DNA of 40,592 nt from Sorangium sp. (GTDB lineage Bacteria; Myxococcota_A; Polyangia; Polyangiales; Polyangiaceae). Below are positions 1 through 40,592 of this stretch, one piece after another (the stretch's first letter is position 1; each line of letters begins with the position of its first letter). The notes beneath the pieces were generated by a model. It had not been told where the DNA came from, made no database searches, and worked only from the letters and a program-made list of their open reading frames with translations. The DNA lies in assembly GCA_025924095.1 (NCBI GenBank), contig JAICEP010000001.1:1-40592 (forward strand), written 5' to 3'. A program made the position numbers and the translations under genes.

Positions 1-116
1 CGATGATCGAGGGCCGGCCGCGTTCCAACCCGAAGAACCCGAAACGTCCGAAACCGCCCGGACTGCTGCGACCACCCAGCCAGCGGAGGCGCTCCCAGCA
101 CGACCACGTTGACTAG
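1..116 (+). CDS. C-terminal end of an upstream gene (partial)
   Basis: Frame 3 is open from the window edge to a TAG at 114-116 and encodes a basic, proline-rich tail (…RSNPKNPKRPKPPGLLRPP…). About 78% of its third codon positions are G or C, clearly higher than frame 2, which is also open until position 112. That is why I prefer frame 3. The next gene starts 27 bases later on the same strand and is followed by tssM, so this is probably the end of another gene of the type VI secretion cluster. The visible 37 residues carry no recognisable domain, and the identity cannot be settled from the window. Confidence 0.45.
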   Translation, partial: MIEGRPRSNPKNPKRPKPPGLLRPPSQRRRSQHDHVD

Positions 117-143
117 CGGCCACCCGCACCGGAGAAGGATAGC

Positions 144-851
144 GTGGAGCCCATGAATACCAAACAGAACGGTGCAGGTGCCTCTCCGATTTCTGCGGAG
201 CGGTCCGCCGAGTCTGGTCTGTCCGCTGCAGCTGTTGTCGCGCCGCCCGCGCCGCCTCCGCCACCCGCCGTGGAAGACCTCGCCGAGGGGTGCGTGCGGT
301 TTGTGGAGCGCGCCCTCGGCGTACGTCTTGACTATCGGCCGGAGACCTTGCCCGTGCTCGACCACTACCTCGAGCAGGCGCGTGGTGCGACGTCGGAGAG
401 GGTCGAGGCGTTGCCGGTGGTCGCGCACATGGCGGGCGTCTACTTCGGCGAGGTCATCCGGCGCCGGCACGCGTCGTGGTGGCGCATGGACGGAGAGGAC
501 CCGACCTACTGGCAGCTGGAGTTCGAGTCGGTCTACCTCGCGTTCAGCCCGGTGCTCTTCGTCCGCGAGGCGCTCTCGCGCGATCCAGGCGCGGAGGTCG
601 CGCGGGATCTGGCCGAGGATTCGCTGAGCGGCGATCCGGCGGCGCTCGATCTGGAGGAGGACGACCGCGAGGTGGTCGCGGCCAGGCTCGCGGAGCTGCC
701 GCAGGTCTCGGAGAAGGAGTACTACGCCCCGTCGACGCGGCTCGAGGTGATCGACATCGCCCTGGACGCGGTCCGTTCGCGCCGGCTCGCTGCCGGCGAG
801 GAGACCGACGCCGCGCTCGATCCGGGCGACTACGAGCGCGGCGACGACTGA
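144..851 (+). CDS. Unrecognised protein preceding tssM
   Basis: This gene encodes 235 residues from a GTG preceded by an AAGGA ribosome-binding site; an ATG three codons later is the alternative. I do not recognise the family. The first ~45 residues are Ala/Pro/Ser-rich and look disordered. Residues ~45-150 form a compact region with conserved-looking aromatic stretches (HASWWRMDGEDPTYWQLEF, VYLAFSPVLFVREAL). The C-terminus is acidic. No signal peptide or membrane segment is visible, so it is probably cytoplasmic. Its place directly upstream of tssM suggests an accessory role in type VI secretion, but this rests on position only. Confidence 0.75.
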   Translation: MEPMNTKQNGAGASPISAERSAESGLSAAAVVAPPAPPPPPAVEDLAEGCVRFVERALGVRLDYRPETLPVLDHYLEQARGATSERVEALPVVAHMAGVYFGEVIRRRHASWWRMDGEDPTYWQLEFESVYLAFSPVLFVREALSRDPGAEVARDLAEDSLSGDPAALDLEEDDREVVAARLAELPQVSEKEYYAPSTRLEVIDIALDAVRSRRLAAGEETDAALDPGDYERGDD

Positions 852-974
852 TCCAGGGGGCGCCGCGCGCCAGCTGCTTGCGCTGGCGCGGCGGCACCAC
901 GCGGCGCGCCGCCGATCGCCGCGCGGCGCCTGGGACGTGCTGCGGACGCGGAGACCGGTGGTATCGTCTCTGGC

Positions 975-3887
975 GTGTTGTGGGTCCTCTTCGGGCTGTT
1001 GCTCCTCATCTCGTGGGCGGCGTACTTCACGTTCGGCCTGTCCACGGCGATCCCGATCGCGGCGAGCGTCGTCATCGCGCTCGCCGCGATCGCGCTCTTC
1101 GTGTACCGCCGCGTCAAGGCGGGGCGCGCCGCGTCCGCCCTGGAGCGCGCGATCGTCCAGCAGGGGGCGCAGCAGGCGCTCAACGCGCGGCCCGAGCGGC
1201 GCGCCGAGATCCAGGAGCTCCAGCGACAGGTCCAGGGCGGCATCAGCGCGCTGAAGACCTCGAAGCTCGGCAAGGGCAAGAAGAACGGCAGCGCCGCGCT
1301 CTACTCGCTGCCCTGGTACGTCATCATCGGCCCGCCCGGGGCGGGGAAGACGACGGCGCTCAAGCACTCCGGCCTGGTCTTCCCCTACGCGCACCCGAGC
1401 AACGGCGGCGGCGTCCGCGGCGTCGGCGGGACGCGGAACTGCGACTGGTGGTTCACCAACGAGGCGATCCTCCTCGACACCGCGGGGCGCTACACGACGG
1501 AGCAGGACGACCATGAGGAGTGGATCGCGTTCCTGCAGATGCTCCTCAAGCACCGCGCCCGCCGCCCGCTCAACGGCATCCTCGTTGCGGTGAGCGTGGC
1601 GGATCTCATCGACGCGAACGAGCAGCACATCGAGCAGATGGGGAAGAAGCTCCGGGCGCGCATCGACGAGGTCATGACGCAGCTCCACATGGTGCTGCCC
1701 GTCTATCTCCTGTTCACGAAGTGCGATCTCATCGCGGGCTTCTCGGAGTTCTTCGGCGACATGCGCAAGAGCGACCGCGCCCAGGCGTGGGGGGCGACGC
1801 TCAAGCTGAGCGCGGACAAGACCGACCCGGGAAGGCTCTTCGACGCCGAGTTCGACGCCATGGCGAAGCAGGTCCACGGTCGCTCGCTGAAGCGGCTCGT
1901 CATGGAGCGCAGCCGGGAGGGGCGCGAGCGCGTCTACCAGTTCCCGCTCGAGTTCTCGGGCATCCGCCGGAACCTCTCCGATCTGGTCTCGACCGTCTTC
2001 ATGGTCAACGCGTTCCAGGGCACGCCCATCTTCCGCGGCTTTTACTTCACGAGCGGCACGCAAGAGGGCAGGCCGCTCGACCGGGTGCTCCAGCGCATGG
2101 GCCAGGCGATGGGGATCCGCACGCACGAGGCCGTGGCTCAGCAGATCGTGGAGTCGAAGAGCTACTTCCTCCACGACGTGTTCATGAACGTCGTCTTCCC
2201 GGACGGGGACATCGCCGCGAGGAGCGCGAGCGAGATCCGGCGCCAGCGCGTCGTGCGCGGCGCGATCAGCGCGGCGGCGGCGACCCTCGGGGTCATCCTG
2301 GCGATCCCGAGCCTGGTGTCGTTCGCCAACAACCGCGACTTCCTGCGCGAGGTCGAGGCAGACGGGCGCGCCGTCAGCGCGCTCCGGTGGGAGGACACGC
2401 GACCGCTCTCGGACAAGCTCGCCGCGCTGCGGCCCGCGCTGGATCGGCTGCAAGAGATCGACAGGGCGCGCGAGGAGGGACCGCCGGACGGGATGGGCTG
2501 GACGATGTTCCAGGGAGAGACGGTCTATCCCCCGCTGTTGCACGTCTACGTCGCGAGCCTCCAGAACGGCTTCGTGATCCCGTGCAAGCAGCGGCTCGAG
2601 GATCGCCTCAAGCTCGCGAAGGGAGAGCACTACCTGCGCGAGCGGAACAACCTCAAGCTCTACCTGATGCTGAGCGACGTCGAGCACCTCGACGTCGACT
2701 GGGCCAGGGACAGGTTCACCTCGCTCTGGGCCGAGGTGCTCCGGCCGACGTCGAACCTCAACGAGACCGAGCTGAAGAAGCAGCTCGAGCGGCACGTCAC
2801 GTACTACCTGTCACTGATCAAGCAGAAGAGGGTCACGCCCATCGCGCACAAGGCGGAGCTGGTCGCGAGCGTGCGCGCGATGCTCCAGGCCGTGCCGGTG
2901 CGGAAGCGCTACTACGACTTCTTCGTCAACTCGATCATCGAGGAGAAGTACGACGAGACGGGCGACAACAGCCGCGCGAACCGCAAGTACCCCCCGCTCA
3001 CGCTGGGCGACATGTTCGCCGACCGCCACGACGTGCTGAAGGTCATCGGCAGCAAGCAGTACGCCAAGGAGAAGCGCTGGAAAGAGGTCGACGGTCCGTA
3101 CACCGAGAAGGGGCACTTCGAGGTGCTCGAGAAGGTCCGCCGAGGCGCCGATCTCTTGAGGGAAGAAGAGTGGGTCGTTCCGCTCGCGCCCGGAGAGAAC
3201 GCCGCGATCGACAAGGACCTGGACGGCCTCGCTGCCGACTACGACGCCCGGTACATCGCGCAGTGGACCGACTGGATGGCGGACCTCACCGTGCGGATGC
3301 CGGCCAACCTGAAGGAGGCGAAGGAGCTCTACATGGAGCTCGCCAAGCCGGACTACCCGTACCTCCGCATCATCCGCGCGCTCGAGGACAACACGCAATG
3401 GAAGCGGGAGCGCAGCGCGCTCGAGGACACGGGCTTGTTCAAGCGCGGGAAGGCGCACGTCGAGAAGAAGATCGAGCAGAAGACGAGGTTCAAGGTCCCC
3501 CTCGACGTGAAGCTCATACGAAACCGTACGAGCTCGGTCCCGGACGAGTTCAAGCGGACCGTCGAGTTCGGCGTTCCCACCGCGCCGAGCGGCTCGGCGC
3601 CGATCACGGACACGCCCCTGGCGAGGTACATCTCGCTTCTCAGCTCCCTCCGCGACGAGATCCAGCGGCTCGAGGACGTGAACCCCAACGTCGACGCGCG
3701 CCTCATGGCCGAGCGGCTGGTCGAGGTGATGAGGCAGGCGGACGCGCTCCTCCAGCCCTTCGACGAGCGGGCCAAGACGCTGCTCCGGCCGCTCTTGCTG
3801 ACCCCGCTCCAGGTGGTGGCCGCGCGGCTGCCGCCGCTCGCGGCGGTCTCCCGCTTCCCCGCAGCATCGGCAGCTGCCCCGCGCTGA
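975..3887 (+). CDS. tssM: Type VI secretion membrane-complex protein TssM (IcmF), short at the C-terminus
   Basis: TssM is the inner-membrane NTPase-like subunit of the type VI secretion trans-envelope complex. The 970-residue product has two N-terminal membrane segments (residues ~2-20 and ~25-44). A cytoplasmic GTPase-like domain follows, with Walker A GPPGAGKTT at 119-127 and the family signature around EEWIAFLQMLLKHRARRPLNGI. A third membrane segment lies at ~430-450, then a long periplasmic region. The GTG at 975 is used because the first membrane segment begins at once; its ribosome-binding site is weak. Family members are usually 1100-1300 residues. Here the sequence stops soon after the LLRPLLLTPLQ region, and the usual last ~150-200 residues seem to be absent. 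The next gene, rimI, is convergent and begins 15 bases on, so no room is left for them. Confidence 0.9.
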   Translation: MLWVLFGLLLLISWAAYFTFGLSTAIPIAASVVIALAAIALFVYRRVKAGRAASALERAIVQQGAQQALNARPERRAEIQELQRQVQGGISALKTSKLGKGKKNGSAALYSLPWYVIIGPPGAGKTTALKHSGLVFPYAHPSNGGGVRGVGGTRNCDWWFTNEAILLDTAGRYTTEQDDHEEWIAFLQMLLKHRARRPLNGILVAVSVADLIDANEQHIEQMGKKLRARIDEVMTQLHMVLPVYLLFTKCDLIAGFSEFFGDMRKSDRAQAWGATLKLSADKTDPGRLFDAEFDAMAKQVHGRSLKRLVMERSREGRERVYQFPLEFSGIRRNLSDLVSTVFMVNAFQGTPIFRGFYFTSGTQEGRPLDRVLQRMGQAMGIRTHEAVAQQIVESKSYFLHDVFMNVVFPDGDIAARSASEIRRQRVVRGAISAAAATLGVILAIPSLVSFANNRDFLREVEADGRAVSALRWEDTRPLSDKLAALRPALDRLQEIDRAREEGPPDGMGWTMFQGETVYPPLLHVYVASLQNGFVIPCKQRLEDRLKLAKGEHYLRERNNLKLYLMLSDVEHLDVDWARDRFTSLWAEVLRPTSNLNETELKKQLERHVTYYLSLIKQKRVTPIAHKAELVASVRAMLQAVPVRKRYYDFFVNSIIEEKYDETGDNSRANRKYPPLTLGDMFADRHDVLKVIGSKQYAKEKRWKEVDGPYTEKGHFEVLEKVRRGADLLREEEWVVPLAPGENAAIDKDLDGLAADYDARYIAQWTDWMADLTVRMPANLKEAKELYMELAKPDYPYLRIIRALEDNTQWKRERSALEDTGLFKRGKAHVEKKIEQKTRFKVPLDVKLIRNRTSSVPDEFKRTVEFGVPTAPSGSAPITDTPLARYISLLSSLRDEIQRLEDVNPNVDARLMAERLVEVMRQADALLQPFDERAKTLLRPLLLTPLQVVAARLPPLAAVSRFPAASAAAPR

Positions 3888-3902
3888 GCGGCGCGGCGCC
3901 GG

Positions 3903-4427
3903 TCAGACCTCGATGCGGATCTCGTCGCGGCCTGGCTGCACCGCGCCGGTCGCCGGATCGAGCGAGAGCACCATCTCGACCGCGTCCTCGCCGTTGTCGC
4001 TGTAGTACCGAGGACGCACACCCATCGCCGTGAAGCCGAGCTTCCGGTAGAGCCGGATCGCCGCCCGGTTCGAGCGGCGCACCTCGAGCAGGACCAGCCG
4101 CACTTGCTGTTGCTGCGCGTACTCGAGCGAGCGGCTCATCAGCGCCGTCGCGAGCCCGCGTCGCCGCGCGGTCGGGCACGTGGCGACGTTGAGCACGTGC
4201 AGCTCGTCGACCACGTGCCACGCGATGAGGAAGGCGAGCGCGCGTCGCTCCTCGCGCGCGACCCAGCAGCGCGTCCATGGGCGGCGCAGCTCTTCTCGCG
4301 CCGAGAACTGCGGCACGTCGAAGGCCGCGGCCGCGACCGCGTCGATCTCGTCGAGCGCAGCGTCGTCCGCGGACTCGGCCGTCAGCTGGATCAACGTGGC
4401 CGAGCCCTTCGTCGCGTCGCGCTTCAC
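3903..4427 (-). CDS. rimI: Ribosomal protein bS18-alanine N-acetyltransferase RimI
   Basis: This is a GNAT-fold acetyltransferase of 174 residues. Members of the RimI group acetylate the N-terminal alanine of ribosomal protein S18. The acetyl-CoA-binding motif is visible as VATCPTARRRGLATALM, followed by the late GNAT signature NRAAIRLYRKLGFTAMGVRPRYY, which is characteristic of RimI (…YY.…EDAVEM). I chose the GTG at 4427 because GGAGG lies seven bases upstream (4435-4439) and the conserved fold starts soon after. The GTG overlaps the stop codon of the upstream von Willebrand gene (GTGA), which indicates translational coupling. The open frame continues upstream, but those residues lie inside the neighbouring gene. 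RimI rather than another GNAT is likely but not certain. Confidence 0.82.
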   Translation of the reverse strand: MKRDATKGSATLIQLTAESADDAALDEIDAVAAAAFDVPQFSAREELRRPWTRCWVAREERRALAFLIAWHVVDELHVLNVATCPTARRRGLATALMSRSLEYAQQQQVRLVLLEVRRSNRAAIRLYRKLGFTAMGVRPRYYSDNGEDAVEMVLSLDPATGAVQPGRDEIRIEV

Positions 4428-5620
4428 CTCGCAACCTCCGTGGGACAGCCGGAGACGATCTGGACCTGCCCCACCCGCCCGCTCTTGAGCTTCTGGCACA
4501 CATCCCCGAGGAGCTCTACGACAGCGGGGGACCTCCAGCGCCAGCCGTTCTCCAGGTCGTACGGGACCACCTCCTCATCCAGGTAGACGTTGGTCTGCCC
4601 GTCCTCGGGCGGCGGATCGACGAGGTCGAACTCGCAGGAGACGACGATGCTGGCGATCCTTGAGAGGACGTTGCCCAGCGTGTCGAGGTCTTCCACCTTG
4701 AAGTAGAAGGGGCTCACGAACTGCGCCGCGCCGCCGGCGAGCGCCATCTGGTCGAGGACATCGCCGTAGAACTCGCTCCCCGGGATGCCGACCACATAGA
4801 CCTCGATCCCGCTCGTCGCGAGCCGCGCGATCGCGGCGACCGTATCGTCGCGATCGAGGCACCCTCCTGGTCCCGAGAGGCCCGAGGGCGCGCAGCAGTT
4901 CTCCTCGGGGCATTGCTGCTCGATGTTGGCGATGCAGTCCTCGGCGCTGCACGTCGCGGAGCTGTTGCAGTTCGGGCCGCCGTCCGTCGCGAGCACGACG
5001 ATGGTCTTGCCCGGGAGCTCCACGAGCTTCGGCGCGAGCGCCGCGAGCGTCGCCGCGGTCGGCGTCCCGCCGAGAGGCTCGATGCGCGTCGCCGAGCGGA
5101 ACTTCGAGGTGGTCGTGGCGCCTTCCTGCGAGGCCGCGAAGGGATCTCCCGGGGTGACGGGGAAAACTTCACCGCCCGGCCTGCACGGCGCCTCGGCGGT
5201 CGCGTCCAGCGGGAACACGGCGGCGCCGACGTTGATCAGTGGACCCAGGTTGCGTACGAGGTCGACCGCGGCCTCGCGAACCCGGTCGTAGCGGGTCGCG
5301 CGCGATGAGGCGGGGCTGAGCATGCTGCCCGACGCATCGAGGACGAAGTAGAGGTTCGGCGCTTCGGAGATCTCCACCTGGTGGATCTGATTGCCGCAGA
5401 GCCCACCCGCGTCCACGGGCGGTGGTCCGCTCGATCCTCCGGGCCCTGGGTCGAACCCGTCCTCCGGCTCCTGTGCACCCTGGCCGCTGCCGCTGCGTGG
5501 AGGCTGCTTCGGGCCGTCGTCCTTGCAAGCGGACATCGCCGCGCCGCCGAGCGCGAGCGCGGCCCCGAGGCGGCAGAGCATGCCGCGGACGCCGGCCCGC
5601 TGCTTCACGGCCGTCTTCAT
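4424..5620 (-). CDS. von Willebrand factor A domain lipoprotein
   Basis: This is a predicted 398-residue secreted lipoprotein. A signal peptide ends in an AMSAC lipobox (Cys32), and a Gly/Pro-rich linker follows (~33-70). A vWA domain begins near residue 88 with the metal-ion-dependent adhesion motif DASGSM (Asp95, Ser97, Ser99). Later vWA landmarks are the threonine region PLGGTPTAATL and the aspartate in VVLATDGGPNC. A cysteine-rich insert (CNSSATCSAEDC…CPEENCC) sits after the third motif and suggests disulfides outside the cytoplasm. Such domains bind ligands through a divalent metal, but the ligand here is unknown. The ATG at 5620 is the natural start for the signal peptide. The stop overlaps the rimI start, an odd pairing for an envelope protein and a ribosomal modification enzyme. 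Confidence 0.85.
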   Translation of the reverse strand: MKTAVKQRAGVRGMLCRLGAALALGGAAMSACKDDGPKQPPRSGSGQGAQEPEDGFDPGPGGSSGPPPVDAGGLCGNQIHQVEISEAPNLYFVLDASGSMLSPASSRATRYDRVREAAVDLVRNLGPLINVGAAVFPLDATAEAPCRPGGEVFPVTPGDPFAASQEGATTTSKFRSATRIEPLGGTPTAATLAALAPKLVELPGKTIVVLATDGGPNCNSSATCSAEDCIANIEQQCPEENCCAPSGLSGPGGCLDRDDTVAAIARLATSGIEVYVVGIPGSEFYGDVLDQMALAGGAAQFVSPFYFKVEDLDTLGNVLSRIASIVVSCEFDLVDPPPEDGQTNVYLDEEVVPYDLENGWRWRSPAVVELLGDVCQKLKSGRVGQVQIVSGCPTEVAR

Positions 5621-5691
5621 GGAGAGCAGCGTATCACGCCCGTTCGCACCGGCAGCGCCGGCGCCGGCGGCGAGCGCCGACGCGTGCGAGC

Positions 5692-6936
5692 TCAGGGCTC
5701 TCGGTAGAACCTGGGCACCCGGCGCGAGATGCTCGTCAGCACCTCCCAGGCGATCGTCCCCGTCAGCGCGGCGATCTCTTCCACGCTGATCGTCGCGCGC
5801 CCGAGCGGGCCGTCCTGTGTCCCGAGGAACACGACCTCGTCGCCCACGCGTGTTCCCGGCACGTCCGTCACGTCGAGCATCGTGAGGTCCATCGACACGG
5901 CGCCCGCGATCGGCGCGCGCTGACCGCGCACGAGGGCGGCCCCGCGGTTCGACAGCTGGCGGCTCAGGCCGTCGGCGTACCCCATCGGCACGGTGGCCAC
6001 GACGCTCTCCCGCGAAGCTTGCCAGGTGTGGCCGTAGCCGATCCTGTCGCCCTTCGCGATCGTGCGGAGCGCGACGACCTCGCTGCGCACCCGGATGACC
6101 GGCTTGAGGTCGGGCGCGAGCCCTGCGCACGGCGAGATGCCGAACAGCGCGACCCCGGGTCGAACGATGTCGAGCCACGCTGCGGGGAGGCGCAGCATGG
6201 CCGCGCTGTTCGAGGCGTGTCGAACCCCCGGCGTGAGCCCGAAGCTCTTCGCCCGCTGCTCGATTTCCTCGAAGCGCCTCATCTGCTCGATCGTCACGCC
6301 GAGATCGTCGGCGTCCGCGCAGGCGAGGTGGGTCATGAGCCCGTCGAGCCTGACCTCCGGGTGCTTGGCGAGCATCGCGAACACCGCCTCGAGCTCCGAG
6401 CTCGCGGCGCCGAGCCGTCCCATGCCGGTGTCGACCTTGAGATGGACGCCGACGCGATCGCGCTGCTCGAGCCGCACCACGCTCGCGAGGCGCTCGATCT
6501 GGCCGGCGTCGTAGACGACGGGCACGAGATCCCGCGCCATGATTTCCTCGAACCCCTCGCGGCGCGGGCCGTAGTAGCCGCCCATGACGAGGATGGGCAG
6601 CCGGATGCCGGCGTCTCGCAGCTCGATGGCCTCCTCCAGAAGTGCGACGCCCAAGCCGGGGATGCCGGCGCGCTCGAGCGTCCGCGCGACTGCCGGCGCG
6701 CCGTGTCCGTAGGCATCGGCCTTGAGCACGCCCCAGATCTGCGGCCGTTTCGCGCCGTTCAGCGCTCGCTCGAGGACCCGGAGGTTGTGCCGTAGGTGCG
6801 CGAGGTTCACCTCCGCGCGGGTCGGCCGCACTGCGTCCGCCGGCGCCGCCCGCCGTGGCCGCAGCACCCGCACGGGGCCAGCGCTCGATCCGAGCCCTTC
6901 GAGGGGCGACGCCGTGCCGTTGCGATCAGGAGTCAT
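5692..6936 (-). CDS. alr: Alanine racemase
   Basis: Alanine racemase is a PLP enzyme that interconverts L- and D-alanine, supplying D-alanine for peptidoglycan. The PLP-binding lysine lies in VLKADAYGHG (Lys72). Other family signatures are visible: VKVDTGMGRLG, HASNSAAML, RPGVALFG, RIGYGHTW with the catalytic tyrosine, VPMGYADGLSR and AGAVSMDLTMLDV. The 414-residue length from the ATG at 6936 fits the family with a ~35-residue N-terminal extension. An in-frame ATG at 6972 would add 12 residues, and neither start has a strong ribosome-binding site. The gene sits 71 bases upstream of the vWA lipoprotein on the same strand. A cell-wall peptidase (dacB) occurs ~11 kb away, but the two are not in one operon. 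Confidence 0.92.
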   Translation of the reverse strand: MTPDRNGTASPLEGLGSSAGPVRVLRPRRAAPADAVRPTRAEVNLAHLRHNLRVLERALNGAKRPQIWGVLKADAYGHGAPAVARTLERAGIPGLGVALLEEAIELRDAGIRLPILVMGGYYGPRREGFEEIMARDLVPVVYDAGQIERLASVVRLEQRDRVGVHLKVDTGMGRLGAASSELEAVFAMLAKHPEVRLDGLMTHLACADADDLGVTIEQMRRFEEIEQRAKSFGLTPGVRHASNSAAMLRLPAAWLDIVRPGVALFGISPCAGLAPDLKPVIRVRSEVVALRTIAKGDRIGYGHTWQASRESVVATVPMGYADGLSRQLSNRGAALVRGQRAPIAGAVSMDLTMLDVTDVPGTRVGDEVVFLGTQDGPLGRATISVEEIAALTGTIAWEVLTSISRRVPRFYREP

Positions 6937-7070
6937 GCTGCTGAGCTCTGTGGGCGCGTGCGAGGCGGACATCGTGTACGCGGATAGTCCTACGCTCGAT
7001 CGCGGGTCAAGATTCCAGGCCATCTTGGTGCGACAAGGTGAGGCATGTTCGCCGAGCGCTGCGCGGCCGG

Positions 7071-7616
7071 TCAGAAGCAGCCGCGCATGCACCGCGTGTA
7101 CTTGCCGGAGCATCCCTTCTCGCAGCCGGCGGACTTGCAGTCCCGCTGGCACCCCTTCCAGCTCGCCTCGCATGCCGCGCTGCACTCCGCCCCCGGCGGC
7201 GCAGCGTCCTCGGCGGCGCTCGGCGCAGTCTCGGGGGCGCCAGCGTCCGCCTCGTCCGCGGGCGCGACCACGTCGGCGGTCAGGAGCCTGGGCGGTGGGG
7301 CGAGCGCGCTCGTCGGCTCCGGCACGGTGGGAGCCCGGCTGCTGGGCGGGCTCCACTCGCCTTCGTCGAAGTCGCTGGCGTGGCTCAGCTGCCTCGCCCG
7401 GAGCGTGGCGTACTCGACGCGATCGCGCGTCTGACCGAACGTATAGAACTGGAGCCACTCGTCCCAGCACGCGCGCCGCAGCGTCGGCTTGACGTCGGCC
7501 AGCGAGTCGAGCGCCATGCAGTGCTCGAAGCGTACGTCCCCCTCGTAGACCGCGTTGATGCTCGCGCCGCACGCGGTCACCGAGGCGGCTAGGCATAGGA
7601 GGGTCCTGAACCGCAC
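7071..7616 (-). CDS. Small lipoprotein with a tandem C-x3-C…C-x3-C tail
   Basis: The product has 181 residues from a GTG at 7616, chosen because it begins a short hydrophobic leader (VRFRTLLCLAASVTACG) with a plausible lipobox cysteine. Without this start the frame would run through a low-complexity Arg-rich stretch. The mature part has a region with FEHCMALDSLADVKP and RRACWDEWLQFYTFGQTRDRVEYA. An Ala/Pro/Ser linker follows, then a 37-residue tail with eight cysteines. The spacing is C-x3-C-x6-C-x3-C, four residues, then the same pattern again (CSAACEASWKGCQRDC and CEKGCSGKYTRCMRGC). This resembles disulfide-stapled helical hairpins. I do not recognise the family. It lies upstream of alr on the same strand and diverges from the small basic gene at 7812. 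Confidence 0.72.
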   Translation of the reverse strand: MRFRTLLCLAASVTACGASINAVYEGDVRFEHCMALDSLADVKPTLRRACWDEWLQFYTFGQTRDRVEYATLRARQLSHASDFDEGEWSPPSSRAPTVPEPTSALAPPPRLLTADVVAPADEADAGAPETAPSAAEDAAPPGAECSAACEASWKGCQRDCKSAGCEKGCSGKYTRCMRGCF

Positions 7617-7811
7617 GGGGTACGAACACCGATAGCAGAAAAGCTCCGTCCCGGTGTCACACCTGGCCTGCCCTCGCAGGGACCTGGCGGGTCGCCTGGT
7701 CGAGGTGCTCTCCGGTTGAACTTTGCCCTGCGATGCCGTACGTTGCCGCCCCTTCGCACCGGCGGCGGCGGCACAACGCCTCCGCGCCGGGCGCCTCAAC
7801 GGAGCCTGTCC

Positions 7812-7931
7812 ATGTTCCTCATGCTGTCGAAAGGTCCTCGGAAGACCACGCGCTCCAAGTCGAAGCGCCATCGGTCCAAGCTGAAGGCGAAGAACCGCAA
7901 CCGGCGGAACCGCATCTACCAGCGCACCTGA
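7812..7931 (+). CDS. 39-residue highly basic protein
   Basis: A 39-residue product begins at an ATG with GGAG seven bases upstream (7801-7804) and ends at a TGA. It is almost half Arg plus Lys (SKGPRKTTRSKSKRHR, then LKAKNRNRRNRIYQRT), with a short hydrophobic start MFLML. The frame is open further upstream, but the sequence before the ATG is not coding-like. The composition suggests an RNA- or DNA-binding or ribosome-associated peptide. It does not match L34, L36, THX or S21 as I know them. It converges on mglA with a strong hairpin between them. The good ribosome-binding site and clean end make a real gene likely; the function is unknown. Confidence 0.6.
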   Translation: MFLMLSKGPRKTTRSKSKRHRSKLKAKNRNRRNRIYQRT

Positions 7932-7945
7932 TGGCTGCAGCGCGC

Positions 7946-7971
7946 GCGAGCGGGACTTCTGTCTCGCTCGC
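7946..7971. terminator. Candidate bidirectional terminator between the basic gene and mglA
   Basis: The arms GCGAGCGGGAC and GTCTCGCTCGC form an 11-pair stem with one G·U and a TTCT loop. It lies between the convergent stops at 7931 and 8007. There is no U-tract on either side, so termination strength is uncertain. Confidence 0.45.
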
Positions 7972-8006
7972 CGCGCTGTGCTTCGATCTCGGGGCTGCCC
8001 CTTGGA

Positions 8007-8597
8007 CTAGGGGCCGCCCTTTTTCAGCTCGGTCAGCACCAGCTTGGCGACCGCCTTGAGCGTGTCGAACACCCCGACGCCGGTCCGCGCAACCCCCTCG
8101 AAGTCGGGGACGTTGGTCGGGTTGAGCAGCGACCGGAGCTCTTCGACCGTGCCGATCTCCGGCAGGTCCCTCTTGTTGTACTGGATGACGTACGGGATCT
8201 TGTCGAGCGAGTAGCCTTGCTCGCCCAGGTTCGTGCGGAGATTCTCCACCGACTCCTGGTTCGCCTCGATGCGGCCGAGCTGTGAGTCCGCCACGAAGAC
8301 CACGCCGTCGACGCCCTTCAGGATGAGCTTGCGGCTCGCGTCATAGAAGACCTGCCCCGGCACCGTGTACAGGTGGAACCGCGTCTTGAAGCCGCGGATC
8401 TCGCCCAGCGCGAGCGGGAGGAAGTCGAAGAAGAGTGTTCGGTCGGTTTCCGTGGCGAGGGAGATCATCTTCCCCTTCGCGTCCGGGTTGGTGCGCTCAT
8501 AGATGTACTGCAGGTTCGTCGTCTTGCCGCAGAGACCCGGCCCGTAATAGACGATCTTGCAGTTGATCTCGCGCGCCATGTAATTGATGAAGCTCAT
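8007..8597 (-). CDS. mglA: Gliding motility and polarity GTPase MglA
   Basis: MglA is the small Ras-like GTPase that sets the leading cell pole and powers gliding and type IV pilus motility in myxobacteria. The 196-residue product matches the usual ~195. The P-loop GPGLCGKTT is at 19-27, the switch 2 TVPGQ at 78-82 (threonine and proline replace the Ras DTAGQ, as is usual for MglA), and the guanine-specificity motif NKRD at 141-144. The ATG at 8597 lies 11 bases after the mglB stop, so the two genes form one operon. In Myxococcus, MglB is the GTPase-activating partner of MglA. Every nucleotide-binding motif appears intact. Confidence 0.97.
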
Positions 8598-8608
8598 CGA
8601 CCGCGCTC

Positions 8609-9091
8609 CTAGTCGTTGAAGAGGTTGTCGATGTCCTCGTCGGTGATCTCGGCGAACGGCGAGTCGGCGCCCGGCTCCTGCACCTTCTTGAGCAGCGCCT
8701 CGAAGATGTGGTTGAGCTCCTCGCTCGCCTTTCGCACCCGGAGCCTCACCAACCCGAGGCTCGACTTTGAGTCGAAGATCACCACGAGGATGACGCGGTT
8801 CCCGACCAGCTGGATGTGGATGTTCGCCTTTTCACCCTCGTGGAACTGCGTGGCGAACTCGTTCTCCTTGAGGAGCTTCGCCATCCCGCCCGTTGCGGCG
8901 ATGTTCCCCGCCGTCAGCGAGGCGAGCGACGTGGTGTCGAGGTTGTCCACGTCTCCACTCGCGGCGATCAGTTGCCCGTTCTTGTCAACGATGAAGACGA
9001 CCTTCGCATTGGCGTCCTTGACGAGGCGATCCACCACGCTCTGGATCTGATTGAATTCCTCCTCGTACATCACCATCTGAGGGTTGACCAT
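8609..9091 (-). CDS. mglB: Roadblock/LC7 GTPase-activating protein MglB
   Basis: MglB is a Roadblock/LC7-fold protein that acts as a dimer to stimulate GTP hydrolysis by MglA and keeps it from the lagging pole. The 160-residue product has the family core [46 protein letters not shown] and [12 protein letters not shown]. It ends in the acidic tail [13 protein letters not shown] that is typical of MglB. The ATG at 9091 has GGAGG five to nine bases upstream, and the N-terminal residues before VMYEEEF are consistent with known MglB proteins. It is the first gene of the mglBA operon; its promoter must lie in the gap to 9850. Confidence 0.97.
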
Positions 9092-9164
9092 CGTTCCTCC
9101 GCCAGCGCTCTCGCGATGGGGCCCTGGGCATTGCGGGCTCTGTAGCCCTTGTCATCACCGGGCG

Positions 9165-9176
9165 CCGCACGTGCGG
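9165..9176. promoter_or_regulatory. 12-base perfect palindrome upstream of mglBA
   Basis: CCGCACGTGCGG is perfectly self-complementary and lies ~75 bases before the mglB start codon, where a dimeric regulator could act. In GC-rich DNA such palindromes arise by chance, so this is only a candidate operator. Confidence 0.3.
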
Positions 9177-9512
9177 TCCCCGACCATCGTCATCCAACTG
9201 GCTTCCCGCTGTGCGGGCCTGCCTTACCACCGGTACCACGTTCGCGGCGCCACGCTCGCTGCCTGGGGCTTGCATGGCCGGCTCGCTGCGCGCAATGCGG
9301 CTGCTCCTCGACCGTGCGCCCGTACATCTTGGGACGTTTCTATCCGAAGCAGGTGCGGTGGAGCAAGGCGGCCCTTTCTGGAAGTTGGAGGATCCCGCGG
9401 TGGAGCCCCTCCGAGCGGTGCTCGAGCTCGACGGAGCTCGCTCCCACCCCCGACTCCATCCGCCTCGGTTCCGGTGCTCTCCTGGCGCCCTTCCGCGCTT
9501 GTCGACCGGGTG

Positions 9513-9559
9513 AGCCGATCTGTAAGTAATTGAATTTAATATATTTTCTAGAATCGGCT
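9513..9559. promoter_or_regulatory. AT-rich island framed by an inverted repeat
   Basis: AGCCGAT (9513-9519) and ATCGGCT (9553-9559) are exact inverted repeats around a 33-base core that is less than 20% G+C (it includes AATTGAATTTAATATATTT). The surrounding DNA is very GC-rich. A TAGAAT that could be a -10 lies at 9549-9554, but no -35 sits at the right distance. It could be a promoter or UP element, a bending or melting site, or a protein-binding site. Confidence 0.5.
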
Positions 9560-9850
9560 GCGTTCGGGTTGGCGTTCGGACTGCCGCTTCGGCCTCGTCC
9601 GGGCGCGCTGCTCGTGGACCCGCCCCGCGTCGCCCCTGTGGTTCGGGCAGAAGGTTCGAAAAATTCCTGGGATCAGCGCGGGCGACGCGGCGGGCTCATG
9701 AACGAGCTCCTCGGCGTGCGAGATCCCGGATCGCCCTGCCGGGCGCCCCGCTGGGTCGAGCGCGTCAGCACTTGACCTGGGCCGCTGCGGCGCTCACGCG
9801 GGCGAGGCTTGCGCTTGACCGATGGCTTCGGCCACGGGATAGCGCCGTGG

Positions 9851-12800
9851 ATGCGTGACGCGCTCAGCCGGACCGAGCCCCGTGAGATCGAGCTCAACCT
9901 GGGGACGACGAGGAAGCGCCTCTCCGGCGCGCTCGCTACGGGGGTGGCGGCCCTGGCGTGCGCCACGTCGATCGGCTCGGAGGCTCGCGCGGAGCTCGGC
10001 GCGGTTCACCCCGAGGTGCTCGCCGCGCACGCGGCTGTCCGCGCGGCGAGGGCGCCGGAGGTTTACGGCGCGTTGCGCGAGCTCTGGCGCACGTGGGACC
10101 GCGCAGATCCGACGCAGGTCGAGGAGGCGATCGCATCGATCGCGGAGAGCGGCGCGACCAGCGCGCCTGCCCGCGTCTACGCGGAGCTTCTTTCGGCGTA
10201 CGCGCGCAGGCGGCGGGGCGATCTCGACGGCGCGGTCACGAAGATCCAAAAGCTCGGGTTCATCGGTCGCTGGGCGACGATCGGCCCGTTCGACAACGAG
10301 AACAAGGCGGGCTTCGATCGCGCGTTCGGGCCCGAGGAAGAGCTCGACCAACCGCTCGCGGCGGGCAGGACGTACGACGGCAAGGCGCGGGCGGTCCGCT
10401 GGCGCGTGCCGCCCGAGGCGCCGCAGTACGGATGGTTCGATTTCGGCGACTTCATCCGTCCGGTAGAGGGCGTCTGCGGCTACGCGACGACGTCTGTCCG
10501 CGCGAAGGCGGGGACGCGCGCGCCTCGGCCGATCTCGGTCTGGGTCGGCTCGGACGGCGCGTTCAAGCTGTTCTGGAACGGCGAGAAGGTCCTTGCCGAT
10601 CCGGGGTATCGCGAGCTCGACATCGATCGGTTCGCCGCGCTGGTGTCGCTCAAGCCCGGCTACAATCGCCTGACGATCAAGGTCTGCGGGGGCGCGTCGG
10701 CGCCCAAGTTCGCGCTGCGCATCGGTAACGAGAAGGGAGCTCCGGATCTCGATCTAGAGGTGGCCTCCGACATCGGGACGCAGGTGACGGCGCCGCAGGG
10801 GCAAGCGGGCGGCGCCAGACGCACGGGCGACGTGCGGGCGCAGGCCGAAGGATCGACCTCGGGCGTGAAGCTCGCCGCGCGTGCGCCTGCCGTCGAGGGG
10901 CCCATGCAGGCGTTCGAGCGCGCCGCGGGCGCCGCCCGGCCTTCGCCTGTCCTGCTGGAGGCGTTCGCGCGCTACCTCATGCTCACCGGCGGCGATGCCG
11001 AGGGCGAGCACAGAGCGCGCGATCTCGCGCGCCGCTCCGCCGAGGCCGAGCCGAGCGTGCGTCGCTACCTGCTCGCGGGCCAGCTCTCGGAAGATAGGAA
11101 CCAGCAGCGCGCGTGGATCGAGCGCGCCGCTGCGCTCGCGGGCCGTGGCCGCGAGGACGTCGATGTCCTGCTCTCCCAGGCGCGGCTCGCGCAGACGAGC
11201 CCGAACTGGCGGGAAGCGGCCCCGATCTACGAGCGCATCCTGGCCGCCGATCCCGATCACGTGACCGCCACCCTCGGGCTCGTCGACCTCTACGTGGAGG
11301 CGGGGCTGAAGCGCACCGCCCTCGCCACGCTGGAGCGAGCGCTGTCGCGCCAGCCGAGCAGCGTCTCGTTGCTCCGCGCATCGGCGGCGCAGCTCCGCGC
11401 CCTCGGCCGCGACACGGAGGCCGTCGAGATGGAGGCGCGGTACGCGGCGCTGCGCTTCGACGACTCGAGCTTCCTGCACCAGCAGGTCGACCTCGCGGTG
11501 GCGCGCCGCGATCCTGCCGGCGCGGAGCGCTGGCTCGAGCGCTTCCTCCGCAGCGAGCCTGACTCCGTCTGGGCCCGCTCGGTCGCGGCGCGCACGTACC
11601 GAGCGCTCGGTCAGGGCGATCGCGCCCTCGCTGCCCACCAGCGCGCGCTCGCCATGGCGCCGGAGGACATCGGTACGCTGCGGGCGCTCTCGGATCTCTA
11701 CGGCGAGGAGGGCAACCGGGAGGTGCAGCTCGAGATGCTGCAGCAGATCCTGGCGATCAGCCCTCAGGCGAAGGACGTGCGCGAGTACATCGAGCACATC
11801 GAACCGCCGAAGCCGCGCGCTGACGAGGCCTACGCCTGGGCGCCCGACCGCTTCCTGCCGATGCGGCGCAGCGCTGACCGGCAGTATCCCAAGCGCACGC
11901 TCCGCAGCCTGACGGTCACCACCGTCTTCCCGAACGGCCTCGCCAGCCGCTTCCGGCAGGTCGTCTTCCAGCCGCTCACGGACGAGGCTGCGGCGAGCGC
12001 CCGGCAGTACGCCTTCGAGTACCAGGCCGATCGCCAGACCGTGAGCCTCCGGGCCGCGAAGGTCTACCGGGCCGACGGCAAGGTCGACGGGGCGATCGAG
12101 AGCGGGGAGGCGGGCGCGAACAACCCGGCGCTCGCGATGTACACCTCGGCGCGCACGTTCTACGTCAGCTTCCCGCGGCTCAACGCCGGCGACGTTGTCG
12201 AGCTGCGGTACCGCATCGACGACGTCAGCCCTCGCAACGAGATCGCCGATCACTTCGGCGAGATCGAGTACCTCCAGGGAGACGAGCCGATCGCCAGCAG
12301 CGAGTACGTGCTGATCACGCCGAAGACGAAGCCGTTCCACATCTTCGCGTCCCCCCTGCCTGGCCTCGTGCGCGAGACCAAGGAAGACGCCGACCGACGC
12401 ATCTTCCGCTTCTCTGCCGCCTCCGTCCCGGCGGTCGCCCCCGAGCCGGCGATGCCCGCGTGGTCCGAGATCCTCGCGCACGTTCACGTCTCGACGTTCA
12501 AGAGCTGGGACGAGGTCGGCTCCTGGTACTGGGGCCTCGCGCGGGAGCAGTTCGATGTGGACGATGAGGTGCGCAAGCGAGTGCGCGAGATCACGAAGAA
12601 CCTCAATGACGATCTGAGCAAGGTCCGCGCGATCTACAAGTACGCGACCGAGACGCGCTACGTGGCGCTCGAGTTCGGCATCGACGGCATCCGCCCGAGG
12701 AGGTGCGCCCAGACGCTCGCTCGCGGCTGGGGCGACTGCAAGGACAAGGCGACGCTGATCGTCACGATGCTCCGCGAGATCGGCATCCCCGCGACGATCG

Positions 12801-13663
12801 TCCTCGTGCGCACCCGCATGCGAGGCGGCATCGAGCCGGAGCCCGCGAGCCTCGCTCCGTTCGACCACGCGATCGCGTATGTGCCTTCGCTCGACCTCTA
12901 CCTAGACGGAACGGCAGAGCACTCCGGCTCGACCGAGCTGCCGATCATGGATCGCGGAGCGATGGCGCTTCAGATCAACGAGGGCAAGCCGAAGCTCGTT
13001 CGCCTCCCGGAGCCCGCGCCGGAGGCTTCCGTCGTGCACCGGACCGTCGACATCGCGCTCGGCGCCGACGGGTCGGCTCAGCTCGGGGTCGACATCCAGG
13101 TGGCTGGCGCGTTCGCGCCGGATTGGCGGACCCGCTACATGGCGGAGGGGACGCGCCGCGATCGGGCAGGTCGGGACCTCGCGGCGGATTTCGGAACGGT
13201 CGAGCTGGCTCCCGGCAAGGCGGGCGTCGAGGTGAACGACCTCGAGGACATCGAGCTGCCGGTGAGGCTGCGGGCGAGAGGAAAAGCTGTCGCGCTTGCT
13301 CGCATGGAGGGCGACAGCCTTTCGGTCCCAGCTGTCCCCGCCCAGCGCCTCGCCACCGACTTTGCCTCCCTCTCGGTGCGCACCCGCGACGTGATCATCC
13401 CTACGCTCACCACGCGCCGGGATGAATGGTCGATCCGCCTTCCAGCAGGGTGGCGCGTCACGAGGGTGCCGCTGCCCCAGGAGGTGGACACCCCTTTCGG
13501 CAAGTTCTCCATCTCGGTCGAGCAGTCCGCAGGGAAGATCGTCGTCCGCAGCCAGATCTCCCTCACGAAGTCCCGGATCAAGCCGTCCGAGTACATGGCC
13601 TTCAGGAGGTTCTGCGAGACGGCGGACCGCGCGTTCGGTCAGCGGGTCGTGCTCGGCAAGTGA
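9851..13663 (+). CDS. Large TPR, DUF3857 and transglutaminase-like protein
   Basis: The product has 1270 residues from the ATG at 9851. A basic then hydrophobic stretch (TTRKRLSGALATGVAALACA) suggests export to the periplasm or outer membrane. Residues ~120-320 look like a beta-rich sensor domain. TPR-like helical repeats run from ~430 to ~680 (for example APIYERILAADPDHVTATLGLVDLYVEAG). A DUF3857-type domain starts near 680 (SLTVTTVFPNGLASR). A transglutaminase-like domain has the complete triad Cys963 (GWGDCKDKA), His1006 (FDHAIAY) and Asp1019 (LYLDGTAEH). A further beta-rich domain closes the protein. The family architecture is known in bacteria, but substrates are not. A TTG at 9809 in the same frame is the earlier alternative. 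The gene stands alone, 186 bases before rpmI. Confidence 0.9.
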   Translation: MRDALSRTEPREIELNLGTTRKRLSGALATGVAALACATSIGSEARAELGAVHPEVLAAHAAVRAARAPEVYGALRELWRTWDRADPTQVEEAIASIAESGATSAPARVYAELLSAYARRRRGDLDGAVTKIQKLGFIGRWATIGPFDNENKAGFDRAFGPEEELDQPLAAGRTYDGKARAVRWRVPPEAPQYGWFDFGDFIRPVEGVCGYATTSVRAKAGTRAPRPISVWVGSDGAFKLFWNGEKVLADPGYRELDIDRFAALVSLKPGYNRLTIKVCGGASAPKFALRIGNEKGAPDLDLEVASDIGTQVTAPQGQAGGARRTGDVRAQAEGSTSGVKLAARAPAVEGPMQAFERAAGAARPSPVLLEAFARYLMLTGGDAEGEHRARDLARRSAEAEPSVRRYLLAGQLSEDRNQQRAWIERAAALAGRGREDVDVLLSQARLAQTSPNWREAAPIYERILAADPDHVTATLGLVDLYVEAGLKRTALATLERALSRQPSSVSLLRASAAQLRALGRDTEAVEMEARYAALRFDDSSFLHQQVDLAVARRDPAGAERWLERFLRSEPDSVWARSVAARTYRALGQGDRALAAHQRALAMAPEDIGTLRALSDLYGEEGNREVQLEMLQQILAISPQAKDVREYIEHIEPPKPRADEAYAWAPDRFLPMRRSADRQYPKRTLRSLTVTTVFPNGLASRFRQVVFQPLTDEAAASARQYAFEYQADRQTVSLRAAKVYRADGKVDGAIESGEAGANNPALAMYTSARTFYVSFPRLNAGDVVELRYRIDDVSPRNEIADHFGEIEYLQGDEPIASSEYVLITPKTKPFHIFASPLPGLVRETKEDADRRIFRFSAASVPAVAPEPAMPAWSEILAHVHVSTFKSWDEVGSWYWGLAREQFDVDDEVRKRVREITKNLNDDLSKVRAIYKYATETRYVALEFGIDGIRPRRCAQTLARGWGDCKDKATLIVTMLREIGIPATIVLVRTRMRGGIEPEPASLAPFDHAIAYVPSLDLYLDGTAEHSGSTELPIMDRGAMALQINEGKPKLVRLPEPAPEASVVHRTVDIALGADGSAQLGVDIQVAGAFAPDWRTRYMAEGTRRDRAGRDLAADFGTVELAPGKAGVEVNDLEDIELPVRLRARGKAVALARMEGDSLSVPAVPAQRLATDFASLSVRTRDVIIPTLTTRRDEWSIRLPAGWRVTRVPLPQEVDTPFGKFSISVEQSAGKIVVRSQISLTKSRIKPSEYMAFRRFCETADRAFGQRVVLGK

Positions 13664-13725
13664 GCGGCGGCCTGAGCTTACGGCCCTAGGAACTCGTCGA
13701 CCGGCACCTGCCCCCTGCCTGGGCC

Positions 13726-13754
13726 TTGACAACCTCGCGGCAGGTCGCCATAAA
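13726..13754 (+). promoter_or_regulatory. Sigma-70 promoter for rpmI-rplT
   Basis: A perfect TTGACA (13726-13731) is followed after exactly 17 bases by CATAAA (13749-13754), four of six matches to TATAAT. Transcription would begin near 13761, giving a leader of about 90 bases before rpmI. That leader can fold (CTCTCCGG…CGGAGGG), and L20 autoregulates through such leaders in some bacteria. Confidence 0.65.
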
Positions 13755-13849
13755 GCGCCCCCTCTACGCATCTCTGCGGCACGGAACAGCCTCTCCGGTG
13801 GTTCGGAGGGTGGCCGCTGGGAGCGGTAGGCACTCGGATCGAGGGCGTC

Positions 13850-14047
13850 ATGCCGAAGATGAAGACGAACCGCGCCGCGGCCAAGCGGTTCAAGGTGACC
13901 GGCTCCGGCCGAATTCGCCGCAGCAAGTGCGGGCTCAACCACTGCATGCAGGAAAAAAGCAAGAAGCGCCTGCGTCGTCTCCGCAAGAACGACATGGTCG
14001 ATTCGGCGATGGAGAAGCGCGTCAAGCTGCTTCTTCCCTACGGCTGA
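13850..14047 (+). CDS. rpmI: Large ribosomal subunit protein bL35
   Basis: L35 is a small basic protein of the 50S subunit. The 65-residue product matches the family from the first residue (MPKMKTNRAAAKRFKVTGSG), with the conserved centre RSKCGLNHCMQEKSKKRLRRLRK. The length is normal. A GAGG-containing region precedes the ATG. The gene is followed 26 bases later by rplT, forming the usual rpmI-rplT pair. The translation factor gene infC, which often precedes rpmI, is not here; the upstream neighbour is the transglutaminase protein. The promoter at 13726-13754 fits an independent transcript. Confidence 0.98.
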   Translation: MPKMKTNRAAAKRFKVTGSGRIRRSKCGLNHCMQEKSKKRLRRLRKNDMVDSAMEKRVKLLLPYG

Positions 14048-14073
14048 CCCTGGATCAGTGAGGTAAAACTCCG

Positions 14074-14433
14074 ATGCCGCGCGTTAAAAGAGGGTTCAAG
14101 GCCCGTCGTCGTCGCAACCGCGTCCTCAATCAGACCGAGGGCTACTTCCTCGGCCGGAAGAATCGCTTCCGCCAGGCGGTCGAGGTCCTGCGTCATGCCT
14201 GGGAGTACGGCTACATCAGCCGCAAGCTCAAGAAGCGTGATTTTCGCCGCCTCTGGATTACCCGGATCAACGCTGCCGCGCGCCTGAATGGCACGACCTA
14301 CTCTCGTCTCGTCAACGGGCTCAAGAAGGCAGGCATCGCGCTCGACCGGAAGGTCCTTTCGGAGATCGCGATCCACGATCCGGCGTCGTTCGGTGCCGTG
14401 GCAAAACTTGCCGCGCCTGCCGTAGCGAAGTGA
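14074..14433 (+). CDS. rplT: Large ribosomal subunit protein bL20
   Basis: L20 binds 23S rRNA early in 50S assembly and represses its own operon in several bacteria. The 119-residue product has the family N-terminus [20 protein letters not shown] and the signatures [44 protein letters not shown] and [14 protein letters not shown]. The length is normal. GAGG lies about ten bases before the ATG. A 7-pair hairpin follows the stop. No ribosomal gene follows, so the operon appears to end here. Confidence 0.98.
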
Positions 14434-14439
14434 CGGCTC

Positions 14440-14460
14440 CGAGCAGTCTGCCTGCTCGTT
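14440..14460 (+). terminator. Candidate terminator after rplT
   Basis: CGAGCAG (14440-14446) and CTGCTCG (14452-14458) pair perfectly around TCTGC and are followed by TTC. TGACGG (14431-14436) and CCGTCA (14472-14477) could extend the structure outward. The short U-run makes this a weak intrinsic terminator at best. Confidence 0.5.
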
Positions 14461-15864
14461 CAGCCGAGCTTCCGTCAGCTGGCCGAGTCTGCTAGCCGCC
14501 CCGTCCAGACGCCAACGCTACAATCTGTAATATTCCTTGCACTGAGCTGGCCTCATTCAGAGGCCGCTCGGGCCATGCGCCGTTGGCATACAGGTCCGAG
14601 CGCGTCGTCGTTGTGAGGGCAAGTTGTTACGTCCATGACGTAAGCAGCGTCGCTCTTCCTCACGGTGAGGCGAATGAGTGCCGAACAAATGCACAGTGTG
14701 CACATCCTGCACGCCGGCTACGCATCTTTGATGGCACTCTATGACCCTGCTGCCAGGGTAAGATCGGACCCACCTTCAGGATCTCTGAGCGCTCCGCCGG
14801 GTAGCCACCGCCCTTCGACGTGGGCCTCGCACGTTCAGGGCCTGACGTCTCCCTCAGGCCATTCCCGTCCGTCATCCCCGGCTTGGGGGTGTACTTCGCT
14901 CTTCGCTGCGAACTCTGCTGAGCCTGGCCCGATGCCTGGAAATACTAACTTTCCAGGCGATCTGTCGTGAAAAATAACCTTCTCCGCCTTCGGCCGTCGG
15001 GTGAGGGCTCGACATTGCCATCGGGAGGCCCAGGTTCAGGAAACATCGAAGCTCACTGAGAGAACGGCCTCAGCGATCGGCTTCGGCCCATCCTACACGC
15101 TGGAAAGGACAGCGTATTCCCTTGCCTGTGCTGCGAGGGCGACCCACCAAACCGTGGGAGGCCGGCGAGCTCGATGTGCCCCCCAAGGAGACAGGTTGCC
15201 GATGTTGTTGCGTCCCCACAAGCGTACCCAGCCATGCAGTTCGGCTCGGTCGCAGCGAAATGTTTCGCTCGATACGACACGGACGGCGCCTTCCACTCTA
15301 CATACCGCACCCAGGTCGAGCTCTCAAACGGGAGAACACGGAACGCACGCCAATAAAGGCACTGTTCTTGCTTCTGGAGTTAGGCTGCCATCGGGAGCTG
15401 GCTCAGCGGCAGCACTCTGCAAGAGCAGGCCTGCCCCAGGCGCGAAGAGTTCGACCGGAATCAAAAGAAAGCACCAGCGGTTGCCAGTTTCAACAGGGGC
15501 TCCTTCGGTCAGCACCTGCTCCCTGTTTGGCACGAAATCGTCTCGCCTGCCGCTGAAAGGTGGCGAGGCATTTCAATCTCGCAAGGTCAGCCGTTTAGAA
15601 GTGAACGCCGACACAAAGACCAAGATGAGCACGTCGACCGCCCGCCGTCCAGAAACTGCGCGGAGAAACGCCAAGTCCTCTGCTGTAGGTACCTCTGCGC
15701 GGCTCGCGGCATCCAAGAGCTCGCAGGGAGCCGAGACCGCATCGGCTCCCCGGCGGGCGGCATCGCAGACCACCGATCCGGGGGTCTCCGAGGTCGAAGG
15801 ATTCGGGGACAGCCAGTCGCCGCGCTCGCACTTTCAAGGAGCTACCACCGTGGAGGGAGCCGCC
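14461..15864. other. 1.4 kb gene-free, hairpin-rich region before the sigma factor
   Basis: No convincing gene is seen on either strand, and third codon positions are not G/C-biased as in the neighbours. The base composition is visibly less GC-rich. Several perfect inverted repeats occur: TTACGTC…GACGTAA (14627-14643), ACCCTG…CAGGGT (14744-14759), GGCCTGA…TCAGGCC (14839-14860) and GCCTGGAAA…TTTCCAGGC (14934-14958). The frame of the sigma factor stays open from 15001, but its codon use before ~15625 is not coding-like. The region may hold regulatory DNA, small RNAs or decayed sequence. Confidence 0.55.
14934..14958. other. Perfect 9-pair hairpin
   Basis: GCCTGGAAA (14934-14942) and TTTCCAGGC (14950-14958) pair exactly around TACTAAC. 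It is the strongest of the inverted repeats in this gap. An A-rich stretch (GAAAAATAA) follows shortly after. It could be an RNA hairpin or an operator; no T-run supports a plain terminator. Confidence 0.45.
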
Positions 15865-17349
15865 ATGAGGTCGACCAAGAGCAACGCCACTGTAGTGAAG
15901 GGCGACCCGCTCGCTCAGGGTGGGACAGCCACGCCAGAAGTCGCAGCCCTCAATCTTCTGGAAGACGACCAGGCGGAGGAGACCGCCGTCCGACCCCGCC
16001 CGGCGGAGATCCTGGATGAGGATCGGGCGGCCGACTTCATCGACCTGGACATCGGGCCGATCGAGCGGCTGCCTCAGCCCGAGCGGACGAGGAACCAGGA
16101 TCGGGAGCTGAAGGATGTCGAGGACGGCGGCGGCGACTCGATGCTCGCCCGCTACTTCCGCGACATGGCGCTGCATCCTGTCATGGGGCCGGACGAGGAG
16201 CTCGACACCGCACGCGCGGTCGAGCGCACGGAGGTGGACCACTGGGTGGCTCTGCTCTCGTACTTGCCAGCGGCCGAATACATCCTCACCGCGCTCGAGG
16301 AGGATGTCGTGAAGGCCGGCGAGGATGAGGTGAAGGCTCCGCAACTCGCGGAGCTGCAGAAGCTCGTTCGCCTGGCGAAGAAGCAGAAGGGGAAGCTCCT
16401 GCCCGAGCAGGAGAAGCCGTGGACCCAGCTCTCCGAGGAGCTCGCTGCCGCCGTCCGGCTGCCCGACTCGGATCGCCTCTGGATGGCGCGTGCCTTCAAC
16501 ATCGCGCGCGATCTCGTGCGCGAGCCCGACTTCGAGGACGACGTGAGCGATCCCGAGGAGACGCGTCCCACGCGGCCGAGGCTCCCCTTGTCCAGCTCGT
16601 ACCGCCGGTATCTCGACCGGGTCGAGCGATCCTTCCAGGCGCAGCACGACGCGAAGAACCGCTTCGTGAAGGCCAACCTCCGGCTCGTCGTGTCGATCGC
16701 ACGCCGATACAACCGCGGGCGTCTGCCGCTCATCGACCTGATCCAGGAGGGCAACATCGGGCTGATGAAGGCGGTCGAGCGCTTCGATCACAGCCGCGGC
16801 TACCGCTTCTCGACCTATGCGTCCTGGTGGATCAGGCATGCGATCAGCCGAGCTCTGGCCGACAAGGGCCGCGCTGTCCGCATCCCGGTCCACATGCTCG
16901 ACACGTACAACCGCGTAGCGCGGGCGACGCAGGCGATCATCGCGCGCACTGGGCACGAGCCGACGATCGAGGAGCTCGAGAAGGAGACGGGGGTTCCGCG
17001 CGAGAAGCTCGACAAGGTGAAGGACTTCTACGCGGAGACGCCGTTCTCTCTCGACCGCCCGGTCGGTGACGAGGACGGGCGGAAGTTCATCGACTTCCTT
17101 CAGGAGGAGAACGCGCTGTCGCCGTTCGACCACCTGGCGAACAGGAAGTGGAGCGACGAGGTCCGGCGGCTTCTGACGACGCTCACGCCGATCGAGTCGC
17201 GGATCATCCGCTGGCGCTTCGGGCTCGACGATGAGGATGAGCTCACGCTCAAGGAGATCGGCGACAAGTACAACCTGTCGCGCGAGCGCATCCGTCAGCT
17301 CCAGGAGCAGGCGCTCGGCAAGATCCGCAAGCAGATGCGCGACTACTGA
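15865..17349 (+). CDS. Sigma-70 family RNA polymerase sigma factor (RpoD-like, probably group 2)
   Basis: The product of 494 residues directs RNA polymerase to promoters. An acidic N-terminal region (1-90) precedes region 1.2 ([26 protein letters not shown]). A linker follows, then region 2 ([44 protein letters not shown] and [19 protein letters not shown]), region 3 ([15 protein letters not shown]) and region 4 ([18 protein letters not shown], then [18 protein letters not shown]). I chose the ATG at 15865 because GGAGGG lies seven bases upstream (15852-15857). An in-frame ATG at 15625 would add 80 residues of low-complexity sequence. The lack of a full RpoD region 1.1 and the overall length suggest an alternative factor rather than the primary sigma, though this is uncertain. 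Confidence 0.9.
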
Positions 17350-17371
17350 GCGACGAGCTCAGCGGGGGCGA

Positions 17372-17405
17372 TGCGGCCGCGCAGCACAACGCTTGCGCGG
17401 CCGCA
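17372..17405. terminator. Terminator-like hairpin after the sigma factor gene
   Basis: TGCGGCCGCGCA (17372-17383) and TGCGCGGCCGCA (17394-17405) form a perfect 12-pair stem with a 10-base loop, starting 23 bases after the stop. It lies between convergent genes (sigma factor and dacB). There is no U-tract. Confidence 0.55.
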
Positions 17406-17509
17406 CTGCTCGAGCCGCCTGATCCCGCTTGTGCGTGAGCACGCGCAGCGGCGAGCGTGGATCGGGAGCTCGTCGCGGCTGCAGTACGTGGCCGTGGACG
17501 TCCGCGCCT

Positions 17510-19084
17510 TCACGGTGTGCGCGCACCCTTCCAGAGCTCGTCGGCGAGCGCACCGACGAAGTCGTCGATTGCCCTTCGTACCGGCTCGATCTTCCCCGGG
17601 ACGTCCGCGGCCAGGACGGCGAAGGCGATCGGAGATCGGCCGGGAGGCGGGAGGACGTAGCCGGAGAGGGCCACCACCGAGGCGAGCGTCCCCGTCTTGG
17701 CGCGGATGGCGCGCTCCTTCGACCACCCGCGGAAGCGGCCGCGCAAGGTCCCGTCCACGCCACCGATCGCGAGCTGCGCGGTGAAGTCCGCGCCGAGCGC
17801 GGGATCGAGGAGCGCGGCGCGGAGCAACCGGACGATGGACTCTGGCGACGCACGAGCCGCGTCGAACAAGCCGGAGCCGTTCCGCAGGACGACGCCCTCT
17901 CCGAAGGCGTCGAGCTCGCTCAGGATCTCGCCGACCAGCTCCGCCGCAGCCTCAGCTGTGCCGGGGCGTCCGCGCTTCTCGGCGGCGAGCGTCTTGAAGA
18001 TCGTCTCTGCGTAGAAGTTGTCGCTGTCCTTCCCGAGGGCGGCGAGGAGCTCGCCGAGAGGCGCCGAGCGGTGAGCCACAAGGAGCCGCTTCTGATGCTC
18101 GCCGCCGAGCCGCACCTCACCCGAGACCTCGACGCCCACCTCCTGCAGCATCTCCTTGAGCGCGTACGCCACGACCATGCGCGGATCATCGACGCGCCTC
18201 GCGAGGCTCACCGCGCGGCCGCCCTCCGGAACGTGCCCGCTGAGGTGCGCGACGAGGCGCTGACCGCTCGGCTCGAGTCGGACGACGATCTTCTCAGGCG
18301 TGCCGCGCTTCGCGGTGGTCACGGTGCCACGGAGCACCGTGAAGCCTGGAGGATCGATCGCGACCGAAGCGGCCTGACCCGCTCTCGACGGGCGCACCGT
18401 GAAGCGCAAGGCATTCGCGTTCAGCGAGGCCGCAGCGACCGGGGCGCGGAAAGCCGCCCACTCATCCGGCTGCTGCTCGAAGGCCGGAGGCACAAAGCGC
18501 GCGTCGAAGTACCCCTGGTCGATCGCGATCGCCGTGACCTTGCGGATGCCGGCCGCGCGCAGCTCGCGTGCCATCGCCCAGAGATCGCGCGTCCTGAGCG
18601 ACGGATCTCCCGCACCTCGGAGCACGAGCTCGGCGACGCTCCCGTTCGATGCCTCCCCGTAGAGGCCCGTCAGGTAGCGGTAGCCCGGGCCGAGCAGGCG
18701 CAGCGCAGCGGCTGCGGTGAAGAGCTTCGCGTTGGATGCGGGGTTGTACAAGCCGCGCTCATCGAAGGCGGCGAGGGTCGCTCCGCTCGCGATGTCGAGC
18801 GCGAGCACGCCGACCCGTCCCCCCGAGCGGCGCACGCCGGTGGTGAGCTTCTCGAGCTGCTCTCGAGCGCGGCCTGGGTCGAATTTTCGAGGTCCATGCG
18901 CTCCGAGGGGCGACCGGGGTGCGCTCGGGGCACCGGGTACGCCGTGCGTGGGCTCCTCCTTGCGGGTCGAGCGCTCCGCGGGACTCGTGCCGCCGTCGAG
19001 CGGCTGCGAGCCGCCCGGGCGGGCGAGGATCGACGAGAGCACGAGCGCGACCACGGATACGGCGCGGCGGGGATGTCGAGGCAT
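17510..19084 (-). CDS. dacB: D-Ala-D-Ala carboxypeptidase/endopeptidase of the PBP4 (DacB) type
   Basis: Enzymes of this family (peptidase S13) cut D-Ala-D-Ala ends or cross-links of peptidoglycan in the periplasm. The 524-residue product has a hydrophobic N-terminus typical of a signal peptide. A low-complexity linker runs to ~65. The three penicillin-binding motifs are all present: SNAK (Ser117-Lys120, catalytic serine), SDN (354-356) and KTG (463-465). The large insert between the first two motifs is the family's usual extra domain. The ATG at 19084 has GGAGAG six bases upstream. The gene diverges from the lipoprotein at 19254 and converges on the sigma factor. Length and motifs fit an active enzyme. 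Confidence 0.92.
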   Translation of the reverse strand: MPRHPRRAVSVVALVLSSILARPGGSQPLDGGTSPAERSTRKEEPTHGVPGAPSAPRSPLGAHGPRKFDPGRAREQLEKLTTGVRRSGGRVGVLALDIASGATLAAFDERGLYNPASNAKLFTAAAALRLLGPGYRYLTGLYGEASNGSVAELVLRGAGDPSLRTRDLWAMARELRAAGIRKVTAIAIDQGYFDARFVPPAFEQQPDEWAAFRAPVAAASLNANALRFTVRPSRAGQAASVAIDPPGFTVLRGTVTTAKRGTPEKIVVRLEPSGQRLVAHLSGHVPEGGRAVSLARRVDDPRMVVAYALKEMLQEVGVEVSGEVRLGGEHQKRLLVAHRSAPLGELLAALGKDSDNFYAETIFKTLAAEKRGRPGTAEAAAELVGEILSELDAFGEGVVLRNGSGLFDAARASPESIVRLLRAALLDPALGADFTAQLAIGGVDGTLRGRFRGWSKERAIRAKTGTLASVVALSGYVLPPPGRSPIAFAVLAADVPGKIEPVRRAIDDFVGALADELWKGARTP

Positions 19085-19180
19085 GACGGCTCTCCGGCTC
19101 TACAATGTCTCCACCGCGGGCGCTTCCTCCGGTCGACCGCTCGGCGCAGCCGGGCGATGCTCCTCCGTGCGCGCTCGGGG

Positions 19181-19210
19181 TTGTCCTTGTAAAGGAGAGC
19201 TTGCTAGGGT
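19181..19210 (+). promoter_or_regulatory. Candidate promoter for the lipoprotein at 19254
   Basis: TTGTCC (19181-19186) and TAGGGT (19205-19210) are 18 bases apart, 44 bases before the start codon. Both boxes are partial matches, so the call is tentative. Confidence 0.35.
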
Positions 19211-19253
19211 GCGCGCAGGCACTCCTTCACGTTCTGTTCGAAGGGAGGACACC

Positions 19254-19769
19254 GTGTCCCAGCAGCATTCGACCCGCGCGCTCTTGCCGCTCATCATCCT
19301 CGCGGCGGCGGCATGCTCCGGCGCCAAGCCCAAGCAGGCAGGGGAAGACTACAACTTCGACCAGGCAACCTCCGACCAGGCCGCACCGGCGGAGACGGGC
19401 AGCTCCGACGCCGCCGAGACGAGCGCGTCACCGGACAACGGCGGCGGGCTCAACGTCGACCAGAAGAAGCAGATGGAGATCGCGCTGCGGCGCGGGGGCG
19501 ACAAGGCGGCGAACTGCGCCGAGGTCGTGCCCAGCGCGCCGACGGGCGAGGGCGAGGTCAAGGTCGTGTTCGACGGCCAGAAGGGGCGCGTGACCGACGT
19601 GCTGGTCGGACCGCCCTTCGCCGGAACGCCTGTCGAATCTTGCGTCAAGCGTGCCTTCGTCGGAGAGATCGTGCTGCCGTTCGATGGCGAGCCGCTCGAG
19701 GTCCCGTACACAGTGAAGCTGCCGTCGAAGAAGTCCGGCTCCGCGCCCTCCAGCACGAAGACTCCATGA
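19254..19769 (+). CDS. Lipoprotein with a TonB/AgmX-like C-terminal domain
   Basis: The product has 171 residues from a GTG with GGGAGG just upstream (19243-19248). The frame is open far upstream, but a lipoprotein signal starts at this GTG (LLPLIILAAAAC, lipobox AAAC). An acidic Ser/Ala/Asp linker follows. The last ~90 residues contain CAEVVPSAPTGEGEVKVVFDGQKGR…VESCVKRAFVGEIVLPFDGEPLEVPYTV. This has the order of the AgmX/PglI C-terminal domain and of TonB-like ends seen in many myxobacterial envelope proteins. Two cysteines in that domain probably form a disulfide. The stop overlaps the next start (ATGA). The function is unknown; a structural or transport-linked envelope role is inferred. 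Confidence 0.82.
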   Translation: MSQQHSTRALLPLIILAAAACSGAKPKQAGEDYNFDQATSDQAAPAETGSSDAAETSASPDNGGGLNVDQKKQMEIALRRGGDKAANCAEVVPSAPTGEGEVKVVFDGQKGRVTDVLVGPPFAGTPVESCVKRAFVGEIVLPFDGEPLEVPYTVKLPSKKSGSAPSSTKTP

Positions 19770-20248
19770 AGAGCTCCGCCCTCGCCGTCGCCGCCGTGCT
19801 CGCGTTGACCGCTGCTTCCGCCGACGCGGAGGAGCCAGCGGCACCTCCGCGGTATCCGCCGTCGTCAGCGCGCGCGAAGGTCATCGTCGGCGGGGTGGCC
19901 GTGACGGCCCTCGCCTATGGCGCGGCGTTCCTGGCCGCGTCCTCTTGGCCCGAGGTGCCCGGGTCGAGCGAGCTGAAGATCCCGATCGCGGGCCCCTGGC
20001 TCGCGCTCGCCAAGAACGACTGCGCCGCTGACGATCCGGACTGCGGAGCGAAGCTGTATCTGCGCGGGGCGCTCACCGTCGTCGGCGGGCTCGCGCAGCT
20101 CGCTGGCCTCGGCCTCGTCGCCGAGGGCGTCTTCATGACCACCGAGGCACGCTTGGCGCAGCCGGTTGCGCCTGCGGCGCTGACGGTGCGGCCGGCCCCG
20201 GTGATCACCGCGACCGGCGTGGGCCTCGGCGTCGTCGGTACGTTCTGA
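19766..20248 (+). CDS. Small envelope membrane protein, unrecognised
   Basis: The 160-residue product starts at an ATG that overlaps the lipoprotein stop (ATGA), so the two are translationally coupled. It has a signal peptide (ALAVAAVLALTAASADA), a hydrophobic segment at ~37-56 (VIVGGVAVTALAYGAAFLAA) and a second at ~100-122 (GALTVVGGLAQLAGLGLVAEGVF). Two cysteines lie in the loop between them (DCAADDPDCG). The C-terminus repeats Val/Thr/Gly-rich stretches. I do not recognise the family. The coupling suggests it works with the lipoprotein at 19254. Confidence 0.75.
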   Translation: MKSSALAVAAVLALTAASADAEEPAAPPRYPPSSARAKVIVGGVAVTALAYGAAFLAASSWPEVPGSSELKIPIAGPWLALAKNDCAADDPDCGAKLYLRGALTVVGGLAQLAGLGLVAEGVFMTTEARLAQPVAPAALTVRPAPVITATGVGLGVVGTF

Positions 20249-20285
20249 CAGCCGAGGGCCACGCGCGGCGATGCGCCGGCGCCGC

Positions 20286-21185
20286 TCACCCGCGGCGCCA
20301 TGGCAACGGAGCGGGGCCGCGGACCGGCTTGCCGGTCAGTCGTCCGATGCGCTCAATCATCAGCTCCACGCTAGCGCCGTACGGCACGTGCCGGCCGGCG
20401 CTCCCGCCGAAGACCCGGCCTGCTCCGACCACGTCGCCTGCGCGCAGCTCGATGTGGTTGCTGATGTACGCGACCGATTCGGTCAGCGAGAAGGCCCACT
20501 CGCCGACGCGAGCGCAGGGGAGCGTCTCGGCGCCGACGCGGACCTGGGTCCGCAGCACCGCGACCGGGCCGAGCTCGTCGGGCGTGACGAGCACCGGACC
20601 GAGCTGCGTTGCGAAATCCTTCGTTTCTGAAGGCGGCAACCCGCGCGCCAGCGATCGCGTCTCCAGGCCGCGCGCGGTCCAGTCGTTCAGCACGGTGTAG
20701 CCGACGATCGCGCGCTCCACTTCCTCCGGCGTGGCGCGCCGAAGATCCTCGCAGAGGAGCGCCGCCAGGTTCAGCTCGTAGTCAGGCTCGTCCTCGAGCG
20801 CGGGGAAGGGGATCGCTGCATCCTGTCCAAGCAGCGCGCGGCTGTTGCCGAACCGATACCAGGGGCGCTCTGCGTCGTGCGCGTAAGGGCCGAGCTGGAT
20901 GTACGCCGCGCGGTCGGTGGCGCAGGGAGGCAGCCACAGGACGGTGGCCGGTTGCAGCTGCGTCGACGAGGGGCGATCTCCGCTGAGGAGCCGGTCGTCC
21001 AGCGCGTGGAGGCCGGCACAACGGAGCGCCACAACGCGGGTGTGAAAGTCCGAGACGCCGCGGATGTCAGCGAGCTTCGTCCCGAAGTGGCGCTCGAGCT
21101 CCGCGACGTCGTAGAGCGCACCGTCCCGTTCCAGCGCGACGACCGGGGTGGACGTCGCCAGCTGGAGCACGTGGGCGATTCGCAT
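20286..21185 (-). CDS. Fumarylacetoacetate hydrolase (FAH) family protein
   Basis: FAH-fold enzymes cleave or decarboxylate carbonyl compounds with a divalent metal. The 299-residue product has the family pattern: an N-terminal domain, then EDEPDYELNLAALL, GYTVLNDWTARGLETR, KDFATQLGPVLVTPDE and a glycine-rich end GDVVGAGRVFGGSAGRHVPYG. I chose the ATG at 21185 (MRIAHVLQL) over one 13 codons upstream. The metal site normally uses E-x-E followed later by an aspartate. Here the second glutamate appears to be asparagine (Y-E-L-N), while the aspartate in LNDWTAR is kept. The substrate cannot be deduced, and no catabolic genes surround it. It converges on the membrane protein gene and is divergent from pyrG. 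Confidence 0.82.
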   Translation of the reverse strand: MRIAHVLQLATSTPVVALERDGALYDVAELERHFGTKLADIRGVSDFHTRVVALRCAGLHALDDRLLSGDRPSSTQLQPATVLWLPPCATDRAAYIQLGPYAHDAERPWYRFGNSRALLGQDAAIPFPALEDEPDYELNLAALLCEDLRRATPEEVERAIVGYTVLNDWTARGLETRSLARGLPPSETKDFATQLGPVLVTPDELGPVAVLRTQVRVGAETLPCARVGEWAFSLTESVAYISNHIELRAGDVVGAGRVFGGSAGRHVPYGASVELMIERIGRLTGKPVRGPAPLPWRRG

Positions 21186-21332
21186 GGCGTGGCCAGGTCG
21201 CGGAGAGCTGGCGGAGTGTACCATCCCGGTCCGCCGAAGCCTCGGGCCGCTGGAGCCCCCGCTCCCGCGGCCACGGTCGGGCCCGATTCCCAGGGGCCCA
21301 GGCCTTCTTGGGAGATCGGATTGCCCTTTGCA

Positions 21333-23319
<1,987 letters not shown>

Positions 23320-23344
23320 CGTCTTCACCGGAGAGCCCTGACGG

Positions 23345-23373
23345 ATCTCTGGCCGCCACTTCGGCGGCGAGAT
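23345..23373. terminator. Candidate terminator hairpin after pyrG
   Basis: GCCGCC (23352-23357) and GGCGGC (23363-23368) pair around ACTTC, with outer arms ATCTC and GAGAT adding five pairs. It starts 26 bases after the pyrG stop. No U-tract follows. Confidence 0.45.
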
Positions 23374-23418
23374 GCGTGGGCTGGCTCAGGGTATCGAGCG
23401 GGCTGCCGCAAGCGCCAA

Positions 23419-23449
23419 CGGACGGAGGCTGACCAGCAGCCTTCGTCCG
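23419..23449. terminator. Second hairpin between pyrG and the desaturase gene
   Basis: CGGACGGAGGCTG and CAGCCTTCGTCCG form 13 pairs with one G·U around ACCAG. It lies 32 bases beyond the desaturase stop and may end transcription from both sides. Confidence 0.5.
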
Positions 23450-23480
23450 TCAGCGGTTCGATGCCGAACGGGGCGGGCGG

Positions 23481-24443
23481 TCAGACGTCGCCGAGGCTCG
23501 GCCGGCCCAGAGGCGGGGCGTCGAGCGGCTCGACCGGCGCGGCGTGAGGGGCGAGAAGCGGCGAGCGCTCGCCGACCTCCTTGATCAGGTTCCGCTGGAG
23601 CACGTGCGCCGGCGCCGTCCTGAGGTCCCAGATCAGGCCGAGCTTCTCCATCCCGCGCAGGATGTAGAAGCTGACGTCGATCTCCCACCAGAAGAAGCCC
23701 TGGTTCGCGCTGCTCATGTAGTGGTGGTGGTTGTTGTGCCACCCCTCGCCGAGCGTGATCAGCGCGAGCCAGAAATTGTTGCGGCTCGTGTCCGTCGTCG
23801 CGTAACGCCGCGAGCCAAATACGTGCGCGAGGGAGTTGATCGTGAACGTGCCGTGCATGAGCGCGCACGTCGATACGACGTAGCCCCACAGGAACGCATC
23901 GTAGCCGCCCAACGCGAAGAGCAGCGCCATCATGCCGAGCGGCCCGACCACGTGGTAGCGGTCCAGCCAGCGAAGCTCAGGGAAGCCCGCGAAATCAGGG
24001 ATCCGCTTCAGGTCGAGCTCCTCGTGCTCGCGGCCGATCCACCAGCCGAGGTGCGCGTACCAGAACCCCCTGCGGAGCGGGCTGTGAACGTCGCGCTCGG
24101 TGTCCGAGTACTTGTGATGGACGCGGTGCGTTCCCCCCCACCACAGCGGGCCCTTCTGGGTCGCGGTGGTCCCGAGCAGCGCGAGCAGGAACTGGAGGCC
24201 ACGGCTCGTCTTGTAGCTCCGGTGCGAGAAGTACCGGTGGTAGACCCCCGTGATCGCGAACATCCGGATGAAGTACGTGGCCGCAGCGAGCGCCGCGAGC
24301 TTCCAGGTGGCGCCTCGCATGATGGCGACGACGGTGCCCACGTGGATCGCGACGATCCCGAGCACGTTGAAGAGCTGGCCGAGGCCCGGGCCAGACTTCG
24401 GTACGACGACTCGTGTAGGGCTCGATGCAGGGGCGTGCGTCAT
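23481..24443 (-). CDS. Acyl-CoA/fatty acid delta-9-type desaturase
   Basis: Membrane di-iron desaturases insert a double bond into fatty acyl chains. The 320-residue product has the three histidine boxes of the stearoyl-CoA desaturase family: HRYFSH (69-74), HRVHH (106-110) and HNNHHH (236-241). Hydrophobic segments surround them (for example LGIVAIHVGTVVAIM, and the stretch around LLFALGGYDAFLWGYVVSTCALM). WWGGTHRVHHKYSD and GEGWHNNHHH are typical family contexts. I chose the ATG at 24443 with GGA seven bases upstream; a GTG at 24482 would add 13 residues. The lipid kinase gene lies 132 bases upstream on the same strand, so both may adjust membrane lipids. Regiospecificity cannot be read from the sequence. 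Confidence 0.92.
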   Translation of the reverse strand: MTHAPASSPTRVVVPKSGPGLGQLFNVLGIVAIHVGTVVAIMRGATWKLAALAAATYFIRMFAITGVYHRYFSHRSYKTSRGLQFLLALLGTTATQKGPLWWGGTHRVHHKYSDTERDVHSPLRRGFWYAHLGWWIGREHEELDLKRIPDFAGFPELRWLDRYHVVGPLGMMALLFALGGYDAFLWGYVVSTCALMHGTFTINSLAHVFGSRRYATTDTSRNNFWLALITLGEGWHNNHHHYMSSANQGFFWWEIDVSFYILRGMEKLGLIWDLRTAPAHVLQRNLIKEVGERSPLLAPHAAPVEPLDAPPLGRPSLGDV

Positions 24444-24574
24444 GGTTTCCAAGGTGCATGGAGCATCGAGCACGCCCGTCACTGGGGTTCACGACACTGG
24501 TCATGATTCCGTCACGCGACGCAGCGCTCGGTACCCGACGGATCCGGGCGCGCGTCGCCGACGAGCGCGCGGCC

Positions 24575-25564
24575 TCAGGGGCGCAGGGTCAAGACGTCGA
24601 TGGACGGCCCGGCGGAGATCCGGATCTCGCTCGCCCGGAGGGGGTCTCCGTCGAGGATATAGGGACCGTCGCCGGGCGACGTCGCGCCGGGCGCGGCGTC
24701 GAACCGGACCGTGAAATCGCGGACGAGATCGTCGAAGTGATCCCTGCCGCCGATCCTCCGGCCCGCAACGACGAGCGGGGCGCGCGGGCCCAGCTCTCGC
24801 GGGGGCAGCGCGCTGGCGACGAGGTGCGGGCGCTCGAGATCCTCACCGGCCCGGTAGGTGACCCGCATGTGGATGCCGAGATCGCGCACCGCGGACGAGC
24901 AAATCAGCGACCAGGCGCGCGGGGCGAGCTGCCGTCCCTCCACGTCGATCGTGCAGCGCAACGGGTCGAGCACGCGCCGCGCATAGGAGCCGCCGTAGAA
25001 GGACTCGATGAACACCCGCGCCACGATGCGCGCAGCGGCGGCGTATCCGTCCCCTCCGCGCTCGTAGTAGACATCGAAGAAGCTGGCCACGAGCCCGGTG
25101 CCGAAGATGAAGCCGATGCGCTCCTCGACTCCGCCGTGCGTCGTCGCTCGCGCGCGCAAGGTGGGCCGGCGGACGGTTCCGCGGAGGGCGGCGCCGTCGT
25201 GGCGGCCGCGAGCTTTGTGGATGATCCGCTCGAGGAGCGCAGCCGGATCGCCCGTCATGCCCCAGTTCCGCGCGACGGTCGCCACGGTTCCGCCTGGCAG
25301 CAGGACGAGGGGCGGCAAGGAGCTCTCACCGAAGGCGCGAGCGAGCGCAGTGACCCCCGCCATGAAGCTGCCGTCACCGCCGGAGAGCGCGACGAGATCC
25401 GTGCCCCGCTGCGCGATCCGATCGCAGACCTCCGCGAGCTCCGCGACGTTCGAGGTCAGGTGGAGCTTCGCCGCACCAGCGCAGGCGGCCGACATGCGGT
25501 CGATGAGCGAAGGCCTCGCCCGGTACCGGCGCGCTGTGGTGTTGACGATGACGTCGATACGCAT
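24575..25564 (-). CDS. Diacylglycerol kinase-family lipid kinase
   Basis: The DAGK catalytic family phosphorylates diacylglycerol, sphingoid bases or related lipids. The 329-residue product begins MRIDVIVNTTARRY, equivalent to the family's 'NP.aG' start. It has the nucleotide-binding motif LVALSGGDGSFMAGV and PLVLLPGGTVATVARNWG, where family members normally have a PLGTGNDxAR-like sequence. The second domain includes GFIFGTGLVASFFDVYYERGG and ends with DGDPL, the region that closes the active site. The ATG at 25564 begins the conserved domain; the frame is open upstream without family sequence. The gene diverges from the HEAT-like lipoprotein and precedes the desaturase. The exact lipid substrate is unknown. 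Confidence 0.85.
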   Translation of the reverse strand: MRIDVIVNTTARRYRARPSLIDRMSAACAGAAKLHLTSNVAELAEVCDRIAQRGTDLVALSGGDGSFMAGVTALARAFGESSLPPLVLLPGGTVATVARNWGMTGDPAALLERIIHKARGRHDGAALRGTVRRPTLRARATTHGGVEERIGFIFGTGLVASFFDVYYERGGDGYAAAARIVARVFIESFYGGSYARRVLDPLRCTIDVEGRQLAPRAWSLICSSAVRDLGIHMRVTYRAGEDLERPHLVASALPPRELGPRAPLVVAGRRIGGRDHFDDLVRDFTVRFDAAPGATSPGDGPYILDGDPLRASEIRISAGPSIDVLTLRP

Positions 25565-25659
25565 GGTGCCGGGACGTGAGCGCCGTATAGAACGGATTCC
25601 CCGGCTGGTCGAGCCGAAGGGGCTTCGAGCGCGCACTTCGGCGCGGTAAGAGGCGCCTC

Positions 25660-26982
25660 ATGCATCGCGTGCTCTCCGGGTCGATCCTCGCCGGCCTCCT
25701 CTCGCTCGCCACGGTCATCGGCTGCGCGAGCTCGGCCTCGATACGCGCGGCCGAGGCGGGCAGGTTCGACGAGCTGCGCCGCGCGCTGAACGACGAGCTG
25801 CGCCGCGGCGCGCTGGACAGCGACGACGCACGCGCGATCGCCCGTGCGATCGCCGAGGGGGAGATCGCGCGCGCGACGCCGCCGTCCGGGGTCGATCTTT
25901 TGCGCGAGATCCGGACCTGTGCGCGCCCCCTGGAGGACGCGCTCGCCGAGCGCGCCGCGGGCTCGGACGCGGTCACGACAGCCGCAGCGATGATCCTCCT
26001 CGAGGCAGGGATCACCGATCCAGAGCGCGTGAAGCTGTACGCAAACGATGCGGCGGCGGGAAGGTCCCCTGGCAAGAACGCGGCGCTCCGCGCGCTGGAG
26101 ACGCGGGCCCTCGTCGCATCCGCGGACGGCGCGGTGCGCCGCTCGCGGATGCTCGACGGAGATCAGGAGGTGCGCGTCTCGGCGCTTCGCGCCGCGATCG
26201 CAGCGGCGGACCCGAGCGACCGGGACGCGCTGCTCGAAGCGGCGCGGCTCGACCCGTACCCGCTCGCGCGGACGCTCGCGATCCGCGCCGCCGGCGCGCT
26301 CGGTGGTCGGGAGGTCGTGCTGGCGTTACGGGATATCTGGACCCTCTCGGATGAACCTGGGCGTGAAGCGATCGCCGAGGCGTGGGCGGCGCCGCGCGCC
26401 ATCGGCGACGGCGGCCGCGCGCAGCTCCTCTGGGCGATCTCCACCGAGCGCGGCGCCCCGGCGATCGCCGCGGCGCGCGCGCTGGTGCGCGTGGGCGGCG
26501 ATGGCGCCGGGGAAGCGGTCTCCGCGCTCCTCGGCGCCATCCGCGCGAGCCAGAGCAGGGATCGCATCTACGCGATCCTCTCCGCGCCGCTCGAGGACCG
26601 CGCGGTGCGATCCGCGCTCCTCGAAGCGAAGGACGATCCGGACCACGCCGTGGCCTTCGCCGTCCACGCCCGCTACGTCGATGCTCCGCCGCACACCGTC
26701 GCAGCGCGCGAGCGCTCCACGGCGATCGCGTGGCTGATGAAGCTCGCCTCGGGCACGTCGACGCGCGCGGTGCTCGCGCGGGGAGCTCTCGCCCGTGCAG
26801 GCGTCCGCGCGGCGGTGCCGCTCCTGGAGCGCGATCTCCGATCCCGGGAGATCCCGGTGCGGGAGGCGGCGGCGACCGGCTTGGTCGAGCTCGGCGAGAG
26901 CCCTCGCGCTGCCTTGCTCCTCGCCGACGCCGTGCCTCAGGTCAGGATCTCCGTGGCCTGCGCCATCCTCGGCGCGTCCTGA
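25660..26982 (+). CDS. HEAT-repeat-like lipoprotein
   Basis: The 440-residue product has a lipoprotein signal with lipobox VIGC at residues ~19-22 (GLLSLATVIGCASS). The rest is alanine- and arginine-rich alpha-helical repeats of ~30 residues (for example DGDQEVRVSALRAAIAAADP, DPYPLARTLAIRAAGALGG, REIPVREAAATGLVELGES). This pattern is typical of HEAT or PBS-lyase-like repeats, which form solenoids that bind other proteins. No catalytic motif is visible. The gene lies between the divergent lipid kinase and the convergent outer-membrane protein gene and appears to be a single transcription unit. The partner is unknown. Confidence 0.85.
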   Translation: MHRVLSGSILAGLLSLATVIGCASSASIRAAEAGRFDELRRALNDELRRGALDSDDARAIARAIAEGEIARATPPSGVDLLREIRTCARPLEDALAERAAGSDAVTTAAAMILLEAGITDPERVKLYANDAAAGRSPGKNAALRALETRALVASADGAVRRSRMLDGDQEVRVSALRAAIAAADPSDRDALLEAARLDPYPLARTLAIRAAGALGGREVVLALRDIWTLSDEPGREAIAEAWAAPRAIGDGGRAQLLWAISTERGAPAIAAARALVRVGGDGAGEAVSALLGAIRASQSRDRIYAILSAPLEDRAVRSALLEAKDDPDHAVAFAVHARYVDAPPHTVAARERSTAIAWLMKLASGTSTRAVLARGALARAGVRAAVPLLERDLRSREIPVREAAATGLVELGESPRAALLLADAVPQVRISVACAILGAS

Positions 26983-27018
26983 GCGCCGCCGGCCCCGGCC
27001 CGACAAGCGCCCGGTCGT

Positions 27019-28890
27019 TCAGAACCGCGAGACGAGCTCGAGCCGCGCACCCTCGAACGGCGGGAAGGTCCGGCACACACCGGAGACGCAGCGCAGGCCT
27101 CCGCGCCGCTGGCCGACGAAGAGCTGCGCCGTGTCGACGATCTGAGCGAGCGTCGTCCTCTTTGATCCGGACTTCCACTGCAGCCCCCCGCTGAAGAGGT
27201 GGCAGAGCTCGCGGTCCTTGCCGGGCTCGCAACCAGGTACGGATGTGTATTCGTGACCGAAAATTGCAGCCAGATGGGGCGACCACTGGAGCGCGATGTA
27301 GTTGTCCCCTTCGATCCAGGACGATTCGAAATTCTCTGGCCTGTAGCGGCGGCGGCTGTTGCCCTGCGCCTGGATGGAGAATGCTCCGGCGAGGTGCTTC
27401 ACGATGTCGTAGCGGACGTAGCCCTCGCTGTAGAAGGCGCGCTCCGAATCGGCCTCGTCGGATTGCCGAGCTCCGGCCCACGCGCGCACGTGCGAGCGGC
27501 TGTCGTCGAAGTGGAGCTCGGTGCCTGCCGCTACGTCCCACGTGTCGGTGCGGTTTGCGTCGTCCGTGATGCATTCCTCGTTCGCCTTCTCCGTGAAGCT
27601 CACGTAATGACCGAGCCAGGCGTACAGGGACACGCTCCGGTTGAAGCGGTAGTCGACGCGCCCGCGCCCGCCCGTCGCGCAGACGTTCGGCGCTCCGATC
27701 GGCTCGACATAGACGGGCTCTGCCGTGGGAGGTTGGTTGTACGCGAGGCCCTTGTACTCGGGCGCGCTGAAGCCGGGGTTCAGCACGTCGACATCGATGC
27801 TGGCCGAGAGCGGTAAGAAGCGGCGATAGTGCTTCCCTTCGAGCGACACGGCGAGCGGCCCGCTGCGGGCGTTCGCCGCCGCATAGATCGCATAGCCTGA
27901 CCGGATGCGCCGGCCCTCTTCCGTTCGGCCCGGCTGGCCGGCCACCTCGACGTACACGTCCCCGCGCTCCGCGATCGAGGGAACACCTATCGAGCCGCTG
28001 AACGTGCCGATCTCGCCCCGGAGAAGCGCTCCGTTCGCGGCGAGCTGCACGCCCTTCACCCCCACCTCCAGGCTTCCCCCGAGCACGGTGTCCTCGACGT
28101 AGCTCGGCCGCGCCTCCGCGACGTTCCTGACGGGGCGAGGATTCCCCTGCGCGTCCAACGTCGACTCGTCCGTGATCAGGTTTCCCGCGCTCTCCGCGTC
28201 GGGGAACCCGAGGAAGAGGGGCGACCCGGCGCCGTGCAGCCTCCTGCCGCTCGCGCTGTCGATGCGCAGCGGGTTCAGCTGCCCGGCGAAGGCCATGGCC
28301 TTGAGCCGGAGGAACGTGAAATCGTGCTCGAGCGCGAGCCTGCCACCTCGGACCGTCGTGTCGATGGCCAGCTCGTCCATCTTGCGCACGCTGAAGACCA
28401 GGCCGCGCCCGAGCTGGGCGTAAAAATCGCCTGCCGTGGCCTCAATGCCTGCCTGAGTGTAGGTCACCCAGAGCTTCGCCGGATAGACCGTGTTCCGGTA
28501 CCGCGAGTGGAGCTCCCGCCTGGCGTCGTTGATCTCGAACAAGACCTCATCGTCCAGGATCTTCTGCTGCAGGTCGGCGCTGGTCGCCGCTGGCCTGCCG
28601 ACATAGAGGGCGGCATCGATCCGGGCGCCGAGCTGAAGACGCCACCAGCTGATCTGCGCGTCCAGCCGGTCGAGGATCTCGCCGTAGTGGTCGTCGAGGT
28701 AGCGCGACGCGTAGCGGGGATCGTCGTTCCGGTTGTCGAAGTGGTACACCGCGGCCGCGGTGTTCACGATGTCCACCGCCATCGGTTTGCCCCCGACGTT
28801 CGGGACATCGATCGCCGCCGCGGGGGCGGCGGTGAGGAGGAGGGACGCTGCGGGCAGACAGGCAAGGGCGGCTTGGAGCAGGGAGCGCAC
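27019..28890 (-). CDS. Predicted outer-membrane beta-barrel protein
   Basis: The 623-residue product has a signal peptide (LLQAALACLPAASLLLTAAPAAA, cleavage near AAA-ID). Long stretches of alternating beta-strand pattern follow (for example ARIDAALYVG, AKLWVTYTQAGIEATAGDFYAQLGR, YAIYAAANARSGPLAVSLEG, RVDYRFNRSVSLYAWLGHYV). The last residue is phenylalanine, as in many outer-membrane barrels. It resembles barrel families of the DUF6029 kind, but I cannot confirm a family. Seven cysteines occur in the mature chain, most in apparent loops and two pairs near the end (GCEPGKDRELC, RCVSGVC), consistent with disulfides. Two thioredoxin-like genes lie directly upstream on the same strand, and one of them may form these disulfides or deliver a substrate. 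Confidence 0.8.
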   Translation of the reverse strand: MRSLLQAALACLPAASLLLTAAPAAAIDVPNVGGKPMAVDIVNTAAAVYHFDNRNDDPRYASRYLDDHYGEILDRLDAQISWWRLQLGARIDAALYVGRPAATSADLQQKILDDEVLFEINDARRELHSRYRNTVYPAKLWVTYTQAGIEATAGDFYAQLGRGLVFSVRKMDELAIDTTVRGGRLALEHDFTFLRLKAMAFAGQLNPLRIDSASGRRLHGAGSPLFLGFPDAESAGNLITDESTLDAQGNPRPVRNVAEARPSYVEDTVLGGSLEVGVKGVQLAANGALLRGEIGTFSGSIGVPSIAERGDVYVEVAGQPGRTEEGRRIRSGYAIYAAANARSGPLAVSLEGKHYRRFLPLSASIDVDVLNPGFSAPEYKGLAYNQPPTAEPVYVEPIGAPNVCATGGRGRVDYRFNRSVSLYAWLGHYVSFTEKANEECITDDANRTDTWDVAAGTELHFDDSRSHVRAWAGARQSDEADSERAFYSEGYVRYDIVKHLAGAFSIQAQGNSRRRYRPENFESSWIEGDNYIALQWSPHLAAIFGHEYTSVPGCEPGKDRELCHLFSGGLQWKSGSKRTTLAQIVDTAQLFVGQRRGGLRCVSGVCRTFPPFEGARLELVSRF

Positions 28891-28965
28891 CTCGCGTTCC
28901 TACCATGGACCTATCGCCCGTGGAGCGTCGTCGCGGCGCGGCGCCGAGCGCGAGTCCCTCCGTTC

Positions 28966-29493
28966 CTACGGTTGGCCGAGCGCCTTCTCGACCTGCTCGG
29001 CGAGCATCGCCTCGTCGCCGGGCTGGTACCCGCCGCGCTTGTGAAGAATCGAGCCGTCTCGGCCGATGAGCACGGAGAACGGGAGCTCGCGCTTCGGATT
29101 GTACTTGGCCGCCACGGTCGTCTCCTCGTCGAGGAGCACGGGGAAGATCATCTCCCTATCGTGCGCCGTGCTGCTCACCTGCGCGCGGGACTCCGGTCCA
29201 TCGAGGGACACGGCGAGCACGACGAACCCCTTGTCCCTGTGCTTCTTGTAGAGCTCGACGATGTGGGGCATCTCCGCCAGGCACGGATCACAGGTGGTCG
29301 ACCAGAAGTCGATCAATACGACGCTCTTGCCGGAGTAGTCCGAGAGCCTGACTGTCTTGCCGTCGAGGGCGGGGAGCGAGAAGTCCGGCGCAGGGCTCGC
29401 CGCCGGGCCGCCGGAGGCTGCTCCGCACGAGGTGGTCGCGAGGCCAAGGACAGTGAGCACCAGCGAGAGCGCGCAGCGGCTATTTCGGTTCAT
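28966..29493 (-). CDS. TlpA-like thioredoxin-fold lipoprotein
   Basis: The 175-residue product has a lipoprotein signal (LSLVLTVLGLATTSCG) and an AhpC/TSA-TlpA-like thioredoxin domain from ~30. The redox motif is CDPC in DFWSTTCDPCLAEMPHIVELY, and a cis-proline loop is visible at ELPFSVLIGRDG. Such proteins reduce or isomerise disulfides outside the cytoplasm. I chose the ATG at 29493; an earlier frame start at 29541 would put sixteen polar residues before the signal. The barrel gene follows 75 bases later and the second thioredoxin gene lies 151 bases upstream, so these three probably share a role. CDPC is less common than CGPC or CPPC and may give a different redox potential. Confidence 0.88.
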   Translation of the reverse strand: MNRNSRCALSLVLTVLGLATTSCGAASGGPAASPAPDFSLPALDGKTVRLSDYSGKSVVLIDFWSTTCDPCLAEMPHIVELYKKHRDKGFVVLAVSLDGPESRAQVSSTAHDREMIFPVLLDEETTVAAKYNPKRELPFSVLIGRDGSILHKRGGYQPGDEAMLAEQVEKALGQP

Positions 29494-29589
29494 CGAGGGT
29501 TTCCGTCGCGAATGGGCCGGCCTGAGCGGCCGACCCGGCATGAGGGCTTAACGTCGCGGACGCCACGAGCGGCGCCCTGGCAGATTCTC

Positions 29590-29636
29590 CCGCGCGGGCG
29601 TGCCGACCACGGTGGCTCGGCGATGCGCCCGCGCGG
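29590..29636 (-). terminator. Extended hairpin between the two thioredoxin-like genes
   Basis: CCGCGCGGGCG (29590-29600) and CGCCCGCGCGG (29626-29636) form a perfect 11-pair stem, and inner GCCGA and TCGGC add five more. It follows the stop of the gene at 29645 by nine bases in the direction of transcription. With no U-tract it may weaken rather than stop read-through. Confidence 0.45.
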
Positions 29637-29644
29637 CGGCTCGT

Positions 29645-30352
29645 TCAGATCTCACCGTTCATGATCCTCTCGAAGGTTCGCCAGAAACGGCTGTCCTCCG
29701 CGGGTACGCCGGAGACGACCTCGACGATGGTCATGTCCTTCGTCTTGACCAGCATGTTCGCCGGGAACGCATCGGCCTGGAAGAGCGCGCCGAGCTTGTA
29801 TGACGGGTCGATCGCGGACGGGTACTGCACGTCGTACTGGGTCGTCCAGCGGTACAGGTCGCGCGGCACGGCCGGCTCACCCGGGTTCCTCCCATCAGCG
29901 AGCTGGACCAGGAACTCGCCGCCCAGCGGTTGATACTGCTCGTAGAGCCGGGGCAGGACGGACTCTGCCTCGACTTTGCAGGGGCCGCACCACACGGACG
30001 AGACGTCGATCAGCAGCACCTTCGGCTTCGGCTCGCCAGCGCCGTAAGGCGAGCCCTCGGGAAAGACCTCCTCCCCGGACGGGTTGTAGAAGTCGGCGAG
30101 CTGAATCGGCTGCATCGTGTCGTTGTGTTCGGCGGCGTTGGCGTATCCGACGAACTGATAGTTCGCGATCACCCGGCCGGGGCTGATCCCATACGGCCCA
30201 GCCGGATATTGAGCAGCGTTGGCCGCAGGCTGACCCGTCCCGTCAGGAAAGGGAGGAGCCGGAATGGGATCCTCTTCTCCTGCGCAGCCGACGAGCCCCA
30301 GGGTTGCCACGACGCCAAGGCCCATCCAAACGAGAACTGCGTCCATTCGCAT
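29645..30352 (-). CDS. Thioredoxin-fold lipoprotein with a long N-terminal extension
   Basis: The 235-residue product starts MRMDAVLVWMGLGVV and has lipobox LVGC (Cys23). A ~85-residue extension rich in Gly, Pro and aromatic residues (PAGPYGISPGRVIANYQFVGYANAAEHN) precedes the thioredoxin domain. The redox motif is WCGPC in VLLIDVSSVWCGPCKVEAESV, and AFPANMLVKTKDM carries the cis-proline loop. Myxobacteria have several such proteins; the role of the extension is not known. The ATG at 30352 lies ~36 bases after a likely -10 box. It diverges from the cysteine-rich lipoprotein gene and heads a run of three genes on the minus strand. Confidence 0.87.
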   Translation of the reverse strand: MRMDAVLVWMGLGVVATLGLVGCAGEEDPIPAPPFPDGTGQPAANAAQYPAGPYGISPGRVIANYQFVGYANAAEHNDTMQPIQLADFYNPSGEEVFPEGSPYGAGEPKPKVLLIDVSSVWCGPCKVEAESVLPRLYEQYQPLGGEFLVQLADGRNPGEPAVPRDLYRWTTQYDVQYPSAIDPSYKLGALFQADAFPANMLVKTKDMTIVEVVSGVPAEDSRFWRTFERIMNGEI

Positions 30353-30387
30353 GATGCCACCGCCTGAAGTATGGTGTAGGAGTGCTC

Positions 30388-30416
30388 ATTCTTCTGGGCG
30401 GCACGGGGGGCGTCAA
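30388..30416 (-). promoter_or_regulatory. Promoter of the thioredoxin-like gene at 29645-30352
   Basis: On the minus strand TTGACG (30411-30416) is followed after 17 bases by AAGAAT (30388-30393), giving five and four matches to the consensus. It faces away from the cysteine-rich gene at 30526. Confidence 0.5.
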
Positions 30417-30525
30417 GGGCAACCTTGTCGTCGCCGCCGCTTCGCTCGGGGGCTCGTTTCCGCAATCTCCGGCCAGGCCCGCGGTGCCTGCCCCGATCCG
30501 CGGGTGTTTCCCGCGCTGAGGTCCT

Positions 30526-31821
30526 ATGCAGCAGGTTGTCGCCTCTCACAGCGCCCGTCTCCGTCGTCTCCACGCGTTCCTGATGCTGGGCTGCCTGGCG
30601 AGCGCGGCGGCCCTCGCGAACGGCGCCTGCTCGTCGTCGGACGCGCCGCGGGACGAATGTTTCGGGGGGGTGATCATCAACGGCGTCTGCGAAGGCAAGT
30701 GCGAGCCGGAACTCTGCCTCCCGGGCAACACCTGCGTCGGCAACCGCTGCGTGCTCAAGTGCAGCAGCCACCTTGAATGCACCCCGGGTCTCCAGGACTG
30801 TATGCCCGCCGAGGAGGACGACACAAAAGTCGGAATTTCCGTTTGTAAGCCAAACGGGAAAATGGTGGGTTTCGGTGCGCCATGTCCGTTCGGTCTCGAG
30901 TGCGGCCAGTTCGGGTACTGCCCTGATGATACGCCGTGCAACCCGGTGCAGTGCGGGGGTAAACCCGGCGAGTGCCAGCGCGACACCGCGGTGTGCGGCG
31001 ACGATCCCGCCTGCTCCGCCGGCAAGTGCAGCGACGGCAGCCACTGCTTCATCCCGACCTGCTCCCCCGACGAGTGCACCTCGCACGGCCTGGAGTGCCT
31101 CGGCAAGGGAGAGGGCGACGCCGAGGCGTACTGCTCGCAGCTGCATTGCGCGAGCAACGCAGACTGCCCCGGCGGCTTCGAGTGCGCCGTGACCCGCGAC
31201 CCTCACGCGATCTGCGGCACGGAGAAGGGGAATAGCAGCTTCTGCGGCGAGACCGACGAAGGATGCGTCGACCCCTCCATGTTCGGCGACCGCAACACCT
31301 ATGTCGAGGGCTCGCTGTGCCTGCTGCGCAGCACCTGCGTCAAGCGCACGCAGTGCGCGCCGTGCAGCTCCGATCTCGACTGCTCGCTCGTTTCAGGGCA
31401 GCGCTGCGTCACGATCGACGGCGAGAGCCGGTGCGCCAGGTCCTGCAGCGAGGACGCCGACTGCGACCTCGACTACAGGTGCGAGGACGGCGCGTGCACA
31501 CCGCGGTTCGGCGCCTGCGTCGGGAAGGGCAACTTCTGTGAGCCGTGCCGCAACGACATCGACTGCGGCGACGAGGACTCGACGATGGCGTGCACCACCA
31601 CGCTGCGCGGCCAGCGGGTGTGCGTCGACGCGGCGCTCCCCATCCGGTGCACCGCGGAGGACGCGGCCGACGTCTGCCCGAAGTCGCCCAGCGGGCTCCC
31701 CGGCGCGTGCGTGTGCGTCGAGACGAACTCGAGCGGGGCGTGCGTGGACTCGCGGTGCTATCTGCCGTCGCGCCAGCTCGACCCAGGCGACCAGGATTCC
31801 GTCGTCACCTCCTGCTGGTGA
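30526..31821 (+). CDS. Extremely cysteine-rich lipoprotein
   Basis: The 431-residue product has a signal (LHAFLMLGCLASAAALANGAC) with a possible lipobox. I count about 56 cysteines, about 13% of residues, spread evenly. Many are in short C-x5-C-x(3-6)-C modules (DLDCSLVSGQRCVTIDGESRCARSC, NDIDCGDEDSTMACTT). Such modules are common in myxobacterial 'Cys-rich' surface proteins and must be heavily disulfide-bonded outside the cell. A perfect hairpin CGCGGG…CCCGCG (30499-30515) sits just upstream of the GAGG ribosome-binding site and could influence translation. It is divergent from two thioredoxin-like genes, natural candidates for its folding. A patch at ~30828-30880 has unusually A/T-rich codons. 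The function is unknown. Confidence 0.85.
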   Translation: MQQVVASHSARLRRLHAFLMLGCLASAAALANGACSSSDAPRDECFGGVIINGVCEGKCEPELCLPGNTCVGNRCVLKCSSHLECTPGLQDCMPAEEDDTKVGISVCKPNGKMVGFGAPCPFGLECGQFGYCPDDTPCNPVQCGGKPGECQRDTAVCGDDPACSAGKCSDGSHCFIPTCSPDECTSHGLECLGKGEGDAEAYCSQLHCASNADCPGGFECAVTRDPHAICGTEKGNSSFCGETDEGCVDPSMFGDRNTYVEGSLCLLRSTCVKRTQCAPCSSDLDCSLVSGQRCVTIDGESRCARSCSEDADCDLDYRCEDGACTPRFGACVGKGNFCEPCRNDIDCGDEDSTMACTTTLRGQRVCVDAALPIRCTAEDAADVCPKSPSGLPGACVCVETNSSGACVDSRCYLPSRQLDPGDQDSVVTSCW

Positions 31822-31943
31822 GGGAACCGGCCGGACGCCGGGACGGCGGTGCGCCGCGCGAGGCGAGGCGAAATCGAGCGGCCGCGAGCGTGCCGCGCTC
31901 GCCGGTTGACGAGAATCCCGTGCGGTCCTAACTCCTCCGCCCC

Positions 31944-33044
31944 ATGCCCATCACGAAGGATGCCGCCCTCGCCGCGCTGGCAAAGGTCATCGCGCCGGAT
32001 CTCCAGCGCCCTCTCACAGATCTCGGGCGCGTCCGGGAGCTCTCGGTCGAGGGCGAGGCGGTCTCGCTCACCGTCGAGCTGACCAGCTACTTCAAGCAGC
32101 GGCTCGCTGCGGACATCGAGGCGGCGCTGAAGGGCGCCGGCGCGAAGGACGTCCGGATCGCGTGGGACGTCGTCCTCCCGACGCGCACCATCCTCCAGGA
32201 CGACCCGTCTCCGGGCGTGCGCAACATCGTCCTCGTGATGAGCGGCAAGGGCGGCGTCGGCAAGAGCACGGTCGCCGCCAACCTGACGCTGGCGCTGAGC
32301 CGCGAGGGGGCCAAGGTCGGCCTCCTCGACGCGGACATGTACGGGCCGAGCGTCCCGACCATGCTCGGCGTGATGGGCCGCCCGACCTCCGCCGATGGCC
32401 AGAAGTTCCTGCCGCTCGAGCGCTTCGGTGTGAAGCTCATGTCGATCGGCTTCCTGCTGGAGGATCCGAGGTCGGCCGTCGTCTGGCGCGGACCGATGCT
32501 CCAGAACGCCCTGATCCAGTTCATGCGCGACGTGGAGTGGGGTGAGCTCGACTACCTTGTGCTGGACCTGCCGCCCGGGACCGGTGACATCGTGCTGACG
32601 ATCTCCCAGAAGATGAGGACCACGGGCGCGATCGTGGTGACGACGCCGCAGGAGGTGGCCCTCCAGGACGTGTACAAATCGGTCTCGATGGCCCAGAAGG
32701 TCGGGATCGCCCTGCTCGGCGTGGTCGAGAACGAGAGCTACTTCGTGTGCGACGGGTGCAGCAAGCGGCACGAGCTCTTCGGCGCCGGCGGCGGGCAGAA
32801 GATCGCCGAGTTCGCCGAGGCGCCGCTGCTCGGTCAGATCCCGATGGATCCGGCCATCCGGGAGTGGGGCGACGCCGGCACGCCGGTCGTTCAAGCTGCT
32901 CCGGGCAGCCCGATCGCGCGAGCGTTCGTGGATGTGGCCGAGCGGCTGGCCGGCCAGATCAGCGCCCACAACCTCGCGAGCGGGGGCAGCCTGCGCATCG
33001 ATCGGAGCGGGGGAACGAACAAGCACCTGCCCATCATGCGGTAG
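31944..33044 (+). CDS. mrp: Mrp/ApbC-type iron-sulfur carrier ATPase
   Basis: Mrp/ApbC proteins are P-loop ATPases that carry Fe-S clusters. The 366-residue product has an N-terminal DUF59/MIP18-like domain (~1-85). The deviant Walker A SGKGGVGKST follows at 100-109, then DADMYGPSVPTMLG and DYLVLDLPPGTGD. The C-x2-C pair that binds the bridging cluster is Cys269 and Cys272 (VCDGCSKRHELFG). The ATG is preceded by no clear ribosome-binding site, only pyrimidine-rich sequence; a TTGACG at 31906-31911 could place the transcription start close to the ATG. The gene follows the cysteine-rich lipoprotein by 122 bases and the S1-domain gene follows it by 127. Confidence 0.94.
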   Translation: MPITKDAALAALAKVIAPDLQRPLTDLGRVRELSVEGEAVSLTVELTSYFKQRLAADIEAALKGAGAKDVRIAWDVVLPTRTILQDDPSPGVRNIVLVMSGKGGVGKSTVAANLTLALSREGAKVGLLDADMYGPSVPTMLGVMGRPTSADGQKFLPLERFGVKLMSIGFLLEDPRSAVVWRGPMLQNALIQFMRDVEWGELDYLVLDLPPGTGDIVLTISQKMRTTGAIVVTTPQEVALQDVYKSVSMAQKVGIALLGVVENESYFVCDGCSKRHELFGAGGGQKIAEFAEAPLLGQIPMDPAIREWGDAGTPVVQAAPGSPIARAFVDVAERLAGQISAHNLASGGSLRIDRSGGTNKHLPIMR

Positions 33045-33171
33045 GCCCTCGCGTAAACGTCCCGGGTACGTTATGGTTCCGGCCCTTCCCCCCCATTGAA
33101 CCGAGGGGGCCGCTGGAGAGAACGCGAACACGTTTCGCCCCCATCGGCATGCGTTGTCGCGCGAGGCGCGG

Positions 33172-35334
33172 ATGAATACCCACGAAAATACCACCACGCC
33201 GGCGGACGCGCCGGCAGCTCCGGCCGACCAGGGCGGCCCGCTCGAGTCATCAAATGCTGCGCCCGAGCAAGCAGCGAACGCTGCGCCCGAGCAAGCAGCG
33301 AACGCTGCGCCCGAGCAAGCAGCCCAGGCGCATGAAGGGGAGCTCACCTTCCCCTCCGAGGCGAGCGATGCGTCGGGCGGAGAAACTTCGCCGCAGGCGA
33401 GCTCGACCCAGATCGAGGCAGCACCGGCCGCAGCGGTACACGCCGCCGCACCGGTGAGCGCCGACGACGATGACGACTGGGAAGAGCAGCCCGGCGACAA
33501 CATCGGCAACCGCGTCCCCGGCCTGCCGCGGGATGATATTGGCAACCGTAAGCCCGGGTCCCCCCCGGGCAGGCGGAACCCTCCGGTGGCCGGGAAGCCC
33601 GCCCAAGCCGCGAAGCCCGCCCAAGCCGCGAAGCCCGCGCAAGCCGCGAAGCCCGCGCAAGGTGCGAAACCTGCGCTGGCGGGCGAAGCCGGCGCGGTCG
33701 CTCAGGCGGAGGGGGGCGCAGGAAAGAAGCGCCGCCGTCGCCGCCGACGCAAGGGCGCGGAGGAGGCCGGTCAGCCGGGCGCCGAGGCAGCAGAGGCGAG
33801 CGACGCCGCGACCGACGCCGGCGACGCAGACCCGTCCGACGCTGCATCCGATGCTGCAGACGATGAGGGCGAGGAGGAGCAGGCGGCCGACGAGGCGGGG
33901 GGGCAGCCCCAGCCCGGAGGCGAGAGGCGCAAGCGGCGCAAGGGGCAGGGGGCGCCGCCGCTGCGCGATCGCCCGGCCTTCAGCATCGGCGAGGAAGTGT
34001 TTGGCAAGGTCAGCAAAATCACTGACCACGCCATCTGGATCGACATCGCCGGGAAGGCCACGGGTCTGTTCGACCGTCGCGAAATCCTCGATGAAGAGCC
34101 TCCCGTCGAGGGCGATCAGTTCATCGCGACGGTGGCGAGCACCGGCGTGCGCGGTGGCATGCTCCTCCTGTCGAGGGCGTCGGTGCAGCTCGACCAGGCG
34201 CGCGCGCACGCCGAGGCGGCGCTCCAGAGCGGCGAGCCGATCGAAGGGTTCGTGACCGGGGCGGTGAAGGGCGGGCTCGAGGTCGACCTCAGCGGCCTCC
34301 GCGCCTTCGCGCCGGCGTCGCACGTCGATCTGCGCCACGGCGCCGACCTCAACTACCTCGTGGGCCAGCGGCTCGACTTCATCGTGACGCAGTTCGCGAA
34401 GAAGGGGCGCGACATCGTCGTGTCCCGCCGCAAGATGCTCGAGGAGGAGAGCCGGAGGGCGCGCACCGAGGCGCTCACGTCGATCGAACCGGGCTCGCTG
34501 CACAAGGGCGTGGTGCGCAAGGTCGTCGCGTGGGGCGTGTTCGTCGCGCTCCCCGACGCCGGCGGCGTCGAGGGGTTGGTCCACATGAGCGAGGCGAGCC
34601 ACGACCGCGGCGCCAAGCTGATGGACCTGTTCAAGCCGGGCGCGGAGATCGACGTGAAGGTCATGCGCGTCGACGACAAGGGCAAGCTCTGGCTGAGCCG
34701 CAAAGCCGCCACGGTCGATCCGTGGGACGCGGTGAAGGACAAGTACGCGGTCGGCACGCGCCACAAGGGCAAGATCGCCCGCCTGCAGCCGTTCGGCGCG
34801 TTCATCGAGCTCGAGCCGGGCATCGATGGGCTCGTTCATACGGCCGACCTCTCGATGAAGCCGATCCAGCACCCGGACGAGGTGGTGAAGGTTGGCGACG
34901 AGGTCGACGTGGTCGTCGCGAGCTGCGACGCCGCGGGTCGACGGATCGGGCTCCACCCCGCCCCGCCCGAGGGCGAGGAGACCGAGCCGCGCCAGCGCGT
35001 GCAGCAGGGCAAGGCGGTGAAGGTGGCCGTCACGCAGGTGACCGAAGGGGGGCTCGTTGTCCGGGTGCTCGGCGCGACGGGGCGAGCGGCCCGCGGCTTC
35101 ATCCCGGCCGGCCACACCGGCACGCAGCGCGGCACCGACCTGCGCAAGGAGTTCCCCATCGGGGCCCAGTTCGATGCGAAGGTCATCGAGGTGGATCCGC
35201 GCCGGGGAGAGGCCAAGCTGTCGATCCGCGCCCTCAAGGAAGACGCCGAGAAGCAGGCGTACCATCAGTACCGCGCCGGCGTCGCGCGCGAGGCCAAGTT
35301 CGGCACGTTCGCCGACCTCATGAAGAAGAGCTGA
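33172..35334 (+). CDS. Ribosomal protein S1-like protein with five S1 domains and a long repetitive N-terminus
   Basis: The 720-residue product has about five S1 RNA-binding domains, at roughly 270-340, 355-430, 448-520, 530-600 and 617-700. Typical cores are FGKVSKITDHAIWIDIAGKATG, GVVRKVVAWGVFVALPDAGG and GKIARLQPFGAFIELEPGIDG. Residues 1-265 are low-complexity. They include AAPEQAAN repeats, KPAQAA repeats (Ala/Pro/Lys, histone-H1-like), a basic stretch KKRRRRRRRKG and an acidic stretch. The arrangement suggests a translation- or RNA-binding protein with a flexible tail. A canonical rpsA has a different N-terminus, so this may be a paralogue. I chose the ATG at 33172; a TTG six codons upstream is less likely. 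The gene follows mrp and converges on the exporter genes. Confidence 0.88.
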   Translation: MNTHENTTTPADAPAAPADQGGPLESSNAAPEQAANAAPEQAANAAPEQAAQAHEGELTFPSEASDASGGETSPQASSTQIEAAPAAAVHAAAPVSADDDDDWEEQPGDNIGNRVPGLPRDDIGNRKPGSPPGRRNPPVAGKPAQAAKPAQAAKPAQAAKPAQGAKPALAGEAGAVAQAEGGAGKKRRRRRRRKGAEEAGQPGAEAAEASDAATDAGDADPSDAASDAADDEGEEEQAADEAGGQPQPGGERRKRRKGQGAPPLRDRPAFSIGEEVFGKVSKITDHAIWIDIAGKATGLFDRREILDEEPPVEGDQFIATVASTGVRGGMLLLSRASVQLDQARAHAEAALQSGEPIEGFVTGAVKGGLEVDLSGLRAFAPASHVDLRHGADLNYLVGQRLDFIVTQFAKKGRDIVVSRRKMLEEESRRARTEALTSIEPGSLHKGVVRKVVAWGVFVALPDAGGVEGLVHMSEASHDRGAKLMDLFKPGAEIDVKVMRVDDKGKLWLSRKAATVDPWDAVKDKYAVGTRHKGKIARLQPFGAFIELEPGIDGLVHTADLSMKPIQHPDEVVKVGDEVDVVVASCDAAGRRIGLHPAPPEGEETEPRQRVQQGKAVKVAVTQVTEGGLVVRVLGATGRAARGFIPAGHTGTQRGTDLRKEFPIGAQFDAKVIEVDPRRGEAKLSIRALKEDAEKQAYHQYRAGVAREAKFGTFADLMKKS
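33256..33327 (+). repeat. Three tandem 24-base repeats (AAPEQAAN) in the S1-like gene
   Basis: Units begin at 33256, 33280 and 33304. The first two are identical and the last differs at its final codons. They encode the same octapeptide and keep the frame, so copy number can change without breaking the gene. Confidence 0.9.
33595..33666 (+). repeat. Four tandem 18-base repeats (KPAQAA) in the S1-like gene
   Basis: Four in-frame units of 18 bases, the last one diverged, encode Lys-Pro-Ala-Gln-Ala-Ala. The unit resembles histone H1-like DNA- or RNA-binding tails. Confidence 0.88.
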
Positions 35335-35339
35335 TCCCG

Positions 35340-35401
35340 GGAGGCGCGCGCCGTCTCGCGGCCGCGCCTCCTCCTCCCTCCGGTCGCCGCGCGCCGGAGG
35401 G
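35340..35401. terminator. Pair of hairpins between the S1-like gene and the exporter operon
   Basis: GGAGGCGCG (35340-35348) pairs with CGCGCCTCC (35363-35371), with an inner GCCG/CGGC stem. CCCTCCGG (35376-35383) pairs with CCGGAGGG (35394-35401). They fill the convergent space, so they probably act in both directions; there is no U-tract. Confidence 0.5.
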
Positions 35402-35408
35402 GATCGCG

Positions 35409-36637
35409 CTACTCGCGCCCGAGCGCGTTCACCGGATCCATGCGCGCGGCCCGTCGCGCGGGGAAGAACCCGAAGACGATCCCGATCGCCGTGCTCACCC
35501 CGAGCGCGACGCCGAGCGCCGCCGGCTCGAGCTTCATCGGCCAGCCGAGGGCGCTGGAGAACCCGAGGATGACGCCGTACCCGAGCGCGCTCCCGACGAT
35601 GCCGCCCAGCGTGGCGAGCACGAGCGCCTCGAGCAGGAACTGCAGCAGGATGTCGATCTCCCGGGCGCCGATGGCCATCCGGATGCCGATCTCCCGGGTG
35701 CGCTCGGTGACCGACACCAGCATGATGTTCATGACGCCGATGCCGCCGACGACGAGCGACACCGCCGCGATGCTGACGAGCAGCGCCGAGAGCGCCGCGA
35801 AGATCGCGTCCTGCATGGCCTGAAACTCCGCCTGGCTCCGGACGGCGAAGTCGTCCTCCTCGTCCTCGCCGATGCGGTGCCGCTGGCGGAGGATCGCCTC
35901 GGCCTGCAGCTTGGCGCGCTCGGACGTCTCCGCGGACGTCGAGCTCAGCAGGATCGCGTGCACTTCCCCGGGCCGCGTGGCGACGACGTGCGACCGCATC
36001 GTGGTGATGGGCATCAGCACGATGTCGTCCTGGCTCTGCCCGAAGGGCGACGCCCCCTTCTCCTCGAGTACCCCGAGCACACGGTAGACCTGGCGGCCGA
36101 TCCGCACCATCCGGCCGACCGGATCGAGCGCTCCGAACAGATCGCGCGCGGTCTGGGCGCCGATGACGACGACCTTCTCCGAGAGGTTCTCCGAGGCGGC
36201 GCTCCACGGCTCTCCCTGCGCCACCCTCCAGCTCCGGATCTCGAAGTAGTTGAGGCGCGTGCCGATGAGCGTCGGGCTCGCGTTCTGGCCCTCGTAGATG
36301 ACCTGAGCGCTCGATCGGAGGAACGGCGCCACGATCCGGATGCTCGTCGACTCGCGCACCAGCGCCTGGCCGTCGAGCTCCGAGAGCCGGGCGCCGGTGG
36401 TGCTGCGGACGCCCGAGGCGCGCGCGGAGCGCGCGAAGACGATGAGCGAGTTGGAGCCGAGGTTCGAGATCTGCGCGTTGACGTTGGCGCGCGCGCCGCT
36501 CGCCAGCGCGGTGACGGTGACCACGGCCGCGACGCCGATCGTGATCCCGAGGATCGTGAGCCCCGCGCGGAGCTTGTTCCGGCGGACGGCGCGCAGCGCG
36601 ATCACGATCGCCGACAGGACGCGGGTGAGCGTCGCGC

Positions 36638-36641
<4 letters not shown>
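35409..36641 (-). CDS. MacB-like ABC transporter permease (second copy)
   Basis: The 410-residue product is a MacB/FtsX-type permease. It has an N-terminal membrane segment (KLRAGLTILGITIGVAAVVTVTALA) and a periplasmic MacB_PCD domain (~50-270). Three C-terminal membrane segments follow (ALLVSIAAVSLVVGGIGVMNIMLVSVTERTREIGIRMAIGA, then LEALVLATLGGIVGSALGYGV and GVALGVSTAIGIVFGFFPARRAARMDPVNAL). These transporters pull substrates from the periplasm and pass them to an outer-membrane channel through an adaptor. The start ATG overlaps the stop of the preceding permease gene (ATGA). It is clearly a paralogue of that permease but differs through much of the periplasmic domain. Confidence 0.93.
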
Positions 36642-38655
<2,014 letters not shown>

Positions 38656-38658
38656 GCC

Positions 38659-40113
38659 TCAGAACAGCCGGGGGCCGCGCCCCCTGCCGCCCGATGACGG
38701 ACTGTCGTTCTCGTCGGTGACGACCTTGACCGGCCCGAGATCGGTCGTGAGCGCGGTGAAGATGCCGTCGGTGATCCCGATGTCGACGACGCGCGGCTCG
38801 ATCTTCTCCGCGCCCGGCGCGGCGTCGGTCAGCACGTAGACGCGGCCCTTCTTCGGCGGGAGCGGCTCGAGGGGTGGCGGCTTGATCTCCTTGCCGTCCT
38901 TGTCCCGCTCCGGGGCCGGCTTGAACCGGAGCGCCGCGTTCGGCAGCCGCCGCACCGCCCTGGCCTCGGCGGACCGGATGCTCACCGTGGCCGTCATCCC
39001 CGGCCGCAGCTTGACGTCGGGGTTGTCGACCTCGACCACCGCCGCGTACGTCACGACGCCGGACTGGTTGAGCGGGCTGTAGCGCACCTGGCTCACCGTC
39101 CCCCGGAACGTCTCGCCCGGGAAGGCGTCGACGCTGACGTCCGCCTCCATGCCCTCGCGGAGCCGACCGACGTCCGCCTCGTCGATGTCGGCGAGCACGC
39201 GCATCTTGCGCAGATCCTGGGCGATCACGAAGAGCGTGGGCGCCTGGAAGCTCGCCGCCACGGTCTGCCCGGGATCGATCGCGCGGCTGATGACGACCCC
39301 GTCGATGGGCGAGAAGATGCGCGTGTACTGGAGGTTCGTCGTGGAGGAGCGGAGCACCGCCCTGAGCTGCGCCACCTGCGCCTTCGCGGCCGCGAGGTCT
39401 GCGAGCGCGACGTCGTAGGCGCCCTGCGCCGTGTCCAGATCGGCCTGCGAGCCGACCCCCTCCGCGACCATCTTCTTCGCGCGGTCGAGCCGCTGCTTGG
39501 CGGTCCCCAGCGAGGCCTCGGAGCGCACGACGCTCGCGCTGGCCGCCTCGACCTGCGCCTGGTTCGAGTCGATCTGCGCCCCGAAGAGCGTCGGATCGAT
39601 CTCGGCCAGCACGTCGCCGGCCTTCACGATGCTGTTGAAATCCACGTAAACCTTGGTGATTCTCCCCGAGACCTGCGCGCCGACCTGCACCTCGGTGAGC
39701 GGCTTGACCTGCCCCGTCGACTGCACCTCCTCGATCACGTCGCCCGTGGTGATGTCGCCCGTGACGTAGCGCGGCGGCGGCGGCGGCGTCGTCCGGATCC
39801 TCCACACGACGACCGCCGCGACGAGCGCGGCGATCGTCGCGAGGACGCCGAGCCGCCCGAGCCAGCGCTTCGTGCCCACCCGGGAGAGCTCCTGCTCCAG
39901 GCTCTCCCTCCCGCGCCCGGGAGGCGGTCCACCTGCGCGCGGGCCCCGGTCCGCCGCGGCGCCGTGCGGCGGAGGCGCTGCCGAGGCCGGTCGTATCCCG
40001 CCCGGCGGCGGCTCACCGGGGCGGACGCGCTCCGCTTCCGGGCTGGCCTGCGCAGCAGGGGCCGACGCGTCGAGAGGGTCGCGACCGGTCGCCCGAGCTA
40101 TGGAATTGGCCAT
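38659..40113 (-). CDS. MacA-like periplasmic adaptor (HlyD/RND family)
   Basis: The 484-residue product starts MANSIARATGRDPLD with a strong AGGAGGT ribosome-binding site. A ~75-residue cytoplasmic, Pro/Ala-rich, low-complexity stretch precedes one membrane segment (~88-106, RLGVLATIAALVAAVVVW). The barrel-sandwich lipoyl-like parts are GQVKPLTEVQVGAQVSGRITKVYVDFNSIVKAGDVLAEID and YTRIFSPIDGVVISRAIDPGQTV. Between them lies a long coiled coil (~165-255). Beta-barrel and membrane-proximal domains follow. It links the inner-membrane permeases to an outer-membrane channel, which is not in the window. The N-terminal extension is longer than in E. coli MacA. It is the first gene of the four-gene operon. 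Confidence 0.93.
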   Translation of the reverse strand: MANSIARATGRDPLDASAPAAQASPEAERVRPGEPPPGGIRPASAAPPPHGAAADRGPRAGGPPPGRGRESLEQELSRVGTKRWLGRLGVLATIAALVAAVVVWRIRTTPPPPPRYVTGDITTGDVIEEVQSTGQVKPLTEVQVGAQVSGRITKVYVDFNSIVKAGDVLAEIDPTLFGAQIDSNQAQVEAASASVVRSEASLGTAKQRLDRAKKMVAEGVGSQADLDTAQGAYDVALADLAAAKAQVAQLRAVLRSSTTNLQYTRIFSPIDGVVISRAIDPGQTVAASFQAPTLFVIAQDLRKMRVLADIDEADVGRLREGMEADVSVDAFPGETFRGTVSQVRYSPLNQSGVVTYAAVVEVDNPDVKLRPGMTATVSIRSAEARAVRRLPNAALRFKPAPERDKDGKEIKPPPLEPLPPKKGRVYVLTDAAPGAEKIEPRVVDIGITDGIFTALTTDLGPVKVVTDENDSPSSGGRGRGPRLF

Positions 40114-40123
40114 CGGACCTCCT

Positions 40124-40140
40124 CATAGCATGCCGCTATG
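40124..40140. promoter_or_regulatory. Inverted repeat in the exporter/slyD intergenic space
   Basis: CATAGC and GCTATG pair perfectly around ATGCC, just upstream of the adaptor's ribosome-binding site in a divergent spacer of only 60 bases. It could be the operator of a regulator or a hairpin in the 5' leader of the exporter mRNA. Confidence 0.4.
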
Positions 40141-40173
40141 CACGCGCGGCTCGCTTGAAACCGCGGAACCGCC

Positions 40174-40592
40174 ATGGCAGACCAACCGCCGCCTATGGAG
40201 TCGCTGCCCATCGCAACGGACACGGTCGTCACGCTGTCCTACGTCCTCTACAACCAAAACGGCGAGACGGTGGACCAGGCGTCGACCGCGGAGCCGCTCG
40301 TCTACGTGCACGGATACGCCCAGATCGTGCCCGGCCTGGAGCGCGCCCTGGAGGGGCTGCGCGCCGGCGAGCAGCGCGAGATCACCGTCGAGCCGGCCGA
40401 TGCGTTCGGCGAGCGCGAGGACTCCGGCGTGTTCGAGGTCGACAAGGCCGACTTCCCCGAGGCGGGCGAGGTCGAGGTCGGCGACGAGTTCGTCGCCGAG
40501 GGGCCGGACGGCGAGCCGGTCGCGCTCCGGGTTGTCGACATCCTCCCCGACGGCTTCCGGGTCGACACGAACCACCCCCTGGCCGGCCAGAA
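40174..40592 (+). CDS. slyD: SlyD-type FKBP peptidyl-prolyl isomerase (3' end outside the window)
   Basis: SlyD is a cytoplasmic FKBP-fold isomerase and chaperone, also used in metal delivery in some bacteria. The frame is open from an ATG at 40174 to the end of the window, 139 codons. Visible signatures are VTLSYVLYNQNGETVDQAS, YVHGYAQIVPGLERALEGL, EPADAFGERED and, at the end, VDTNHPLAGQ. The order matches the FKBP domain with its insert-in-flap region. The histidine-rich C-terminal tail found in some SlyD proteins would lie beyond the window. GGAA lies about six bases upstream. The gene diverges from the exporter operon. A minus-strand frame over the same bases is a shadow. Confidence 0.9.
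   Translation, partial: MADQPPPMESLPIATDTVVTLSYVLYNQNGETVDQASTAEPLVYVHGYAQIVPGLERALEGLRAGEQREITVEPADAFGEREDSGVFEVDKADFPEAGEVEVGDEFVAEGPDGEPVALRVVDILPDGFRVDTNHPLAGQ

Follow-up and report, generated by a model that had tools for sequence, protein, structure and literature searches.

The question raised by this locus is why genes for an outer-membrane β-barrel and two different thioredoxin-fold lipoproteins should lie beside a divergently transcribed gene for a lipoprotein packed with cysteine. The locus is part of a 40,592-nucleotide stretch of a Sorangium sp. contig (the window) and comprises the following features.

27019-28890, minus strand: DUF6029 outer-membrane β-barrel of 623 residues, with a GTG start and a signal peptide
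28966-29493, minus strand: Trx1, a ResA/TlpA-like thioredoxin lipoprotein of 175 residues, with lipobox Cys23 and the motif C68-D-P-C71
29645-30352, minus strand: Trx2, a second thioredoxin-fold lipoprotein, of 235 residues, with lipobox Cys23 and the motif C122-G-P-C125
30353-30525, no strand: divergent regulatory region between Trx2 and the cysteine-rich gene, marked by conservation of the spacer
30526-31821, plus strand: cysteine-rich lipoprotein of 431 residues, with lipobox Cys35

This inventory agrees with the first-pass annotation, which had described a barrel with cysteine pairs, CDPC and CGPC thioredoxin lipoproteins and a divergent lipoprotein with 56 cysteines, about 13% of its residues. 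All four genes lie at the coordinates given to them; the divergent lipoprotein contains 56 cysteines in 431 residues (13.0%), and the mature barrel has six, four of which (C404, C440, C601 and C606) are invariant in 41/41 sequences. The minus-strand genes are spaced by 75 bases (barrel/Trx1) and 151 bases (Trx1/Trx2), and the set is flanked in the window by genes for desaturase-like, diacylglycerol-kinase-like, HEAT-repeat, Mrp and S1 proteins. The reading favoured here, to which a probability of roughly 0.5 is assigned, is that the locus encodes an outer-membrane thiol-disulfide module for which, in the Polyangiaceae, the cysteine-rich lipoprotein is a dedicated client. No description of such a module was found in the literature searched.

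The set is conserved within the family. A match to the barrel was present in 46 of 60 family genomes, that in G049 being weak (E = 3e-4), and the cysteine-rich family in 41. Both occur in 41 genomes, the barrel alone in five and neither in 14, while none of the 60 carries the cysteine-rich gene without the barrel (Fisher p = 7e-10, a value that is optimistic because the genomes are related and no correction was made for kinship). In the 40 genomes whose loci were read, some of the compared genomes being fragmented, Trx1 and Trx2 lie next to each other in 37. Of the 40, the cysteine-rich gene diverges from Trx2 in 36, and in 36 a thioredoxin gene adjoins the barrel. This arrangement is retained across dozens of genera and, judged from gene order and co-occurrence, the linkage is far beyond chance. 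The first-pass annotation had inferred cooperation of the four genes, naming conserved co-occurrence and order in several genera as support and independent occurrence of the families as refutation; the former was observed and the latter was not. Cooperation is thus supported by linkage and co-occurrence, with its biochemistry still inferred.

The exceptions reveal which genes travel together. In seven genomes (G007, G009, G015, G016, G029, G041 and G055) the barrel is not beside the cysteine-rich gene. The latter adjoins Trx2 in all seven, and Trx1 is there too except in G015 (both thioredoxin genes at loci L221, L223-L225, L227 and L228; Trx2 only at L222). The displaced barrel has a Trx2-type neighbour of its own in three of these genomes (G007, G009 and G055), and over all loci read a barrel-side Trx2-type copy was found in nine genomes. 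Seven barrel-side copies form one clade in the Trx2 tree (support 97/94), a topology that suggests a single duplication followed by a division of partners.

The cysteine-rich protein could not be placed in a known family. The window protein matched no family in Pfam, nor any in NCBIfam above chance, a PDB sequence search returned no relative of the family, and a structural search with the AlphaFold2 model (pLDDT 84, pTM 0.74) gave nothing significant. A Dickkopf-type domain was rejected, as Pfam gave no match and the best PDB match, the N-terminal region of Dkk4, had an E-value of 0.19. Of its cysteines, 54 follow the lipobox Cys35. Across 30 orthologues, with the lipobox site taken from the alignment column, the number of cysteines after the lipidated residue ranges from 34 to 72 and is even in every case (binomial p = 2e-9 if independent). 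Similarly, the mature barrels of the family contain 4 to 10 cysteines, an even number in 39/39. The p-values ignore kinship among the genomes; as the counts vary widely among orthologues, evenness does not derive from shared descent alone. The parity favours full disulfide pairing over thiolate metal binding, and all 54 mature cysteines of the window protein appear, on this indirect evidence, to be in disulfides. Of the roles suggested in the first-pass annotation, therefore, disulfide handling is favoured and metal binding disfavoured by the even counts. By sequence the family does not fit a metallothionein-like binder, CxC and CC being nearly absent and the count even in 30/30. Among the matches listed, barrels from outside the phylum have an even number of cysteines in 53 cases and an odd number in 31 of 84, after a crude signal-peptide cut; parity is not strict there, and the rule is therefore claimed for the Polyangiaceae families only. 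As a simple check, it can also be applied to other families rich in cysteine.

Trx2 and the cysteine-rich gene are separated by 173 bases. This spacer shows 88-95% identity to its counterparts in two congeners, whereas the adjacent coding DNA reaches 79-86% and other spacers nearby 56-80%; it contains a promoter-like site, TTGACG-17-AAGAAT, on the minus strand (30416-30388). That the spacer is more conserved than the flanking coding DNA supports shared control of the Trx2 side and the cysteine-rich gene. The latter is probably co-regulated with the divergent thioredoxin and barrel genes, as far as sequence conservation alone can indicate.

Both thioredoxin lipoproteins retain their active sites. 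Trx1 matches AhpC-TSA (PF00578, E = 1.5e-25) and carries CDPC, and so combines an AhpC-TSA/Redoxin fold with a CxxC motif. CxPC is retained in its orthologues, P138 is likely the cis-Pro and the nearest solved structures are ResA/DsbE-like. Identification as ResA proper was rejected (97.9 bits against a curated NCBIfam cut-off of 170). In Trx2, W121, C122, C125 and P197, the last likely a cis-Pro, are invariant in 31 sequences, and its profile matches solved ResA at E = 5e-12; on profile similarity Trx2 is a weaker member of the fold family of Trx1. Most members of both groups contain only the two active-site cysteines, and neither Trx1 nor Trx2 matched the DsbA family. VKOR and DsbD_TM homologues are encoded in the genomes tested, so both oxidising and reducing inputs are available to the proposed module. 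Trx1 and Trx2 share with the TlpA/ResA oxidoreductases the fold family, the CxxC motif and the presumed cis-Pro, but they are lipoproteins linked to an outer-membrane barrel and score far below the curated NCBIfam cut-offs for ResA, TlpA, StoA and DsbE. Known ResA and TlpA proteins function at the inner membrane, chiefly in the maturation of cytochromes. In the Dsb system the oxidoreductases DsbA and DsbC serve disulfide-bonded envelope proteins, with LptD as a client. The proposed action of Trx1 and Trx2 would resemble this, although the two are lipoproteins whose genes accompany those of a barrel and a cysteine-rich partner, and they lack a DsbA family match.

The barrel belongs to DUF6029 (PF19494; E = 9.6e-14, 51.3 bits against a cut-off of 27), as do 39/39 aligned barrels of the family. 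The signature G[DN]FYxQxGxG is present as GDFYAQLGRG and the C-terminal motif CxxGVCR as CVSGVCR, the protein ending in RCVSGVCR. An NCBIfam search identified no family for the barrel and a PDB sequence search no relative. DUF6029 is a widespread outer-membrane family to which, to our knowledge, no function has been assigned. In the literature searched it is mentioned only in PMC9603273, which suggests that it resembles polysaccharide porins of the Wzi type. Structure prediction, a step proposed in the earlier annotation, yielded a confident barrel with AlphaFold2 (pLDDT 87.7, pTM 0.84) of ∼26 strands, with short turns at one end of the barrel and long loops at the opposite end; the models of the barrel and the cysteine-rich protein were built on shallow alignments of 39 and 30 sequences, respectively. 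Outer-membrane barrels have a periplasmic C-terminus. If this holds here, C404, C440, C554, C563, C601 and C606 are all inferred from the model to lie in extracellular loops, and the same topology reading, from secondary structure, would place the N-terminus in the periplasm. The structural matches are generic large barrels (the usher FimD at E = 5e-14, TM 0.43 and rmsd 23 Å), and thus no function was inferred from them. It should be noted that the window barrel lacks, near 28021 (residue 290), an often cysteine-bearing insertion found in congeners, which sits in a predicted extracellular loop; the protein has 623 residues compared with ∼670-685 in congeners.

Beyond the Polyangiaceae the barrel and the thioredoxins persist, mostly without the cysteine-rich family. 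Of 141 genomes of the phylum, 57 carry a DUF6029 barrel, and in this sample the cysteine-rich family (E 1e-20) was restricted to the family of the window; a cysteine-rich homologue is also present at L201, a locus outside the Polyangiaceae. Of 20 distant loci, nearly all have a thioredoxin gene of the Trx1 type, the Trx2 type or both immediately upstream of the barrel, L203 being one exception. A distinct 33-cysteine lipoprotein, scoring only weakly against the window's cysteine-rich family, is in line with Trx2 and the barrel in a different family of the window's order (L206:4179-5294, plus strand; L207:8174-9262, minus strand). At L219 (1589-3556, minus strand) a natural fusion of ∼655 residues joins a signal peptide, a Trx1-type domain (FFATWCVPC) and a DUF6029 barrel which, given a periplasmic barrel N-terminus, places Trx1 in the periplasm.

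The linkage also crosses phyla. A motif scan of genome contigs, an arbitrary sample selected by the barrel motif, recovered loci that, among the matches listed and by record title, are mostly from Bacteroidota, with some from Chlorobiota, Ignavibacteriae and Kapabacterium. Of the 98 listed loci for which the sequence extends far enough, 83 have a small thioredoxin gene immediately upstream of the barrel; an Omp28 gene is near the barrel in 77 of 83 listed loci, its identity (PF11551) being confirmed by Pfam in 36/38. A C-terminal CxGGVC motif is nearly universal among the listed barrels, both DUF6029 motifs are also present in the Bacteroidota loci, and the C-x4-C of the last hairpin is retained from Myxococcota to Bacteroidota. 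Gene order in Bacteroidota is thioredoxin, DUF6029, Omp28, followed in one Porphyromonas genome by a large protein with SAVWCGPC. The DUF6029 family, mainly of Bacteroidota, resembles the Polyangiaceae set in its barrel, its motifs and the Trx1-type gene directly upstream, while the Polyangiaceae branch differs in having four invariant cysteines, rather than a single conserved pair, and in being linked to a cysteine-rich lipoprotein. Omp28, like Trx2, is a thioredoxin-like lipoprotein beside a DUF6029 barrel, but Trx2 is not detectably of that family. A relationship between the two was rejected on an hhalign probability of 13.9% and the absence of a Pfam Omp28 match in 31 Trx2 members. The porphyromonad literature on the Omp28 neighbourhood offers hints of location and no function for the barrel. 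From this distribution of genes, the barrel and thioredoxins are an older, cross-phylum core and the cysteine-rich gene is a lineage-specific addition, a distinction that was missed when cooperation of the four genes was first proposed. Neighbourhood and a natural fusion link DUF6029 with thioredoxins in Myxococcota, Bacteroidota and related phyla, and give the family a testable role.

In the proposed module a ResA-like Trx1 would sit at the periplasmic face of the barrel and act with this protein, whose extracellular loops would be disulfide-bonded. Together with Trx2 they would make or correct the disulfides of proteins in the outer membrane or at the cell surface. The dedicated client in the Polyangiaceae would be the divergent cysteine-rich lipoprotein, which would need 17 to 36 correct disulfides, and the barrel would be an additional client that may also help to display this lipoprotein. 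Linkage, co-occurrence, retained active sites, even cysteine numbers, the conserved promoter region and the Trx1-barrel fusion support this reading. Action of the thioredoxins on the cysteine-rich protein, and as isomerase or oxidase rather than reductase, is inferred without biochemistry, as is display or export of the cysteine-rich protein by the barrel. Several points count against the module or limit it. ResA-like sites are mostly reductive, and the predicted barrel cysteines are extracellular, yet the L219 fusion puts Trx1 in the periplasm. The core outside the Polyangiaceae mostly lacks the cysteine-rich family, so this client was not its original job, and first-look candidate counts suggest many other cysteine-rich proteins in the genomes, for which general machinery may suffice. 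If correct, the Polyangiaceae set pairs an apparent dedicated client with its enzymes, for the folding or repair of many-disulfide proteins at the outer membrane.

The main rival holds that the barrel itself is the principal client, with Trx1 and Trx2 as dedicated folding factors for its extracellular disulfides, by analogy with the periplasmic oxidoreductases that act on the barrel LptD, and the cysteine-rich protein as a second, later client. Trx1 and the barrel are the most widespread linked pair, once fused, and this explanation also draws on the wide retention of C-x4-C and on the nine family genomes with a Trx2-type gene directly at the barrel. However, 38 of the 84 barrels outside the phylum, among the matches listed, have exactly two cysteines, a small job for dedicated enzymes, and where the genes separate in the Polyangiaceae Trx2-Trx1 stays with the cysteine-rich gene. 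The explanation remains possible, although we consider it unlikely.

More speculative is a thiol-disulfide relay across the outer membrane, in which periplasmic Trx1 would hand on redox equivalents, either through the DUF6029 barrel or past it, to thioredoxin-fold proteins at the surface, namely Trx2 in Myxococcota, and Omp28 and secreted thioredoxin-like proteins in Bacteroidota. We regard this as distinctly doubtful; were it true, disulfides could be formed or mended at the cell surface, a place for which we know of no disulfide supply.

A role in nutrient uptake is similarly hard to sustain. Here the barrel would be a channel, the thioredoxin lipoproteins would reduce or bind, for example, heme, copper or cystine, and the cysteine-rich protein would be a surface binder. 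The large modelled barrel could be a pore, and the profile of Omp28 matches Porphyromonas HBP35, which is located at the surface and has both thioredoxin and hemin-binding activity (PMC2907840). The strictly even cysteine counts oppose thiolate metal binding, however, and the immediate window neighbours examined included no gene for a transporter, for a TonB-dependent receptor or related to metals.

It is very improbable that the barrel is a polysaccharide export porin, as its similarity to Wzi might imply. Although HHpred relates plug-less homologues of the Wzi barrel to DUF6029 (PMC9603273), the model has ∼26 strands rather than 18, Wzi is absent from the best 50 structural matches and AlgE reaches a TM-score of only ∼0.26. 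The flanking window genes are not polysaccharide genes, and the thioredoxins would be left unexplained. That the four are chance neighbours without shared function is scarcely credible: gene order is partly inherited and Mrp likewise stays near the set in many genomes, but the HEAT-repeat and kinase flanks are gone in most distant relatives while the set persists, and the retention of Trx2 by the cysteine-rich gene when the barrel moves, the conserved divergent promoter region and the Trx1-barrel fusion all argue otherwise.

Some long proteins encoded around barrel loci deserve mention. Trx2-type domains occur in long proteins near the barrel at L070 (6923-10411, minus strand) and L071 (4054-5943, plus strand), both of which additionally carry CxxCH-like motifs. 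Downstream of the barrel locus at L206, from 9261 onward on the plus strand, is a 1580-residue open reading frame with 168 cysteines. The Porphyromonas SAVWCGPC protein (L232:4083-5801, minus strand; 572 residues) looks like type IX secretion cargo with a thioredoxin domain.
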